64,000 bases of DNA from Bacteroidales bacterium F22 (lineage in GTDB: Bacteria > Bacteroidota > Bacteroidia > Bacteroidales > Bacteroidaceae). Below are positions 1-64,000 of this stretch, in pieces. Every line of letters starts with the position of its first letter. The stretch's first letter is position 1. Where the stretch lies: the NCBI GenBank assembly GCA_029541985.1, contig CP095414.1, forward strand, positions 1,054,001 through 1,118,000. The letters run 5' to 3'. The notes under the pieces were generated by a model. That model ran no database searches and was not told where the DNA came from. It saw only the letters and a list, made by a program, of their open reading frames with translations. The translations under genes were made by a program, and so were the position numbers.

Positions 1-381
1 CATTGTTTGGAAATTAATCAATGCCTCGAGACGACCTTGTGAGATTTCAGCTTGATAAGGAGTATATGAAGTATACCATACCGGATTCTCCAATATATTT
101 CGTTGCACCACAGCAGGAGTAATGGTCCCATACCATCCCTGTCCGATAACGGTAGTAAATCGTTCGTTTCGCTCACCTAAAGCAAATATATGCTGAGCAT
201 AAGCTGCTTCTGACATCGCTTCGGGCAACTTCAAGTCTTCTTCTAATAAGATATCCGATGGAATCGTCTCTTTGATAAACTCATCCATAGATTTAGCCCC
301 TACTTTTTGGAGCATCACTTTTGTTTCTTCTTGAGTCACGCCTATATGTCGTGAAGCAAAAGACCTTTCATAGTTTTTCAT
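1..381 (-). CDS. gcvP: Glycine dehydrogenase (P protein of glycine cleavage), N-terminal part, cut by window edge
   Basis: Reading the minus strand from the ATG at 381 gives 127 codons that stay open to the window edge. The protein begins MKNYERSFASRHIG, and the F-x-x-RHIG start followed by a ...ML...G pattern is the usual N-terminus of GcvP. GcvP is the PLP-dependent decarboxylase that starts glycine cleavage. Later residues (GQGWYGTITPAVVQRNILENP) also match the conserved N-terminal domain of the family. It lies downstream of rsmG and an MBL-fold gene on the same strand, and gcvT lies about 1.6 kb upstream. Only the N-terminal eighth or so of the usual ~950-residue protein is visible; the PLP lysine lies outside. 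Confidence 0.93.
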   Translation of the reverse strand, partial: MKNYERSFASRHIGVTQEETKVMLQKVGAKSMDEFIKETIPSDILLEEDLKLPEAMSEAAYAQHIFALGERNERFTTVIGQGWYGTITPAVVQRNILENPVWYTSYTPYQAEISQGRLEALINFQTM

Positions 382-444
382 AGGTATATGGCTTTAAAAT
401 GTTTGTTAATCAAGATAAATGCCGAGCCGAAACGAACAAACTAA

Positions 445-1086
445 CTAACCTCTAAAAAAGGGATTATCACTCTTTTCCGCTCCTATAGTAGTCTTGCCAC
501 CATGACCAGGAAATACCACAGTCTCTGGAGGTAAAACAAATAATTTCTTACAGATACCCTCACGTAGCTCGTCGAAATTGCCCCCTTCTAAATCGGCACG
601 TCCAATGCTACCCTGGAAGAGAACATCCCCACCAAATAAGCAATGGTCAGCAGCACAATAAAAGACCAAAGAACCAGGAGAATGTCCCGGCACATGTATC
701 GCTTCGAGTTTGATACCCGCAGTTTCGATGATACTCCCTTCAGAAAGATAAGTACCGATAGGCACCTGATTTTCAGGCAATTCGAAACCGAACATACGAC
801 TCTGTTTAGGTGCGTTTTCTAACCAAAATTCATCCGCTTTGTGCGCTTCGGGTTTCAGTCCAAAAGTATTGTAAACAAATGGATTTCCCAATATATGGTC
901 AAGATGAAGATGTGTATTGAGCAAGTGCTTCAACGTCAATTCCTTAGATTCGATGTACTCTTTGAGTTGTGTCTGTTCTGTGACAGAAGCACAACCAGGG
1001 TCTATTAAAATGGCTTCTTTCTGCTCATCCCATATCAAGTACGTATTGACAGGAAACATATTAAATTCAAATTTCTTAATCTTCAC
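445..1086 (-). CDS. Metallo-beta-lactamase-fold hydrolase (glyoxalase II-like)
   Basis: This 213-residue soluble protein carries the binuclear metal motif THLHLDH at residues 58-64. The remaining ligands are His135 in HVPGHSPGS, Asp154 in FGGDVLF and His195 in FPGHG. Its compact size and lack of a C-terminal helical domain resemble the YcbL/GloB-like hydrolases of thioesters such as S-lactoylglutathione or similar thiol adducts. The true substrate cannot be read from the sequence. It sits 43 bp after rsmG and 63 bp before gcvP on the same strand, so the three probably share a transcript. I am sure of the fold and unsure of the substrate. Confidence 0.9.
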   Translation of the reverse strand: MKIKKFEFNMFPVNTYLIWDEQKEAILIDPGCASVTEQTQLKEYIESKELTLKHLLNTHLHLDHILGNPFVYNTFGLKPEAHKADEFWLENAPKQSRMFGFELPENQVPIGTYLSEGSIIETAGIKLEAIHVPGHSPGSLVFYCAADHCLFGGDVLFQGSIGRADLEGGNFDELREGICKKLFVLPPETVVFPGHGGKTTIGAEKSDNPFFRG

Positions 1087-1129
1087 TTTCTATTCTTTTT
1101 ATTTTTACGATTGATTTAGTTGATATCAA

Positions 1130-1756
1130 CTATTTTTTTTGCAAGGGGATATGTACCACCTTTTTTGTCTCATAAAAGGACTCTTCAAAGACCTCGCTCA
1201 GATTCCACTGATGCACGCCTTTCAGTCCTTTCAATTCTTCCTCTAAGTCTCCACCTTTGAGACAGAGAAGTCCATTTTTCAATGAATTATTCTCCTCAGA
1301 AGAAATATTTTTCTTACATATTTTCAGCATATCTTTAGCCGGCATCACAGCCCTGCTGACTATAAAATCAAACAGTCCTTTCTCATCTTGTACTCTGCAA
1401 TGTTTAAAAGTACAATTGGTGAGTCCTATAGCCGTAGCGACTTCTTGTGCCACCCGAACCTTCTTGCCGATGCTATCCACTAGATGGAATGAGGTTTCAG
1501 GAAATAAGATAGCTAGTGGAATAGCAGGAAATCCCCCTCCCGTACCAAAATCCATAATCTTCGTTCCTGGTTCGAAACGAATGACTTTAGCGATACCTAA
1601 AGAATGCAAAACATGATGGTCATATAAGTTCTCAATATCCTTACGTGAAATCACATTTATTTTCCCATTCCAATCACGGTAAAGGTCATACAAGGCAGCA
1701 AATTGTTCTTTTTGCGACGCTGTCAAGTCTTCAAAATAATTATTGATTATATCCAT
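1130..1756 (-). CDS. rsmG: 16S rRNA (guanine527-N7)-methyltransferase
   Basis: The 208-residue protein has the RsmG/GidB layout. The N-terminal region contains YRDWNGKINVISRKD and LYDHHVLHSLG, followed by the SAM-binding loop IMDFGTGGGFPAIPLAI at about residues 67-83 and then the VSRAVMP segment. These are family signatures. RsmG methylates G527 of 16S rRNA in the small subunit. It is the first gene of the probable rsmG - MBL hydrolase - gcvP transcript. A TATATTTG -7 element lies about 70 bp upstream. Length is normal for the family. Confidence 0.96.
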   Translation of the reverse strand: MDIINNYFEDLTASQKEQFAALYDLYRDWNGKINVISRKDIENLYDHHVLHSLGIAKVIRFEPGTKIMDFGTGGGFPAIPLAILFPETSFHLVDSIGKKVRVAQEVATAIGLTNCTFKHCRVQDEKGLFDFIVSRAVMPAKDMLKICKKNISSEENNSLKNGLLCLKGGDLEEELKGLKGVHQWNLSEVFEESFYETKKVVHIPLQKK

Positions 1757-1825
1757 AATGGTATGTTTGGTCTTTTAATGTGTGATTACTAATCGGCATC
1801 TCCCATAGGAAATGCTATAATGATG

Positions 1826-1855
1826 CAAATATAGTGATATTAGAGACAGTCCAAA
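1826..1855 (-). promoter_or_regulatory. Bacteroidota-type promoter for rsmG operon
   Basis: On the minus strand, TTTG (complement of 1852-1855), an 18-bp spacer and TATATTTG (complement of 1826-1833) fit the phylum's TTTG / TAnnTTTG consensus. The rsmG start codon lies about 70 bp downstream. The 1757-1962 gap otherwise shows nothing that I recognise. Confidence 0.6.
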
Positions 1856-1962
1856 ACGAAATATACGAAAAAAGCTCCGCCTAACAAAAGATAAGACAAA
1901 CGAAACCATAGGGATTCGCCTATCTATCTTTAATCAGGTAGAAGCATTGATTCTTACGTTAT

Positions 1963-3051
1963 TTATTTTCTAAAAGGCGGTTTGACGATACGTGCAGGAA
2001 TCACTCGATTACGGATAATAATCCCCACTTCAGTACCCAATTTATTGAATGGCACTTGTACATAAGCCATAGCGATGCCCACTCTACGTATCGGAGACAT
2101 GGTACCCGAAGTGACATACCCAATCTCATTGCCCGATTGATCCACGACAGCATATCCTTCACGAGGAATCCCCCTCCCCGTCAATTCGATTCCGACTAAT
2201 TTCTTCGAAACCCCTTCTTTTTTCTGCTTAGCTAACAGTTCTTTGGCCAACATCTGCTTGCCATCGACTAATTTGGTAATCCATCCCAATCCCGCTTCGA
2301 TAGGCGTGATCTCATCATTGAGTTCATGTCCATAGAGACAGAATCCGGCTTCGAGACGGAGCGTATCACGAGCACCTAATCCGATGGGTTTGAGTCCATA
2401 ATCCCCACCGACATTGAACAGCGCATTCCATATCGTCATGGCATCTTTGGGATAAAAATAGAGTTCAAATCCCCCACATCCAGTATAACCAGTATGTGAC
2501 AAGATCACATGTTCCAAACCAGCAAATGGGCCCTCTTTAAAGGAATAATAAGGGATTGAATTCAAGTCCACCTCTGTGAGTTTCTGTAGCAAATCGATAG
2601 CTTTGGGCCCTTGTATAGCCAACTGAGCCATATTTTCACTTGCATTTTCCAGTTCAGCCCCGATAGTATTCTGCTCATTGAAATAAGCAAAATCCTTATC
2701 TATATTTGCAGCATTGACCACACATAGATACTTCGTTTGATCATAACGATAGATTAAGAAATCATCTACTATCCCTCCATTTTCATGAAGAAGTGTCGTA
2801 TATTGAATCTTACCTATAGTTAGCGAAGCAACATCATTGCTCGATATTTTCTGGAGTAAATCCAAAGCATGAGGACCTTTGACCCAGAATTCACCCATGT
2901 GTGAAACATCAAAGACGCCACAGGCATTGACCACTGTCATGTGCTCATCGATAATCCCTGAATATTCCACAGGCATATCATATCCTGCGAATGGTGCCAT
3001 CTTAGCACCGAGAGCGACATGTACTGCATGAAAAGGAGTTTCTTTCATCAT
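1963..3051 (-). CDS. gcvT: Aminomethyltransferase (T protein of glycine cleavage)
   Basis: The 362-residue protein begins [30 protein letters not shown], the typical GcvT N-terminus. It contains [14 protein letters not shown], the [16 protein letters not shown] folate-site segment, [14 protein letters not shown], and the C-terminal [11 protein letters not shown] and [10 protein letters not shown] segments. Length matches the family. GcvT transfers the methylene group from the aminomethyl-lipoyl H protein to tetrahydrofolate. Two consecutive ATGs (3051 and 3048) are possible starts. It follows pepT on the same strand with a 77-bp gap that holds a hairpin. gcvP is nearby, but I see no gcvH in the window. 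Confidence 0.96.
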
Positions 3052-3080
3052 TGTGTTTTAAATTTAGGTTATTAAAAGAA

Positions 3081-3118
3081 TAAACTGCCGACCCTTGGCT
3101 AGAAGTGTCAGCAGTTTA
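3081..3118 (-). terminator. Hairpin between pepT and gcvT
   Basis: Eight-bp arms TAAACTGC (3081-3088) and GCAGTTTA (3111-3118) flank a partly pairing loop. On the minus strand the hairpin is followed by a short T-rich stretch. It could terminate or attenuate pepT transcripts before gcvT. There is no strong poly-U, so termination may be partial. Confidence 0.4.
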
Positions 3119-3128
3119 GTAGAGGTAT

Positions 3129-4355
3129 TTATTCTTTAGCAAGAAGTTCTATAATCTTAACCACTGTCTGCATAGCTTTCTGAGCATTTGGGATAGGCAA
3201 TGATTCGAAACGGCCATGGAAGTTAAGACCTCCAGCGAAGATATTAGGGCAAGGCAATCCCATAAAGCTCAAGCGAGCTCCATCCGTTCCGCCTCTGATT
3301 GGACTTACTTTAGGAGTGACTCCAACTTCCTTCATGGCATTGTAAGCAAGGTCAACCACATGTTTCATCGGTTCTACCTTCTCGCGCATATTATAATATT
3401 GGTCACGAATAGTCGCAACAGCCGTACCTTCTCCATATTCCTTATTGATGACAGATACAAATTGTTCAAAATCGAGCTTTCTCTTTTCGAAGTTTGGACG
3501 ATCAAAATCTCTGATAATATAGCTAAGCACCGTATTCTCCACTTCCCCTTTCATAGAGATTAGATGATAGAATCCCTCATATCCCGAAGTACGTTCGGGA
3601 ACCTCATCCATAGGCATAAGATTCATGAACTGATTAGCTACAAGCATCGAATTGACCATCTTATCTTTTGCATAACCAGGATGTACGTTACGTCCTTTGA
3701 AAGTCACTTTAGCAGCCGCGGCATTGAAATTTTCATACTCCAATTCCCCCATCTCACCACCATCCATGGTATAGGCCCATTCAGCTCCAAATTTCTCGAC
3801 ATCAAAGAAGTCAGCACCTCGACCGATCTCCTCATCAGGAGTAAATCCGATACGTACCTTACCATGTTTGATTTCAGGGTGTTCCAATAGATACTCTACT
3901 GCAGTAACGATTTCTGCGATACCAGCTTTATCATCAGCGCCAAGCAGCGTCTGCCCATTGGTGACGATAATATCTTCTCCCTTATGGTCGAGCATCTCAG
4001 GGAAATCCTTCGGATCCATGACGATATTTTCTTTTTGATCAAGAACGATTGGTAACCCGTCATACGATTTCACGATACGTGGTTGCACATCTTTGCCCGA
4101 GAAATCAGGACTAGTATCCATGTGAGAGATGAAACCGATAGTAGGAATCTTCTTGTCTGTATTTGCTGGAAGGGTAGCCATCAGATAACATTTCTCATCT
4201 AAAGAAATTTCTGTAAGCCCCATTTGTTGAAGTTCTTCTTTGAGTTGGTTCGCGAAATCGAATTGGCGCGAAGTCGAAGGTGTCACAGTAGATTCTTCGT
4301 CGCTCTGAGTATGAATACGAGCATATTTAATGAATCGTTCTATAAGTCTTTCCAT
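3129..4355 (-). CDS. pepT: Tripeptide aminopeptidase, peptidase T
   Basis: The 408-residue protein has the M20 di-zinc signature. ISHMDT has His78 and Asp80, LLGADDKAG has the bridging Asp141, and [11 protein letters not shown] has the catalytic and metal Glu175/Glu176. The C-terminus carries [30 protein letters not shown], which supplies the last His ligand. Length and motifs match peptidase T, a cytosolic exopeptidase that removes the N-terminal residue of tripeptides. It precedes gcvT on the same strand. Its upstream region (4356-4488) has a TACCTTTA sequence that only partly fits the promoter consensus. Confidence 0.96.
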
Positions 4356-4488
4356 CCTATTTAATTTTAGTTGCTAGAGAAAAGAAGTCTTTTCTCTATT
4401 GAATAATAATTTTATGATATGATGTAAAGGTACAGATTTGAACTGAATCTGCAAACGTTTATCTTAAAAACAAATAGGATAAAAATGA

Positions 4489-5808
4489 TTAAAATAAATC
4501 TTTGACCAGACGATTATTGAGTTGATCATCTCCACAACGCTGAAACGCCTCGAGTGCTTCCCAATGATTAGCATATAAGTTCTCCGTATCTAATTTGAAA
4601 TTTTCAGAACCCAACCTATTAATCCTATCGAGCATCAAGGAAATAGTGAGTCTGTTGATATCAAATGCTGGCTGATAAGCCACTTTATTATTTTTGGTAT
4701 CTACATACAACTCGTTAATCAAGTCGATCTCTAACAAGAGGTCAAGCACCTTCTTCACCAGTCGTAGAGGAATGCGATGCTGTTCGGATATTTCTTCAGC
4801 TTCATAGGGCGGTTCTTCGTTTTCAAACCGTTTCACGATTAAAGACATGACTAATAAGGTGACAAAATCTTGATAACGGCGAGAAATATTGCGGGTATCT
4901 TTATCGAAAGCAAAGTTGCGAATATTCTGCTGAGCATAAGTCAATTCGACCCCAAATAAGATAATACTCCATGAGAGTTGTAACCAAATCATAAACAACG
5001 GTAAGGCAGCAAATGAACCATAAATGGCATTGTAACGAGATACATATAACTGCAATCCGATATAGATAAACTGGAATATTTGATAAGCAGTACCGATGAG
5101 GATACCCGATATCAGTGCAGGACGAAATTTGACATGAGTATTGGGCATGAAGATATACAATGCAGTAAACATCAGCCAGGTCAATGCATAAGGAATCAAC
5201 CTAAGGAAAAAACGACCGATAGGAGCTAATAACTGAAATTGCTCCATATCACCGAGTACTTGACTCATAAATATAGACAGACCACTAGAGACGACGATAA
5301 GAATCGGCAAGAAGAGAAACATCGAGAAATAATCCGTCACCTTACGATACAACGAGCGAGTACGACGAACATTCCATATATAGTTAAACGCCAATTCGAT
5401 GTTATTTGTCAGCAACGTCACAGACCATAACAAGGCTAGTAAACCTACACCGATAAACAAACCGTTTTTGGTTTGTTGTAAATAGGCATTCGCAAATTTG
5501 ATTAGGATATCTACTGTATCACTAGGTAGAGCGATACTGCTTTTGAGAGAGTCTTCCACCAACCCACTAAGGCCGAAACCACGTGCTACAGCGAACAATA
5601 TTGCCGCAATGGGAACAGCAGCAATCAGTGAACTATAAGTAAGTGCTGAGGCACGAGAACTGGTACGATTAGTCTGATACCGTTTGATACAGAGATAAAG
5701 TATCTTAAGTACCTCATATATAGAAAATCGAGTTTTATTGACTTCACTTTTTTCGATTCTCCATATATCTTCTGTAAGAAATCTTAGAAAGGTGTTAAGT
5801 TTACTCAT
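4489..5808 (-). CDS. YihY/BrkB-family inner-membrane protein with C-terminal winged-helix-like tail
   Basis: The 439-residue protein has the YihY/UPF0761 membrane region at about residues 40-300. It includes ASALTYSSLIAAVPIAAILFAVARGFG, an FNYIWNVRRTRS segment, and SAIYGSFAALPLFMIWLQLSW-type motifs, with about six membrane helices. The C-terminal ~130 residues are soluble; RIPLRLVKKVLDLLLEIDLI looks like a winged-helix-type segment. The name BrkB (tRNA-processing RNase BN) was historically misassigned to this family, and I would not infer RNase activity. It starts only 32 bp after the end of the RNase P RNA on the same strand. Confidence 0.87.
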   Translation of the reverse strand: MSKLNTFLRFLTEDIWRIEKSEVNKTRFSIYEVLKILYLCIKRYQTNRTSSRASALTYSSLIAAVPIAAILFAVARGFGLSGLVEDSLKSSIALPSDTVDILIKFANAYLQQTKNGLFIGVGLLALLWSVTLLTNNIELAFNYIWNVRRTRSLYRKVTDYFSMFLFLPILIVVSSGLSIFMSQVLGDMEQFQLLAPIGRFFLRLIPYALTWLMFTALYIFMPNTHVKFRPALISGILIGTAYQIFQFIYIGLQLYVSRYNAIYGSFAALPLFMIWLQLSWSIILFGVELTYAQQNIRNFAFDKDTRNISRRYQDFVTLLVMSLIVKRFENEEPPYEAEEISEQHRIPLRLVKKVLDLLLEIDLINELYVDTKNNKVAYQPAFDINRLTISLMLDRINRLGSENFKLDTENLYANHWEALEAFQRCGDDQLNNRLVKDLF

Positions 5809-5839
5809 ACTTCTCTTGGTTTAATAAAAAGAAAAAAAA

Positions 5840-6183
5840 GAGAAGACCGATAAGCCGGGTTCTGTCATCAGAATGATGGTCTATCATTTATCTACACATA
5901 CCGTCACCGATATGTTCTAGCAGTCTACCCTCTGACGTCGCACGAGTCGCGCTCAAATGTCAGTATACATGACCTTGCAACCTCTGATGTACACAGCCTA
6001 TATGTCGCCACATAGCTGGTGAGCTCTTACCTCACCTTCTCACCCTTACCTTATAAATAAGGCGGTTATTTTCTTCTGCACTAATTAGCTCTCACGAACT
6101 TCTACCCGTTAGGTAGCAGAGCACCCTATGTTGCCCAGACTTTCCTCTCATCTATACAGACGAGCGATAGACTGGTCTTCTCT
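5840..6183 (-). ncRNA. rnpB: RNase P RNA (bacterial class A)
   Basis: Read on the minus strand, the RNA starts AGAGAAGACC. It contains the conserved P4-forming element GAGGAAAGTCTGGGC near its 5' end and ends with GACAGAACCCGGCTTATCGG close to the 3' end. These are signature segments of RNase P RNA, the ribozyme that matures tRNA 5' ends. The first ten bases pair with the last ten (GGTCTTCTCT) to form the P1 helix. Eight or so T residues follow at once, so P1 probably doubles as an intrinsic terminator. The gene lies between the YeiH-type gene and yihY on the same strand. Ends are set by the P1 pairing. Confidence 0.93.
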
Positions 6184-6248
6184 TTTTTTTATATTCTATT
6201 GTAATCTCTTGCAAAGATAGGAAAAACTAAACGAAGAGTCTCTAATAT

Positions 6249-7217
6249 CTAGAAATAATAAATATAAGCTAATGTGGAAACTGAAATAATCACCCACAAA
6301 AGCACGCCTTGCAACATGGCTTTGACGCCGACACTTTTCATCAATTTAGGAGTCAATGATGCCCCGATAAAGAAAAGTGAAAGGGTTAAACCTTTACGAC
6401 CTAACGAACTAAGCGCTTGTCCAACTACTGGAGCATGGTCGGCTAAGAAATAAGTATTGAATATCATCGCTCCCACGAAGAAAAAGATAAAATAAGGGAG
6501 TTTGACCTTTTTCCCTGGATTGCGAAAAATAGCCATCGTAAAGAAGGATACCGGGATTATCCATAGCGCACGGGTCAATTTGATGGTTGTGGCTACTTTT
6601 AGCGCTTCCTGACCATACGCAGCTCCTGCTCCCACGACACTACTGGTATCGTGAATGGCAATGGCAGCCCACGTACCAAAGTCATGCTGACTCATGTGTA
6701 AGGCATGACCAATGACAGGAAATACGAATAGAGCGATGGCATTGAGTATAAAGATAGTACCAAGAGCCATACTCATATCTTCTTCTCGAGCATCAATTAC
6801 AGGGCCCACGGCTGCTATAGCGCTTCCTCCACAGATTGCCGTACCACTACTTATCAAATAAGAAGTGTTTTTACCGACACCTAAAATTTTACGTCCTACA
6901 AACCAACCAATGGCTAGCGTACCTATCACAGAGATAATCGTAAAATTCATTCCTTCACGACCACTAGCCAGACTCTCTTGGATATCCATACCGAAACCTA
7001 GACCCACGACAGAATACTGTAATAGCATCTTGGACGCATTTTTATTGAAGGAAGGGAATGCAGGAGCATGAGTCACGGCAAATAAAATACCGATAAACAA
7101 AGCAACCGGGGGAGATACCCATCCGAAATAAGGGTGTAGAACTGGGATAAAGTCTAAAAGTAAGAAGGCACATAGGAGTCCAACTAAAGCGACGTAAACA
7201 ATCTGATTTCTTTTCAT
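6249..7217 (-). CDS. YeiH/UPF0324-family putative sulfate or anion exporter
   Basis: The 322-residue protein is almost entirely hydrophobic with about ten membrane segments. It carries the family signatures LLQYSVVGLGFGMDI, TAICGGSAIAAVGPVI and AIHDTSSVVGAGAAYG, and ends in ...RKGLTLSLFFIGASLT. These match the YeiH/PSE family, for which a sulfate-export role has been suggested in some members. No substrate can be read here. Its promoter is divergent from that of the NlpC/P60 gene. A TACCTTTG element lies about 30 bp upstream of the ATG. Confidence 0.9.
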   Translation of the reverse strand: MKRNQIVYVALVGLLCAFLLLDFIPVLHPYFGWVSPPVALFIGILFAVTHAPAFPSFNKNASKMLLQYSVVGLGFGMDIQESLASGREGMNFTIISVIGTLAIGWFVGRKILGVGKNTSYLISSGTAICGGSAIAAVGPVIDAREEDMSMALGTIFILNAIALFVFPVIGHALHMSQHDFGTWAAIAIHDTSSVVGAGAAYGQEALKVATTIKLTRALWIIPVSFFTMAIFRNPGKKVKLPYFIFFFVGAMIFNTYFLADHAPVVGQALSSLGRKGLTLSLFFIGASLTPKLMKSVGVKAMLQGVLLWVIISVSTLAYIYYF

Positions 7218-7246
7218 CTATTTATCTATTGTGTTTTGACGAGCCG

Positions 7247-7254
7247 CAAAGGTA
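7247..7254 (-). promoter_or_regulatory. -7 element of YeiH-type gene promoter
   Basis: The minus strand reads TACCTTTG, matching TAnnTTTG, 30 bp before the ATG at 7217. No clear -33 TTTG was found. Confidence 0.5.
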
Positions 7255-7325
7255 AATAAATAAATATAGAATATAAAGGATACCGTTTTTTTGTTCCTTT
7301 TTTTTTTAACGATAGGTTATTTTGC

Positions 7326-7333
7326 TATCTTTG
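7326..7333 (+). promoter_or_regulatory. -7 element of NlpC/P60 gene promoter
   Basis: TATCTTTG lies 40 bp upstream of the ATG at 7374, and a long T-run lies upstream. It matches the Bacteroidota consensus and is divergent from the YeiH promoter. Confidence 0.5.
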
Positions 7334-7373
7334 GTGAGCAGAATCGCACCATAACACCCAAAAAAAACTGCTG

Positions 7374-8369
7374 ATGAATTATTTATACTATTCCTTACTA
7401 GTGATCTGTTCGTGTTTACCTATGAGGCTTTGCGCTAAGACTAAGATACAGCACAAACAACATGTAGAGACCGTAGCCCAAAGAGCCGTCGTCAATCTTT
7501 CTGTAGCAAATGTACGCAGTAAAGAGCGTTTCACCTCGGGGATGGTTACTCAAGCGCTTCTGGGTATGCCTGTCTACATCCTCGAGAAAGGGGATAAATG
7601 GTTCCATATTCAGATGCCTGATGGATACAAAGGCTGGGTGCATCCCACAGCTATCACTCCGATGAATGGAGCAGCCTTTGAACAGTGGCAATACAGTCCC
7701 AAGCTAATGGTCGTGAGTCTATATGCCACAGTACATAGCAAACAGGATGAGACGAGTCTACCGATTTCGGATGTAGTAGCGGGAGATGAATTGATTCTGG
7801 TCGATAGTGCTGGCGATTTTTATCAAGTAAAATACCCAGATGGGCGAACTGGATTTATCTCTAAAGAATATGCCATCCCTGAAGCAATCTGGCTCAAAGA
7901 AATCAAACAAACCGGAAATAGTATTGCTCGGACAGCATTTATCATGAATGGTATTCCTTATTTATGGGCGGGCACAAGTACCAAAGGGATGGACTGTTCA
8001 GGATTCACTCAACTCTGTTACAGACTAAATAACATCTTGATACCAAGAGATGCTTATCAGCAAGCTGAAGTGGGAGAGACGCGCATCAAGATAGCTCCTG
8101 ACTGCAGCAATTTGCAGATGGGTGATCTGATTTTTTTCGGACGCCCAGCGACTAGCACACAAAAAGAACATATCGACCATGTAGGCATTTTTCTATGGGA
8201 TCAACAATACATTCAAAGTCAAGGATATGTACATGTCTCTAGTCTAAACCCACAAGACCCCTATTTCGATGAGATGAACCTCAATCGCTTGCTATTTGCT
8301 GGTCGCATATTGACTAAGATTGGCACCAAGGGAATCAGCACCTTGCAGACTTGTTCTGCTTACAAATAA
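7374..8369 (+). CDS. Secreted NlpC/P60 cysteine endopeptidase with tandem SH3 domains
   Basis: A hydrophobic N-terminus ending ...CLPMRLCA (residue ~21) acts as signal peptide. Two bacterial SH3-like domains follow (about residues 38-97 and 108-170, each with a PDG-x-x-G-[WF]-[VI] core), then an NlpC/P60 domain. The catalytic Cys208 is in GMDCSGFTQLC, His269 is in HIDHVGIF, and a third polar residue is probably His287 in GYVHVSS. The YLWAGTS segment before the Cys is typical. Such enzymes cleave D-Glu-(meso-Dap or Lys) bonds in peptidoglycan stems, for remodelling or recycling of imported muropeptides. It stands alone; about 770 bp of non-coding sequence follows. Confidence 0.93.
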   Translation: MNYLYYSLLVICSCLPMRLCAKTKIQHKQHVETVAQRAVVNLSVANVRSKERFTSGMVTQALLGMPVYILEKGDKWFHIQMPDGYKGWVHPTAITPMNGAAFEQWQYSPKLMVVSLYATVHSKQDETSLPISDVVAGDELILVDSAGDFYQVKYPDGRTGFISKEYAIPEAIWLKEIKQTGNSIARTAFIMNGIPYLWAGTSTKGMDCSGFTQLCYRLNNILIPRDAYQQAEVGETRIKIAPDCSNLQMGDLIFFGRPATSTQKEHIDHVGIFLWDQQYIQSQGYVHVSSLNPQDPYFDEMNLNRLLFAGRILTKIGTKGISTLQTCSAYK

Positions 8370-8960
8370 TCAGAATGGTTGCCCGTGACCACTTTTTACC
8401 TAATACTTATTCTACATTTTAAGATTTCTAATGGGAAACATCCCTTGAGAGGCTCAACTCCTTACGCCTATCATGGCTGAAATGTTACTGCTTAACAGTT
8501 CAGCACGTATAAGGAAAGAATAACAACCTGTCGTTACTTTGGTCACGCTTCGTGTTCTATAAACTGAACACGAAGCGTGACTTATCTATTGATACGTCGT
8601 CACTAAAAAACGGCTTCTTCTTAGTCTTGATTTGTTCGAAAATGAGAAACAGAAGCATTCTGGTCCATTTATAAGGCAAAAAACAGTTCGGGAGATAGTC
8701 TGCTTCGGAAAAAAATATTGAGGGCCCTCATTCGAAGTGAAAAATTTCACTATTGTAAAAAGAAGCGTATTGAACCTTAAATTATATGAAATTCACAGAT
8801 AGGGAACAACCTCGTTATATGAATAGAAAGGAAATTATAAATTCGTTATTTATGGTAAAGAACGGTTATTTGAACTCTTTCTAGACTATATATAGAGTAA
8901 ATTGGTCCTCTTTTCAATAAAATCATTTTGCCATAATAATTCACAAGAAAGAGTGATATT
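8370..8960. other. Gene-poor stretch between NlpC/P60 and DUF4861 genes
   Basis: I see no credible open reading frame on either strand across this stretch. It holds one perfect 16-bp hairpin (listed separately) and otherwise AT-rich sequence. There is no terminal inverted repeat or transposase remnant that I can identify. Confidence 0.6.
8542..8581. repeat. Perfect 16-bp inverted repeat (hairpin)
   Basis: Arms GTCACGCTTCGTGTTC (8542-8557) and GAACACGAAGCGTGAC (8566-8581) pair perfectly across the 8-base loop 8558-8565. No T-run follows on either strand. It could be a rho-independent-like stop for the NlpC/P60 transcript, about 175 bp away, or an RNA-processing or protein-binding site. The function is not evident. 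Confidence 0.75.
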
Positions 8961-8964
8961 TAAT

Positions 8965-9019
8965 TTGTATAAAGCAGGGTATTTTGCTAGATTTGTTCGT
9001 TCATAACTGAACGAACAAG
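8965..9019 (+). promoter_or_regulatory. Promoter overlapped by an 11-bp-arm palindrome, upstream of the DUF4861 gene
   Basis: TTTG (8965-8968), a 20-bp spacer and TAGATTTG (8989-8996) form a very good Bacteroidota promoter. Arms TTGTTCGTTCA (8994-9004) and TGAACGAACAA (9009-9019) form a perfect palindrome with a 4-base centre. It overlaps the last three bases of the -7 element and covers the expected start site. This fits an operator for a dimeric repressor, or a hairpin at the 5' end of the mRNA. About 120-140 nt of leader remain before the ATG at 9143. Confidence 0.65.
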
Positions 9020-9142
9020 ACTTCTCTGTTAACTGTCTATACTTATATGAATTATTTTTTATAGCCAGATCATTTCATCTTGACTGCTAAAGATTAGATG
9101 AGTTGTTACTGCCCTATTAACTCAACAATAAATATCATTAAA

Positions 9143-10300
9143 ATGAAAAAATGTTTCTTTTTATGTCTTTGTTTGATGATGCTAACATCATGCAGACAGA
9201 AATCGGTTCGAATCAGTATCAAAAATCCTTCCGAAGTATCAGTCAAAGGTCGAGTAGCTTCGTTGAATTATGCTTCATTACTCCAAAGACTCCATCTGGA
9301 TAGTATACAATCTTTTCAACTGATGGACTTGTCTGGAAATCAAATTCCTTATCAAATTACTTTTGATCACAAAGTCTTATTTTTGATAAATCTAGAAGCT
9401 AAAGAAAGTATACAGATAATAGCTAAAGCTGGTCCTGCGGTTTCGGCTGATACAATCTGTTGTGGAGATTATTATAAGTGGCGTGCGGATGATATCGCTT
9501 GGGAAAATGAGTTGTCGGCTTATCGCCTTTATGGACCTGGATTAGAGAAACAAGGGAGCAAAGCTTATGGCTATGACATTTGGTCCAAACGGGCAATACA
9601 TACTCCTATAGTAGCCCAAAGGTATACGATGGCCAAAAATAATAAAGGGAGTTTTCACGATGACCACGGAAATGGTATGGATATGTATGTTGTAGGTGAA
9701 TCATTAGGAGCTGGTACTTCCGCAATATTGCTCGGAGATAGTATCGTCATGCCTTATTGTTACAGAACATTTAAAATTTTAGATAATGGACCATACAGAT
9801 TTACTGTCGATGTGACTTATGCTACAAAAGTAGTTGGGAATCAGATTTTGACCGAGAAGAGACGTATCAGATGTGATGCGGGTACATATATGAATCGTAC
9901 TGAAGTCAAATATGAAGGAACAAATACATCACTTGACGTAATTAGTGGTATAGTTATGCATGACAGTATAGGACTTATCCCAATCAATAAGAAAAATGCA
10001 ATCGCCTATGCAGATCCTACTGGACATAACGAGAAAGATGGAAGAATATATGTCGGTATGTATTCTCCTCAGGCAGATAAAACAGCTGTTCTAAAAATCA
10101 ATAATAAACGGTTAGAGCAAGAAGGAATTTATGGTCATGCAGTGATTCAAACAAAATATCTGCCAGAGTCTGACTTCATCTATTATTGGGGAGCTGGCTG
10201 GCAAAATGGATGGATAAAAGACCGACAAGCTTGGGAAGCACAAATGAAGGATGAAATAGCACTTATTGATAAGGGTATAGAGACTAGGATTGTCAAATAG
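9143..10300 (+). CDS. DUF4861-family lipoprotein
   Basis: The ATG at 9143 gives a clean lipoprotein signal (MKKCFFLCLCLMMLTSCRQK; Cys at about residue 18). An upstream in-frame ATG at 9098 would only add a polar extension, so I prefer 9143 (385 residues). The mature protein starts with a RISIKNPSE strand. It then carries WRADDIAWENELSAYRLYGPGLE...GYDIWSKR and the FHDDHGNGMDMYVVG segment, which I recognise as DUF4861. These proteins often occur beside uronic-acid glycan degradation genes in Bacteroidota, but no such genes are adjacent here. The biochemical role is unknown to me. A palindrome-overlapped promoter upstream suggests regulated expression. Confidence 0.82.
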   Translation: MKKCFFLCLCLMMLTSCRQKSVRISIKNPSEVSVKGRVASLNYASLLQRLHLDSIQSFQLMDLSGNQIPYQITFDHKVLFLINLEAKESIQIIAKAGPAVSADTICCGDYYKWRADDIAWENELSAYRLYGPGLEKQGSKAYGYDIWSKRAIHTPIVAQRYTMAKNNKGSFHDDHGNGMDMYVVGESLGAGTSAILLGDSIVMPYCYRTFKILDNGPYRFTVDVTYATKVVGNQILTEKRRIRCDAGTYMNRTEVKYEGTNTSLDVISGIVMHDSIGLIPINKKNAIAYADPTGHNEKDGRIYVGMYSPQADKTAVLKINNKRLEQEGIYGHAVIQTKYLPESDFIYYWGAGWQNGWIKDRQAWEAQMKDEIALIDKGIETRIVK

Positions 10301-10355
10301 TGCAGTCTATCTTAGCAAATGCCGCACCTTAAAGCGAACAATAAACATTTACAGT

Positions 10356-10389
10356 ATCGCCTATAATTGACACAAAGATTATAGGCGAT
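10356..10389 (+). terminator. Intrinsic terminator after DUF4861 gene
   Basis: Perfect 12-bp arms ATCGCCTATAAT (10356-10367) and ATTATAGGCGAT (10378-10389) flank a 10-base loop. A TTTATAG and then CCTTTTTTATTT stretch follows. Confidence 0.85.
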
Positions 10390-10412
10390 TTTATAGTTCC
10401 TTTTTTATTTAT

Positions 10413-10420
10413 TAAATTTG
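10413..10420 (+). promoter_or_regulatory. -7 element immediately before FemAB-like gene
   Basis: TAAATTTG ends only nine bases before the ATG at 10430, so the predicted mRNA would have almost no leader. No clear -33 element is seen; the preceding terminator occupies that area. Confidence 0.5.
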
Positions 10421-10429
10421 TGCCCAAAA

Positions 10430-11545
10430 ATGATTTGCAATTTAGAGGAAAAGGCTCTCGAAGAATTCAAGACTACCAATGTAATATCTCAAACTCCTTT
10501 CTGGGCACGTGTAAAAAAAGATCAGGGGTTTATACCAAAAGGCTTTGAGTTGACCATTTCAAAAGATTTACTTTTTAGTACTGCAGATTCATCTGAAAAG
10601 ATGAGTGAAGATTTATTGGTCTTAATCAAATACGTAGATGACCAATATTGTTTTGCTTATATTCCTTATGGACCAAAATTAAATCCGACCTTTGAAAATC
10701 AAGGATTATTTTTAGAGCAGTTATCAGAATCAATCAAACCCCATCTTCCGGAGAATTGCATCTTTATTCGTTATGACTTGATATGGGAAAATCAATGGGC
10801 AAATGAAGAAGAGTATTTTGACCCTTCAGGAAATTGGATAGGTCCTCCTCCAAACAACACACAAGAATACAGAGTCAATTTCAATACTGTTAATTGGAAT
10901 CTACATAAAAGTATAGTGGATAATTTACCCAAAAATACGTTCTTTCTAGATTTGACTTTAGAAGAGAAGGAACTGCTCTATAATATGAGGTACAATACTA
11001 GATATTGTATAAGACAAGCAAATAAGAAAGGAATCAGAGTACGTGAATATGGTCTTAATCACATCAATGAATGGTATAAGTTATACCTTGATACTGCTCG
11101 ACGTCATAAGATGCCATTGCAAGACCAAGATTGCTTTGCGACAATTTTAAAGAATCAAGATAATAGCAAAAAAGGAGTCACGGTGAAGATGTTAATGGCC
11201 GATTTAGATGGCCATTTTCTAGCATCTATGTTCCTGGTACTATCCAAAGAACGAGGAACTTACCTGTACGGCGCTTCTTCTTCTAAAAAGGATAAGTATA
11301 TGGCGAGCTACTTGTTGCAATGGGAATCGATTAAGATGGCAAAACAATGGGGTTGCTCAGAATATGATATGTTTGGCTCTGCTCCTAACCTAAATCAGGC
11401 TCATCCGCTACATGGGGTACATATCTTCAAGAAGGGATTTGGCGGCGACCTGTATCATCGGATGGGATGCTGGGACTATCCGTATAATAATCAACTTTAT
11501 AACCGATATCGCGTGCAGGAAGCAAAAAAGAGCCATAAGTGCTAA
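10430..11545 (+). CDS. FemAB-like aminoacyl/peptidoglycan-bridge acyltransferase (GNAT fold)
   Basis: I chose the ATG at 10430 (371 residues) over a TTG at 10418. The protein has the FemAB/lipid II:glycine glycyltransferase pattern: an early TPFWARVKKDQGF segment, FIRYDLIWE, then LDLTLEEKELLYNMRYNTRYCIRQANKKGIRVRE in the middle. The C-terminal GNAT half follows, with DLDGHFLASMFLV, ERGTYLYGASSSKKDKYMASYLLQWESIKMAKQWGCSEYDMFGSAP and HPLHGVHIFKKGFGG. Family members use aminoacyl-tRNA to modify lipid II or related lipids. Most Bacteroidota have no interpeptide bridge, so the acceptor here is uncertain. It has its own -7 element and a terminator upstream, so it is probably monocistronic. Confidence 0.82.
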   Translation: MICNLEEKALEEFKTTNVISQTPFWARVKKDQGFIPKGFELTISKDLLFSTADSSEKMSEDLLVLIKYVDDQYCFAYIPYGPKLNPTFENQGLFLEQLSESIKPHLPENCIFIRYDLIWENQWANEEEYFDPSGNWIGPPPNNTQEYRVNFNTVNWNLHKSIVDNLPKNTFFLDLTLEEKELLYNMRYNTRYCIRQANKKGIRVREYGLNHINEWYKLYLDTARRHKMPLQDQDCFATILKNQDNSKKGVTVKMLMADLDGHFLASMFLVLSKERGTYLYGASSSKKDKYMASYLLQWESIKMAKQWGCSEYDMFGSAPNLNQAHPLHGVHIFKKGFGGDLYHRMGCWDYPYNNQLYNRYRVQEAKKSHKC

Positions 11546-11572
11546 TGGTAAAACAGACAAAATCGGAATAAA

Positions 11573-11603
11573 TTTTCATATCCCGAAAGTTTTCATATCT
11601 TTG
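11573..11603 (+). promoter_or_regulatory. Promoter of arsR-like gene
   Basis: TATCTTTG at 11596-11603 matches the -7 consensus. A TTTT sequence 19 bp upstream (11573-11576) is a weak -33 element. The operator palindrome begins 13 bp after the -7 element, over the expected start site. Confidence 0.6.
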
Positions 11604-11616
11604 CACCAACCAAACG

Positions 11617-11634
11617 TATGCGCAATAACGCATA
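11617..11634 (+). promoter_or_regulatory. Probable ArsR operator 1 (TATGC-N8-GCATA)
   Basis: TATGC and GCATA arms are separated by 8 bp, just downstream of the arsR -7 element. The same 5-8-5 arrangement, also followed by TATAA, recurs at 12081-12098 before the permease. Repetition at both genes of the pair supports an autoregulatory operator. Confidence 0.7.
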
Positions 11635-11652
11635 TATAAATTCAGAGAAGAG

Positions 11653-12000
11653 ATGAATGAGTACATAGAACTATTTAAAGCCCTGTCAGATATGACCCGA
11701 TTGAAAATAATCTGGTTGCTGACCAATATTGATGGAAAGATTTGCGTCTCAGAAATCGTAGAGGTATTGGAAGAATATCAATACAACGTATCGAGAAATT
11801 TACGGATTCTGAAGAATGCCAAATTAATCGAGGAAGTTAAGGAAGGAAAATGGGTTTACTATCATTTATGCCCTGTCAATAGTGAATTTAGATTGTTAGT
11901 ACAAGAAGCTATCAAGACCATTCCGGAGAGTAAAATGGAGAAAGAAATCAGCAAATGTAAATGGCTGTTAACTCAACGTGAAGCGTGTAAAAAGAGTTAG
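11653..12000 (+). CDS. ArsR/SmtB-family winged-helix repressor
   Basis: The 115-residue protein fits the ArsR family: ELFKALSDMTRLKIIWLL at the N-terminus, the VSEIVEVLEEYQYNVSRNLRILKNAKLIEEVKEGKWVYYHL winged helix, and a Lys/Cys-rich tail. The classical CVC arsenic site is not present. A single Cys lies in KICVSEI, and further Cys residues (HLCP, SKCKW, EACKKS) lie in the C-terminal half. These could form an alternative thiolate site for arsenite, other soft metals or an oxidant. It precedes a Cys-rich permease, and both genes carry the same palindrome. I infer derepression by a thiophilic metal or metalloid; the ligand cannot be read. Confidence 0.9.
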   Translation: MNEYIELFKALSDMTRLKIIWLLTNIDGKICVSEIVEVLEEYQYNVSRNLRILKNAKLIEEVKEGKWVYYHLCPVNSEFRLLVQEAIKTIPESKMEKEISKCKWLLTQREACKKS

Positions 12001-12030
12001 TCAGCTATCCCCTAGTAAACAAGAAATTAG

Positions 12031-12052
12031 TTATCCCTAAGCATAGGGATAA
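12031..12052 (+). terminator. Hairpin between arsR-like gene and permease
   Basis: Perfect 9-bp arms TTATCCCTA (12031-12039) and TAGGGATAA (12044-12052) flank a 4-base loop. A T7 run follows after about 12 bases. It may stop or attenuate arsR transcription, leaving the permease to its own operator-controlled promoter. Confidence 0.5.
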
Positions 12053-12080
12053 GTCAATTATGCCTTTTTTTATAATAACA

Positions 12081-12098
12081 TATGCTCTTTTGCGCATA
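12081..12098 (+). promoter_or_regulatory. Probable ArsR operator 2 (TATGC-N8-GCATA) before the permease
   Basis: It has the same arms and the same 8-bp spacing as the site at 11617-11634, and the same trailing TATAA. It ends 27 bp before the permease ATG at 12126. Its position argues against the longer permease reading frame that begins at 12060. Confidence 0.7.
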
Positions 12099-12125
12099 TA
12101 TAATATTCATTTTAAAATTATCATT

Positions 12126-13139
12126 ATGAACGAGAAATTGAGTTTAGCCTTAGGCGAATTTTTACACGTTGGTGTAGCATTGGTATTAATCATCGCTCTA
12201 GTATCAGTTATCACTGGGCTAATTAGAGCTTACATTCCACAAGAGAAACTCCAAAGAAGATTAGCAAAGACGGGTAAATATGGTGGATTAATGGGTGCTT
12301 TACTAGGTATCCCTACTCCTTTTTGTAGTGCCTCTATGGTTCCTGTATCAATGGGGATGATAGAGATGGGTGCTCCTTTTGCTATGATCTTTGCATTTTT
12401 GCTTTCTGCTCCATTAGCTAATTTTGTAGTGGTTGGTTTCATCTTAGGAGTCTTCGGATGGAAAGTTGCTTTGGTTTATTTTCTGATTGTCTTCAGTGGG
12501 GCTGCACTCTTCGGTACAATCGCTGGAAAGACATCAATCAAGGAGAGTGTCAAGAGAATGGACCAGAAAACCACAGAAACGACATCTTCATGTGCTCTCC
12601 AAACGAAACCTAATTGTGCTGGGGAGTCTAAAAAGGTAGTTGAACCTTGTGCAGTCACTTACCGTCCGGAAAATAAATGTCAAGCAAATACCCCACCTAC
12701 TACTTCTTGTTGCGATACCAAGGCTTCAAAGACGAAACTCAATGAAGCACTTAGCTTCGGATGGTCTTTGTTCAAACGAATTTTTCCGTATGTCTTACTT
12801 GGTGCAGTTATAAGTGCTGTATCTGTCGTGTTCGTGCCTGAGACTTGGGTCCAACAACATCTGGGAAATAATAGTCCGTTTGCTATTCCGGTGGCTGCTA
12901 CTATAGGTATCCCATTGTATCTACGCATTGAGATGGCTATCCCGATTTTAAAGGCATTGATTCTCAAAGGAATGAGTATGGGAGCTGCGATGGCTTTAAT
13001 CATAGGAGGTACTGGGGCTAGTTTGCCAGAAATCGCAATCGTCTCTTCTATGCTGAAACCGAAAGCAATCATCGCTTTTGTTCTTTCGATATTGACGATG
13101 GCTATTGTAGGAGGCTATATCTTTTACTTCTTATTTTAG
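12126..13139 (+). CDS. ArsP/SO_0444-type metal(loid) efflux permease with Cys-rich central loop
   Basis: The ATG at 12126 (337 residues) is preferred, because the longer frame would run through the operator. Two four-helix halves each carry a conserved loop: GIPTPFCSASMVP in the first half, and TIGIPLYLRIEMAIPI with IGGTGASLPE in the second. These are signatures of the permease family that includes ArsP and the SO_0444 Cu/Zn efflux type. The halves are joined by a ~65-residue polar loop with six cysteines (SSC, PNC, EPC, KC, SCC), which looks like a soft-metal-binding segment. It follows an ArsR-type repressor that shares its operator. I infer export of a thiophilic metal or organoarsenical; which one is not shown. 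Confidence 0.85.
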   Translation: MNEKLSLALGEFLHVGVALVLIIALVSVITGLIRAYIPQEKLQRRLAKTGKYGGLMGALLGIPTPFCSASMVPVSMGMIEMGAPFAMIFAFLLSAPLANFVVVGFILGVFGWKVALVYFLIVFSGAALFGTIAGKTSIKESVKRMDQKTTETTSSCALQTKPNCAGESKKVVEPCAVTYRPENKCQANTPPTTSCCDTKASKTKLNEALSFGWSLFKRIFPYVLLGAVISAVSVVFVPETWVQQHLGNNSPFAIPVAATIGIPLYLRIEMAIPILKALILKGMSMGAAMALIIGGTGASLPEIAIVSSMLKPKAIIAFVLSILTMAIVGGYIFYFLF

Positions 13140-13400
13140 TCGTCTATCTTTTAAGATAAAATTGCGGTTGAAGGATAACGTATCAACAAGGTTTAAGAGA
13201 GATAAACAAATTTAAATTAGTCGTTTGTTAACAACATTATAAATTGCTTCCGAAACAATAAACCAATAGACTTTTGGAACCATATTAGCTAAGAAGATTA
13301 AAAAATCAAGCCAAAAAGAACAAGCAATAGAGTAAAAGAGTATATTTAACATCGTATTAGTTAACTCATTGGTGTAATTAACAAATCAACATATTAGATT

Positions 13401-14933
13401 ATGAACAAATCAGTAAGAACAACTTTAGGAGTTTTGGCGATTGTCGGACTCAGCACTATTGTGGCAGGTACGACCGCAGAGTATGTGATGCAAAAAGGAG
13501 ATCAAACCATTGAGAACAATCAACGGTTTAGAATGACTGACACAAATGATTCGTCTAGTTTATTAAAGAAGACTTCTTTTATGGGGGCTTCTGGACAACC
13601 TATAGACTTAACAACTGCAGCCGAGAAATCAATCCATGCTGTAGTACATATAAAATCGACCAAAAATACGACTCGGAGTTCTAGACAGCTGCAAAGTAAT
13701 GATTTGTTTGAGTATTTCTTTGGCCCTCAGCAAGGGGGAAGACAACAGGTTCAAAGTCAACCTCAGATAGGATTTGGATCTGGCGTAATCATCAGTAATG
13801 ATGGCTATATCGTGACCAACAATCATGTAGTTGAAGGAGCTGATGAGGTGAGTGTCACCCTCAATGATAACCGGACATTCCCTGGAAGAATCATTGGGAC
13901 TGACCCAAGCACGGATTTGGCTTTGATTAAGATTGAAGGAAAGAATTTCCCTGTCTTAGCGATTGGTAATAGTGAATCATTGAAAGTTGGAGAGTGGGTT
14001 CTTGCTGTGGGTAACCCATTTAACTTAACCTCGACAGTGACTGCGGGTATAGTCAGTGCTAAAGCACGGTCTTTGGGGGTGTACAATAATGGCATAGAGT
14101 CGTTTATCCAGACAGATGCTGCTATCAACCAAGGAAATAGTGGCGGAGCCCTTGTCAATTCAAGGGGCGAATTGGTTGGTATCAATGCGATTTTAGCATC
14201 TCCGACAGGTGCTTATTCGGGTTATGGTTTTGCTATTCCTACGAGTATCATGACCAAAGTAGTTAGTGATCTGAAAGAATATGGAACGGTACAACGAGCA
14301 GTCCTTGGAATCAGAGGCAGTTCCGTTGGTGGACAATTACTTCCTGAACAACTAAAAGAAAAAGAAGATAAGTTAGGGGTAACCGATGGTATCTTAGTTG
14401 CTGAGGTAATAGATGATGGAGCAGCTAAAGAAGCTGGCATCTTAGTAGATGATGTGATTGTTGGTATTGATGGGATGAAAATAACCAAGATGTCACAGTT
14501 GCAGGAGCAGTTGGCAAAACATAATCCAGGTGATAAAGTGAAGATTAAGCTTGTCAGAGACAAGAAAGATAAAGTGATCGAGGTTACCCTTGAAAACGAA
14601 CAAGGAACGACTGCAGTAGTGAAGAAGGCGGACTTGGAAATTCTTGGAGCAGCATTTCAAGAGTTGTCCATCAATGCCAAACGACAGTTGGGAATCAACT
14701 ATGGACTACAAGTCTCTGGAGTAAGCAGTGGTCGAATGAAAGATGCTGGTATCAGACGCAACTTCATTATCTTGAAAGTAAATGGACATAAAATCGCATC
14801 TACTGATGATTTGACAAATGTATTCAAAGCTGCGAGACGTAGCCCAGATCAAGTCTTATTCATCACGGGAATCATGCCTTCAGGACGGAGATACAATTAT
14901 GCAGTTGATATTTCTGATTCAGTAAAAAAATAA
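13401..14933 (+). CDS. Do/HtrA-family periplasmic serine protease with two PDZ domains
   Basis: The 510-residue protein has an N-terminal membrane/signal segment (residues ~8-25) and a trypsin-like domain. The catalytic triad is His142 (VTNNHVVEG), Asp172 (DPSTDLALIKI) and Ser247 (INQGNSGGALVN). Two PDZ domains follow (about residues 300-400 and 415-505). The FFGPQQGG stretch before the protease core is the usual LA-loop region. DegP/DegQ enzymes degrade or refold misfolded envelope proteins. The gene stands alone, with a 260-bp gap upstream and a terminator-like hairpin downstream. I leave the symbol blank because degP, degQ and degS cannot be separated safely, although two PDZ domains exclude DegS. 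Confidence 0.95.
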   Translation: MNKSVRTTLGVLAIVGLSTIVAGTTAEYVMQKGDQTIENNQRFRMTDTNDSSSLLKKTSFMGASGQPIDLTTAAEKSIHAVVHIKSTKNTTRSSRQLQSNDLFEYFFGPQQGGRQQVQSQPQIGFGSGVIISNDGYIVTNNHVVEGADEVSVTLNDNRTFPGRIIGTDPSTDLALIKIEGKNFPVLAIGNSESLKVGEWVLAVGNPFNLTSTVTAGIVSAKARSLGVYNNGIESFIQTDAAINQGNSGGALVNSRGELVGINAILASPTGAYSGYGFAIPTSIMTKVVSDLKEYGTVQRAVLGIRGSSVGGQLLPEQLKEKEDKLGVTDGILVAEVIDDGAAKEAGILVDDVIVGIDGMKITKMSQLQEQLAKHNPGDKVKIKLVRDKKDKVIEVTLENEQGTTAVVKKADLEILGAAFQELSINAKRQLGINYGLQVSGVSSGRMKDAGIRRNFIILKVNGHKIASTDDLTNVFKAARRSPDQVLFITGIMPSGRRYNYAVDISDSVKK

Positions 14934-14990
14934 ATATTTTTACTTTTAGTATAAGAGAGTATTTATAACATTAGCTCTGTTTTTTAGGTA

Positions 14991-15024
14991 AGGGAGTTGC
15001 GTTCTGTCATGGACGCAGCTCTCT
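14991..15024 (+). terminator. Terminator-like hairpin after the HtrA gene
   Basis: 14-base arms (14991-15004 and 15011-15024) pair with three G-U wobbles around a 6-base loop. A weak T-rich tail follows. The rest of the 14934-15247 gap holds the rpoD promoter, and I recognise nothing else there. Confidence 0.6.
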
Positions 15025-15218
15025 TTCATTAAATGAGGGTGACAGATACCTCTACACCATTGGAGAAAAGATGGATTGTAGCTCATTAATAGACTGATTC
15101 TCCAGAGGCGTATCCTCTGAAAAAGCTAAATCAATACAAATTATATTTAAGGATAAATAAGATGACACATTGAAAGAGGATAATTCGATTTTAAATGCGA
15201 TAATTAAATAATAATGAT

Positions 15219-15226
15219 TACCTTTG
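15219..15226 (+). promoter_or_regulatory. -7 element of rpoD promoter
   Basis: TACCTTTG lies 21 bp before the ATG at 15248 and matches TAnnTTTG. No clear -33 TTTG is visible. Confidence 0.5.
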
Positions 15227-15247
15227 CAGTTCAAACTGTGCATATAT

Positions 15248-16108
15248 ATGAGACAACTAAAGATTACTAAGAGTATCACCAATAGAGAGAGTGCCTCTCT
15301 GGACAAGTATTTACAAGAAATTGGTCGTGAAGACTTGATTACCGTCGAAGAAGAGGTAGAGTTAGCACAACGTATTCGCCAAGGGGACCGTAAGGCTCTT
15401 GAGAAGCTTACACGTGCTAATCTTCGATTCGTGGTATCAGTGGCTAAACAGTACCAGAATCAAGGTCTTAGCCTTCCCGATTTGATTAATGAGGGGAATC
15501 TAGGACTAATCAAAGCTGCCGAGAAATTTGATGAGACCAGAGGTTTCAAATTTATTTCTTATGCTGTATGGTGGATTCGTCAGTCTATTCTTCAAGCTTT
15601 GGCTGAACAATCACGTATCGTACGTCTTCCGTTGAATCAGGTGGGTTCACTCAACAAAATAAGTAAGGAACTTTCAAAATTTGAACAAGAGTTCGAACGC
15701 CGTCCTTCGGCTGAAGAATTATCCGACCGAATGAATATTGCAGTGGATAAAATTTCTGATACCATGAAAGTATCGGGACGACATATCTCTGTGGATGCTC
15801 CTTTCGTGGAAGGTGAAGATAATAGTTTACTGGATGTTCTTGTCAATAATGATAGTCCGCTAGCAGACCGTAGTTTGGTTAGCGAATCTCTTGCTAAAGA
15901 AATTGACCGCGCACTCGACCAACTTCAAGATAGAGAAAAAGATATCATCCGTATGTTCTTCGGAATTGGGATGCAAGAAATGACACTAGAAGAGATAGGT
16001 GATAAATTTGCGCTCACGAGAGAAAGAGTTCGCCAAATTAAAGAAAAGGCCATCAGAAAACTGCGTACTGATGGACGTAATTCATTACTAAAAAGTTACT
16101 TAGGATAA
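15248..16108 (+). CDS. rpoD: Primary (housekeeping) RNA polymerase sigma factor, Bacteroidota short type
   Basis: The ATG at 15248 gives the standard start [15 protein letters not shown]; an in-frame upstream codon would overlap the -7 element. The 286-residue protein contains region 1.2 ([12 protein letters not shown]), region 2 ([56 protein letters not shown]), region 3, and region 4 with the [22 protein letters not shown] helix-turn-helix. It lacks the long region 1.1 and the non-conserved insert of enterobacterial RpoD. That is normal for this phylum, where the primary sigma factor recognises TTTG/TAnnTTTG promoters such as those in this window. A small secreted-protein gene follows 31 bp later. 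Confidence 0.96.
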
Positions 16109-16139
16109 TTCTAATTAACCTACTTATAAAGATAGATTT

Positions 16140-16553
16140 ATGAAAAAAATATTCCCCCTATTACTGCTAGCAGTGTTGTTCACTGTGAATACAGCATTCG
16201 CAACTGGCAAAGACAAGAAAGAAAAAGCAATCTATGCTTTTGGTATCGGAACTAGTTTCTCAGATACACTCGTGTATTTTACGTCTATTCAACAACTGCC
16301 TGGAGCTAAACTAGACAAGAAGGGATTTTTAGAAGATAGATCGCTTTATAGTTATGAGTTGAAGGATTATATGAGCAAGATCGGATTAATGCATCGTACA
16401 TGTATCCTCTTCTTCAACGAAGATAAGAGTAAATTGCAAAAGAAATTAAGCAAATTACAAACTCAATATCTACAAAAGAATAAAGAGATTCAATTGCTAG
16501 ATAAGAGTGAATTTAAATTTACTGACTTAGAGCCAGATGCTGTAACGGAATAA
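16140..16553 (+). CDS. Small secreted protein of unknown function
   Basis: The 137-residue product begins with a signal peptide (MKKIFPLLLLAVLFTVNTAFA). A charged ~115-residue domain follows (ATGKDKKEKAIYAFGIGTSFSDTLVYFT...) and ends in a probable coiled stretch rich in Lys, Leu and Gln (SKLQKKLSKLQTQYLQKNKEIQLLD). I do not recognise a named domain. It starts 31 bp after rpoD and may be cotranscribed. The placement may be incidental. Confidence 0.8.
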   Translation: MKKIFPLLLLAVLFTVNTAFATGKDKKEKAIYAFGIGTSFSDTLVYFTSIQQLPGAKLDKKGFLEDRSLYSYELKDYMSKIGLMHRTCILFFNEDKSKLQKKLSKLQTQYLQKNKEIQLLDKSEFKFTDLEPDAVTE

Positions 16554-16591
16554 TAAAGCATGGCCGTAGTAGACACTAAAATTTCTACCTG

Positions 16592-17905
16592 ATGAATAAA
16601 ACCTCCAACTCGATTTTACTTAACTTCTTTGGAATAGCGATAGTTCTAATGACTCTCGTTTCGTGTTGGGGCTCAGATGGTGATGACCCAAATCCTTATA
16701 AAGGAGCAAACAAAACCGTCATCGGACTCATTTTAGCTGACAACTCGTTAGACACATTTTCAAATCCGGATATCAACGAGATGATTGCTGGTATGGATGA
16801 AAGTTCTGTTGATTGGGATAAGAATAATGTACTCTTGTTTGTTGATAATAAATCTACTGCGCCACTGATTCTTAGGTTGCGCAGAGAGGACGGTAAGAAT
16901 TCGGCAATTATTAGAGATACTGTCTTTGTGTATACAGCGGAAACAATAGCTAATATTCCTGACATTGATTTTTATGAATCTTCATCGACAGAGTCGATGT
17001 GTAAAGATGCCCTAAAACGCATAATCACTGGCTATAGTGCCAAAAGCTATGGCCTCATATTATGGTCGCACGGAGATGGATGGATTCCATCTGATGATTA
17101 CGTTGCCCCTGCAGTTGCCACACGTATATTCGGACAAGATACTGATACAGGTACCTATCCTAGTGTCAAGTGGTTAGAAAATTCGGAGTTGAAGTCTATT
17201 ATTGCAGCAAGTTGTAGTTATATGACTAATAGCGATAAGAAATATGATTTCATCTATGCGGATGCTTGTCAGATGGCAAACAATACCACAGTATATGATT
17301 TCAAAGATTATTGTAACTATTTCATCGGAAGTGTAGCTGAGATACCGGGGACTGGTGGCTATTATAGGACTCAGTTACCGGCTATGTTTGAGACATCTGA
17401 CATTCCGGCTATAGCAGTGGCAGAAGCATATGATGAATATTACAATCGTGACAATCATTGGACTGGCAATGCAGGCGTTCAGCTTTCTGTTATAAAAATG
17501 TCTGAATTGGATAACTTAGCAGCGGTAACAAAATCGTTTATGGAAGTTCCTGAGATTGCGGCTTCGATCGCTTCGCTTGATTGGTCGTCTATAAATCATT
17601 TTGACTGGGGACGTTCGAACGGTACTACTATCTATTATGACTTCAAACAGACTATGGAAGCTGTACTGACCTCAGACCAGTTAGCTGTATGGCAAAAAGC
17701 ACTCGATGCTGCAGTCGTTCTAAACATTGTCCCAGAAACGATTTATTCATCTATTCTTCCTGGGGAATTTGATGCAAATCCTTGTTGTGGACTGGCTGCC
17801 TACTTCCCTAATGATGCTACGTACAAGAAATGGAATACTTATTTCCAAACTTATTCGTGGTATCAAGCTGCTGGAATGAACTATGTTCAGGATGAGATCC
17901 CATAA
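16592..17905 (+). CDS. Clostripain-family (C11) cysteine peptidase lipoprotein
   Basis: The 437-residue protein has a lipobox (MTLVSC, Cys25) and a C11/clostripain core. An early strand KTVIGLILADNSLD is followed by the catalytic His160 in LILWSHGDGW and the catalytic Cys226 in FIYADACQMAN. The spacing between the dyad residues fits the family. C11 enzymes usually cut after Arg or Lys and often self-process. No clear internal Arg/Lys processing linker is evident to me. As a lipoprotein it would act at the outer membrane or cell surface. It stands between the small secreted protein and fabD, with a terminator behind it. Confidence 0.88.
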   Translation: MNKTSNSILLNFFGIAIVLMTLVSCWGSDGDDPNPYKGANKTVIGLILADNSLDTFSNPDINEMIAGMDESSVDWDKNNVLLFVDNKSTAPLILRLRREDGKNSAIIRDTVFVYTAETIANIPDIDFYESSSTESMCKDALKRIITGYSAKSYGLILWSHGDGWIPSDDYVAPAVATRIFGQDTDTGTYPSVKWLENSELKSIIAASCSYMTNSDKKYDFIYADACQMANNTTVYDFKDYCNYFIGSVAEIPGTGGYYRTQLPAMFETSDIPAIAVAEAYDEYYNRDNHWTGNAGVQLSVIKMSELDNLAAVTKSFMEVPEIAASIASLDWSSINHFDWGRSNGTTIYYDFKQTMEAVLTSDQLAVWQKALDAAVVLNIVPETIYSSILPGEFDANPCCGLAAYFPNDATYKKWNTYFQTYSWYQAAGMNYVQDEIP

Positions 17906-17938
17906 ATAGAACCAATATTACATAAATTGCTTTTTGAC

Positions 17939-17968
17939 AAAGAATAGCCATAAATTGAGCTATTCTTT
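17939..17968 (+). terminator. Intrinsic terminator between the C11 peptidase gene and fabD
   Basis: Perfect 10-bp arms AAAGAATAGC (17939-17948) and GCTATTCTTT (17959-17968) flank a 10-base loop, with a run of Ts following. Confidence 0.85.
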
Positions 17969-18027
17969 TTTTATGTCTTACAAAAGCTGTATCTTTATCC
18001 CCGAAACAATATAAAGTTTATAAAATT

Positions 18028-18909
18028 ATGAAAGCATTTGTATTCCCTGGTCAAGGCGCACAGTTTGTGGGCATGGGTAAAGACCTATATGAGCAATCTG
18101 CTCAAGCGAAAGAATTATTTGAAAAAGCAAACGAAATCTTAGGATATCGCATTACTGATATTATGTTTGCTGGTACTGATGAGGAACTTCGTCAGACGAA
18201 GGTGACTCAACCAGCCGTTTTTCTTCATTCTGTTATCTCAGCTCTTTGCAGCGGTGAACAATTTAAACCTGACATGACAGCAGGGCACTCACTTGGAGAA
18301 TTTTCAGCTCTCGTTGCTGCTGGTGCACTATCCTTTGAAGATGGAGTAAGACTTGTCTATGCACGTGCTATGGCCATGCAAAAAGCTTGCGAAATCACGC
18401 CTTCTACTATGGCTGCTATCATTGCACTGTCAGATGAAAAGGTTGAAGCTATTTGTGATTCCATTAAGGACGAAGTTTGTATACCTGCTAATTATAATTG
18501 TCCTGGACAGGTAGTTATCTCTGGTTCTATGGCTGGCATCAGCAAGGCTTGTGAGTTGGCTAAAGAAGCAGGGGCCAAACGAGCTCTTCAGTTGAAAGTG
18601 GGTGGTGCATTCCACTCTCCTTTGATGGAACCTGCACGCGAGGAACTAGCTCATGCTATTGAAGCAACAACGATTAAGACACCTAAATGTCCTGTCTATC
18701 AAAATGTAGATGCTAAACCTCACACTGATCCTGCAGAAATCAAAGCAAATTTGGTGGCTCAGCTAACCTCTTCTGTTCGCTGGACTCAGAGTGTACAGAA
18801 TATGATTGCAGACGGAGCTAACGACTTCACTGAATGTGGACCTGGTGCTGTACTTCAAGGTTTGATTCGTAAAATCAATCGTGAAGTATCTGCTCACGGC
18901 TTAGTGTAA
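18028..18909 (+). CDS. fabD: Malonyl-CoA:ACP transacylase
   Basis: The 293-residue protein opens with KAFVFPGQGAQFVGMGKDLY. It carries the nucleophile Ser88 in TAGHSLGEFSALVAAG, the Q-x-G/NCPGQVVISG segment and the catalytic His196 in GGAFHSPLM. Length matches FabD. It loads malonyl groups onto ACP for fatty-acid synthesis. It is flanked by terminators on both sides, so it seems to be a single-gene unit. A TATCTTTA sequence about 35 bp upstream is a near-match to the -7 element. Confidence 0.96.
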   Translation: MKAFVFPGQGAQFVGMGKDLYEQSAQAKELFEKANEILGYRITDIMFAGTDEELRQTKVTQPAVFLHSVISALCSGEQFKPDMTAGHSLGEFSALVAAGALSFEDGVRLVYARAMAMQKACEITPSTMAAIIALSDEKVEAICDSIKDEVCIPANYNCPGQVVISGSMAGISKACELAKEAGAKRALQLKVGGAFHSPLMEPAREELAHAIEATTIKTPKCPVYQNVDAKPHTDPAEIKANLVAQLTSSVRWTQSVQNMIADGANDFTECGPGAVLQGLIRKINREVSAHGLV

Positions 18910-18980
18910 CGAAAAGGAAAAGACAACTGGCAGTTGCATATTCAACATATGTGATTTTCTCTTGGCAATAATAAACAACT

Positions 18981-19012
18981 AATTCCCATAGCGCATTTGT
19001 GCTATGGGAATT
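18981..19012 (+). terminator. Intrinsic terminator after fabD
   Basis: Perfect 12-bp arms AATTCCCATAGC (18981-18992) and GCTATGGGAATT (19001-19012) flank an 8-base loop, with TTTTT overlapping and following the second arm. Confidence 0.9.
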
Positions 19013-19026
19013 TTTCGTTGTAAAGC

Positions 19027-19057
19027 TTGTATTTCTCATAATTTTAAACTAAATTTG
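19027..19057 (+). promoter_or_regulatory. Promoter of the exopolysaccharide operon
   Basis: CTTG (19027-19030), a 19-bp spacer and TAAATTTG (19050-19057) fit the Bacteroidota consensus. About 60 nt of AT-rich leader precede the first gene at 19123. Confidence 0.6.
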
Positions 19058-19122
19058 TGAATAGTGTATACTATTTTTAATACACAATAATGAGTAATTA
19101 AAATTTAGAATACTATATCCAA

Positions 19123-20010
19123 ATGAAGACTATTTATAATAAAACCAATAGCTTATTTTGCTTCTCAACAAAATTTTGTTGCTTCGTCGTTCTATGCATG
19201 ATGACTTCTGCATCTAATAGTTATGCACAAAATGGAACTAAGAATTCAAACACTCAAGAAAAGACGGCAAACGATACTCAGATAAAGAAGGAAAGAGCAC
19301 GTATCCTAGCAAATGACTTGTATCTAGATGATTCTGAAATAGGAACTTCACAGTACGAGAACTTATCTGATTCTCAGATGATTTCTATAGAATTGCCCCC
19401 CTTGAGTGTTTTGTTCCAAAATATGAAGAGAAATCCGACGTATAGACAGGCATTAATCAAATATCAACAAGCGAATATTGAGGTAGGAAAGCAAAAAAGA
19501 GATCCTCTGGACTGGATTACTGGAACGGCGAACTATAATTATGGAGTCATTTCTGGAGTGACTACAAATTCTTCATCTTCTGTCGCTCTGGTCACTAGTA
19601 CAAATGATAATGAAAAGGCCTATTGGAATGTAGGCGTCGAATTTTCAGCTTCTCTAGCTGACATATTCAATTACTCTGCCAATGTGAAGTCTGCTAAATT
19701 AGATGCTTCATATTCCAAAGCACAAATGGAACAGACGGAATTAGAACTTAAACAAAAAGTTATTCAAATTTATCTCACAATAAAATCACAGGAGGAACAA
19801 TTGAAAGTAAATACCGAAATGGTAAATATGTATGCCGCTACTTTCAAAATTGCTGAAGGTGAATTTGAAAATGGAGAAAAAGAAGCAGGTTCCTTAGCTA
19901 TAATCAAAAAAGACGAAGCTTTGGCAGTCGGTGTACTTCAACGAGTAAAAACGAGTTTTATTAGTAATTTGATGCTATTGGAACTAATTACACATACTAA
20001 GATTCACTAA
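19123..20010 (+). CDS. Short TolC/outer-membrane-efflux-like protein of an exopolysaccharide locus
   Basis: The 295-residue protein has a signal peptide ending near ...ASNSYAQ (residue ~36). It then has one TolC-type repeat: PPLSVLFQNMKRNPTYRQALIKYQQANIEVGKQKRDPLDWI, a strand-rich segment with GVEFSASLADIFNYSANVKSAKLDASYSKAQMEQTELELKQKVIQIYLTI, and a last helical part. Normal OMFs have two such repeats and about 450 residues, so this is roughly a half-length relative. It is the first gene of the exopolysaccharide operon and lies 3 bp before the Wzz-like gene. I infer an outer-membrane or periplasmic role in polymer secretion; whether it can form a channel alone is open. Confidence 0.72.
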   Translation: MKTIYNKTNSLFCFSTKFCCFVVLCMMTSASNSYAQNGTKNSNTQEKTANDTQIKKERARILANDLYLDDSEIGTSQYENLSDSQMISIELPPLSVLFQNMKRNPTYRQALIKYQQANIEVGKQKRDPLDWITGTANYNYGVISGVTTNSSSSVALVTSTNDNEKAYWNVGVEFSASLADIFNYSANVKSAKLDASYSKAQMEQTELELKQKVIQIYLTIKSQEEQLKVNTEMVNMYAATFKIAEGEFENGEKEAGSLAIIKKDEALAVGVLQRVKTSFISNLMLLELITHTKIH

Positions 20011-20013
20011 GTA

Positions 20014-22260
20014 ATGGAGACACTATTATACTTTTTTAAACTAATCTGGAGAGTCAAATGGTGGCTCATTGTATTGCCGCTTATCGTCGGCAGTATATTG
20101 GTCTTTAGTGCCAAAGGAAAAAATGGAGGATATACGGTCTATTCTACTGTATTTACCGGAATAGAGGGTGGATTTTCTCTAGAAGAGGGAGCTAATAAAA
20201 AAATCCAACAGAATAATATGATTGACTTATTTGATGCAAAGAGTACTTTGCGAAGAGTAAGCTATCATTTATTTGCTCGCGTCATGGTTTTTGGAGACCC
20301 TAAAAAAGATAATAATATTTGCAATGCTTCTTCATATAGAGAAATCTATAATAGGATGAAGTTCCATAAAGATTTATTGAAAATAGTCACTAGATATAGA
20401 AATGAAAAGGATGAAAATGGACTTTTCGAAGAATTGACTAAATATGAAAAGCCCAACAAAGATAATTTCGTTTATGGCTTGTTTAACTACTATCATCCTC
20501 AATATAGCTTCGAGGCTTTACAAAAAATCATCGTTAATCATCTTGAAAAAAGCGATATCGTAGAAATTTCATACACCAATTCTGACCCTGGAATTGCATA
20601 TAATACACTTGACATCTTAATCGATGAATTTAATCATGAATACCAAGATGTACGCTATGGTGAAACAAACAAAGTAATTACGTTCTATAAGGATTTATTA
20701 GACTCATCGGGTAAAGAATTGAGGGATGCAGAAGATGAGATGACGGCTTATCGAGAGGATAATCGTATCATCAATTATGTCGAAGAGAGTAAAGCTTTGG
20801 CGGGGTTGGATGCCACTTATAAAAATAAATACCTAGAAGCAAATATTGATTATGGGACTTCCAAAGGATTGGTTTCAGAAATTGAGGAGAAATTAGGTGA
20901 TTATATCATCCGATATAAGAAGAATAAACGATTCATTACATTATTTGAAGAGTCTAATAAACTCTCTGCTAAGATCAGCAGCTTAGAGGCTTTTGATGTC
21001 TCTGAAATGCTGGCAACAGACTCTCTCGAAAACATTAAGGCTAAAAAAGAAAGCAAATACTTAGCAATCAAATCCTACAAAGAAAGATTAGCTAAGGTTG
21101 ATGAAGAACTGCATGATGCAATCACACAAATCAACTCCAAATACACGACCAAAGAGGGATTCTCTAAAGCAACCTTGATTGATGCATGGCTAAATAACCT
21201 TCTTAAATTAAGAGGTGCAGAGGCTTCTAAATCGGCTATTGAGAGATCGATGATTAGTGTAGATAGCTTGTATGGACATTTCGCCCCTATTGGTTCTGGA
21301 TTGGATCGCAGAAATAGAGATATTTCAATCAAAGCGGATACTTACAAAAAAGCTATTGATGGATATAACGAAGCTATGAACAGGAAAAAGGGTCTGGAGA
21401 TGACTGCAGCAACTATAAAGGTACTGAGTCCTCCTAGTTTCCCGCTCAATTCGATTAATATCGATCGGAAAAAGTTGGGCATTATGGCTTCATTTATGAC
21501 TTTCTTTGCCCTTCTAGGCATCTTCGTTATAATAGAACTCATAGACCATACTCTTAGGGACAAAATGAGAACTGAACGCTTGACAAAAGAGAATGTTCTT
21601 TTTGCCTTTCCTGATTTTGCAAACAAAAAGAATAGAGCTTACAACAATGAGTGCCAGGAAATAGCAATCAAACATCTAAGTGCTCAGATTCTTCAATTCC
21701 TAAACAAGAGATCTTCCAATGGTTCATATATTATTGGTATCTCTAGTCTCGAAAAACAAGAAGGTAAAACTTATATTAGTGAACTCTTGATTGAATACTG
21801 GAAGCAAGTTGGATTAAAGGCCAAACATGTGAATTGGAATGTTGATTACCAGATTCAATCTCAAGAATATCTTTTAGCTAATAGCATAGCTGATTTGACA
21901 ACTATCGATATGGATATCATTTTAGTGGAATTTCCTGCTGCGGGTGATTACCCTATCCCATCAGCTCTTTTACAAGAATGCAACGTGAATCTTGTTGTTG
22001 CAAGGTCTACGCGTGCTTGGAAACAAAAAGATACCAATCTATTGAGTCAACTCAAGGTGTCTGGAAATGGTGTCCCTATTCAACTGATTCTTAACGAAGT
22101 GGATAAATCTGAAACGGAATTGTTCACGGGGATGTTACCTCCATATACTAGGTATGGTAAGTTCAAATATAAGTTGTCTAACCTTGGATTGACAGAGTCT
22201 GGAGTAAACTCGTATGATCCTATTCAAAATGAAGAAAATAATCAAACAACAAATGCCTAA
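20014..22260 (+). CDS. Wzz/BY-kinase-like polysaccharide co-polymerase with degenerate kinase domain
   Basis: The 748-residue protein starts with a membrane helix (WWLIVLPLIVGSILVFSA). It has a long periplasmic coiled-coil region (about residues 40-480) and a PPSFPLNSINIDRKK segment before the second membrane helix (LGIMASFMTFFALLGIFVII). It ends in a cytoplasmic P-loop domain. Walker A is present (GISSLEKQEGKT). The Walker A' strand reads IILVEFPAAGD, with no clear Asp at the canonical place, and the C-terminus has only scattered tyrosines. I therefore infer a chain-length regulator with a weakened or lost tyrosine kinase. It sits 3 bp after the TolC-like gene and 14 bp before the polymerase-like gene. 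Confidence 0.8.
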   Translation: METLLYFFKLIWRVKWWLIVLPLIVGSILVFSAKGKNGGYTVYSTVFTGIEGGFSLEEGANKKIQQNNMIDLFDAKSTLRRVSYHLFARVMVFGDPKKDNNICNASSYREIYNRMKFHKDLLKIVTRYRNEKDENGLFEELTKYEKPNKDNFVYGLFNYYHPQYSFEALQKIIVNHLEKSDIVEISYTNSDPGIAYNTLDILIDEFNHEYQDVRYGETNKVITFYKDLLDSSGKELRDAEDEMTAYREDNRIINYVEESKALAGLDATYKNKYLEANIDYGTSKGLVSEIEEKLGDYIIRYKKNKRFITLFEESNKLSAKISSLEAFDVSEMLATDSLENIKAKKESKYLAIKSYKERLAKVDEELHDAITQINSKYTTKEGFSKATLIDAWLNNLLKLRGAEASKSAIERSMISVDSLYGHFAPIGSGLDRRNRDISIKADTYKKAIDGYNEAMNRKKGLEMTAATIKVLSPPSFPLNSINIDRKKLGIMASFMTFFALLGIFVIIELIDHTLRDKMRTERLTKENVLFAFPDFANKKNRAYNNECQEIAIKHLSAQILQFLNKRSSNGSYIIGISSLEKQEGKTYISELLIEYWKQVGLKAKHVNWNVDYQIQSQEYLLANSIADLTTIDMDIILVEFPAAGDYPIPSALLQECNVNLVVARSTRAWKQKDTNLLSQLKVSGNGVPIQLILNEVDKSETELFTGMLPPYTRYGKFKYKLSNLGLTESGVNSYDPIQNEENNQTTNA

Positions 22261-22274
22261 ATTGCAGGATTTTT

Positions 22275-23741
22275 ATGTTCAAAAACCTAATCTATCTATT
22301 GTCAAAATACTACATAAGCCTGACACTTATTAGTGTAGCTGCACTATTATTAGTTGCAGTGGTGGTATTAGGTGTAAAAATTGCGCTCGTCCTTTCTTTG
22401 TTACCCTTGACTTTTGCATTTGGACTATTAGTTTTGAATCACCCTAAGATAGCTCTTGTGGGCGCATTTATATTCAATTATTTTATCATGGGCCTCACTA
22501 GGTACGTCTACTTCAAAGCTGGAGCGACTTATTTAGCTGTCGCTGGCTTATGTCTTGGACTCATCTTATTGCAAAGTTTGACCAAACGCCCTGATACATC
22601 TGCTTTAAAAAATTTCTTAGTCGTTGCATTGACCATGGGGGTATTTATTCATTTTATTTATCTCTTTAGACCTCACCAACCTCTTTTGCCTTGGTTCTTA
22701 CACTCAGGAATAAACGTAATATACCCTTTGTTTATAGTTATCTGTGTACAGCTATTTTTTAAGACGGAAAATGGAATGAAGTATTTCATGATAATATGGG
22801 GTATTCTGACCTTTCTAGCTGCTGTGAAGGGATGGTATCAACGTTCTCATGGGTTTGATCCATACGAATGGGTATGGCTTATGAACGGAGGAAGTAGTAC
22901 CCATTTTATCAACTCGGGGGTTCGCTACTTCTCCTTCTTTACTGATGCAGCTGCCTATGGTACATCGATGGCCCTGAGTATGGTTTGTTTTGCTTTTTGC
23001 ACCTTATATGAAAAGAATCGATTGTTGCAATTGTTCTACGTAGGTGTGGCCTTTTGTGGTCTATATGGATTGCTTATTAGTGGAACTCGTAGTGCCTTCG
23101 CTGTACCTGCAGTATCCATACTGATATTTGTTTTTTTGATGAGGAAATGGACTTTAATTATTGTCTCAATAACACTCATGATTAGTGCATTCCTCTTTTT
23201 AAGATATACTGATATAGGTGAATCTAATCGATTTATTAGAAGGACAAGAACGGCTACAAGATGGGAGACAGATGCTTCCTTTCAAGTGAGATTGCAGAAC
23301 CAGGAGAAGATGAAACAGACCATGAAAGATTATCCGTTTGGTATAGGACTAGGCTTGAGTCATTTCCGAGGAGCTAGATGGAACTATGTACCACCACCTG
23401 CAAAATATGCTACGGATTCTTGGTTAGTGGTAATATGGGTTGAGATGGGGGTACCTGGATTAATTATATTCCTTTTGATGTGTACTGCAATAGTCATAAG
23501 TGGGAGTTATGTGCTTATTCACTACATCGTTGACCCACAACTCTATGGATACTTAGCAGCATTTGTTGCGACTTATGCTGGTGGAATAGCGGGTGCTTAC
23601 TCCAATGAGGTTTTGGGTTTTCCAAATACATTTTTAATATATATATGCATCGCTTTCGTTTTCGTGGGCAAACAGCTTGATAAAGAAATGACTGAACGAA
23701 AAAAACGACATCAAAAATGGAAATTATTTGGCATAAAATAG
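22275..23741 (+). CDS. O-antigen ligase/Wzy-type polysaccharide polymerase
   Basis: The 488-residue protein has about eleven or twelve membrane segments. Its large hydrophilic loop (about residues 300-390) contains ARSxFAVP-like (GTRSAFAVP) and GIGLGLSHFRG motifs and is followed by W-x-EMGVPGL. This is the WaaL/Wzy_C layout. In this operon it would polymerise or ligate exopolysaccharide repeat units. Polymerase and ligase cannot be told apart from the sequence alone; the Wzz-like neighbour favours a polymerase. I find no flippase or initiating sugar transferase in the operon, so these must be encoded elsewhere. Confidence 0.82.
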   Translation: MFKNLIYLLSKYYISLTLISVAALLLVAVVVLGVKIALVLSLLPLTFAFGLLVLNHPKIALVGAFIFNYFIMGLTRYVYFKAGATYLAVAGLCLGLILLQSLTKRPDTSALKNFLVVALTMGVFIHFIYLFRPHQPLLPWFLHSGINVIYPLFIVICVQLFFKTENGMKYFMIIWGILTFLAAVKGWYQRSHGFDPYEWVWLMNGGSSTHFINSGVRYFSFFTDAAAYGTSMALSMVCFAFCTLYEKNRLLQLFYVGVAFCGLYGLLISGTRSAFAVPAVSILIFVFLMRKWTLIIVSITLMISAFLFLRYTDIGESNRFIRRTRTATRWETDASFQVRLQNQEKMKQTMKDYPFGIGLGLSHFRGARWNYVPPPAKYATDSWLVVIWVEMGVPGLIIFLLMCTAIVISGSYVLIHYIVDPQLYGYLAAFVATYAGGIAGAYSNEVLGFPNTFLIYICIAFVFVGKQLDKEMTERKKRHQKWKLFGIK

Positions 23742-23790
23742 CTAAATCTCAAAGTAGTGGGTACTAAGAATAATCTTTAGCAAATGTTAG

Positions 23791-24699
23791 ATGCAAAACA
23801 ACAAGGAAATAAATAACAAAATAACTTTATCTTTCATTACCATTAATTATAATGGGCTGGAAGATACTTGTGAACTAATCACGTCACTAAGTGATGTAAT
23901 AAAATCTATTCGTTTCGAAATTATTGTGGTGGACAATGCATCTGCAAACAATGAAGCTCAACAAATAGCCACCAGACATCCTGAAGTTACAGTGATAGCT
24001 AGCAAAATCAATGCAGGGTTTTCAGCAGGGAATAATCTAGGTATAAAAGTCGCACGTGGAGAATATATCTGTTTGATTAATAATGATACTTATATCAAGA
24101 CAGATCATTGGGATAGTGTCATTAAGCGATTTGAATCTTCGCCTAGAATTGGTGCAATTTCACCAAAACTTTGCTTTGCTGAGGATGAAAAAACGATTCA
24201 ATTTGCTGGGATGACTCCCTTGACACCTGTTACATTGAGAAATTCGACTATTGGATATGGACAGATTGATCATGGACAATTTGATCAAGCATCTGCTACA
24301 TCCTTCCTCCATGGGGCTGCTATGGTAGTCAAACGAGAGGTTATCGAAAAAGTAGGATTGATGCCCGAGATATTTTTCTTATACTACGAGGAAATAGATT
24401 GGTGTACTCAAATAGTTAATGCGGGATATGAGTTGTGGTATGAATCAGCATGTACTGTGTTTCATAAAGAAAGTAAGAGTACAGGTGTAGATAGTCCTCT
24501 GAAATCCTATTATCTCACACGTAATCGTGCTTTATATGCATACAGAAATAAGAAGGGACTAAATAAGCTAATAGCTATCACATATCTACTTACGGTACCT
24601 CCTATAAAATCAATAATAATTAATAGTATTTCTAGGCCTAAAAATGCCAGAGCTTCTCTTAAAGCGGTGGTAGACTTCATCCGAATGAAGAAGAAGTAG
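23791..24699 (+). CDS. Family 2 glycosyltransferase (rhamnosyltransferase-like)
   Basis: The 302-residue protein has an intact GT-A nucleotide-sugar domain: LSFITINYNGLEDTCEL, then IIVVDNASANN, NAGFSAGNNLGI, and the metal-binding NNDTY in place of DxD. The acceptor half has FLHGAAMVVKREVIEKVGLMPEIFFLYYEEIDWC, the signature of WbbL-like rhamnosyltransferases. There is no membrane helix of note, so it probably acts at the cytoplasmic face. It lies 49 bp after the polymerase-like gene. The sugar donor is not readable. Confidence 0.9.
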   Translation: MQNNKEINNKITLSFITINYNGLEDTCELITSLSDVIKSIRFEIIVVDNASANNEAQQIATRHPEVTVIASKINAGFSAGNNLGIKVARGEYICLINNDTYIKTDHWDSVIKRFESSPRIGAISPKLCFAEDEKTIQFAGMTPLTPVTLRNSTIGYGQIDHGQFDQASATSFLHGAAMVVKREVIEKVGLMPEIFFLYYEEIDWCTQIVNAGYELWYESACTVFHKESKSTGVDSPLKSYYLTRNRALYAYRNKKGLNKLIAITYLLTVPPIKSIIINSISRPKNARASLKAVVDFIRMKKK

Positions 24700-24744
24700 A
24701 GGCCAGATGTAGAAATCTACTCGACAAAATAACTGAAGAATATT

Positions 24745-25797
24745 ATGATGTGGATTATATTTAATTATATAGATTTACTGCTATTCTTATACTTTGCCTT
24801 ATGTGTAGGAACGATAGGTATTCATGCGCTAGCTGCTAAAAAGTCAACGCATGATATAAAACGGCAAATTAATAAAGCTAAACAATACAGATACGCAATC
24901 ATTGTCGATGCCTCTGGGTTTGATTTGAGACAACCTAATTGTCTAAAGTCTTTAGCAGAACAAGATTACAATAACGATTTGTATGATGTGTTGCTACAAA
25001 AAGAGAATCATTATCCATCAACAATTGATAGCATCTTAGATGAGATTGATGATTCGACTAAAAAATATGACAATATAATCTTACTAGATATAGCTGATGT
25101 TATTCCTCAAGATTTCATCACTAGAATGAATATTGCTTACTGCTTAAGTAACATGCCTATTGAAGCTCACAAAATTGATTCCTCGCATTTAATGAAAGAA
25201 TCACTTCATAAATCAATCAAGGAGGAAGTGTATACACAACTGTTCAAAAATGGTTGTGCTTCATTAGGATTACCTTATAAGATGAAATTGACAAATGGTA
25301 TGCTTATGAATATAGCATGGATTAGAAAGTACAAAGAACTGTTTTATGACCTCTCACAGAGCAATTTCTACTTAGCGATGCGAGGACAATATGTAGTTTT
25401 TCTAAATGACTTTTATATCTACTATGATGAAGCATCTCTAGCGAAAAGACACGAAGCAAGAACTGCAATAAATAAAGAGAAACATCTGGATAATAAAGGT
25501 CGAATAAACTACACACAGGAGATTAGTGCTAATAGAATGGCCCTTACTATGGATTTAGCTGTCATATTACTCATATCACGATTTCTCCCTACCCTGCGAT
25601 TTATGTGGCTTAGCCTAACTGTTATAGGGGCTATTACGATGGTTATTGACTTCTCTTCTAGTGTCAAATGGATTATCCTTCTCTTGTTACTGACATTCTT
25701 CATTATGCTTTGTATACCCAATAGATTAGTGACTAAACACTTTGACTACGCATTACTAAGACTATTATTTGAAAATAAGACGAAACGAACTAAATAA
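24745..25797 (+). CDS. Membrane-bound, degenerate glycosyltransferase-2-like protein
   Basis: The 350-residue protein has an N-terminal membrane helix (FNYIDLLLFLYFALCVGTIGIHAL), a soluble domain and two or three C-terminal helices (residues ~255-330). This is the layout of membrane GT2 enzymes. The soluble part retains GT-A-like strands (AIIVDASGFDLRQPNCLKSLAEQDY..DLYDVLL, YDNIILLDIADVIPQDFITRMN). The usual catalytic triplets are changed: I see LLDIADVIP where a DxD would be expected and no clear QxxRW. I infer an inactive or divergent glycosyltransferase in the exopolysaccharide operon. Start chosen at ATG 24745. Confidence 0.62.
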   Translation: MMWIIFNYIDLLLFLYFALCVGTIGIHALAAKKSTHDIKRQINKAKQYRYAIIVDASGFDLRQPNCLKSLAEQDYNNDLYDVLLQKENHYPSTIDSILDEIDDSTKKYDNIILLDIADVIPQDFITRMNIAYCLSNMPIEAHKIDSSHLMKESLHKSIKEEVYTQLFKNGCASLGLPYKMKLTNGMLMNIAWIRKYKELFYDLSQSNFYLAMRGQYVVFLNDFYIYYDEASLAKRHEARTAINKEKHLDNKGRINYTQEISANRMALTMDLAVILLISRFLPTLRFMWLSLTVIGAITMVIDFSSSVKWIILLLLLTFFIMLCIPNRLVTKHFDYALLRLLFENKTKRTK

Positions 25798-25807
25798 GAT
25801 ATCGATT

Positions 25808-26422
25808 ATGGCTATTAAAGAATATATACTTAGCAACCCTCAATTGAAAAGAACGGTTTATAATTTGATTGTAAGTCCAATGAAAGCTAGACCAAGATGG
25901 TACATCAGAGTACTCAACTATCTCTATTTCTTCACGAAAAGAAAAGGATATGTGTATAGATCAACTAGACTAGACATCGTCCCTTTCAACTCATTTAGTT
26001 TAGGAAAAAAATCAGTGATAGAGAGTTGGAGTGTAATTAACAATCAAAATGGGTCGGTCACTATTGGTCATGGAAGTAGGGTCGGATTAAGAAATACAAT
26101 CATGGGACCTTGCAGTATAGGAAATGACTGCCAACTAGCTCAGAATGTAGTCGTCGTAGGATTCGAACACATCATTGACAACCCTGACAAACCAGTCACA
26201 GAACAAGGAGAGGAAAAGAAAACAATAGTTATTGATGATAACACAATCATAGGTGCCAATAGTGTGCTTCTTAATGGAACTCATATAGGTAAACATTGCT
26301 TTATCGGTGCTGGTTCTATCGTAACTAAAGATGTACCCGATTACTGCATTGCAGTAGGAAATCCTGCCAGAATCATAAAGAGATACAATTTTACAACTAA
26401 TAAATGGGAATCATTTAAGTAA
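25808..26422 (+). CDS. Hexapeptide-repeat (left-handed beta-helix) acyltransferase
   Basis: I chose the ATG at 25808 (MAIKEYILSNPQLKR; 204 residues), because an upstream alternative would overlap the preceding gene. The C-terminal half consists of hexapeptide repeats (SVTIGHGSRVGLRNTIMGPCSIGNDCQLAQNVVVVGFEHI, TIVIDDNTIIGANSVLLNGTHIGKHCFIGAGSIVTKDV). It ends in the typical CIAVGNPARIIKRYN. This is the maltose/galactoside O-acetyltransferase type found in capsule and exopolysaccharide loci, probably O-acetylating the polymer. It is the last gene of the operon and converges on the 6S-like RNA and rplT. Confidence 0.88.
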   Translation: MAIKEYILSNPQLKRTVYNLIVSPMKARPRWYIRVLNYLYFFTKRKGYVYRSTRLDIVPFNSFSLGKKSVIESWSVINNQNGSVTIGHGSRVGLRNTIMGPCSIGNDCQLAQNVVVVGFEHIIDNPDKPVTEQGEEKKTIVIDDNTIIGANSVLLNGTHIGKHCFIGAGSIVTKDVPDYCIAVGNPARIIKRYNFTTNKWESFK

Positions 26423-26434
26423 TGAATAAAAAAA

Positions 26435-26464
26435 GCCCGAGAACATCTTTCGATGTACTCGGAC
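26435..26464 (-). terminator. Convergent-region hairpin with U-tract on the minus strand
   Basis: Arms around GCCCGAG (26435-26441) and CTCGGAC (26458-26464) extend through an AACATC/GATGT stem with a TTTC loop. On the minus strand the hairpin is followed directly by a T7 run. On the plus strand a T-rich sequence also follows. It can stop transcripts from both directions between the acyltransferase and the 6S-like RNA. Confidence 0.75.
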
Positions 26465-26486
26465 TTGAATTTATTTCTTTTAGAAG

Positions 26487-26661
26487 AAAAAAAAGAATTC
26501 AGCTGGCGATATGATAGAACTCCGTATTTCAGGATTTGAGTGCCCTTTTACTTTGTAATCCGCCCATCCGGAGATCACGGCCCGCCATTGTAAAAGTAAG
26601 CTTAACTCGGTTCTTTAATTCATTGTCGAGTTCCCCAATCTAAACCAGCTGAACTTTTTTC
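26487..26661 (-). ncRNA. Bacteroidales-1 / 6S-like RNA downstream of rplT
   Basis: On the minus strand this ~175-nt segment starts just after a -7 element (TAGCTTTG). Its terminal helix pairs TTCAGCTGG near the 5' end with CCAGCTGAA near the 3' end, and it ends in a T8 run. The long, largely self-complementary interior, with an internal loop around the CGGGCCGTGATC region, fits a 6S-type hairpin. The Bacteroidales-1 motif is known to lie downstream of the L20 gene with exactly this promoter-to-terminator span, and it has been related to 6S RNA, which sequesters RNA polymerase. The assignment rests on position, ends and terminal helix; I did not fold it computationally. Confidence 0.8.
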
Positions 26662-26667
26662 TTATTA

Positions 26668-26675
26668 CAAAGCTA
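26668..26675 (-). promoter_or_regulatory. -7 element of the 6S-like RNA
   Basis: The minus strand reads TAGCTTTG about seven bases before the predicted RNA start. This gives the RNA a promoter separate from the ribosomal protein operon. Confidence 0.65.
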
Positions 26676-26731
26676 TGGAAAGTAATCTATACTTCCTAAT
26701 AAACTTTGTTTTTTAACTTCCAGCCTCTTAA

Positions 26732-27076
26732 CTACTTAACTTTTTGTACAATAGCTTTGAAAGCTTCAGGATGGTTAACAGCTAGGTCAGCTAGAACCTT
26801 ACGGTTGATTTCGATACCTGCTTTATGAAGCGCACCCATAAGACGAGAATAAGACATTCCCTCTAGACGTGCTGCTGCATTGATACGTTGAATCCAAAGA
26901 GCACGGAATGTACGCTTTTTATTCTTACGATCACGGTAAGCATAAGTTAGACCCTTCTCCCAAGTGTTTTTTGCTACTGTCCACACGTTTTTACGTGCTC
27001 CAAAATAGCCCTTGGTCTGCTTCAAAATTTTCTTTCTGCGAGCTTTAGAAGCTACATGATTTACTGATCTTGGCAT
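26732..27076 (-). CDS. rplT: 50S ribosomal protein L20
   Basis: The 114-residue basic protein begins [32 protein letters not shown] and contains [55 protein letters not shown], the L20 signature. It is last in the thrS-infC-rpmI-rplT group, 121 bp after rpmI. L20 binds 23S rRNA early in assembly and in some bacteria represses its own operon. I did not identify a leader structure here. Confidence 0.97.
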
Positions 27077-27197
27077 AGTTTTGTTTGTTTTTGATTGGCA
27101 GCGCTTTTGTTAAGTGAAGACTCATCACTTTACGCAAGTCTTTATAAAAAATTTGCTGCACACTCGATTAATAATTGTTTTTGATCTTAAGCACGAA

Positions 27198-27395
27198 CTA
27201 TCTCAAGCAGAGAAGTTGTTTAATTTGCTTCACATTCACTTTTGCAATAGTACCTGTTGAAGCTAATACTCGTTTACGCTTCTTAGATTTCTTAGTCAAA
27301 ATATGACTATGAAAAGCATGCTTTCTCTTGATCTTACCCGTTCCGGTGAGCGTAAAACGCTTCTTTGAACCGGAATTCGTTTTCATCTTTGGCAT
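27198..27395 (-). CDS. rpmI: 50S ribosomal protein L35
   Basis: The 65-residue protein begins [42 protein letters not shown], a textbook L35. Its C-terminus ([13 protein letters not shown]) is slightly unusual. It lies between infC and rplT on the same strand. Confidence 0.96.
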
Positions 27396-27470
27396 CTTGT
27401 TTATATTAAAATGTTACACTTATATAGAGATGGCAACGCACTAGCCAACGGCGTTACTCACAACTATCGA

Positions 27471-28193
27471 TTAATCTTCAGAATCTTTATTTTCTGAATT
27501 ACCTTCTTCATTTTTGTCAGTGAGGGCTTTATCTTTAGCTGCTTTAGCAGCTTGTCTTTCCGCTCTTCGCTCTTCACGAGTTTGTAGAGAATCATTCGAA
27601 GGAGTACCTGATTTCTTTTTCACCTCAGTTTTCTTCTTCTTTGGTGATAAGAATATAGACATCCTCTTACCCTCTAGAACAGGTAACTTATCTACTTTCG
27701 CTATTTCCTCTAGGTCATTAGCAAAACGTAATAACAAGAGTTCACCTTGCTCTTTGAAGAGAATTGAACGACCTTTAAAGAATACGTAAGCTTTCACTTT
27801 GTCCCCTTCTTTTAAGAATCCTTCGGCATGTCTAAGTTTGAAATTATAATCATGCTCATCTGTTTGAGGTCCGAATCGAATTTCTTTTAAAACTACTTTA
27901 ACCTGATTCTGCTTCTGTTCCTTCTGACGTTTTTTTTGTTGATATAAAAATTTTGAATAATCAATAATCTTTGCAACAGGGGGAACTGCTTTAGGAGAGA
28001 TTTCAACTAAATCAAGACCCTTATCTTGAGCTAAACGCAAGGCATCCCTTGTGTCCATTACTCTAGGCTCTTCATTTTCAAATACAACACGTACTTCATG
28101 CACGCGGATACGCTCATTTGTTCTGTACTGGTCCTTCTTTTGATCTCTCTGACCATATGGACGTCTACCTCTTGATTTTCTAAAGTCTGCCAA
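27471..28193 (-). CDS. infC: Translation initiation factor IF-3, TTG start, extended acidic/basic tail
   Basis: The protein has both IF-3 domains: [65 protein letters not shown], then [45 protein letters not shown]. The start codon is TTG (complement of 28191-28193), with an in-frame TAG two codons upstream and no ATG before residue 46. IF-3 checks start codons and limits its own synthesis through a non-AUG start in other bacteria, so the same control is likely here. At 240 residues it carries a ~60-residue charged C-terminal extension ([12 protein letters not shown]...[16 protein letters not shown]..) that is absent from E. coli IF-3 but common in this phylum. Confidence 0.95.
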
Positions 28194-28286
28194 ATTGCTA
28201 TTCGATTAATTATACATCAATATTTAAAATCACCCGACTTGTGAACTACAACATAAATACTGTACAGCACTAAGTCGGATGCAAAT

Positions 28287-30230
28287 TTACCATTTATTTA
28301 TCATATTGCGAACTTCTTCTGAAAGTTTTTTTCCAAAATCAGCTATTTTTAATGTTCCTTGGTCTCCCTCGCCTTGTTTTCTGACAGAAACCTCACCATT
28401 CTCAGCTTCTTTCTCACCGACGATGAGCATATAAGGAATATGTTGCAATTCATTGTCACGAATTTTACGACCTATCTTTTCATTACGGTCATCGACAATG
28501 GCACGCAAATCATATTGGTCTTCCAATTCTTTTGCTACACTTTGAGCATACTCATTATACTTATCTGAGATAGGCAATACGACTATCTGATCTGGAGTTA
28601 ACCATAGCGGGAACTTACCCATTGTATGTTCGATAAGAACTGCTATAAATCGTTCCATAGAGCCAAAAGGCGCACGGTGAATCATCACAGGACGATGTTT
28701 CTCATTATCAGCACCTACATATTCCAATCCAAATCGCTCTGGCAAGTTATAATCAACCTGAATAGTTCCAAGTTGCCAACGTCTTCCAAGAGCATCTTTG
28801 ACCATAAAATCTAATTTAGGACCATAAAATGCAGCTTCACCATATTCTACTTTAGCATTAAGTCCTTTTGATTGACAAGCATCAATAATAGCACTTTCAG
28901 CTTTTTCCCAATTTTCGTCACTTCCAATATATTTAGTATGGTCTTTAGGGTCTCTTAAAGAAATTTGAGCTTCAAAATTCTCAAATTCTAAAGCCTTAAA
29001 GATTATCATAATGATATCCATAACTGCTAGGAATTCTTCTTTTACTTGATCAGGAGTACAGAAAATATGTGCATCATCTTGAGTGAAAGATCTTACACGA
29101 GTTAACCCATGCAATTCACCACTTTGCTCATAACGATATACTGTACCAAATTCGGCAATACGAACAGGTAGGTCTTTATAAGAACGTGGCTTAAATTTGT
29201 AAACTTCACAATGATGAGGACAATTCATTGGTTTCAACAAATACTCTTCGCCCTCTACAGGAGTGTGAATAGGTTGAAATGAATCTTTTCCATATTTAGC
29301 ATAGTGTCCAGAAGTTACATATAATTGTTTACCACCAATATGAGGCGTCATAACTTGGTCGTATCCAAAACGTTTCTGAATACGCTTTAGAAAATCTTCC
29401 AAACGTAATCTTAATGCTGTTCCTTTTGGTAACCAAAGAGGTAATCCTTTACCAACCATCTCAGAAAAAGTAAACAATTCCATTTCTTTACCTATCTTAC
29501 GGTGGTCTCTCTTCTTTGCTTCCTCCATAAATACGAGGTATTCATCAAGCATCTTTTTCTTAGGGAAAGAGATACCGTAAATACGAGTAAGCATTTTTCG
29601 GTCTTCGTGACCTCTCCAATAAGCACCTGCAATACTAGTCAATTTGATAGCTTTGATAGGAGCTGTTGAAGCCAAATGAGGGCCTCTACAAAGGTCTGTA
29701 AAATTACCCTGCGTATAAGTCGTGATTGTCCCATCTTCCAAATCTGAGATTAACTCACATTTATAGGTTTCACCTCGTTCTGAGAACATTTTGAGCGCAT
29801 CTTCTTTGGTAATTGATTGACGAACCAACTCATTCTTTTGTGCAATGAGTTCTTTCATCTTCTTCTCAATCGCTGGAAGATCACTTTCTTTAATTACAGC
29901 TTCACCAGGATCTACATCATAATAAAATCCTTGTTCAATAGCTGGACCAATTCCAAACTGCACTCCAGGGTACAACTCCTGTAATGCTTCAGCTAATACG
30001 TGAGAGCTGGTATGCCAGAAAGCATGCTTTCCTTCTTCATCTTCCCACTTGTGGAGGATGACGGTAGCATCGGTGGTTATAGGTGTCTTGAGGTCCACCA
30101 ATTTACCATTGATACTACAAGCCAGAACCTCTTTAGCTAGTCTGTTACTGATGCTCATCGCAATATCAAAGCCAGTGACACCAGCCTCATATTCACGTTG
30201 AGATCCATCAGGAAATGTAATTTTGATCAT
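28287..30230 (-). CDS. thrS: Threonyl-tRNA synthetase
   Basis: The 647-residue enzyme has an N-terminal TGS domain ([17 protein letters not shown]...), the editing domain with [10 protein letters not shown], and the class II catalytic core. The core carries [23 protein letters not shown], the zinc-site [47 protein letters not shown] and [25 protein letters not shown]-terminal anticodon-binding domain follows. It heads the thrS-infC-rpmI-rplT cluster. A promoter and a short leader hairpin precede it. Confidence 0.98.
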
Positions 30231-30262
30231 ATATTTATTTTCTAATAAGTAATCTGATTATT

Positions 30263-30299
30263 GATAGTATTAAAAACATACTATCGATAGGCAAAGATA
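30263..30299 (-). promoter_or_regulatory. thrS promoter -7 element and leader hairpin
   Basis: The minus strand reads TATCTTTG (complement of 30292-30299). The palindrome CTATCGATAG follows near the expected start. An 8-bp hairpin is made of GATAGTAT (30263-30270) and ATACTATC (30278-30285). This could be a simple start-site operator or a leader structure. I see no T-box. Confidence 0.5.
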
Positions 30300-30372
30300 A
30301 AACAAAGTTCGGAACTACCCAAGATAAAAGTAAATAGACTAGCGATAATAATGAGGTTTCAATGAAAAATAA

Positions 30373-32253
30373 TCAATTTTTAACTAGGCGTACAGCAAAA
30401 CCTGTATCAGCAATCAAAAAATTATCCTTTTTATTCTTATCTCCTTCTTTATAGTCACGAACGGCCCATTTGTTATCAACATAATAGTCAAAAGTACAAT
30501 AGGAAACTTCATTCAAATTTAGTGACCAAAAAGAAGCAATGAAACTACTATTTACGTTACGACCCGAAGCATATGAAGTATTGGGCTGTAACAATAAGAT
30601 AGAAGAGTCAGCCACATCGGTTCCTGGTTGCCATCCGACAGGAGAAACCAAAGTTGACAAGTTGTCACGATAGATAGAATATAAACTATTGCATTCTGCA
30701 ACAGTTGGTATATGATAACCCTGAGGTATAAAATAGGGATTTGTGATTGCAATCTTGTTATACACATAATGTACTTCATCACCTGTATTAACTTTGTGGT
30801 ATGCTGGTACAGTCTGACACTTAGAAAAGTCATTGGTTAACTTCAAAGGAACCGAATTAACCAAATAATCGACTTTATAATCATCACCAAACCAAACCTT
30901 ATCAGCAATCCGAACTAAAGGAATCGTATTGCCCATACGCACATCAAAGAAGTCTACTTTTTTCAACCCTACCTTACTACAATTGCTGGTTTCGACGAAA
31001 TTGTAATTTCCTGAATGGTCAAAGAAAAGATATTCTGTTTTGTGGTTATTTCCTGCCCAAAGGTTCACTCTTTTTTCATAGACCACATCGCCGGTATCAT
31101 CAAGAGGAATCAAAACGATATCTACTTGTGGTTTACCATCAGCAATCACTACTTGCCTAGATATTTCATATAAATCTTTTTCTTTATTGCAGATATGATA
31201 TATTTGAGTTTTAGAAAAATCAATATCAGCAATGTTTATGTAGTAGTACTCCGCTGAAGCATCTTCTAACTGATATTGCTTTTCAGTTGGGATAGGCCAA
31301 TCTGCTACATCAACTTTAAAAGTGGCTTCCAGGACACTTCCTACAAGGTCAGAACTTTTGGTACTGAAAATACATTTTATGTTAGCCCCGGAAGTTAATT
31401 GTGCATCTGGCAATGAAGATAAGTCATCACCACTGACAGTCATTCGATATTTATTTCCATTGAAAAGAAGCTCAAAATAGGACTGGTCAGGTATAAAAGA
31501 CTCGGGAAGTAAAAGACATGTTTTACCAACCAAGTTACCTTGTTCATCGATTTCCCATTGCCCATTGGGAATAATTGTACCAGCCTGTATCTGGTTACTA
31601 AAATGTTCAAATTTGAAATCATAGTCTGCTTCTGAAAAGATATTGTGAAAACTAATCTGTGGGTTGTATTCCATTAATTGAGTCGCATTGTAATGATCGC
31701 TCGGTTGTAAAACGATAGACACTCTTGCTAATTGGTGCTGGAAAGTCAATGATACAGGCTCATCCGAAGGGATAACTCCTTCTTTACGGCAGACCATAAA
31801 ATCAATATCATGCAAGTTGATATTCGATTGATCAGTTGGCAATTTAAAATGATGCTTTACCGTCTCGTCAGAAAGCATTTCTTCTTGATAAGGATAATAG
31901 GCTAGAATGGAACAGATGTCCCCAGTTGTTGGATAATACAAAGCAGGTTCAGTTGTAATAGTTCCTTCCTCTCCACAAAGGAACAACTCGTTATCACAGT
32001 ATCTGGAATCAGTCAACGTAGATGGTGATTTTAATAAAAACAGTCCGATACTATCATGACTTAAAAAATTAAAAGCGTTAGTTCCCGATTCCGACGATTC
32101 GACATTTCCAGGAGCTAATGCTTTGAAACTCATTTGGATTTGACCTTTGTTTAATTTTACATCCACAGTTGACTCGTCAACTACTACTCCCTTCGTGCAT
32201 GATTGTATAGATAATAGCAATACACAGAAGGTGAAAAATAATTTCTTTTTCAT
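30373..32253 (-). CDS. Fimbrillin-like lipoprotein with C-terminal FISUMP-like domain
   Basis: The 626-residue protein has a lipobox (LLSIQSC, Cys at about residue 19). A fimbrillin/Mfa-like N-terminal domain follows: IQMSFKALAPG..., SHDSIGLFLLKSP, ALYYPTTGDICSILAYYPYQEE, VSLTFQHQLARVSIVL. A second domain comes next. The C-terminal ~120 residues (GYHIPTVAECNSLYSIY...SSFIASFWSLN...DTGFAVRLVK) resemble the FISUMP/TIGR02145 pattern of Bacteroidota surface lipoproteins. It is likely a surface adhesin or an accessory or tip fimbrial component. No other fimbrial genes are nearby, so assembly partners would be elsewhere. Confidence 0.75.
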   Translation of the reverse strand: MKKKLFFTFCVLLLSIQSCTKGVVVDESTVDVKLNKGQIQMSFKALAPGNVESSESGTNAFNFLSHDSIGLFLLKSPSTLTDSRYCDNELFLCGEEGTITTEPALYYPTTGDICSILAYYPYQEEMLSDETVKHHFKLPTDQSNINLHDIDFMVCRKEGVIPSDEPVSLTFQHQLARVSIVLQPSDHYNATQLMEYNPQISFHNIFSEADYDFKFEHFSNQIQAGTIIPNGQWEIDEQGNLVGKTCLLLPESFIPDQSYFELLFNGNKYRMTVSGDDLSSLPDAQLTSGANIKCIFSTKSSDLVGSVLEATFKVDVADWPIPTEKQYQLEDASAEYYYINIADIDFSKTQIYHICNKEKDLYEISRQVVIADGKPQVDIVLIPLDDTGDVVYEKRVNLWAGNNHKTEYLFFDHSGNYNFVETSNCSKVGLKKVDFFDVRMGNTIPLVRIADKVWFGDDYKVDYLVNSVPLKLTNDFSKCQTVPAYHKVNTGDEVHYVYNKIAITNPYFIPQGYHIPTVAECNSLYSIYRDNLSTLVSPVGWQPGTDVADSSILLLQPNTSYASGRNVNSSFIASFWSLNLNEVSYCTFDYYVDNKWAVRDYKEGDKNKKDNFLIADTGFAVRLVKN

Positions 32254-32402
32254 CTTTAGATAATTTTTTATGTATACTGAATTCTCTTTATAAAAAGAAG
32301 AATCAATTAGAATAAACGGCCTTGTAAACTATTTATTAGGATAATCACCATATGTACCTCTAGCAATCGTAAAATTAAAAAAAAGACTTATATTATCAAA
32401 AG

Positions 32403-32446
32403 AAATGCTTATTAACCACAACATAAACTGTGATAAATAAGCATTT
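32403..32446 (-). terminator. Hairpin terminator after the Tricorn-like peptidase gene
   Basis: Perfect 11-bp arms AAATGCTTATT (32403-32413) and AATAAGCATTT (32436-32446) form a hairpin. On the minus strand CTTTT and, further on, a T-run follow. Confidence 0.7.
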
Positions 32447-32473
32447 ATTAATAGAAAATGAAATTTAACTCTG

Positions 32474-35400
32474 TTATTTTAGCATCTCTTTCACAGCAGA
32501 TTCTAACTGTTGGTCACGTCCCTGCAACACAGCAAAGGGGTCGTTGTAAACCAATATGTCAGGTTCCAATTCATGATTTTCAAGATAATGTCCTTCATTA
32601 TCCATACAACCTACTTGTGGTATTCCAAAAACAAACTGAGGATTGATTTGTGTCTCCCACCATACAGCTGTCATGGTTCCTGGAACAGGTGACCCTACTA
32701 AAGGACCTATCTTAAGCGTTTTATAAACCCATGGAGTACCATGTGCATTGGAATAGTTATCTTCGCAAATAAGCATACAACTAGGTTTTAGCCATTTGTT
32801 ATAAGGATCACTACCAATATAATGTCCACGAGGCATAAACCGTTCATACTGTTTACCACTCAGAAACGTACACACATCATCATGAAGCCATCCACCCCCA
32901 TTGTGACGAGTATCCACAATCAATGCCTCCTTTTGTCTACATCGACCTAGAGCGTCGCTATACAGTGTCCTAAAGCTATTACTATCCATAGCCTTGATAT
33001 GTACATAGCCCAGTCTTCCGTTCGAGAGTTGCTCAGTCAAGTCAATTCTTCGATCTACCCATCTCTGGTATAGTAAACTTGATAATTGGTTCATCGAGAT
33101 AGGTTTGCAAAGCACATCAAATTTCTTACCTGATTTTCCTTGTTGAATCGTCAACCGCACCCTTCGCCCAACTTTTCCATTTAGAAGTGGGTAATAATCC
33201 TTATTTTTCTTGATAATCCTACCATCAATTGCTAATACGATATCCCCTTTAGATATTATTTGTTCGGTTATATCGAGGGGACTTCGTTTGACTATCTCCA
33301 ATATCTTCAACCCGTCTCCATCGAAACTAGAATCAACGAAGAAACCTAGTGAAGCAGTACTTAGAGAAGGTCCAGTAGGATAGAAACGACATCCAGTATG
33401 AGAAGCATTGAGTTCGCCTAGCAATTCACTAAGCATTTCTGCGAAATCGTATCCATTATTGATTTCAGGAAGGAAACGCGCATACTCTTTCTTCAGTTTA
33501 CCCCAATCAATACCATGCATGTTAGGATTGTAAAACTTATCATCAACTTGCTGCCATGCATGATTGAAAATATATGTCCTCTCTGCATAAGGTCGATAAT
33601 TATAAAAAGCCTCAAAAGGAATAGTCGTGGTTTTATTTTTCTGCGTATCTATTGAGCATAATTTACCTGCAGTACACATAAACAATTTGTCTCCTTTCTT
33701 ACTCATGCATAATTCGCCGGAACCAACTTTCTGCATCAAACGCTTGGTGTTATGCTCCTTCAAATCGTTAACCCAAAGGTCACCTGTTTTATTTTCAAAA
33801 TGAGTAATATAGTATAGCTTATCTCCTTTAGGTGTCAACATCGCATCCCCCATAAGAGAGGAGTTTACAGTAAGACGTTGTATACGATATTTTGCATTTG
33901 AAAAATCAAAAATCAACGGTTCTACTTTTTGCTTTTTATCTTTTACCGACTTGTCATTATCTGATTTAGTTCCGGTTTTGGAAACTTCGTTTTGTTTCCC
34001 CTTTGATATTTCTTCAGAAAGAGCTATCTCTTCTTTTGTTCGATTAAAAGACTCGAAAGCTTCTCTGTCTAAAAACATGATATAGACATCTCGTTCGGCC
34101 CCCCAGCTACCATGACTCCTATATCCTGCACGGTCACTCTGCCAAATGATAGCCTTTCCTTCCAAGACCCACTTAGCATTAGTATCGCTATAGCCACTAT
34201 TAGTCAAATTGTGATATTCTCCACTACCGTCGGCTTTGAATACAGCAATATCAGGATTGTTCCATCCTCCTACACCGATGAAATTGGTCATGATCCATCT
34301 ATTATCAGGGCTCCATTTAAACCATTGGTCACCATCAGTGTATGAGTAAGAGTATTTAGCTGGCTTGACAAGGTGTTCAGTACTAGTCTCTAGATTAACC
34401 ACACAAACAGCTGTCCTATCTTTAAAGAAAGCAAGCTTTTTCCCATTAGGACTATATTGAGGCTGAAAGCTAGCTTCTTTGTTATGAGTAATTCTTTTTT
34501 CAATTAAATCAGAAGCATATGTAAACAATTTTTCTTGTGCTGATTTTATTGAAGATTGATATACTTGCCACAAACCGTTACGCTCTGAAGAATAAGCTAA
34601 AGAGCGGCCATCAGGAGAAAAGGAGAGGTCTCGTTCTTGGCTAGGTGTATCAGTGACTTGCTTTGTTGTCTTGTATTTTACGGAAGTAACATACACATCT
34701 CCACCGAGAATAAATGCGACTTCTTTTTCAGAAGGAGATACTGCAATATCAGAGGCACCACTTCTTTTTATGGAAGTGATGACATCACGATCACTAGAGT
34801 CTCTTCTAATTAAAATCTTCAGTTTCATAGGGCTCTCTCCTTTTTTCATGCGATACAATTCTCCGTTATAACTAAAACAGAGTATTCCAGTACGCGATAT
34901 CGAGAGAGAACGGATTGGATGCTCAGGTAAAAAAGTAACCTGTTTAAAGTCTTTAGTGTTTATTTTTGAACTAAACACATTGAAATTACCTTTACGCTCA
35001 CTTAGAAAATAATAATGGATACCATCTGAATCCCAGACAGGATTCCGATCTTCACCATTATACGTAGTCTGTTTCTCATAAGTTTTAAATGAAGAGTCGA
35101 CAGACCATATATCGCGAGTAACAGAAGACCGTTCATGCTTTCTCATTGGATCTTCATATCCTTTCTTATCCTGATACAAAATGGTACCTTCCTTATTAAT
35201 TGATATATATTCCATAGGTAGAGAAGAATACAGGACAGGACGATTAGGAGCATCTTTGGCAACTTTGACACTATAAACTTGAGAAAATATTGAAGACGGA
35301 AACTGACTACTCTTAGCATCAGGCATAATGTTAGCAGTAAATAAAATAGTCTGATTATCTAACCAAGCATTTGGTAACTCGTTTACACTATGTGTCGTCT

Positions 35401-35734
35401 GTCTGATAGGATTACCCCCACGAGAATCAATTACAAATATATCCAAACTACCAAGTCTATCAGAAGCAAAAGCTATAGATTGACCATCAGGATTCCATAT
35501 AGGCCTGGTATCGTAAGCTGAATTCGAGGTCAATTGACGGGCCCTACCTCCATCGATAGGAACCGTAAAAATATCCCCCTTGTATTGAAATGCAACAGTT
35601 AAACCATCAGGAGAAATGCAAGGATTTCGCATCCACAATGGATTGTCAGACTCATTAATACTCGCATCAATATTGAAAACGATAAAACTAAGCAAAAAAA
35701 GACTAGAAATAGCAATTCTGAAGAAGTGTTTCAT
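32474..35734 (-). CDS. Secreted Tricorn-like S41 peptidase (beta-propeller, PDZ, catalytic domain)
   Basis: The 1086-residue protein has a signal peptide (FRIAISSLFLLSFIVFNIDA). TolB/WD40-like propeller blades follow (SPDGLTVAFQYKGDIF, NPDGQSIAFASDRLG, SPDGRSLAYSSER...). After a Lys-rich linker (~residues 545-600) comes a second propeller. Then come a core region (IFNHAWQQVDDKFYNPNMHGIDW), a PDZ domain (GFFVDSSFDGDGLKILEIVKRSPLD...) and the S41 tail. The tail holds ALIVDTRHNGGGWLHDD and CEDNYSNAHGTPW, where the Ser is the expected nucleophile. This is the Tricorn architecture, which trims peptides; here it acts in the periplasm. It stands alone between the fimbrillin-like and ompA-like genes. 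Confidence 0.92.
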   Translation of the reverse strand: MKHFFRIAISSLFLLSFIVFNIDASINESDNPLWMRNPCISPDGLTVAFQYKGDIFTVPIDGGRARQLTSNSAYDTRPIWNPDGQSIAFASDRLGSLDIFVIDSRGGNPIRQTTHSVNELPNAWLDNQTILFTANIMPDAKSSQFPSSIFSQVYSVKVAKDAPNRPVLYSSLPMEYISINKEGTILYQDKKGYEDPMRKHERSSVTRDIWSVDSSFKTYEKQTTYNGEDRNPVWDSDGIHYYFLSERKGNFNVFSSKINTKDFKQVTFLPEHPIRSLSISRTGILCFSYNGELYRMKKGESPMKLKILIRRDSSDRDVITSIKRSGASDIAVSPSEKEVAFILGGDVYVTSVKYKTTKQVTDTPSQERDLSFSPDGRSLAYSSERNGLWQVYQSSIKSAQEKLFTYASDLIEKRITHNKEASFQPQYSPNGKKLAFFKDRTAVCVVNLETSTEHLVKPAKYSYSYTDGDQWFKWSPDNRWIMTNFIGVGGWNNPDIAVFKADGSGEYHNLTNSGYSDTNAKWVLEGKAIIWQSDRAGYRSHGSWGAERDVYIMFLDREAFESFNRTKEEIALSEEISKGKQNEVSKTGTKSDNDKSVKDKKQKVEPLIFDFSNAKYRIQRLTVNSSLMGDAMLTPKGDKLYYITHFENKTGDLWVNDLKEHNTKRLMQKVGSGELCMSKKGDKLFMCTAGKLCSIDTQKNKTTTIPFEAFYNYRPYAERTYIFNHAWQQVDDKFYNPNMHGIDWGKLKKEYARFLPEINNGYDFAEMLSELLGELNASHTGCRFYPTGPSLSTASLGFFVDSSFDGDGLKILEIVKRSPLDITEQIISKGDIVLAIDGRIIKKNKDYYPLLNGKVGRRVRLTIQQGKSGKKFDVLCKPISMNQLSSLLYQRWVDRRIDLTEQLSNGRLGYVHIKAMDSNSFRTLYSDALGRCRQKEALIVDTRHNGGGWLHDDVCTFLSGKQYERFMPRGHYIGSDPYNKWLKPSCMLICEDNYSNAHGTPWVYKTLKIGPLVGSPVPGTMTAVWWETQINPQFVFGIPQVGCMDNEGHYLENHELEPDILVYNDPFAVLQGRDQQLESAVKEMLK

Positions 35735-35810
35735 TTTTAGGATATAGTTAGATATTTAAACTCACGACAAAGATAAGATATGTTATCAAGCTAAAATAAA
35801 AAAGCAAAAA

Positions 35811-35844
35811 AAAGTGTGCTAACTATAATAAGTCAGCACACTTT
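35811..35844 (-). terminator. Intrinsic terminator after ompA-like gene
   Basis: Perfect 10-bp arms AAAGTGTGCT (35811-35820) and AGCACACTTT (35835-35844) flank a 14-base loop. On the minus strand a T7 run follows directly. Confidence 0.88.
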
Positions 35845-35870
35845 AAATTTTATTTCAAGTTAAGAATAAA

Positions 35871-37028
35871 TCATTCTACGATTACACAACGATTCAAACG
35901 ACGGTCATTGTAGAACATATTATCTACACCACCTTTGAAAGCCTTTTGGATTCTCTCTGAAGGTACATTGTATTCATTAACCAATACATCATAGATAGCA
36001 TTAGCACGTTTCTCTGAAAGAGTTTGATTCCAACTAGCAGAACCTGTTTCTTTGTCAGCGTAACCAGTAACGATGTAAGTCTTGTCAGAATTATCAGCGT
36101 TGATGATTTTAGCCAAGTAACCTACATTTACACGGGTAGCTTTAGAAACTTTTGCTGAGTTGATAGAGAAAACAAACAATGTAGGAGACAATACATCTAC
36201 ACCAACTTCTTTTACAATAGTCTTAGGATGATTCTTAAGATAAGTAAGTTCGTTGTTTAGTTTCTTGCTATTATCACGGCAGTTAGCCAATTGATCACGT
36301 ACAGCTTGCATCTCATCTTCAGTAATACCGGTAGTTACTACAGTAGCACGATCCCAATTACTCTTAGGGAAGTTATAAGTAAATCCAACAGTAACACCTG
36401 TTAGAGTCTCAAGACGCTTACTAATAGTCTCATGGTCAAATCGTTCATTAACATAAGCGATACGTGCTTCAACGTTAAGATCCCAATTACTATTCAATCG
36501 AAAACGGTTAATAAAACCAGCGTTTAGAGATACTTCATCTTCGTTTACATCCCAATCGTGCAAGATACCAGCTCCAACAAAAGGAATGATATTGTACAAA
36601 CGATCAGCTTTATAACCACAAAATGCATTTGTTAAGTTGAACAAAACATCACCATGGAAATTGGCTAATTTAAAATCTTGATCATAATATCCATCAGAAT
36701 TCATACCACCAGAAACATAAGCATTGTTTCCATTAAAAGTATAACCATTAGCTTCTAAGCCATTATAGCTAGCACGTAATCCTAAGACAGGAGTAAACCA
36801 TTTACCAACTGAAATATCAAGAGCTGGAGCTAGACGGTCAGTGAAATCTTGTTGAGTATCACTATCGCCAGTATAGACTTGCACGCCACCACCAACAGAG
36901 ATAAACCAATTACTCCAAAACTTGTTAGTTTCTACTTTATACTTTGCATCCTTGTTTTCTGTTTGTTGCGCATAAACTCCTAAAGTAGAACCAAGGAATA
37001 AAGCAGCAACTAGTAAAATTTTTTTCAT
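35871..37028 (-). CDS. OmpA-family outer-membrane porin/peptidoglycan anchor
   Basis: I chose the ATG at 37028, which gives a clean signal peptide (MKKILLVAALFLGSTLGVYAQ), over an upstream ATG at 37040. An eight-strand beta-barrel follows (about residues 35-240; e.g. FISVGGGVQVYTGDS, VTVGFTYNFPKSNW), then a linker with a helical stretch (EDEMQAVRDQLANCRDNSKKLNNEL). The C-terminal OmpA_C domain carries TGYADKETGSASWNQTLSEKRANAIYDVLV, which binds peptidoglycan. It has a strong promoter and a long leader, and a strong terminator follows. It is probably an abundant monocistronic envelope protein. Confidence 0.93.
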   Translation of the reverse strand: MKKILLVAALFLGSTLGVYAQQTENKDAKYKVETNKFWSNWFISVGGGVQVYTGDSDTQQDFTDRLAPALDISVGKWFTPVLGLRASYNGLEANGYTFNGNNAYVSGGMNSDGYYDQDFKLANFHGDVLFNLTNAFCGYKADRLYNIIPFVGAGILHDWDVNEDEVSLNAGFINRFRLNSNWDLNVEARIAYVNERFDHETISKRLETLTGVTVGFTYNFPKSNWDRATVVTTGITEDEMQAVRDQLANCRDNSKKLNNELTYLKNHPKTIVKEVGVDVLSPTLFVFSINSAKVSKATRVNVGYLAKIINADNSDKTYIVTGYADKETGSASWNQTLSEKRANAIYDVLVNEYNVPSERIQKAFKGGVDNMFYNDRRLNRCVIVE

Positions 37029-37151
37029 ATTCACAATCATTTAATTTAATACCAAATCTGTACAAACTGTCTTAACAGCCAAAGGTTATTTAAAATGAAC
37101 TAGGCTTCTATTTATTGAAGCCCAACCATTCAAAACAACACATCTGTACTG

Positions 37152-37184
37152 CAAATATAAGTATAATTATTATATTAGAACAAA
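37152..37184 (-). promoter_or_regulatory. ompA-like gene promoter with long leader
   Basis: The minus strand has TTTG (complement of 37181-37184), a 21-bp spacer and TATATTTG (complement of 37152-37159). The start codon is about 120 nt downstream, which leaves a long 5' leader. The rest of 37029-37338 is AT-rich, with no further recognisable feature. Confidence 0.7.
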
Positions 37185-37338
37185 TATATTACAAAAAAAC
37201 GGAGAATAGTGAGAGCTTTTTATTAAAGCAACTTTATTTTAGTTGAATTTGACACTTATAAGCATAATACAACCAAACTTAAGCAAATAAAATATTAAAA
37301 AAATTACATTTAAAGAGATGTAGCATACATAGCTCTAA

Positions 37339-39207
37339 TTAATCTAAATCTAAAAAGAACTTTTTTTTCAGTTTTCCAAGTGCTGGGTTATCTTTATTCA
37401 TTTTCTTATATAATGCTGTACCACTAATATTTACAACTGGTATTTCATCTACATTGACACTATAGTTGAGTTCAATAAAATCATTCTTAAGTTCATTTCT
37501 CAGGAATAAAGTAATCTGTGGAAGTAAGGGTTTGACATTTTGTGCAGCAATATCATTTCCAACTAAGAATTCTACTTGATGTTCTTTTTTTATATATATA
37601 GGTGCATTTTGTAATCTTCCAGCTAAAGCATTGTACTCTTTAGGAAGAGATTGAATATATGCAAACCAAGCCGATCGCAATTTCTCATTGTTAAACGGCG
37701 TTTTATTTTTCTGAAGGTCTATTTGCTTATTCTTGGGGGCAGATGCTTCAGCATTATCCTGAGGAGAATCTGAAGCCCCTCCTCTTTTAGGTCGCTTTCT
37801 ACGAATAGAAATACTCTGAAGGCGACGACCACTAGATTCATAACTAGTAGAACTCTCATTTGCTATTGTAGTTGACTCTGCAGATTGCCCAATCGCCTCA
37901 TTACCTGCTGTAGTTACATTAGTCTTAAAAGCAGAAGATGATGCTACTGAAGCAGCAGGTTCAGTCGAAGTAGAAGTCCGATTTGTTGCCTCACTAGATG
38001 GCTGAACAGTTGCAACAGGCTTCCGTTGTTCAGCCTTCCCCCCCCCCGAGGTAAAAGGTTTCTTTATAGTCCCTAAAGCATCACCATCGCTCCGCTTAAT
38101 AGGATGTTGAATCTGCCCGATTTGAATCAAAGCTAATTCAACTAACAAACGTTTATTATTACTTTCTCTGTAATGAAGATCGCACTGATTGCATATTTCG
38201 AGTGCTTGGTAAATAAAAGGCAATGATACAGCCGATGCTTGGTCGAGATACTTTTTGCGAATGCTTGCACCGACTTCCAACAAGCCAAGGGTCGTTTGAC
38301 TTGCCCCAACCATCAAATTACGAAGATGTGATGCTAAACCATTGATAAATTGTCGAGCATCGAAACCATTATTCATCACCTCATCAAGAAGAAGAAGTCC
38401 TGGAGGTATCTCTCCAGCCAATAGAAAACGAACCAATTTGAAATAGTATTCATAATCCAAAACATGTAAGTTAGCAATCGTCTTTTCATATGTCACATCA
38501 CCGCTACAGAAACTTACTACTTGATCGAATATAGATAAGGCATCACGCATCCCTCCATCGGCTTTCAAGGCAATTACATGTAAAGCCTCAGGCTCTACTG
38601 TAATATTTTCTTGATCAGCCACATGAGCAAGATGCTCGACAATATCTTCTACCGTAATGCGGCTAAAATCATAGATTTGGCAACGAGAGAGAATCGTAGG
38701 GAGCAATTTATGTTTTTCAGTAGTAGCCAAGATAAAGACTGCATGAGCTGGCGGTTCTTCCAATGTCTTCAAAAAAGCATTGAATGCAGAAGCTGATAAC
38801 ATATGGACCTCATCAATGATGTATACCTTATATTGTCCAACTTGCGGTAGTACCCTAACTTGGTCAATCAACTGTTTGATGTCATTGACCGAATTATTAC
38901 TTGCTGCATCCATCTCATATATATTCAAGGAACGTTGTTCATTGAATGAAACACAAGATTCGCAAGTATTACATGCCTCCCCCTCAGGAGTCAAATGCTC
39001 GCAATTGATAGTCTTAGCAAAGATTCTCGCACAAGTAGTCTTACCTACACCACGCGGTCCACAAAACAAATAAGCATGAGCTAATTTATCTCTAAGAATA
39101 GCATTTTTCAACGTCGTGACAAGTGATTGCTGTCCGACAACAGATGCAAAAGTATCCGGGCGATACTTACGGGCAGATACTATATAATGAGATTTCTCCA
39201 TAAACAT
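37339..39207 (-). CDS. dnaX: DNA polymerase III subunit tau (possible tau/gamma)
   Basis: The 622-residue protein has the clamp-loader AAA+ core. Walker A is FCGPRGVGKTTCA (about residues 49-60), the zinc site has Cys69, Cys79, Cys82 and Cys85, Walker B is VYIIDEVHMLS, and sensor 1 is LATTEKHKLLPTILSRC. Domain III ends at about residue 370. A Ser/Thr/Ala-rich linker (about residues 385-470) precedes the C-terminal tau-specific domain. The linker opens with a run of ten G residues encoding part of SGGG (residues 387-390). One inserted G would give a stop two codons later and a 392-residue gamma-like product. Start ATG may be 39207 or 39201. Confidence 0.95.
   Translation of the reverse strand: MFMEKSHYIVSARKYRPDTFASVVGQQSLVTTLKNAILRDKLAHAYLFCGPRGVGKTTCARIFAKTINCEHLTPEGEACNTCESCVSFNEQRSLNIYEMDAASNNSVNDIKQLIDQVRVLPQVGQYKVYIIDEVHMLSASAFNAFLKTLEEPPAHAVFILATTEKHKLLPTILSRCQIYDFSRITVEDIVEHLAHVADQENITVEPEALHVIALKADGGMRDALSIFDQVVSFCSGDVTYEKTIANLHVLDYEYYFKLVRFLLAGEIPPGLLLLDEVMNNGFDARQFINGLASHLRNLMVGASQTTLGLLEVGASIRKKYLDQASAVSLPFIYQALEICNQCDLHYRESNNKRLLVELALIQIGQIQHPIKRSDGDALGTIKKPFTSGGGKAEQRKPVATVQPSSEATNRTSTSTEPAASVASSSAFKTNVTTAGNEAIGQSAESTTIANESSTSYESSGRRLQSISIRRKRPKRGGASDSPQDNAEASAPKNKQIDLQKNKTPFNNEKLRSAWFAYIQSLPKEYNALAGRLQNAPIYIKKEHQVEFLVGNDIAAQNVKPLLPQITLFLRNELKNDFIELNYSVNVDEIPVVNISGTALYKKMNKDNPALGKLKKKFFLDLD
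38038..38047 (-). other. G10 homopolymer in dnaX: candidate slippage site
   Basis: Ten consecutive G on the coding strand span codons 387-390, just after clamp-loader domain III. With one extra G, the frame reads Gly-Glu-Gly and then TGA. With one fewer, it stops after about 30 codons. Downstream of the tract the zero frame is open to residue 622 with tau-like sequence, so the count of ten is the in-frame one. Confidence 0.7.
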
Positions 39208-39233
39208 AAATTCTTATTAAAAACGATTCTCTA

Positions 39234-39241
39234 CAAAGATA
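39234..39241 (-). promoter_or_regulatory. -7 element of dnaX promoter
   Basis: The minus strand reads TATCTTTG 27 bp before the dnaX ATG. It lies back to back with the divergent promoter of the DivIC/FtsB-like gene. Confidence 0.55.
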
Positions 39242-39249
39242 TGTATTTT

Positions 39250-39282
39250 TTTGGGCTTTCGACATATAATATTGTATCTTTG
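39250..39282 (+). promoter_or_regulatory. Promoter of DivIC/FtsB-like gene
   Basis: TTTG (39250-39253), a 21-bp spacer and TATCTTTG (39275-39282) fit the consensus closely. The ATG is at 39321. Confidence 0.68.
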
Positions 39283-39320
39283 CGTGTAGAAAAAGGACAG
39301 ATTCTTATCATTAATGGGAT

Positions 39321-39710
39321 ATGACAGACAAAAAGAAAAAGACGCTGGATTCAGATCAAAAAGAATATGAAGCAGTCGTAAATACGAGGAAACGCAAATT
39401 TCATCGTTTCAGATTGTGGCTATGGAAACATCGCTACAAGGTTATCATAGTCTATTTTGTCATCACGATTGGATTCACAAGTAATAATACCTTAGTAGAT
39501 GCCTTTCATAATTACATGGAAATAAAGAGGATAGAAGCCAATATACAAAAGAGTAAAGACCAGCTTGATGAGATAAACAAACAAATAAACTTACTTAAGA
39601 ATGACCCTGATGCATTAGAACGGGTAGCTAGAGAACGATACTTAATGAAACGAGAAAACGAAGACATATTTCAATTTAAAGAAGACATCAAAAACGAAGA
39701 TATCAAATAA
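39321..39710 (+). CDS. FtsB/DivIC-family septum formation protein
   Basis: The 129-residue protein has a basic cytoplasmic N-terminus, one membrane helix (YKVIIVYFVITIGFTS) and a periplasmic coiled coil (YMEIKRIEANIQKSKDQLDEINKQINLLKNDPDALERVARERYLMKRENEDIF). The ending, ...ALERVARERYLMKRENE, is the DivIC/FtsB signature (E-x-x-AR-E-x-x-x-M/G-x-x-x-x-x-E). The protein joins the FtsQLB-type complex that triggers septal synthesis. It is followed 3 bp later by a small membrane protein gene. Confidence 0.87.
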   Translation: MTDKKKKTLDSDQKEYEAVVNTRKRKFHRFRLWLWKHRYKVIIVYFVITIGFTSNNTLVDAFHNYMEIKRIEANIQKSKDQLDEINKQINLLKNDPDALERVARERYLMKRENEDIFQFKEDIKNEDIK

Positions 39711-39713
39711 ATT

Positions 39714-40079
39714 ATGAAGCGTAAATTATTATCAACCCTCCTATTCTTAGGATTAGCTATTACCTTTTTAGGAGCTGTCACAATGATTCTCCATTGGCCA
39801 TATGCCGCTCCATGTCTTATCATTGGAGGAGCAGCTCTTACTATTGCATTTATCAATACTCATTATGATACATCATCGCTTCAGAAAGAGAAAATCATCA
39901 GAGTGAAACGAATGCGAACACAACAGATATTCAGTGGTATAGCCATATTTGCAGCAGGAGCTGTCGCATACTATCTACATAATACTATGTGGATAATCTT
40001 ACTCACATACGGATCTATCACCATCCTTTGGTCTTCTTTTGTTCTAGACAAGCTTCTCAAGCCGCGCAAATCGGAGTAA
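39714..40079 (+). CDS. Small membrane protein of unknown function
   Basis: The 121-residue protein has two hydrophobic pairs. Residues ~5-22 and ~26-47 lie before a basic loop (KEKIIRVKRMRTQQ), and residues ~63-80 and ~83-105 lie after it, which gives four predicted helices. I do not recognise a family. It starts 3 bp after the DivIC/FtsB-like gene, so the two are probably cotranslated. Its last 36 bp overlap the 3' end of the convergent helicase gene. Confidence 0.75.
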   Translation: MKRKLLSTLLFLGLAITFLGAVTMILHWPYAAPCLIIGGAALTIAFINTHYDTSSLQKEKIIRVKRMRTQQIFSGIAIFAAGAVAYYLHNTMWIILLTYGSITILWSSFVLDKLLKPRKSE

Positions 40080-42509
40080 CAATTGCTTCTTACCATAATT
40101 TTCAAAATGGATGGTTGCTTTGGCATTAGGTCCTTCCCCACTTGTTTCGATCACTGTTCCTTCTCCAAATCGATTATGGCGGATACGTGTACCGACAGTT
40201 AATTCGAAAGATTCACCGATTCCAGTATGGATTGTTGTACTTGTTGGACTAGACAACTTCTCAGTCGATGAATTGGTCATACCAGCAACTACTTTAGATG
40301 TTTTCACATGAGGTATTTTAGTCATATTAGACAATCCCTTTGTGAATAAAGCCTCATCAGGGATACGTTTTCGCTCATTAGTCGTTCTTCTCCTACCGAA
40401 ACGTTCTGGAGCATCATGATCCCAATTGGGCCTGATTCCTCGTTTACCACGATTTTCATCCATAATACCTTCACCATGAGCAGCAAATAACTGGTTGCCT
40501 TGTCGTCTAATCCCTCGAGGGCGACCACTCCAATTCAACAAGTCGGCATTGATTTCTTCTAAGAAACGACTTGGAGCATGAAATTCTGGCCGCCCATTTT
40601 GAAATCGAGAATTAGCATAACTTAAAAAACAATATTTCTCGGCACGAGTTAGCGCCACATAAAATAAACGTCTTTCTTCCTCCACTTGTCTCGGGGTATC
40701 CATAGACATGCGACTAGGCAATAGCTCCTCTTCTAATCCAACAACAAATACGCATGGATATTCTAGTCCTTTAGCAGCATGAATCGTCATTAGTGTCACT
40801 TTATCTGTATCTCCATCATCCCCTTGGTCTTGGTCAGTCATCAATGATATCTCTGATAGAAAATCAGAAAGAAGTACATCGGTATCCCCGTATTCTTGAC
40901 GCTGTGCTACAAATGCACTCGCACTATTGAGCAATTCCTCTAAATTTTCTCTGTGACTGATCCCTTCAGGAGTCTCATCCGTGGCATATGCCGCCATTAA
41001 TCCAGACTTTTCAAACATATTCTTCATCCAATCATCAACCAAAAGGTCTTTGGCAGATTCTTTGAAATCAAAAATCAGTTCAGAAAATTTCACTAACCGT
41101 TCATTAGCAGCTTTTCCGTTTCCCACCTCATAACCGAAAGGGTCATTCACCACCTCCCAAAGTGAGATACCCTTAGTCAAAGCTACGACAGCACATCTGT
41201 CCTGACTCGTCTTACCGATAGCCCGCTTTGGCTTATTGATAACTCTTTTGAGAGCCTCTTCATCGCGAGGATTAATAGCCAATCGCATATATGCAACCGC
41301 ATCTTTAATTTCTGCACGTTGATAAAAGGAAGTTCCTCCATATATCTGATAGGGAATAGTCGCATCACGAAACGCTTTTTCAAAAGCACGTGATTGCGCA
41401 TTAGTTCTGTAGAGAACAGCTATTTCATCATAGCGAATCCCTTCGTTGCGTACCAAAGAGGAGATTCGTCTAGACACTTTATAAGATTCATCAATATCAC
41501 TGTCACCAACGATTACTGGCAATGCTTCACCAGTAGCATTTTTAGAATACACTTCCTTATGGATCTGTCGTTTATTCTTCTCAATCAGACTATTAGCAGC
41601 CATCACAATGGTCTGTGTAGAACGATAATTCTGTTCCAATTTGAATAGTTTGGTCCCTTCAAACACTGATTGAAAGTTTAATATATTATCTACATTGGCC
41701 CCACGAAAAGAATAGATACTCTGTGCATCGTCTCCTACCACACAGATTCGTCGATGCGACTCTGCGAGCAAACGAACTATCTCATGTTGCACATGGTTAG
41801 TGTCTTGATACTCATCTACTAAGATATATTGGAACTGATGTTGATACTTATCTAGTACGTCTCGATGTTGATTGAGTAATATAAATGTATTGACCAATAA
41901 ATCATCAAAATCCATCACATCTGTCCTACGACAACGATTCCAATAGATACTATAAATTTCGCCAATAGCAGACAAATCAGCTTTGTTATCACTCTCTACC
42001 AATTCCTTATTGGATTGATAATCCTCAGGAGAGATTAACTTATCTTTTGCTCTAGAAATGATTTGCTGAATATTTCGAGGCTTATATTTCTTCTCATCCA
42101 ACCCCAACTCACGAATGATTGATTTGATAAGATTCTTACTATCCGTGCCATCATAAATAGTAAAATTGGAAGAGAACCCGAGATACTCAGCATGTTCTCG
42201 AAGAATTCGAGAAAAGACAGAATGGAAAGTACCCATAAATAACTGTCTACCTTTAGTGGCTCCCACCTGTTTAGATACCCGCTCACGCATCTCACGAGCT
42301 GCTTTATTCGTAAAGGTTAAAGCTAAGATGTTCCAAGGCATCATTCCTTGTTCAAGAAGATGAGTCACCTTATAAGTAAGTACACGCGTCTTACCAGACC
42401 CTGCACCAGCTATGACTAGCGATGGTCCTTCAGTATATAATACAGCTTCTCGTTGTACCGTATTTAGCTCATCAAGATAACTATGATTAGATGATTCCGA
42501 TTTATTCAT
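40044..42509 (-). CDS. UvrD/PcrA-family superfamily 1 DNA helicase
   Basis: The 821-residue enzyme has the full SF1A motif set: Walker A LVIAGAGSGKTRVLTYK (residues ~31-47), motif Ia LALTFTNKAAREMR, motif II YILVDEYQDTN, motif III VVGDDAQSIYSFRGA, motif IV LEQNYRSTQTIV, motif V VTLMTIHAAKGLEYP and motif VI EEERRLFYVALTRAE. A C-terminal tudor-like tail (TRIRHNRFGEGTVIETSG...) matches PcrA/UvrD. It unwinds DNA 3'-to-5' in repair and replication-conflict resolution. Its -7 element ends only four bases before the ATG. The 3' end overlaps the gene on the other strand by 36 bp. Confidence 0.95.
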   Translation of the reverse strand: MNKSESSNHSYLDELNTVQREAVLYTEGPSLVIAGAGSGKTRVLTYKVTHLLEQGMMPWNILALTFTNKAAREMRERVSKQVGATKGRQLFMGTFHSVFSRILREHAEYLGFSSNFTIYDGTDSKNLIKSIIRELGLDEKKYKPRNIQQIISRAKDKLISPEDYQSNKELVESDNKADLSAIGEIYSIYWNRCRRTDVMDFDDLLVNTFILLNQHRDVLDKYQHQFQYILVDEYQDTNHVQHEIVRLLAESHRRICVVGDDAQSIYSFRGANVDNILNFQSVFEGTKLFKLEQNYRSTQTIVMAANSLIEKNKRQIHKEVYSKNATGEALPVIVGDSDIDESYKVSRRISSLVRNEGIRYDEIAVLYRTNAQSRAFEKAFRDATIPYQIYGGTSFYQRAEIKDAVAYMRLAINPRDEEALKRVINKPKRAIGKTSQDRCAVVALTKGISLWEVVNDPFGYEVGNGKAANERLVKFSELIFDFKESAKDLLVDDWMKNMFEKSGLMAAYATDETPEGISHRENLEELLNSASAFVAQRQEYGDTDVLLSDFLSEISLMTDQDQGDDGDTDKVTLMTIHAAKGLEYPCVFVVGLEEELLPSRMSMDTPRQVEEERRLFYVALTRAEKYCFLSYANSRFQNGRPEFHAPSRFLEEINADLLNWSGRPRGIRRQGNQLFAAHGEGIMDENRGKRGIRPNWDHDAPERFGRRRTTNERKRIPDEALFTKGLSNMTKIPHVKTSKVVAGMTNSSTEKLSSPTSTTIHTGIGESFELTVGTRIRHNRFGEGTVIETSGEGPNAKATIHFENYGKKQLLLRFARLEKLV

Positions 42510-42513
42510 TTCA

Positions 42514-42521
42514 CAAAGATA
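42514..42521 (-). promoter_or_regulatory. -7 element four bases before uvrD/pcrA ATG
   Basis: The minus strand reads TATCTTTG, then TGAA, then ATG (42509). This predicts a leaderless or nearly leaderless mRNA. No clear -33 element was found. Confidence 0.55.
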
Positions 42522-42608
42522 GTAATCCTTCCGAATTGGAGCAACTTCAGCTGCAAAGAGATTAAAAAAGTGAACAATAAATTAATCCCCATAAAAAGGA
42601 AACTACTT

Positions 42609-44093
42609 CTATGATGGAGTTTTCTTATGACGATAAACCTTGTATCCGATAGAAGTGACGATGATACTCATTATAGGAGAGACAATATTAAATATGCAAT
42701 ATGGGAAATAGGTCCAAGTAGCCACTCCTAAGATTGTCGCCTGTGTCATTCCGCCTGTTGTCCAAGGGATTAGAGGAGCAGTCACGGTAGAGCTATCCTC
42801 TATAGCCCTGCTCAAAAGACGTGATTCATAACCTTCATTTTCGTATATTGTTTTGAAAATACGCCCCGTCAAGATAATAGAAATAAATTGGTCTCCCATG
42901 GTTATATTACCAAAGATTCCAGTAAAGACAGTACTTGTAATCAGATTAAATCGATGCCCTATAATCTTCTTGATATGATGCATGATACTTTCCAAAGAAT
43001 GATTAGCTGTAAGCGCAGCTCCAAAAGTCATAGCACAAACGATAAGCCAGACCGTATTGAGCATCCCTCCCATACCATGAGTAGAGATAAGTTCATCAAT
43101 AACAGGCATTCCACTAGTTATATTCGTAGCACCAAAGAGCGTAATATAAGTTCCTTTAAATAGGGCCGTCACCTGATTAATATCACCACTCTGTGTCCCC
43201 ATACGACCTATTTCCGATATAATATCCGGTTGAGCTATTAAGGCAGCAATGGCTCCTGATATAGCTGACACAAATAAAGTGATGAGCGATGGAGCTCTTT
43301 TGATAATCAAGACACTAGAAATCAGTGGAACGACCATCAACCATGCTGAGATGTGGAATGTACCTCGAAGTGTTTCACTAAAAAGCAACGAATCAATACT
43401 CGTATCAGTCGACCGAAATAAACCCGCAACTAGAAAGACTAGTAAAGTAATCGTCATAGAAGGAACGGTCGTATACATCATATAACGAATATGCGTAAAT
43501 AGAGGCGTCCCCGTAGTAGAAGAAGCCAACACTGTCGTATCAGAAAGAGGAGACATCTTATCTCCAAAATAAGCTCCTGAGATAATGCATCCTGCGACCC
43601 ATCCATCTGCATAGCCCATCACATGACCTATCCCCAGCAATGCCACACCAATGGTTGCAATTGTCGTCCATGAACTACCTGTCATAACAGATACAATCGC
43701 ACAAATAATACAGCAACAAGGTAAAAAAAACAGTGGACTAAGAATCTGCATGCCATAATAGATCAATGTAGGAGTCACTCCACTAATCATCCAGCTACCC
43801 GACAATGCTCCGATAAGCAGAAGAATAACCAATGCCGTAGCTATCCCTTTGATACTCTCTCCGATATTCGTTTCTATTTCTGTCCAAGTGGTAAACCCAG
43901 AAGTCATTCCAATAATCGCAGTAATTGCAGTAGCAATCAGCAGACTAATCTGACTACCACCACTCAATGCATCACTTCCGAATATACGAATAGTCACAGA
44001 CAGCAGGACAATGAGTATAATGATAGGTGTAAGCGCTATCCATAAAGGAGGGTATTTAGTCTCTGAAATAGTCTTCGTTTCTTTATTAACCAT
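42609..44093 (-). CDS. NhaC-family Na+/H+ antiporter
   Basis: The 494-residue protein has about eleven membrane segments. It carries the NhaC-type motifs GSWMISGVTPTLIYYGMQILSP, CAIVSVMTGSSWTTIATIGVALLGIGHVMG, ISGAYFGDKMSPLSDTTVLASSTTGTPLFTHIRYM and SSTVTAPLIPWTTGGMTQATILGV. The aspartate-rich GDKMSPLSDTT segment is characteristic of the IT-superfamily antiporters. It probably exchanges Na+ for H+, although related family members exchange organic acids such as malate/lactate or arginine/ornithine. It has its own TATCTTTG -7 element. Confidence 0.9.
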   Translation of the reverse strand: MVNKETKTISETKYPPLWIALTPIIILIVLLSVTIRIFGSDALSGGSQISLLIATAITAIIGMTSGFTTWTEIETNIGESIKGIATALVILLLIGALSGSWMISGVTPTLIYYGMQILSPLFFLPCCCIICAIVSVMTGSSWTTIATIGVALLGIGHVMGYADGWVAGCIISGAYFGDKMSPLSDTTVLASSTTGTPLFTHIRYMMYTTVPSMTITLLVFLVAGLFRSTDTSIDSLLFSETLRGTFHISAWLMVVPLISSVLIIKRAPSLITLFVSAISGAIAALIAQPDIISEIGRMGTQSGDINQVTALFKGTYITLFGATNITSGMPVIDELISTHGMGGMLNTVWLIVCAMTFGAALTANHSLESIMHHIKKIIGHRFNLITSTVFTGIFGNITMGDQFISIILTGRIFKTIYENEGYESRLLSRAIEDSSTVTAPLIPWTTGGMTQATILGVATWTYFPYCIFNIVSPIMSIIVTSIGYKVYRHKKTPS

Positions 44094-44112
44094 GCTTTTT
44101 TTAATATGGGCA

Positions 44113-44120
44113 CAAAGATA
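44113..44120 (-). promoter_or_regulatory. -7 element of nhaC-like gene
   Basis: The minus strand reads TATCTTTG about 20 bp before the ATG at 44093. Confidence 0.5.
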
Positions 44121-44204
44121 TATCTTTTTTTTAGAATAACAGGGTCGGAATTGCTATCTTCGCATCAGAGTTCCCTTATTGAATAATATTAAACGACCAC
44201 AAAT

Positions 44205-44939
44205 ATGATTATAAAAAGAAGCCTACAAAACCCTGAGAAATTTTGTTCATCGATTACAAGCACACTACTCCTTGTGCTTCTATGTTTCACCTCATGTAGT
44301 CAACCAGTAAAAATAAAAAGTGATATCCGTGTTCAGAATCAAGAGACAAAAGACATGGAACTGAATACAAAGATGACTCTTTTGAGTTCAGCAAACAAAA
44401 AAGTAAATACAGATCTTGAGTCCTTCAATACATTGCGAATCAGACAGGTAAAAGAAGATGCTGATACCCTCCGTCAGGAAGCTACAGCATGCTTCCTTGA
44501 ATTGGCGCAAAGCAAATACGGAAGACCAGAATGGAAGTATAGCTATTATGTAAGAGACACCCTGATAAATGTGAATCCCAAAAGTATAATAAGCATATTG
44601 CAAACTGAAAGTACCTTTGCTGGAGGGGCACATCCCAATACCATTTACAAGGCTTACAACTATGACCTTAAGAAACATAGAGTTCTAACTAAAAAAGATA
44701 TCTTCAAAACGAGTGATTCCAAAGAATTGAATACAATCCTTTATAATACATTTCAAAATCAAAACAGCTTGGAAATTGAACTTTTCAATAAACCAACCTT
44801 AGAAACAGCAGATGCTGTATGTCTGACTGAAAATCAAATCATCTTCGTATACAATCCTTACACCCTTGCATGCTACGCTGCGGGAGTCATAAAGATTCGT
44901 GTTAACAAATCACTTATCAGCAAATATATAGCCTACTAA
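44205..44939 (+). CDS. Lipoprotein with DUF4163/DUF3298 (RsiV-like) domains
   Basis: The 244-residue protein has a lipobox (LLCFTSC, Cys at ~31) and a PdaC/DUF4163-like first half (YSYYVRDTLINVNPKSIISILQTESTFAGGAHPNTIYKAYNYDLKKHRVLTKKDIF). A DUF3298-like second half follows (LTENQIIFVYNPYTLACYAAGVIKIRV). The FAGGAHPN signature is diagnostic. The fold is shared with the lysozyme-binding anti-sigma factor RsiV and the deacetylase-associated domain of PdaC. No sigma factor is adjacent, so the role is unknown. The next gene starts 19 bp downstream. Confidence 0.82.
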   Translation: MIIKRSLQNPEKFCSSITSTLLLVLLCFTSCSQPVKIKSDIRVQNQETKDMELNTKMTLLSSANKKVNTDLESFNTLRIRQVKEDADTLRQEATACFLELAQSKYGRPEWKYSYYVRDTLINVNPKSIISILQTESTFAGGAHPNTIYKAYNYDLKKHRVLTKKDIFKTSDSKELNTILYNTFQNQNSLEIELFNKPTLETADAVCLTENQIIFVYNPYTLACYAAGVIKIRVNKSLISKYIAY

Positions 44940-44958
44940 CGACTCAAAAGTTTATCTC

Positions 44959-47163
44959 ATGAAAATCCTTCATCAACTGCTTTTTACAGGAAGTATCCTA
45001 CTCATCATCCTATCGGTAGGATGCAAATCACAAACAGCCACATCGATAAGTAAAAGAAGAGAAAAGACGGCTTTTCAGACAGCTTCTATCTGGAAACCAA
45101 CGATAGATATCCGTGCAGATATAGCTATCATCTATGGCACATCAGACCATGATACGATTACTTTCGAGAGACGCGTCAAGAGTTGGAGAGACAAAGGGTA
45201 TACTCCTCATTTCATGACAGGAATGGCCTGGGGAGAGTATCAGGACTATTTCGTGGGTAAATGGGACGGGAGAACTCATTTAGATGAGGGACAAGTTACA
45301 CAGGAAGGAGATACTATCTGGCACGGAAAAGATACTCCTTACATAGTTCCTTCTGAAAATTTCATCAAATATATCCAAGAAACTCAAATCAAACGAGCTA
45401 TAGATGCAGGAATCGATGCCATTTATCTTGAAGAGCCCGAATTTTGGGCTAGAGCTGGATATAGCGACGCCTTCAAAAAAGAATGGACAAATTACTATGG
45501 ATCTGATTGGCGCCCTCAAGATGCATCAGCTGAAAATACCTTCTTATCGAACAAATTAAAATATTTCTTGTTTTATCGTGCCCTCAACAAATGTTTCACC
45601 TATGCCAAGGCTTACGGTAAGACAAAAGGGCTTGATGTCCGTTGTTATGTACCGACTCATTCACTCATCAACTATTCACAATGGCAGATAATCAGCCCCG
45701 AAGCTAGTTTGGCTTCATTGGACTGTGTAGATGGTTATATCGGACAAGTATGGACAGGAACTTCACGCACACCAAATTACTACAATGGGGTAGAAAAAGA
45801 AAGAGTATTCGAAACGGCCTTCTTGGAATATGGTTGTATGGAATCGATGACTGCTCCCACGAATCGAAAGGTATTTTTCCTAACTGACCCTATTGAAGAC
45901 CGACCACGAGATTGGCAAGATTTCAAAAAGAACTATGAAGCCACTTTTACAGCAGAGTTGCTATACCCAAATAATGAGAATTATGAGGTAATGCCTTGGC
46001 CTAAACGAATCTATGAAGGACTTTATAAGACCAGTTTAGATAGCAATCAAAAAGAAACGATTCCACGTTTTTATTCCACTCAAATGCAGGTCATGATTAA
46101 TGCTCTTAATCAAATGCCTATATCAAAGAACAAAGTATCAGGAGCCAAAGGTATCAGCGTACTGATGTCAAATTCACTCATGTTTCAACGTACGCCAAAA
46201 CCTCTTAAAGGATATGATGACCCTAACTTTTCTAACTTCTATGGCTTAACTCTTCCACTGCTCAAAAGAGGCATTCCTGTGAATATGATGCACTTAGAGA
46301 ACGTGGCTTATCCTGCATCATGGAAAGAGACAAAGCTCTTATTGATGTCATACACTAATATGAAACCAATGCAAGCTAGTGGACACGGTCATATAGCAGA
46401 TTGGGTGAAACAGGGAGGTGTATTGATCTACGCAGGACGAGACTCAGACCCCTATCAGAACATACATCAATGGTGGAATGAAGGGGAGAATCATTTCGAA
46501 ACTCCTTCTGCGGATTTATTTACAAGAATGCACCTGAATAGAAATCCTCACAGTGGCATGTACTCCTATGGCAAAGGTACCGTATATGTGATAAGAAAAG
46601 ACCCCAAAGAATTTGTCTTAACTTCAGAGGGGGATATTTCTTTCTCGGAAATCGTCAAGAAGCTTTACGAGAAAAAAGCACAAGAGGGTAAATTGATTTA
46701 CAAGAATAGTTTCTATTTGGAACGAGGTGTCTTCGATTTGATTTCCGTTATGGATGAAGGGATCAACGATGAACCTTATAAACAGCAAGGTAAACTGATT
46801 GATTTATTCAATCCTGAACTTCCCATACTAAAAGAAAAGATAGTTTATCCTGGTCAATGTTCCTTTCTTCTGGATATAGATCGAATAAAAGAAATCCATA
46901 AGCCACAAGTATTAGCCTCAGCGTCAAGAGTGTATCAAGAAAAAAGGACCGCCAAGACCTATTCATTTGTAGCAAAAAGTCCTTTGAATACAACCAACGT
47001 GATGAGGATATTATTGCCAAAGCGACCTACAACTATCACACTAAGAAATTCACAAGGGCAGGTACTGAAAGAAATGACACAATCGTGGGATACTTATAGC
47101 AAGACCTGCTTACTAAAGTTCGAAAATAATCCAGATGGAATAGCAGTCGTAATTCATTGGTAG
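44959..47163 (+). CDS. Large lipoprotein, probable glycoside-hydrolase-like TIM-barrel plus GATase-like domain
   Basis: The 734-residue protein has a lipobox (LSVGC, Cys22). The N-terminal region (about residues 50-370) looks like a TIM barrel: DIAIIYGTSDHDTITFERRVKSWRDKGYTPHFMTGMAWGEYQDYF, then AIDAGIDAIYLEEPEFWARAGYSDAFKKEWTNYYG. An acidic cluster lies at residues 158-161, where a catalytic acid could sit. The next region (ISVLMSNSLMFQR...LLKRGIPVNMMHLENVAYPASWKETKLLLMSYTNMKPM..WVKQGGVLIYAGR) resembles the GATase-like trimerisation domain of GH42-type enzymes. A beta-rich tail ends the protein. I cannot assign a GH family. It follows the DUF3298 lipoprotein gene closely. Confidence 0.6.
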   Translation: MKILHQLLFTGSILLIILSVGCKSQTATSISKRREKTAFQTASIWKPTIDIRADIAIIYGTSDHDTITFERRVKSWRDKGYTPHFMTGMAWGEYQDYFVGKWDGRTHLDEGQVTQEGDTIWHGKDTPYIVPSENFIKYIQETQIKRAIDAGIDAIYLEEPEFWARAGYSDAFKKEWTNYYGSDWRPQDASAENTFLSNKLKYFLFYRALNKCFTYAKAYGKTKGLDVRCYVPTHSLINYSQWQIISPEASLASLDCVDGYIGQVWTGTSRTPNYYNGVEKERVFETAFLEYGCMESMTAPTNRKVFFLTDPIEDRPRDWQDFKKNYEATFTAELLYPNNENYEVMPWPKRIYEGLYKTSLDSNQKETIPRFYSTQMQVMINALNQMPISKNKVSGAKGISVLMSNSLMFQRTPKPLKGYDDPNFSNFYGLTLPLLKRGIPVNMMHLENVAYPASWKETKLLLMSYTNMKPMQASGHGHIADWVKQGGVLIYAGRDSDPYQNIHQWWNEGENHFETPSADLFTRMHLNRNPHSGMYSYGKGTVYVIRKDPKEFVLTSEGDISFSEIVKKLYEKKAQEGKLIYKNSFYLERGVFDLISVMDEGINDEPYKQQGKLIDLFNPELPILKEKIVYPGQCSFLLDIDRIKEIHKPQVLASASRVYQEKRTAKTYSFVAKSPLNTTNVMRILLPKRPTTITLRNSQGQVLKEMTQSWDTYSKTCLLKFENNPDGIAVVIHW

Positions 47164-47225
47164 TAAAGCATCTCATGGTCTAAAAACCTCCTATATCTTA
47201 TAAGAAGTTAATATTCTTACTTTAT

Positions 47226-47241
47226 AAATGAACATTCATTT
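47226..47241 (+). promoter_or_regulatory. Probable TetR operator 1
   Basis: AAATGAA and TTCATTT arms form a 7-2-7 palindrome in the spacer just upstream of the tetR -7 element. A related palindrome (TGAACGTTCA) lies before the next gene. Confidence 0.6.
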
Positions 47242-47248
47242 TTTATAT

Positions 47249-47256
47249 TACCTTTG
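47249..47256 (+). promoter_or_regulatory. -7 element four bases before tetR ATG
   Basis: TACCTTTG is followed by TTCC and then ATG at 47261. The transcript should therefore begin at or within a few bases of the start codon. Confidence 0.55.
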
Positions 47257-47260
47257 TTCC

Positions 47261-47839
47261 ATGAATAAGAAAGAAAAAATAGCAGACAAGCGAAGTGCTT
47301 TATTCCACGCTACCCTTACTTTGGTGCACAATCGGGGATTTCATGATGCCCCAATGAATAAAATAGCCAAACTTGCAGGGGTAGCTCCAGCAACGATTTA
47401 TCTATATTTTCAGAACAAACAAGATCTGATTAATAAACTATATATAGAGATTAAAACTTCTTTTAGTACCTGTGCTTTTAAGGATTATAAAGAAGGTCTA
47501 TCGGTAAAAGAAGGCTTTGAAATCATTTGGAATAATATCGCAGATTATAAACTAAGCAAAATCATGGAAGCGACCTTTTTATCCCAATGTGACAATACCC
47601 CTATGATAGATGAAGAATACAGAAAAGAAGGACTAAAACATCTTCAACCACTACTCGACTTATGGGAAAGAGGACAAGAAGAAGGGCTTATTAAACCATT
47701 ATCTCCTTTTGTTCTCTATGCCTTCACTATATACCCGATGTCTTTTCTTATGGCCATGCAAGAACGCAATGTATATGGTCTGACTAAAAAGACGAGAAAA
47801 GAAATATTCCAATCAGCTTGGGACGCTATTAGCATTTAA
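47261..47839 (+). CDS. TetR-family transcriptional repressor
   Basis: The start at 47261 (MNKKEKIADKRSALFHATLTLVHNRGFHDAPMNKIAKLAGVAPATIYLYFQNKQDLINKLY) puts the helix-turn-helix at residues ~28-50 and excludes an upstream ATG that would lie inside the operator. The 192-residue length and an all-alpha ligand domain (ending FQSAWDAISI) fit TetR. Palindromes lie at its own promoter and ahead of the aldehyde-reductase gene. I infer that it represses itself and the two downstream genes until an electrophile or other ligand binds. Confidence 0.92.
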   Translation: MNKKEKIADKRSALFHATLTLVHNRGFHDAPMNKIAKLAGVAPATIYLYFQNKQDLINKLYIEIKTSFSTCAFKDYKEGLSVKEGFEIIWNNIADYKLSKIMEATFLSQCDNTPMIDEEYRKEGLKHLQPLLDLWERGQEEGLIKPLSPFVLYAFTIYPMSFLMAMQERNVYGLTKKTRKEIFQSAWDAISI

Positions 47840-47859
47840 CTTTTTCTTCTCGAAAGGAA

Positions 47860-47869
47860 TGAACGTTCA
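47860..47869 (+). promoter_or_regulatory. Probable TetR operator 2
   Basis: The perfect palindrome TGAACGTTCA, preceded by AA, shares the AATGAAYRTTCA pattern with the site at 47226-47241. It lies 81 bp before the alcohol dehydrogenase ATG. Confidence 0.55.
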
Positions 47870-47950
47870 GAAACAATAAACAGATTCGGAAGAAAATCAG
47901 AAACACAACAGTTACTTTGAGTAACTTAAACCATTAAAAGAACAAATAAA

Positions 47951-49111
47951 ATGAATAATTTCCAGTTTAAAAATCCAACAAGCATTTTATTTGGCAAAGG
48001 CCAAATAAAAAACCTCTCAGCAGAAATCAAAAAAGAATCAAAGATTCTGATGCTTTATGGAGGAGGAAGTATCAAAAGAAATGGAGTATATGACCAAGTG
48101 AAAGAAGCCCTTGCAGATTATGAAGTAATCGAATTTGGTGGTATCCCATCTAACCCAGAATACAGCACGCTATTAGAGGCACTCAAAGTTATAAAAGAAC
48201 AACATATCGATTTCTTATTGGCCGTGGGAGGTGGATCAGTTATCGACGGGACAAAATTTCTCTCTGCAGCAGCATTATACACGGGTGATACCCCTTGGGA
48301 TATGTTGACAGCTAATAAACCCATAACCGAAGGAATGCCTTTTGGTACCGTTTTGACACTACCGGCAACTGGTTCTGAGATGAATTCTGGAGCCGTCATC
48401 ACTCGTAGAGAGATAAAAGAGAAATTAGCCATGATGGGACCTGGTATTTTTCCACAGTTTTCAGTTCTTGACCCCGAAGTAATCAAATCTATCCCGTTAC
48501 GACAATTAGCAAATGGCCTAGCCGATTCTTTCACACATGTGCTAGAACAATATATCACCTATCCAACAGGTGCTATACTACAGGACCATTTCGCTGAAAG
48601 TATTCTCCAGACAATAGTAGAGGTAGCCCCTACTGTCATGAAAGACCCTTCAGACTATCAAGCTGCATCAAACTTTATGTGGAGTTGCACGATGGCTCTC
48701 AACGGACTCATCCAACAAGGCGTACCTGGGGATTGGGCTGTTCATGGTATGGGACACGAATTGACTGCCTTGTATGGTATCGACCATGCAAGAACTTTAG
48801 CCATTGTTCTTCCAAGTCATTACCGTTACCACTTCGAAGCTAAAAAATTAAAGTTAGCCCAATATGCCGAACGAGTATGGAACGTAAATACAGGAACTAT
48901 TGAAGAAAAAGCAAAAGCAGGAATTGATAAGACAGAAGACTTCTTCCATTCATTAGGTATTAAGACTAAGCTATCAGAATATACAGACGATTATTCCGAA
49001 ACAGGAACGATTGTTTCGGACCGTTTCACCCAACGAGGATGGCTAGGGATAGGAGAACATGGTACACTAACCCCTGCAGATGCAAAGAAAATCATAGAAA
49101 TGAGTTACTAA
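47951..49111 (+). CDS. Iron-containing alcohol dehydrogenase, YqhD/BDH-like aldehyde reductase
   Basis: The 386-residue protein begins MNNFQFKNPTSILFGKGQI, as YqhD and butanol dehydrogenases do. The nucleotide site is AVGGGSVIDGTKFL with a GGG-S-x-x-D core. Metal ligands lie in NGLADSFTHVLEQY, GDWAVHGMGHELTALYGIDHARTLAIVLPSHYR. The family reduces many aldehydes with NADPH and protects cells from toxic aldehydes. It lies between a TetR gene and a nitroreductase fusion, which fits an inducible reactive-carbonyl response. Confidence 0.93.
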   Translation: MNNFQFKNPTSILFGKGQIKNLSAEIKKESKILMLYGGGSIKRNGVYDQVKEALADYEVIEFGGIPSNPEYSTLLEALKVIKEQHIDFLLAVGGGSVIDGTKFLSAAALYTGDTPWDMLTANKPITEGMPFGTVLTLPATGSEMNSGAVITRREIKEKLAMMGPGIFPQFSVLDPEVIKSIPLRQLANGLADSFTHVLEQYITYPTGAILQDHFAESILQTIVEVAPTVMKDPSDYQAASNFMWSCTMALNGLIQQGVPGDWAVHGMGHELTALYGIDHARTLAIVLPSHYRYHFEAKKLKLAQYAERVWNVNTGTIEEKAKAGIDKTEDFFHSLGIKTKLSEYTDDYSETGTIVSDRFTQRGWLGIGEHGTLTPADAKKIIEMSY

Positions 49112-49187
49112 AAAGGTAACATATAATAGATTAAAAGCAGATGAACTATTAGTCGATAAGTTACGAACCAAATAAAAGAAAAGCCGT

Positions 49188-50045
49188 ATGATTAAAGTAA
49201 TTGCAAAGAATTTCGCAAAAGAGGACAAGGTTGAACAAGTCATTGCACTAGCCAAAGAACTAGTGGCGAAGTCAGTACAAGAAGTAGGTTGTTTGAAATA
49301 CGAATTGTATCAAGAGGAACATACCCCTCGCGAACTAGTAATACTCGAAGAGTGGGAAACAAAAGAACACTTGGATAAGCATATGGCTTCAGCTCATTTC
49401 AAAAGCCTAATTCCTCAGATGAGTGCATTGATGGATAAAGAGCCAGAAATCAACACCTATCAGATTCTTACAGTAAAAGGTGAAGATAAGATTGAAAATG
49501 AAGTGCTCAGAGTAATCAGAAACAGAAAAAGTACACGCACTTATCAATCAGAGCAGATAAGAGAAGACGAACTCGAAGCTATCATAGAAGCTGGTATCCA
49601 AGCACCTAGTGCAAACAATGGACAACCTTGGCATTTTACAACCATCCAAAACAAAGAACTAATCAATCACATAAGTTCTAAATCTAAAGAACTAATGATT
49701 GAGACTGGTGTAGAAGCCCTTATTAAGATAGCTAAGAGTCCAGTGAACATTTTCTATGATGCACCGACAGTAATCGTCGTATCAGGAAAAGAAGATGTGC
49801 GCTCAGCAATAGTTGATTGTTCTGCTGCCATAGAAAATATGCTAATAGCCGCTGAAAGTCTACATATAGGTGCCGTATGGGTAGGACTTGCAAAATTTTT
49901 CTTCACTTTCGAAGAAGAATCAGCAAAGATAGATAGACCAGCTGGTTACAAACCACTATTTGCGATAGCCGTAGGTTATAAAAAGAAACAAAGTACTTCA
50001 GGTCCAGCAGCCAGAAACCACGAGGTAAAAACTTATATGAGATAA
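49188..50045 (+). CDS. Fusion of an antibiotic-biosynthesis-monooxygenase (ABM) domain and a nitroreductase
   Basis: The 285-residue protein joins two usually separate families. Residues 1-~95 form an ABM/YgiN-like domain: MIKVIAKNFAKEDKVEQVIALAKELVAKSVQEVGCLKYELYQEEHTPRELVILEEWETKEHLDKHMASAHF. Residues ~105-285 form an FMN nitroreductase: VIRNRKSTRTYQSEQIREDELEAIIEAGIQAPSANNGQPWHFTTI, then DCSAAIENMLIAAESLHIGAVWVG and a GYKPLFAIAVGY end. Quinol or quinone oxidation by YgiN-like domains and quinone or nitro reduction by the other half would be complementary. It lies 76 bp after the aldehyde-reductase gene and is probably cotranscribed. Confidence 0.9.
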   Translation: MIKVIAKNFAKEDKVEQVIALAKELVAKSVQEVGCLKYELYQEEHTPRELVILEEWETKEHLDKHMASAHFKSLIPQMSALMDKEPEINTYQILTVKGEDKIENEVLRVIRNRKSTRTYQSEQIREDELEAIIEAGIQAPSANNGQPWHFTTIQNKELINHISSKSKELMIETGVEALIKIAKSPVNIFYDAPTVIVVSGKEDVRSAIVDCSAAIENMLIAAESLHIGAVWVGLAKFFFTFEEESAKIDRPAGYKPLFAIAVGYKKKQSTSGPAARNHEVKTYMR

Positions 50046-50109
50046 GTCAGAAAGAGGAGTTAAATCAACTACTTACTACCTATTTCAAGATTTAGTTCTT
50101 GGAAACCAA

Positions 50110-50143
50110 AAAGGGAATCTATCATAGGTGATAGATTCCCTTT
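50110..50143 (+). terminator. Terminator of the TetR-ADH-nitroreductase unit
   Basis: Perfect 15-bp arms (50110-50124 and 50129-50143, AAAGGGAATCTATCA and its complement) flank the loop TAGG. The last T residues overlap the second arm. Confidence 0.85.
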
Positions 50144-50212
50144 ATATTTGTCTAATTTGTCGTTATTAAAATCTCCAGTAGGACGATTTCTTATACTATT
50201 CAAAGAAAAAAC

Positions 50213-50232
50213 GGTTGCTCTGAGAAGTAACC
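50213..50232 (-). terminator. Short terminator after the 34-residue KK-rich gene
   Basis: On the minus strand GGTTACT and AGCAACC form a 7-bp stem with one mismatch, followed by G and a T6 run. Confidence 0.55.
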
Positions 50233-50242
50233 TCATCAGGAG

Positions 50243-50347
50243 TTAAAGCTTCTTAGCTTTCTTCTCCCTTTTTTCAGCTCTTTTTTCTTTGGCCGTTTTA
50301 AGCGGTTCCTTCTTTACATTTTTCTTCGCGTCTTGTGCTTTACCCAT
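50243..50347 (-). CDS. 34-residue highly basic small protein
   Basis: The minus-strand ATG at 50347 opens a frame encoding MGKAQDAKKNVKKEPLKTAK followed by EKRAEKREKKAKKL. That is 34 residues, about half of them Lys or Arg. A TATCTTTG -7 element (complement of 50378-50385) lies about 30 bp upstream and a short terminator lies downstream, so it has a complete unit. Very short, lysine-rich proteins of this kind recur in Bacteroidales genomes as far as I recall, but no function is known to me. An RNA- or ribosome-associated role is only a guess from its charge. Confidence 0.72.
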   Translation of the reverse strand: MGKAQDAKKNVKKEPLKTAKEKRAEKREKKAKKL

Positions 50348-50377
50348 AATGTTATATATTAAATGTGATATTGTAAA

Positions 50378-50385
50378 CAAAGATA
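50378..50385 (-). promoter_or_regulatory. -7 element of the 34-residue basic protein gene
   Basis: The minus strand reads TATCTTTG about 30 bp before the ATG at 50347. Confidence 0.5.
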
Positions 50386-50417
50386 CTAAATGTTTTATCA
50401 AACGAGCGATAAAGCAC

Positions 50418-50443
50418 AAAAAAAGACATACCTTTCGATATGC
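50418..50443 (-). terminator. Terminator after the second 34-residue gene
   Basis: On the minus strand GCATATC-GAAA-GGTATGT forms a stem with G-U pairs. A T7 run follows directly. Confidence 0.65.
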
Positions 50444-50502
50444 CTCGTACAGTAATCATTTCTGATTACTCATTTTTTAAAGCTTAAATTGTTAAACTTC
50501 AC

Positions 50503-50607
50503 TTACTTAAGAATACTCATCCCAGTTGGATACCAAATAGTTGTTTTAGAAGCATTCTCACTAAATTTACTCATCATTTTTGTAAAAAATTTCATTACCT
50601 TTTTCAT
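50503..50607 (-). CDS. 34-residue amphipathic small protein
   Basis: The minus-strand ATG at 50607 encodes MKKVMKFFTKMMSKFSENAS followed by KTTIWYPTGMSILK. This is a short basic, Met/Phe-rich, amphipathic N-terminus followed by a WYPTG tail. A TATCTTTG -7 element lies about 160 bp upstream and a U-tract terminator lies downstream, so it fits a self-contained transcript. I do not recognise a family. Membrane association or a secreted-peptide role are possibilities from composition only. The longer plus-strand frame across this segment is antisense and lacks protein-like features. Confidence 0.6.
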   Translation of the reverse strand: MKKVMKFFTKMMSKFSENASKTTIWYPTGMSILK

Positions 50608-50766
50608 TTCTTTTTGTTTTGTGTCCTCCACCTTTTGGAGAACGGTTTTTAATTATTGTTTTTATTCACATCCTAGCGCTTCAATCGGTAATTTGAAGCT
50701 ACCTTATTTTTCAAGAGTTTTGTTATCCTTAAAATCTAATTTCCTAAAAACGTTCTTTCTATACCT

Positions 50767-50774
50767 CAAAGATA
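50767..50774 (-). promoter_or_regulatory. -7 element upstream of the amphipathic small protein
   Basis: The minus strand reads TATCTTTG. The predicted transcript would run about 340 nt to the terminator at 50418-50443 and contain the 34-codon frame. Confidence 0.5.
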
Positions 50775-51051
50775 CAGCTTCTTATTGAATTGCATGTTAT
50801 TCAACACCTTTTCTAATTTATCGCAGTACCTTTCTTGACATTAGTCAACCAACAGAGGTAAACGAACTTAATTTCACACAAAAGTGTTACAAAAAGAATC
50901 TTAGGAATAACAAAATCCTCCATAAGAAAAAAAGAAAAGAGAAGAATGAACATAGGCTGCACAGTACAGACATATCTTTGTACTCATAAGAAATACTTCT
51001 GTATCAGTTGATAATAGAAAAACTCATCTCTAGAAAGAAACGTTATGTTAT

Positions 51052-51084
51052 ATGGGCTGTCCTTCATTGTGAAGGACAGCCCAT
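51052..51084. terminator. Strong 15-bp hairpin
   Basis: Perfect arms ATGGGCTGTCCTTCA (51052-51066) and its complement (51070-51084) flank the loop TTG. No long U-tract follows on either strand. It most likely ends the sulfatase-region transcript on the minus strand. The region 50775-51051 shows a lone plus-strand TATCTTTG (50975-50982) and nothing else that I recognise. Confidence 0.65.
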
Positions 51085-51110
51085 TATTATATAGCGTAAA
51101 GACCTCGTCA

Positions 51111-51175
51111 TTATTTATCCCAACCAGGATTTTGCCCACTATTTTACTTTGATAAAAGTAAAAAGGATAAGATTA
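51111..51175 (-). pseudogene. Probable decayed 3' end of a susD-like gene
   Basis: The minus-strand frame 51143-51111 reads NSGQNPGWDK and then a stop. QNPGW at the very C-terminus is the hallmark of SusD-like glycan-binding lipoproteins. In another frame just upstream (about 51175-51150) is YPFYFYQSK, where SusD proteins usually have YPIP about a dozen residues before QNPGW. A frameshift and a stop separate the two pieces. I infer the remains of a susD gene next to the sulfatase operon. The fragment is short, so the call is tentative. Confidence 0.4.
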
Positions 51176-51247
51176 GCTTCCGAAAAATAGAATTGATATT
51201 TGCTAACAATTCTATTGACTTTTCACTGAACCTATAAAATGTAACAG

Positions 51248-52705
51248 TTAATATGGAATATTCTTCATGTTGGGTTCGATGATAGTGTCACCTTTAAAAT
51301 TAGTTCCTCTGTAAGATGCAGTACCAGTTTTATTCACTTTATACTCCCATTTGTTGACGTATCGCATACCTGGTAAAAAAGCATCATTGGTCTTATCAAG
51401 CAGTTGACAAAGTTTCACTTCAAGGTCCTCTTCGATGAGCTTATAATCTGGATCATTTATCAAATTATTCATTTGGTAAGGGTCTTTATAATTATCAAAC
51501 AGCATCCACGGACCTTTTAGGTCTTTTACGTACGTATATTGTTTCGTTCTAACTCCCCTATATTCTCTTCCTTTAAAGATATTCCACTGTCCAAATGGTT
51601 GATAACAAGCAATCAAAACCCCATTATCTTCAATTGTATCTTTACCCATAAGTAACTTTGATTGATCTGCTCCCTCTATTGATTGAGGAATACTAATATT
51701 TGAAAGAGACAACAATGTAGGTAACAAATCAGGCGTACTAATAGGCGTATCAACCACCCTCTTCTTATCGCCTAAAAGTCGTGGGTAATTTATTAAGAAA
51801 GGCACTTTAATTGATTCATCATAAGCTTGTTGTTTATATTGAAAGCCATGAGATCTCAATAGAGCACCGTGGTCAGATGTAAATACAAATATAGTATTAG
51901 TTAGCTTATTCTTCCTAATAGCCTTCTGTAGAAGACCGATACAACTATCAAGTGCAGAAATATGACTATAATATCCAATCAAATCCCTAATTGCCTTTCG
52001 TTTCAATGAATCAGGAACATTGCCACGAAGTTTAAGATTCATGTTTTTATATGGTGCCTTAAATCTAGAAGGTGCAGTACCATATGGAGAATGTGGTGAC
52101 CCCCATGACAAGAACAACAAGAACGGTTTATCATCACTCTTCTTAGTCGAGAGATACTCAACAGCATCCCTCGTTTGGTCTATAGCATCGTAACCTTTCC
52201 ATTTTCTTAACTGATCATTATTATCCCAGTAGATTGAATTATTATAATTATGAGTACATTCCAATACTTTCCAATAATCGAAACCTTGTCTGCGACTTTT
52301 AGATATAAATGAATTACGTCCATGTCCATCAAGATGCCATTTTCCTATATACGCAGTTTCGTAACCTGCAGCCTTATATATCTTTCCCATTGAATTGGCA
52401 TCAGGATCTAGCTCTACATCATTAATAAAAAAGCCATTAGTCAATGGATATTGTCCCGTCATTAAAGATGCTCTATAAGGACCAGAAACAGGGCAACATG
52501 ATATAGTATTAGTCATATTCACAGAGCTATCTGCCAAACGATCTAGTTCAGGAGTTTGAACATTCGGGTCACCATTGAAGCCCGTAGCTTGTGCTCTACA
52601 CTCATCGGCGAGAACAAAAATGACATTAGGCTTTTTACTTGTCTGAGCCATCGCATTTAAACTGATGAAACCCAAAACAGAAACACAGAACAATTTATTT
52701 TTCAT
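51248..52705 (-). CDS. Secreted S1-family sulfatase with serine-type active-site motif
   Basis: The 485-residue protein has a signal peptide (MKNKLFCVSVLGFISLNAMAQ) and the sulfatase fold. Metal-site KPNVIFVLADECR is followed by the active-site segment ISCCPVSGPYRASLMTGQYP, then GKWHLDGHG and FVFTSDHGALLRSHG. In the C/S-x-P-x-R motif the residue is Ser74 (S-G-P-Y-R). It would therefore be converted to formylglycine by the anaerobic anSME enzyme, which accepts serine, rather than by a cysteine-specific system. The substrate is probably a sulfated host or algal glycan. It is 11 bp after the candidate lyase gene. Confidence 0.92.
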   Translation of the reverse strand: MKNKLFCVSVLGFISLNAMAQTSKKPNVIFVLADECRAQATGFNGDPNVQTPELDRLADSSVNMTNTISCCPVSGPYRASLMTGQYPLTNGFFINDVELDPDANSMGKIYKAAGYETAYIGKWHLDGHGRNSFISKSRRQGFDYWKVLECTHNYNNSIYWDNNDQLRKWKGYDAIDQTRDAVEYLSTKKSDDKPFLLFLSWGSPHSPYGTAPSRFKAPYKNMNLKLRGNVPDSLKRKAIRDLIGYYSHISALDSCIGLLQKAIRKNKLTNTIFVFTSDHGALLRSHGFQYKQQAYDESIKVPFLINYPRLLGDKKRVVDTPISTPDLLPTLLSLSNISIPQSIEGADQSKLLMGKDTIEDNGVLIACYQPFGQWNIFKGREYRGVRTKQYTYVKDLKGPWMLFDNYKDPYQMNNLINDPDYKLIEEDLEVKLCQLLDKTNDAFLPGMRYVNKWEYKVNKTGTASYRGTNFKGDTIIEPNMKNIPY

Positions 52706-52716
52706 TTTATTATTTA

Positions 52717-54693
52717 TTAGTCGTTATCCAAACTTATTCTTTCACCATCATCAGAGGTAAACGATAATGAACAATGCCCATTTTCTTTTACAAATGAGAC
52801 ACTCTTAGCTATTTTCTTCGTTTTCATCCAATCTCTGTTACATAAGATAATAAGATATGATGGTTCAAAAGGACTCTTCAATTGGGCACTAATCATATCC
52901 ACAGATGCACCTCTTCTGTTATATTCCGAAGGAGCAACATAACGTGCTTGTGCATCAGGACCATATATCATCCCATAATTATTAGAAAGATTAATCACAT
53001 GATCAAATAAGGTATCTATACCACTTTCTTCTTTAATACATTTAACCCCATTCCCAGTATATACATCTCTTTTGCCACCATTCATTATATAATTTTCTAC
53101 CCCCATAGGAAATGAATCAAACAAAGGTTTATCTAATTCTCCACTTAGAGGAGTTTGAATAACTGCAACCACACCATTATTATTGTAAATAGAATACTCT
53201 ATTTTACCTTTTTGAGCAGTGACTTCCATCTTAACTTCAAATCCCTTGTCAAATAATTTATTATAAATAAGTCTAGCCTTTAGAGCCTTACCATAAGGAG
53301 TATGACCAAGGATATTATATTTGTCAGTACAACTAATATACTGTGTTTGAGGTGTATTTCCAGGTTCCGATTCAGCAGCTAATAAGATACGCAAGCCATA
53401 ACTGATAGACACATTTCCGTTTTCAGAGCGAGAGGTAAGAATCTTGACATCATTTTCAAAGGCCGATGAATGAGATAACTTCTTAGGCTTTACAAGCCTA
53501 AAATCATTGACATAATTATGTAACCATGCCAAAGCAATTCGTCGAGCAGTAACTGCTTCAACATAAAAAGTATTTTCATTACTCTTACCCATAAACTCAC
53601 CTGTATCAAACAATCCTTGTCTTTCCAAGAGACGCTTAATAACCTTATGTTGCATTTCTACTGCCTCAGGCACTTTGAAGTGTGTTGCAATATATGATAT
53701 ATAAGAGACATGTCCATAATTATGAAGCGACCAATCTTCTCCACATGGATAAAGTATTTCACCATTTGTTTTCAATACATTTTTTATCTTCTTCCATACA
53801 TTAAGAACATTATGTTCAGCAAATGGAGTTAACTCTTCAGCCACCTTTTCATTTGTCAATTTTGCCATAAGGTAAGAATCGCCCAAACTAGCCCCAGATA
53901 CATTTTGATATCCTGGATGATAAAACCCATGATTTTCAAGCATATATGAAGGGTAAAGATTGGCAGTAGAAATCCATTTTGAAAGCGGACCATTTTTATC
54001 ATCTGGCACACTATACGTATTTGCAAGGTATTTCTTAGCAGCTTTAAGCCATTTGTCAGCATGACTATAATCATTCAACCAAGCCGCAGCCAAAGACAAA
54101 ATATTACTATCCCATGCATTTTCTTCAGCAATAGTATTACTAATATAGTTAGATCCAGGAGCTATTTTTTCACGATAGTCAGCTTCAGCTGCCACAATCT
54201 TTTTGCATTGTAAAACCAAATTTTCAGGTAATCTATTCTCCATCAAAGCACAAGTTAAGCCCATACTTGCAGCCCACATATTCGATTGCCATCCCAAACC
54301 CCATTGAAATCCATCATTACATTTATAATTTGTACCCGACTTCTTATGAGTAAGTGAACTATACCTCAACACCTTTATGATTTTATCTAATCGTTTTGCA
54401 TTAAGACTATCATCAGGATCTGCCATAATCAGTACAGCATCAGCAAGAGCCACACCGTTCATCGATCTGATAGCATCGTTAGGTGTGAATCCATTTTTGA
54501 GTCCCGATTTCTCTCCCGACATTCCACTTCCCCAATATCCAGAATTGGGAATATTAGGATAATCAGTCCACTGAGTATTACTATATTCTTCAAAGTGCTT
54601 CAAAGCTTTGATATAATTGTCACAATCGATATTACTCGCTTGAATTGTAATCGACATGAAAACACAAAAGATGAACGAAATTAAGTTTTTCAT
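52717..54693 (-). CDS. Candidate (alpha/alpha)-toroid polysaccharide lyase or hydrolase
   Basis: The 658-residue protein has a signal peptide (MKNLISFIFCVFMSITIQA). Its helical first half is rich in Trp and Tyr (FQWGLGWQSNMWAASMGLTCAL, ENAWDSNILSLAAAWLNDYSHADKWLKAAKKYL, YPSYMLENHGFYHPGYQNVSGASLGDSYLMA). The second half is beta-rich and contains ESEPGNTPQTQYIS. The order helical toroid then beta-sandwich, with an ENHGFYHP segment that could hold catalytic Asn/His/Tyr residues, resembles heparinase- or alginate-lyase-like enzymes. I cannot assign a PL family. Coupling to a sulfatase 11 bp downstream suggests degradation of a sulfated uronic-acid polymer. Confidence 0.6.
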   Translation of the reverse strand: MKNLISFIFCVFMSITIQASNIDCDNYIKALKHFEEYSNTQWTDYPNIPNSGYWGSGMSGEKSGLKNGFTPNDAIRSMNGVALADAVLIMADPDDSLNAKRLDKIIKVLRYSSLTHKKSGTNYKCNDGFQWGLGWQSNMWAASMGLTCALMENRLPENLVLQCKKIVAAEADYREKIAPGSNYISNTIAEENAWDSNILSLAAAWLNDYSHADKWLKAAKKYLANTYSVPDDKNGPLSKWISTANLYPSYMLENHGFYHPGYQNVSGASLGDSYLMAKLTNEKVAEELTPFAEHNVLNVWKKIKNVLKTNGEILYPCGEDWSLHNYGHVSYISYIATHFKVPEAVEMQHKVIKRLLERQGLFDTGEFMGKSNENTFYVEAVTARRIALAWLHNYVNDFRLVKPKKLSHSSAFENDVKILTSRSENGNVSISYGLRILLAAESEPGNTPQTQYISCTDKYNILGHTPYGKALKARLIYNKLFDKGFEVKMEVTAQKGKIEYSIYNNNGVVAVIQTPLSGELDKPLFDSFPMGVENYIMNGGKRDVYTGNGVKCIKEESGIDTLFDHVINLSNNYGMIYGPDAQARYVAPSEYNRRGASVDMISAQLKSPFEPSYLIILCNRDWMKTKKIAKSVSFVKENGHCSLSFTSDDGERISLDND

Positions 54694-54973
54694 TTTAATA
54701 AAATATCATTTTAATTATTTCTATTAATAACACTATACAAAGGAACTTATTTTATGGAAATTCGAATGATAAAAATATTTCATTATATTACAAAAAGAGG
54801 TCATTTTGGTAATTATAGGTCATCAAATCACATGTAAATGCTTAACTTTATGTTCCCTTTTATTTGGCTAGTCCACATGTACATATCTGTATCCATAATT
54901 ATTCAATAATACAGGAATAAATATATATTCACAAAATAAATAAGATAATAACACAGTAGACGTCTGTTTTTTG
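54694..54973. other. AT-rich intergenic region between lyase gene and small membrane protein gene
   Basis: It is about 280 bp and strongly AT-rich. No reading frame, hairpin with U-tract or repeat was recognised. It should contain the divergent promoters. Confidence 0.5.
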
Positions 54974-54981
54974 TATATTTG
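54974..54981 (+). promoter_or_regulatory. -7 element of the 60-residue membrane protein gene
   Basis: TATATTTG lies 43 bp before the ATG at 55025 and matches TAnnTTTG. Confidence 0.5.
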
Positions 54982-55024
54982 TAATAAATATAAAGAGTTG
55001 ATATCAAGTAAAAAAATCAGACTT

Positions 55025-55207
55025 ATGAAAAAATTTCTATTCTATTTATACTATATAGTGACAGGCCTTTTAGTAATGTTCATTGTACTAGCAGCATGGT
55101 ACCACGATTACAGAGTACTAGAATACGCTAAGTTCTTCACCCCTCTATTCTTTGTATGGTGGGCATTGTTATATTTCTTATACATCAGAAAATATAGACG
55201 TAAATAA
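55025..55207 (+). CDS. 60-residue two-helix membrane protein
   Basis: The ATG at 55025 is preferred, because the longer frame would begin inside the -7 element. The product starts MKKFLFYLYYIVTGLLVMFIVLAAW (helix 1), has a short polar turn (YHDYRVLEYAK), and ends FFTPLFFVWWALLYFLYIRKYRRK (helix 2 plus basic tail). I do not recognise a family. In size and layout it resembles the 58-residue protein at 56235, although the sequences are not clearly related. Each is followed at once by a copy of the helicase gene end. An immunity-protein-like role is possible but is inference. Confidence 0.65.
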   Translation: MKKFLFYLYYIVTGLLVMFIVLAAWYHDYRVLEYAKFFTPLFFVWWALLYFLYIRKYRRK

Positions 55208-55231
55208 TTACGTAGTCAATCATAACCTATT

Positions 55232-55406
55232 TTTCACCCAACATCCCCCAAGTCACTCGCAAAGCTCCAAAATGAAGACGGCATAGGCGTAGCCAATTTC
55301 CAACGAATCGTCATCGGTTTGGAACCCTGATAACTAACCAAACTAACCAATCCCAGATACACATAACTCTGAGTCAACAACTTATCCTCAGTCGTTTTGG
55401 CTTGTT
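55232..55406 (-). pseudogene. Detached copy of the helicase gene 3' end (57 codons)
   Basis: This segment matches 56526-56700, the last part of the PLD-DEAD-DUF3427 helicase gene, over about 175 bp with 11 mismatches (about 94% identity), in the same orientation. In the same frame it still encodes QAKTTEDKLLTQSYVYLGLV and on to the identical ending SFASDLGDVG and stop. Only three amino-acid changes are seen (Ser to Leu, His to Tyr, Met to Thr). Homology ends abruptly at 55407. It has no start codon and no upstream part of the gene. It marks a duplication or displacement of the gene end by the cassette between the copies. Confidence 0.88.
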
Positions 55407-55500
55407 TTCGAATATTCTGTCAAACTATTATGAAAAAGAATACCATCATTTACTATGATTAAGATATACTAGCTACTGTTTAATCGTTTCTCGAAATTAA

Positions 55501-55522
55501 ATTTTTCTTATGTAAGAAAAAT
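55501..55522. repeat. 10-2-10 perfect palindrome upstream of the cassette lipoprotein
   Basis: ATTTTTCTTA, TG and TAAGAAAAAT form a perfect palindrome with a 2-base centre, too short a loop for a normal hairpin terminator. It lies 51 bp before the -7 element of the lipoprotein gene, so it could be an operator. Confidence 0.5.
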
Positions 55523-55572
55523 AATTTAATAAATAAACACATTTTAAACCTATAAATTTGATATATATATTA

Positions 55573-55580
55573 TACATTTG
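55573..55580 (+). promoter_or_regulatory. -7 element of the cassette lipoprotein gene
   Basis: TACATTTG lies 22 bp before the ATG at 55603 and matches TAnnTTTG. No clear -33 element is visible. Confidence 0.55.
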
Positions 55581-55602
55581 TGTTAAATAAATACATAATA
55601 AT

Positions 55603-56235
55603 ATGATAAAACTAAAGAATTGTGCTTATTTATTATTTATCTTTTCTATCTTTATTGTTTCATGTGAAAAAGATGAAGTTGAAGAATTACCCAATGCTCA
55701 AGCTTATATAACAGAAATGAGTATTGAAAGTATTCCAATAACAAGAAGTAGTACATATGGTAATGCACAAGAAGCAAATAGAGTAACATTCTATGAATTC
55801 ATGTCAGATACCAATTACAGTTATGATTTTATCACTTACTCTGAGGATGAATTTGGAGTTGATATAGATCAGGATGGAATAGTTGACATTAAAATGACAC
55901 AGAAAGATAGTTTAGTTACAGCAACAATGGATAATTACATGTACACTTTGAAAATAATAAAGACCAAGGTTAATGGAAAAATTAATTTTTCCATTGAAAA
56001 CGTAGAAGATGACCAAATAACTAGACTTGCTAGGCCTAAACCATATTATATACACAAATCATGGTTTCAATGCGTAACTGACTTGATAACGGAACCACAT
56101 ATTGCTGGTGTTACAGGTGTAATCACTCGCTGGATTCCAACTATAGCTGTTAGCGTTGCAGCTGCGGCATCAGTAATTTGCTTAGATTCAAGAATGCGAT
56201 GGGACACAACAAATCATAATCCAGCTAATAACTAA
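55603..56235 (+). CDS. Cassette lipoprotein with Ca-loop-like motif and Gly/Ala-rich hydrophobic C-terminus
   Basis: The 210-residue protein has a lipoprotein signal (MIKLKNCAYLLFIFSIFIVSC, Cys21). A polar region contains VDIDQDGIVDI, which fits the DxDxDGxxD calcium-loop pattern of dockerin/thrombospondin repeats. The C-terminal ~60 residues change character: SWFQCVTDLITEP is followed by AGVTGVITRWIPTIAVSVAAAASVICLD, a Gly/Ala/Val-rich hydrophobic stretch with a Cys on each side, and a polar tail. I do not recognise the family. Its stop overlaps the next gene's ATG (TAATG), so it is coupled to a 58-residue two-helix membrane protein. That arrangement, a membrane-active-looking C-terminus plus a tiny membrane partner, is reminiscent of bacteriocin/immunity pairs. 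This is inference. Confidence 0.7.
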   Translation: MIKLKNCAYLLFIFSIFIVSCEKDEVEELPNAQAYITEMSIESIPITRSSTYGNAQEANRVTFYEFMSDTNYSYDFITYSEDEFGVDIDQDGIVDIKMTQKDSLVTATMDNYMYTLKIIKTKVNGKINFSIENVEDDQITRLARPKPYYIHKSWFQCVTDLITEPHIAGVTGVITRWIPTIAVSVAAAASVICLDSRMRWDTTNHNPANN

Positions 56236-56411
56236 TGAAAAAAAAATATATAGAAAGATTTAAAAATATTTATTTAATAATTATTTTACTTGCTCTATAC
56301 TACGTATATAGCAACAATATAGTAGAGCATCATAAGGTTTTATTCCTCTTTCTATATGGGATAGTCGTTTGTGGAGGTTTTTCCTTAATAGATTGGTATA
56401 AGAAGAAATAG
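56235..56411 (+). CDS. 58-residue two-helix membrane protein, coupled to the cassette lipoprotein
   Basis: The ATG at 56235 overlaps the preceding stop codon (TAATG). The product, MKKKYIERFKNIYLIIILLA followed by LYYVYSNNIVEHHKVLFLFL and YGIVVCGGFSLIDWYKKK, has a basic N-terminus, two membrane helices (about residues 11-28 and 35-53), a short polar turn with EHH, and a basic end. No family is recognised. Size, topology and tight coupling to the upstream gene fit a dedicated partner such as an immunity protein. The gene ends 117 bp before the end of the helicase gene on the other strand. Confidence 0.7.
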   Translation: MKKKYIERFKNIYLIIILLALYYVYSNNIVEHHKVLFLFLYGIVVCGGFSLIDWYKKK

Positions 56412-56525
56412 ATCATTATGTTATTTTTTATAAACATCTTACGTTCTACACTCTAGTGGAATATAAAAAGAAAGGGAAAAACACTGCGTTCACGACATCA
56501 ACAGCAAGTTGTAACAAATTTCATC

Positions 56526-56700
56526 TTTCACCCAACATCACCCAAATCACTCGCAAAGCTCCAGAATGAAGACGGCATAGGCATAGCCAATTTCCAACGA
56601 ATCGTCATCGGTTTAGAACCCTGATGACTAACCAAACTAACCAACCCCAGATACACATAACTCTGCGTCAACGACTTATCTTCAGTCGTTTTGGCCTGTT
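56526..56700 (-). repeat. Intact copy of the duplicated helicase gene end
   Basis: This is the partner of the segment at 55232-55406. It lies at a constant 1294-bp offset, in the same orientation, with 11 mismatches in about 175 bp. It contains the true C-terminus and stop of the helicase gene. Confidence 0.88.
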
Positions 56701-59700
56701 CACGAACAAACAATAACGTTTTGAAAGTCCCCTTGATATAACGTTGTCCGGTAGGCGTATCAGGCGACACCTTATTCTGTGTCTCCCAATCAAACAACGT
56801 ATCCGTGACCGCCATATCATTATAATTCGTGGTAGAACCAGCCACACGATCCTTAATCAAATCCACAAATAAAGCTTCCACTTTTTCCTGCTTATTCACT
56901 TCAACCCCCTCACGACCCGGACTCTTCCTGGCCATCGTAGAAGTACCCACAGCCGCTTTGATTTGTTCCCGCGTATAACGTCCATGCACCATCAAAGGGA
57001 AAGCAGCATTCGGCTTCTCAGCAGAACCGATTTCATAAGATTCCGTCTTTTGAAGCAACACACCAAGCACCATCAGACACTCCTGAATAAACACCCGATA
57101 GGACGAAAGCACTTGTAAGAACGACCGGTAAGAAGTATATTTAGGACGCTCAGCATCCCCCGCATACAAGTCATAATAGAACATGACACACAAGCGTTCC
57201 ACCATTTCCTCAGACACCTCCTCCGGCTTCCTTCTCATCCGTTCAAGAATAAAATCAGCCGAGGCCAAACGATACAAGAAATCAAAATACGAACTAGAAT
57301 CAGTCACACTCCAAGCAGTAGCCACCGTCTTCTTAAACCGCTCCATCAACTTCGCCTCCTCATCAGATAAGTCACTAGACAACTGAAAACCCACAGGCGC
57401 CTCCGCAGCCCCCTCTTGGACAAGATCAGTCACTCCCTCTGACCATGTCATACGCTTATAGAACGTACGAATCGGCACCTTATGAATGCTCAGGAAATTA
57501 GCTAAAGTAAACGGCATATCATAATCTTGAGGGAAACGATGAAGCAACTGCTTCAAGCCCCTGAGATTAAACTGACGAGTTGCCCGACTAATATTATCAA
57601 GAATATACTCCCGCGCTTTCGGTTCCAACGTGATGCTACACCCGAAAGGCATATGCGGAAAATTATACTCCAATTCCTCCTTCTCACTCATACTCGTACG
57701 ACCAATCAGCGCCCGTACCCGATCCGTATAATTAAATTCCGCTCGCGCCTGACCTACAAAATCCAGTACCGTAACAAAATCCTTTCCCTCAGCCTTACGC
57801 AAACCACGTCCCAACTGCTGTAAATAAATGGTCAAACTCTCCGTAGGACGCAGAAAGAGCACCGTATCCACATTAGGAATATCGACCCCCTCATTGAAAA
57901 TATCCACCACAAACAAGTAATTGATAAGCCCCTCATTGAGCCGTTTGATAAGCCCTCGACGATTCTTAAGCGTATAATCATTACTCACTAAATAGTCAGA
58001 CTTGAGCCCAGCCAACTGAAATTTGGCCGACATATATCGAGCATGATCCCGATTGACACAAAAACAAATCGCCCGCGCCTGATGCGCATCAGGCAAATAC
58101 CGCTGCATAGCATCCAACACCACCCCAGTACGGCGATCATTCTCGGTATATACCTTAGTCAATTCACACGCATCATACCGACCGCCACTCCATTTCACAG
58201 TCCTCAAATCCGTACTATCCGTCACTCCGAAATACTTAAACGGACTCAGTAAGCGATTATTCAGCGCATCAGCCAATCGAATCTCAGCACTAATCTGATT
58301 TCCAAAGAACTGCGTAATAGACCCATTTCGATAATCATCAGCCCGTTCAGGCGTAGCCGTCATACCAAGTAAAATATCCGGTTGAAAATACGTAAGCAAA
58401 GGCTGATACGTCTTCGCCATCACATGATGAGCCTCATCGATAACAATAAAATCATAATAATCAGCAGCCGGCAACCAACTCCCATTTTTGAAACGACTAT
58501 ATAAGGTATCCTTCGAAGCAAACAGATGCCGCATATCCTCAGGCACCGACACATCCGAATGCCAAACAGCCCCAAAATTCTCATCCCGAAGCACAGCCCG
58601 GAACGTATCCAACGCCTGATTCAGAATCTCCTGACGATGCGCCACGAATAGCAAATTAGCCTGAGGATGAATGGCCAGATACCGTTTGAAATCAAAAGCA
58701 GAAATCACCGTCTTACCCGTACCCGTAGCCGCCACCAGTAAATTACGATGCTCCCCATGAACAGCCCTATCCATAGCCAATTTTTCCAGGATCTCCTCCT
58801 GATACCCCTTAGCCCGCATCAAGTCAAGGCGATCAAAATCAAGCACTTGCGACGCCTCAATATCTCCCAAAGCGATACGTAAACGCCGGTCATCTCGTCC
58901 AAGTACAAACGGCTCAAACCCATCACTTCGCCAATACAATTCGAAACGATTCATCACCTTCTTAGTGATATGAGGCAATTCCACCTCTGTTATTTTCATA
59001 TTCCATTCCAAACCATCCGTCAGCGCCTTACGAGAAATATTAGAAGAACCAATATAACACGTATGATGCCCCCCAGCCCGTTTGAAAAGATACGTCTTGG
59101 CATGCAAACTCTCCTGATTCTGATTATACGAGATACGAATCTCCGTATTCGGAAGACCGGCAAGCCGTTTGATAGCCTTGTAATCCGTATTCTGTACATA
59201 CGTGGAAGTCAAGATACGGAGCGATTTCCCACTATGGGTAAACTTCTCCAGCGCAGGATAAAGCAGCGCCACCCCCTGTGTCTTGATAAACGACACAAGC
59301 AAGCAAATCTCATCCGCACTCTGAATCTCACGAAGCAATTCACTCTCCATACTCAATTCCTGATGCCCCCCCGTAAAGAGCGTACAATCCCGCAAGCCCG
59401 TCACAGGACGAATCTGTTCCAAATAATGCGCATAATCAGAAGTATCCAATTGGGACTTATCCAGCACAGAACTCAGCACATAAACTGGATTTTGGAGTAA
59501 ATCCTTCTTCCCAGTGTCCTGCGGAAAACTATGCATCAATAGCTGAATAATCTCATTAACCAGACGCACCCCAGCAGGAATTTCATCTACATCATCAATC
59601 TCCGAAAGTGCCTTATCCAAGACCTTCTTCACATACTGAGATAAATGCGTCTTTGTTTCTTCTAACGTGAGACTATGCGTAGCAATGTAATATTGACTAT

Positions 59701-59779
59701 CAGCACAACTTCTTAATTCATCTTGTATAGCCTGATTGATAAGGTCGTCATAGAGTCCAGGTGCGAGGTACATAAGCAA
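56528..59779 (-). CDS. PLD-nuclease-like / DEAD-DEAH helicase / DUF3427 protein
   Basis: The 1083-residue protein has three parts. The N-terminal phospholipase-D-like domain (about residues 130-290) contains SLHAKTYLFKR and YIGSSNISRKAL. An SF2 helicase core follows, with Walker A LLVAATGTGKTVISAF (near residue 350), VIDEAHHVMAKT, GMTATPERAD and QQLGRGLRKAEGKDFVTVLDFVG. The C-terminal DUF3427 region runs to ...SFASDLGDVG. Proteins of this architecture are predicted to be repair or anti-mobile-element nuclease-helicases; direct evidence is sparse. Lines that I counted by hand in this gene are near 48-55% G+C against about 32% in the adjacent cassette, so it may have a different origin. Its 3' end is duplicated 1.3 kb away. 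Confidence 0.9.
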   Translation of the reverse strand: MLMYLAPGLYDDLINQAIQDELRSCADSQYYIATHSLTLEETKTHLSQYVKKVLDKALSEIDDVDEIPAGVRLVNEIIQLLMHSFPQDTGKKDLLQNPVYVLSSVLDKSQLDTSDYAHYLEQIRPVTGLRDCTLFTGGHQELSMESELLREIQSADEICLLVSFIKTQGVALLYPALEKFTHSGKSLRILTSTYVQNTDYKAIKRLAGLPNTEIRISYNQNQESLHAKTYLFKRAGGHHTCYIGSSNISRKALTDGLEWNMKITEVELPHITKKVMNRFELYWRSDGFEPFVLGRDDRRLRIALGDIEASQVLDFDRLDLMRAKGYQEEILEKLAMDRAVHGEHRNLLVAATGTGKTVISAFDFKRYLAIHPQANLLFVAHRQEILNQALDTFRAVLRDENFGAVWHSDVSVPEDMRHLFASKDTLYSRFKNGSWLPAADYYDFIVIDEAHHVMAKTYQPLLTYFQPDILLGMTATPERADDYRNGSITQFFGNQISAEIRLADALNNRLLSPFKYFGVTDSTDLRTVKWSGGRYDACELTKVYTENDRRTGVVLDAMQRYLPDAHQARAICFCVNRDHARYMSAKFQLAGLKSDYLVSNDYTLKNRRGLIKRLNEGLINYLFVVDIFNEGVDIPNVDTVLFLRPTESLTIYLQQLGRGLRKAEGKDFVTVLDFVGQARAEFNYTDRVRALIGRTSMSEKEELEYNFPHMPFGCSITLEPKAREYILDNISRATRQFNLRGLKQLLHRFPQDYDMPFTLANFLSIHKVPIRTFYKRMTWSEGVTDLVQEGAAEAPVGFQLSSDLSDEEAKLMERFKKTVATAWSVTDSSSYFDFLYRLASADFILERMRRKPEEVSEEMVERLCVMFYYDLYAGDAERPKYTSYRSFLQVLSSYRVFIQECLMVLGVLLQKTESYEIGSAEKPNAAFPLMVHGRYTREQIKAAVGTSTMARKSPGREGVEVNKQEKVEALFVDLIKDRVAGSTTNYNDMAVTDTLFDWETQNKVSPDTPTGQRYIKGTFKTLLFVREQAKTTEDKSLTQSYVYLGLVSLVSHQGSKPMTIRWKLAMPMPSSFWSFASDLGDVG

Positions 59780-59874
59780 TTAGTTCTATTAATATTAAAG
59801 AACAAAGATACAAAATACCAGGTATTATTATAATTGATCAACAATTATTTAGCTTTACAATAAATGAATATGAA

Positions 59875-61902
59875 CTATTCATATTCAGCATGAGAAAAAT
59901 CAGTAGAAGTAGTCCACCTATCAGAACGATAAGGCAACATAGGCAATCCCTTATCAGAGAAAACACTTAATATCGGATTATCCGCCCACGCATAACGAAC
60001 AGCTTCTATTTTCATTCCCTTAGGAGCAGTGATTAACAGCCCTTTATCAGATACTTGTACACCTCCCCATTTAAATTTATGGTCAGCTCCAGCAACTTGA
60101 AATCCTTGATTAGCACATCCTGGTTCAGAGACGAGGTTCAACTGACTAATTGGTTGATTACATCGTAAGAAGACCTTATCTCCTCTAAATTCCACACAGA
60201 TAATCTGAGGGTACTTAGGAGCATCGGTGAGATGATAAACTTGAGCCAAAGCCCACTCTGCCAAACGAGCACCTACTTCTTGTTTGCGACTAGGATGAAT
60301 ATTCTCAGGATCTCCTATATCTATAGCAGAAGCCATATAAACCTCTGGCAGATTAAGAACAGAAGCCTGAGATTCTCGCAATTCAGCCCAAAGTGAAGGA
60401 GCTGGTTCAGGCAGTGCAGCTCTGAAATTGGCCAACTGAACAAAGAGGAAAGGCAGTGTCGATTGTTTCCAATGAGCACGCCAATCAAGAATTAATTGAC
60501 GAAAATCTTCACGGTAATGATGAGCATACAATTCATTATTCTCCCCTTGATACCAGATAACCCCCTTGAGAGCAAACTCTGTCAGCGGATGAATCATTGC
60601 ATTGTAAAGAAAAGTAGGAAAGTTAGGTTGCCCATCACGTAAATAAACCGTATTCAATTCCTGATTATTATACCCTAGATGAATCCGCCAATCAAGAGTG
60701 AGAGGGATTTTCGTGCCATCATCAAAAGCAAGATACTGCTGGTCTTCAGTTCCCGCAATCCCCCCTCCGGAACAAATATCCTGAATACGGACAGCGAATA
60801 CATTATCACCAGCCTTAAGTATCCCATCTGGGATGTGATACACACGAGAAAGATTCCAACCAAAATCATTTCCTATCTTGACCCCATTACACCATGTCTC
60901 ATCGCTATCATCGATAGGACCAATATGAAGTGTCGCTTGGTGGCTTACCTGCTCAGCGGTAAGTTGTATATGCTTTCTAGCCCAGACACATCCATTGATA
61001 TTGCCCAAGGCTGTATTTTCCAAATAAAAAGGAACAGTAGTCTTCAACCACTTCTCCTCATCGCATTGGATAGCAGCAAAGAGAGTATCTGTACCTTCGA
61101 TACCTTGATCCACGACCGCCTTTTCGATATTATGTTTAACTAATTGCTCTCTACGTACCTCATTATAATCAGCACTATCGATAGGCATCTCTTGAATTTG
61201 CTGAGCTATTCTAGCTGCCCTAGACCCCTTGACAAAGCCATTATAACTAGTCCATGCCTCAGCAATCGTACCTCCCCACACTGATTGGATTAATCCTATC
61301 GGGACACCTACTTCAGGTTGGATATCACGTCCAAAAAAATAACCCACAGCGGAAAAATCCCCTGCGGTTTTGGGACTACACCGTACCCAAGCACGTTGCA
61401 CAGGTACCTCCGTCAGTGGATGAGCCGAAACCATTTGTTCGACGCTAAACAGACGAATATCAGGATGCTCAGCCGCTTGGACCTCAGCCTCACTACGATT
61501 GACCGTTGCCCATGAACAAGCAAGATTCATTTGCATATTTGACTGTCCACTACAAAGCCATACATCACCGACAACCACATCTTTCAGACAGATGCGTTGG
61601 TTTTGATTCTTTATAAACAGCATTTTTTCCGAATCAGGAGATACCGAATCGACATGCAACACCCCCAGTGTCACCTTCCACCGCCCCTCACTATTCGTAA
61701 TAGCAACAGCATGATGCTGTCCATAACTGACTTCCACTTCACTACCACGAGCAGCAGTACCATAAATATCCACAGGGATTTCCCGCTGCAAAACCATATG
61801 GTCAGTAAACAAAGGATTTAGCGTCAATGAAGGGGTCTCTTTTTGAAGTGTACACCCTGATAATGAAGCAAGTAACACGACTACATAAGAAAGATAGTTC
61901 AT
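59875..61902 (-). CDS. Sialate O-acetylesterase-like (SGNH/DUF303) lipoprotein
   Basis: The 675-residue protein has a lipobox (LASLSGC, Cys17) and the family start LNPLFTDHMVLQREIPVDIYGTAARGSEVEVSY. The SGNH catalytic Ser is in DVWLCSGQSNMQMNL, block III is GVIWYQGENNE, and the Asp/His end is IDIGDPENIHPSRKQEVGARLAEWAL. An inserted beta-galactosidase-like jelly-roll segment (KTTVPFYLENTALGNINGCVWARKHI...VFAVRIQD) sits in the middle, as in many Bacteroidota members. Such enzymes remove O-acetyl groups from sialic acids or from plant polysaccharides. The GH5 gene 11 bp upstream favours a polysaccharide such as acetylated mannan or xyloglucan. Confidence 0.9.
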   Translation of the reverse strand: MNYLSYVVVLLASLSGCTLQKETPSLTLNPLFTDHMVLQREIPVDIYGTAARGSEVEVSYGQHHAVAITNSEGRWKVTLGVLHVDSVSPDSEKMLFIKNQNQRICLKDVVVGDVWLCSGQSNMQMNLACSWATVNRSEAEVQAAEHPDIRLFSVEQMVSAHPLTEVPVQRAWVRCSPKTAGDFSAVGYFFGRDIQPEVGVPIGLIQSVWGGTIAEAWTSYNGFVKGSRAARIAQQIQEMPIDSADYNEVRREQLVKHNIEKAVVDQGIEGTDTLFAAIQCDEEKWLKTTVPFYLENTALGNINGCVWARKHIQLTAEQVSHQATLHIGPIDDSDETWCNGVKIGNDFGWNLSRVYHIPDGILKAGDNVFAVRIQDICSGGGIAGTEDQQYLAFDDGTKIPLTLDWRIHLGYNNQELNTVYLRDGQPNFPTFLYNAMIHPLTEFALKGVIWYQGENNELYAHHYREDFRQLILDWRAHWKQSTLPFLFVQLANFRAALPEPAPSLWAELRESQASVLNLPEVYMASAIDIGDPENIHPSRKQEVGARLAEWALAQVYHLTDAPKYPQIICVEFRGDKVFLRCNQPISQLNLVSEPGCANQGFQVAGADHKFKWGGVQVSDKGLLITAPKGMKIEAVRYAWADNPILSVFSDKGLPMLPYRSDRWTTSTDFSHAEYE

Positions 61903-61913
61903 TTTTAAATATA

Positions 61914-63641
61914 TTAGTTAGAAAATTTAGCATCATCGACCCCTAGTAACATTGCATCAAGAGCAGATTGAGCTGCTTGGTCATATAAGACACCAGATTT
62001 ACGATTAAATAAGGCACTGCCTTTTCCACCCGCATCCCAATAAAAAGGGACAACCCCATTTTTGAGTGCTTCAGTAACTACCATTTGCAAATAATAATCT
62101 CTACAAGTCTGATTTTTTATCGCCTCATCACCAGTCAAATTATATTGTAAGAAAGCATTAAATTCCCCCAAGATTACAGGAATATGTTGGTCGACGAAGG
62201 CAGTTTTCAAATCCTTCATCTTTTGAGCTAAATAATCCTCTTGACCGTAAGAAGAGAGTGTACCATAAGCTTCATATTTGTGGCCCCAATATTTAATTGA
62301 AGGGTCATCACCACAGAAATCCCATGGGTCATAATAATGCACTTCCGCCATCAAGCGATTGCTAGCAACATCTGTAGGCATCGTCAAATAATCCACCGCA
62401 TAAGCAATATTAGTATTATATGACTGTACGATAAGCGTACGTAGCAAATTATTTCCTTTAGTTCCCCGCACGGCATCGACAAACACCTGATTATAACTAG
62501 CCTGTACCGCTAAATTCTCATCCGTAGGAGCTCCATATCCATCATGCACTTCATTGTTCCCAGCGAAGAGTAGATGATCACCATAGTCTCTGAAATAGAC
62601 AGCAATCTGTTGCCATATAGCCGCTTCTTTCTTAGTAATAGCTTCCTGCTTGTCATAAGAGACCTGATTTTCAAGCCATCCACCATCCCAATGAATATTG
62701 ATGATAGCATACATATCTTCAGTCAAGCAATAATCGACCACCTCTTTTACCCGTTCTAGCCAATCCTCGGAGATACGGTAGGTCGATTGATCTACGATAT
62801 ATCCATCCCATGCACAAGGAATACGTACCGCATTGAACCCCGCTTGTTTCACAGCAGAAATCAGTACCTGATTCACTTTGGGATTTCCCCAAGCAGTTTC
62901 ACTCGCTTGTCCATCATTATAAGCCTCAAGGGTATTTCCCACATTCCAGCCTAAAGTCATATAAGACGCAATCGTTAGAGCATCTCGCATCGTCTGTGAA
63001 GCAACATCATTTCCCACATTCCCATTCTGAGTGACCGTCACTTCCTCAGTCAGGGGACCAGCCGTTACCCTCACATGACCTTCACGAATATCAAGAAAAG
63101 GATTGCGAGCAATCGTAAGAGTTAAGCTACTCTCATTACTCCCATCCTGAGTAGAAATAGTAATCCATGGAGCATCAGTAGTCACTTGATATTCAGTAGC
63201 ACTGGTCACTCCTAAGGCAAGCACCTCCCCCGCTGGCGAAGCATCGATTGCATGACTATTCAACGAGAGTGCATACGATGCCTGTTGGTTTATTTGAACG
63301 ACTTTGGTCAGGCCACTAGCCATTACAGTCAATTCAGTGGTACGTGTTTCCGCATTTGGATTAGTCATAGCATGTACCGTCATTTGACGAGTCACCGCCT
63401 GTCCACTCATCTGGTCCACACTGCACCAGTCAGCAGAACTAGAGATAGTCCAATCGGTGGTACATTTAAAATTAAAAGTCATATCTCCCCCTTGATTTGT
63501 AAAATCAAGTTGAGATTCCGTCACTATCAGTTCAGGAGTAGTCTTACTATCGTCACTGCTACAAGCGACGATAGTAATCAGACTACACATGAAACTAATC
63601 AACATCAAACAACGTTTTATAGCCATTAGTTTACATTTCAT
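61914..63641 (-). CDS. GH5-family endoglycanase lipoprotein with two BACON domains
   Basis: The 575-residue protein has a lipobox (ITIVAC, Cys27; the ATG at 63626 would also work). Two BACON domains follow (about residues 37-120 and 122-207; WTISSSADWCSVDQMSG and YQVTTDAPWITISTQDG cores). The GH5 barrel runs from residue ~215 to 560. It contains GWNVGNTLEAY, FNAVRIPCAWDG, INIHWDGGW, the acid/base Glu364 in FAGNNEVHDGYG, EVHYYDPWDF and the nucleophile Glu493 in PVILGEFNAF. Both catalytic residues are present. GH5 enzymes of this type cut beta-1,4-glucan, xyloglucan or mannan; the substrate is not readable. It lies between an acetylesterase and a glycan-binding-like gene, as in a polysaccharide utilisation locus. 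Confidence 0.92.
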   Translation of the reverse strand: MKCKLMAIKRCLMLISFMCSLITIVACSSDDSKTTPELIVTESQLDFTNQGGDMTFNFKCTTDWTISSSADWCSVDQMSGQAVTRQMTVHAMTNPNAETRTTELTVMASGLTKVVQINQQASYALSLNSHAIDASPAGEVLALGVTSATEYQVTTDAPWITISTQDGSNESSLTLTIARNPFLDIREGHVRVTAGPLTEEVTVTQNGNVGNDVASQTMRDALTIASYMTLGWNVGNTLEAYNDGQASETAWGNPKVNQVLISAVKQAGFNAVRIPCAWDGYIVDQSTYRISEDWLERVKEVVDYCLTEDMYAIINIHWDGGWLENQVSYDKQEAITKKEAAIWQQIAVYFRDYGDHLLFAGNNEVHDGYGAPTDENLAVQASYNQVFVDAVRGTKGNNLLRTLIVQSYNTNIAYAVDYLTMPTDVASNRLMAEVHYYDPWDFCGDDPSIKYWGHKYEAYGTLSSYGQEDYLAQKMKDLKTAFVDQHIPVILGEFNAFLQYNLTGDEAIKNQTCRDYYLQMVVTEALKNGVVPFYWDAGGKGSALFNRKSGVLYDQAAQSALDAMLLGVDDAKFSN

Positions 63642-63647
63642 TTGTTA

Positions 63648-64000
63648 TTAATATAAAGTGATCTTATCTACCGTAACAGAAACTGCATCTACATCAAGAA
63701 TATCCGTCCAGATATTCTTCATGATATCGACACAAAAGACCACTGCCCCATTGGTAACCTTAGCCGAAGCATCCATCTTCACAGTATATGTCCCGTCACC
63801 AGTCACAGTGACATCATTAGATGTCGGATTTTCATCAGAAGCCCAATATTGCACCGACCAATCACTATTAGCAAATTCAAGACCACATGGATAACTGCCC
63901 ACAGCCCCATCGACGAAGGAGAGTCCTTGAATCGTAAAAGTAACCTCCATGCTATCAAAGATAAGCATACTATTATCAATAGGCGGAGCTGCTTTTGTAT
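63648..64000 (-). CDS. C-terminal part of a probable glycan-binding surface protein, cut by window edge
   Basis: The frame is open from the window edge (TKAAPPIDNS before the first Met at 63968) to the stop at 63648, so about 117 codons are visible. The sequence is beta-rich (MEVTFTIQGLSFVDG, VTVTGDGTYTVKMDASAKVTNGAVVFCVDIMKNIWTDILDVDAVSVTVDKITLY). The end, with a VVDI-x-W-x-D pattern, looks like a carbohydrate-binding or surface glycan-binding domain of a Sus-type locus. It ends 6 bp before the GH5 gene and is surely in the same operon. The family cannot be fixed from this fragment. Confidence 0.6.
   Translation of the reverse strand, partial: TKAAPPIDNSMLIFDSMEVTFTIQGLSFVDGAVGSYPCGLEFANSDWSVQYWASDENPTSNDVTVTGDGTYTVKMDASAKVTNGAVVFCVDIMKNIWTDILDVDAVSVTVDKITLY

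Follow-up and report, generated by a model that had tools for sequence, protein, structure and literature searches.

Insertion with long target duplication has been described for restriction-modification genes (Nobusato et al. 2000, cited in PMC1643837, PMC3031569 and PMC4978471). As presented in the citing articles, it involves a transposase-free block that lies between long direct repeats of target sequence and is associated with defence genes, and relatives carry a single target copy and no insert. The minimal mobile elements of Neisseria are small alternative cassettes that occupy a fixed site and replace one another through homologous recombination within conserved flanks (PMC3082526). 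In Campylobacter, circles of cfr(C) cargo plus a shared ordinary gene have been detected, and these circles reintegrated by homologous recombination (PMC10770853). Among characterised toxins, BcpT is a signal-peptidase-II precursor whose LTR sites are cut by C11 proteases (doripains), with BcpI as its immunity protein, and Fab1 is cut after an Arg by fragipain, with RFab1 providing immunity (PMC9308784, PMC8406203).

Here, we compare with these systems a locus in a 64,000-nucleotide stretch of the Bacteroidales bacterium F22 genome (the window; all positions refer to it). The features are as follows.

16592-17905, plus strand: C11 (clostripain-family) protease gene with a lipobox-like signal (PF03415, E 3.6e-34); possible activating protease, outside the cassette.
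55025-55207, plus strand: lone gene for a 60-aa membrane protein with two transmembrane segments (2-TM), approximately 27 bp from the stub stop codon; candidate orphan immunity gene (ORF, hydropathy).
55229-55412, minus strand: detached 3' end (stub) of the SauUSI-like helicase gene, 58 codons plus stop, 92.4% identical to 56523-56706.
55413-55602, no strand: AT-rich spacer with promoter-like TAAATTTG at 55553 and TACATTTG at 55573 (motif search).
55603-56235, plus strand: 210-aa lipoprotein gene, candidate protease-activated antibacterial toxin precursor (ORF, lipobox, xTR sites, homologue in genome G153).
56235-56411, plus strand: gene that overlaps the stop codon of the lipoprotein gene and encodes a 58-aa 2-TM membrane protein; candidate cognate immunity protein (ORF; gene order as in G153 and G174).
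56523-56706, minus strand: attached repeat copy, the 3' end of the intact helicase gene (sequence comparison).
56528-59779, minus strand: SauUSI-like gene (PLD, DEAD/ResIII helicase and DUF3427), predicted type IV (modification-dependent) restriction enzyme (Pfam, PADLOC, PDB).

The 175-bp same-orientation repeat with 11 mismatches reported in the initial annotation (55232-55406 and 56526-56700) was reproduced and extends, ungapped, to 184 bp with 14 mismatches (55229-55412 and 56523-56706; BLAST E 2e-73). It has no further copy in the whole 2.89-Mb single-contig genome. Both are minus-strand copies that, as had been read from the sequence, encode the same C-terminus and stop codon. Homology starts a few bases past the helicase stop codon and stops near helicase codon 1023, and the sequence outside is wholly unlike on the two sides. 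The stub is truncated at its upstream side, and its frame stays open for approximately 60 codons without a frameshift. A self-comparison of 375 kb of loci yielded only ten same-strand repeat pairs of at least 80 bp at a spacing of 0.5–6 kb, four of which lie at loci treated here.

The host gene fits a SauUSI-type type IV restriction enzyme at the family level, with the PLD nuclease, helicase and C-terminal domain all present; matches in Pfam, PADLOC (mREase_IV, 607 bits) and the PDB (7clg, E 1.7e-76) agree with the earlier view of a predicted defence-type helicase. It shares domain order and strong sequence similarity with SauUSI-type enzymes; its restriction role is predicted, and it figures here as the host gene of the insertion. 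No other intact helicase of the family that was examined carries a lipoprotein/membrane-protein cassette at its single 3' end. The helicase of G018 is 87% identical to that of the window at the N-terminus and has different neighbouring genes. In Bacillus solitudinis, a helicase fragment is retained next to an intact helicase.

The segment between the copies (55413-56522) has a GC content of 28% (30% for the cargo), compared with 46% for the helicase, and holds the two genes expected there, for a lipoprotein and a 2-TM protein; the second tiny membrane-protein gene noted beyond the stub is the 60-aa lone gene. A promoter motif of the Bacteroidetes type (TAnnTTTG) precedes both units, as TATATTTG at 54974 ahead of the lone gene and at 55553/55573 ahead of the pair. 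The lipoprotein has a signal-peptidase-II lipobox (Cys21), xTR sites at Arg48, Arg141 and Arg176, and a hydrophobic C-terminal segment with Cys157 and Cys193; its AlphaFold model (mean pLDDT 42) is too poor for a structure search. Neither the lipoprotein nor either membrane protein was assigned to a family above the cut-off in Pfam, NCBIfam or PADLOC, and a lipoprotein remnant was not found upstream of the lone gene. Neither gene between the repeats matches a recombinase, and the cassette has no visible transposase, integrase or terminal inverted repeats. The suggested likeness to elements that replace the 3' end of a target gene was not supported; no integrase or site-specific element of that kind was found.

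Gene pairs of the same design recur in other members of the family. Different small-gene cargo, which the initial annotation proposed to look for at duplicated ends, occurs in G174, a genome of another genus. There, a lipoprotein unrelated to that of the window and a 63-aa membrane protein adjoin a 126-bp detached helicase end that is 88.9% identical to the end of G174's own helicase gene. A lipoprotein-membrane protein pair unrelated to the window pair also accompanies a detached helicase end in G160. G174 and G160 share both flanks of this locus (95.6–96.4%) and have both kept the stub, and between these flanks G174 holds the helicase and restriction-like genes and G160 an MZA-like system. 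The G174 unit is flanked by a 95-bp duplication of R, which belongs to a dispersed repeat family; at the orthologous site in G558 the unit is absent and R is single. In G153, a pair distantly homologous to that of the window and in the same gene order (approximately 27% identical; 27–28% and E 1.6e-12 for the lipoprotein) lies between 140-bp repeats of the tRNA-Arg/nhaD intergenic region (88.6% identical), which occur at no other place in that genome. In four congeners of G153, tRNA-Arg and nhaD are accompanied by only one X-like region, and there is no insert. The claimed exchange of modules at a helicase end stood in part: the other intact helicases examined lack such a cassette at their single 3' ends, non-homologous cargo occurs beside a detached end in another genus, defence genes differ within one flanked locus while the stub persists, and the copies differ as coding alleles would. 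Such exchange is not confined to helicase ends, since the G153 pair lies between duplicates of an unrelated intergenic region.

The inserts in the window and in G153 are likewise transposase-free blocks between long direct repeats of target sequence (184 and 140 bp), as is that in G174 if the dispersed R is counted; the association with defence genes recurs, and relatives of G153 and of G174, each having one target copy and lacking the insert, fit the pattern known from long target duplication, as cited above. The copies here have, however, diverged (75–92%) in a coding pattern that points to two alleles, though not decisively for the window alone, and they enclose a candidate toxin/immunity pair and not a restriction-modification system. 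The small alternative cassettes resemble the minimal mobile elements of Neisseria, although duplication of a flanking gene end is not mentioned in the description given in PMC3082526, and the window retains the old end as a stub. Circles like those of Campylobacter would give the same product in the window, where the cargo is different.

We propose, at roughly even odds (about 0.5), that a cassette of approximately 1.3 kb with the lipoprotein and small membrane-protein genes inserted by homology at the 3' end of the SauUSI-like restriction gene, bringing its own copy of the gene end from a different allele, and that its cargo is an antibacterial weapon. The older end would have stayed as the stub. 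Recombination may have run across approximately 180 bp of the common helicase end, either as a single crossover with circular DNA, which would give repeat-cargo-repeat directly, or as an import with one-sided homology and an illegitimate second junction. The lipoprotein would be a surface pre-toxin from which a C11 protease, cutting after xTR, frees a membrane-active peptide at the C-terminus; the 2-TM protein at 56235-56411 would confer immunity, and the lone gene would be a candidate orphan immunity gene left by an earlier cassette.

The same geometry could arise with no donor allele through local tandem duplication of a block of small gene(s) and helicase end, or through same-chromosome duplication at insertion, as in classic insertion with long target duplication, with later drift of the detached copy, which lies outside any complete gene; restriction-modification genes in Helicobacter offer a precedent, as cited in PMC1643837 and PMC3031569 (Nobusato 2000). 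The differences seem too synonymous for such drift. The two ends differ by 9 synonymous and 4 nonsynonymous changes in the window and by 8.5 and 4.5 in G174, and simulations with both copies neutral gave P 0.0003–0.004 in each genome. With only the stub neutral, the combined P for the window and G174 was 0.0006–0.022; for the window alone, with 13 differences per case, a single relaxed copy under strong transition bias gave P 0.059, which does not clearly reject that model. Since the differences are mainly synonymous, the two ends probably diverged as coding alleles, which favours import or exchange over local duplication and drift. The stub also contains no indel or stop codon, and the wholly different sequence past the repeat means that copying did not take in the entire block. 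We therefore regard local duplication as unlikely. A somewhat stronger case, though still a doubtful one, can be made for the helicase having moved: a foreign unit of lipoprotein, membrane protein and complete helicase would have ousted the resident helicase and left its tail as the stub. This agrees with the helicase body of G174 being replaced by an MZA-like system in G160 beside a remaining stub, with the different genes adjoining the G018 helicase, and with the fragment in B. solitudinis. In G153, however, the flanks are duplicated without any involvement of a helicase, so cassettes can insert alone. The window sequence itself fits either course.

It is quite possible that the small genes are ordinary lipoprotein and membrane-protein genes, for example for surface or stress proteins, whose place beside the repeat is incidental. 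The cargo matches no family, including characterised toxin families, above the curated cut-offs of Pfam and NCBIfam, it shares no homology with characterised toxins, and the lipoprotein model is of low confidence. The precursors (186–214 aa) differ from BcpT (499 aa) and the 28-kDa active fragment of Fab1, and the 2-TM immunity candidates differ from BcpI, a small lipoprotein. Against this reading, the pairs of the window, G153 and G174 are alike in gene order, size, lipobox, TR enrichment and a hydrophobic C-terminus containing Cys, and all three have duplicated flanks. Their precursors contain 7 TR dipeptides versus 1.77 expected (P 0.00065, in a test run after the motif was noticed). The window and G174 lipoproteins have no detectable homology, so it is by architecture that they are grouped as one kind of cargo. 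The lipobox and xTR sites suit a signal-peptidase-II precursor, and the only PF03415 gene found, inside the window at 16592-17905, fits the need of a C11-activated toxin for a protease in the producer. The immunity gene lies in the same operon or directly downstream in BcpT/BcpI and Fab1/RFab1, as the candidate does in the window pair, and RFab1 also occurs without its toxin, comparable to the lone gene. The cargo is thus compatible with a C11-protease-activated bacteriocin precursor and its immunity protein.

Relatives of the lipoproteins were not found in plasmid and phage collections or viral contigs, the single viral match (L102) being a chance match within a phage gene. When the two homologous lipoproteins were made into an order-wide profile, it matched mostly signal peptides, and the same-strand neighbours of a few matches added nothing. 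Lipoprotein matches in G186 and G272 lay inside long unrelated ORFs. The order-wide profile of the helicase C-terminus gave no clear stub beyond G000; short matches in G725 and G601 were weak, and that in G831 lay at a contig edge. The gene whose end is duplicated in G216 turned up in no other genome when its single-copy state was sought.

Turnover of small toxin/immunity and defence genes between bacteria is fast and often involves no visible mobile element. Unrelated gene pairs of the same design between duplicated flanks suggest a way for such genes to move without a transposase. We think it improbable, on present evidence, that this extends to a family-wide Bacteroidales class, in which integrase-free cassettes of xTR lipoprotein toxin and 2-TM immunity protein would travel with a copy of the last flank and integrate by homology, with diverged duplicate flanks and orphan immunity genes remaining as traces of earlier exchanges. 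If the proposal is true, diverged duplicate flanks would be a sequence signature by which transposase-free movements could be recognised, dated and counted, and they would flag undescribed weapon genes, such as the three pairs here, which belong to no family above the Pfam and NCBIfam cut-offs.

Two direct copies of a helicase gene's 3' end flank the insert in the window, and the initial annotation had placed them exactly (55232-55406 and 56526-56700, 175 bp, 11 mismatches). Extended as far as it runs without gaps, the repeat covers 184 bp with 14 mismatches (55229-55412 and 56523-56706); its copies match each other by BLAST with an E value of 2e-73, and a search of the whole 2.89-Mb genome found it at this locus only. 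Both copies are on the minus strand, and the earlier claim that they retain the shared C-terminus and stop codon also holds. The locus is arranged as follows:

55025-55207, plus strand: 60-aa gene for a two-transmembrane (2-TM) protein, the outermost gene of the unit
55229-55412, minus strand: detached helicase end (stub), followed by an AT-rich spacer, between the lone 2-TM gene and the lipoprotein gene
55603-56235, plus strand: 210-aa lipoprotein gene
56235-56411, plus strand: 58-aa 2-TM gene, overlapping the lipoprotein gene
56528-59779, minus strand: intact helicase gene

The layout is convergent, with the plus-strand units running toward the helicase ends, and each of these units has a TAnnTTTG promoter-like motif. 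Domain matches in the helicase are PLDc_2, ResIII/DEAD, Helicase_C, and DUF3427, and the protein scores 607 bits against the PADLOC type IV restriction model. Its closest solved structure is 7clg (953 aa, E 1.7e-76), which is SauUSI. In many members of the family, a NUDIX gene in the same direction comes after the helicase. The lipoprotein/2-TM pair was absent from the ends of all intact helicases examined except that of the window. The DUF3427 helicase gene of Bacillus solitudinis has 306 bp of its interior repeated (97%) some 2.2 kb past the gene (L062:10336-10641 and 13291-13595); owing to a frame change, the extra piece is a pseudogene fragment.

A genome from a different genus of the same family (G174) has the same gene order and orientation, with an unrelated lipoprotein gene (L067:4048-4608), a 63-aa 2-TM gene (L067:4621-4812), and a detached helicase end (L067:4992-5116) that is 88.9% identical to the same genome's helicase end 5 kb away. 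The unit is bracketed by two copies of a 95-bp repeat, R (88%; L067:3273-3367 and 5115-5209). G558 lacks the unit at the orthologous locus and has R there in single copy, although dispersed relatives of R exist too. The R family is a dispersed GTGAGGGATG-rich intergenic repeat with several copies in G174 and G558. The lipoprotein-2-TM-stub unit of another genome, G160, is 99% identical to that of G174, and its lipoprotein gene is interrupted by a ~12-kb insert (L097:6567-6768 to L068:5680; G160:C30:196566-208679). The insert carries the same 406-aa transposase-like gene at both ends, and a 7-bp target overlap suggests target duplication; it is a composite transposon within a candidate toxin gene. 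Both flanks are common to the two genomes. From the stub to the right flank, the interval contains the helicase along with restriction-like genes in G174; in G160, an MZA-like system (cytosine methylase, MzaB- and MzaE-like proteins; L177:1-7240 with L068:7875-13996) takes the helicase slot. These differences between shared borders indicate that defence genes turn over at this locus and that the stub stays.

The codon changes between stub and attached end bear on the origin of the two copies. The window copies differ by 9 synonymous and 4 nonsynonymous changes, against a neutral expectation of 2.7-3.9 synonymous changes (P 0.0003-0.004); the G174 copies differ by 8.5 and 4.5, respectively (P 0.0005-0.003). 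Under a stricter null, in which the stub alone drifts and the complete gene is kept under constraint, the window alone gives P 0.0075-0.059, and the window together with G174 gives P 0.0006-0.022. The synonymous bias under both nulls argues that the stub most likely diverged while within a working gene, and the two ends are most likely different helicase alleles; the changes are few, and the window by itself is not decisive.

A circle carrying the cargo and a helicase end would, by a single crossover into the chromosome, yield exactly the repeat-cargo-repeat order; import with one-sided homology would give the same product, and host recombination would suffice for both routes. The cfr(C) cassettes of Campylobacter offer a demonstrated example of such circles (PMC10770853). 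Replacement of the helicase and its neighbour as a whole explains the helicase cases equally well, but it does not fit G153. There, a lipoprotein with distant homology to the one in the window (E 1.6e-12, 27-28% identity) is encoded ahead of a 63-aa 2-TM gene, and the pair lies between 140-bp repeats (88.6% identical) that correspond to the tRNA-Arg/nhaD-like intergenic region, with no helicase involved. Within the G153 genome, the repeat occurs only at these two sites. In each of four congeners, tRNA-Arg, a single recognisable homologue of the region, and nhaD are present with no insert; this is a clear empty site.

G216 is possibly a fourth insertion of the same kind as those in the window, G174, and G153. 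A RloA/RloB-like pair (AbiL-like in PADLOC; locus L069:4153-7411, G216:C1:2504152-2507410) sits there directly upstream of a SauUSI-like helicase. The direct repeat on either side of the pair (122 bp, 97%) is the 3' end of a 350-aa gene upstream, and a search for the empty state turned up no relative carrying that gene. A screen of 375 kb of the loci compared here yielded ten repeat pairs only; such repeats are therefore not ubiquitous, although the choice of loci was not random.

Searches of the cargo genes against Pfam, NCBIfam, and PADLOC recognised no family, and a structure model of the lipoprotein was of no use. All three lipoproteins (window, G174, and G153) are 186-214 residues long and share a lipobox and a hydrophobic C-terminal segment with at least two cysteines. 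They contain seven TR dipeptides versus 1.77 in shuffles (P 0.00065, post-hoc test), and each has one TR 6-16 residues ahead of the first C-terminal cysteine. Two published Bacteroidales antibacterial proteins are activated by proteolysis, BcpT by C11 proteases after LTR (PMC9308784) and Fab1 by fragipain after an Arg (PMC8406203); the matching immunity gene either belongs to the toxin operon or comes immediately after it (PMC9308784, PMC8406203). The window encodes a C11 protease with a lipobox-like signal (16592-17905), the sole PF03415 match in the genome. Because of the TR features, this precedent, and the protease, we infer that the pair is a candidate pre-toxin and its immunity protein; the lone 2-TM gene (55025-55207) may be an orphan immunity gene.

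Insertion with long target duplication is known for restriction-modification genes (PMC1643837, PMC3031569, PMC4978471) and gives the same product as the window arrangement. Minimal mobile elements are alike in using flanking homology (PMC3082526). The present cases differ from the former in that their repeat copies are diverged and their cargo is weapon-like.
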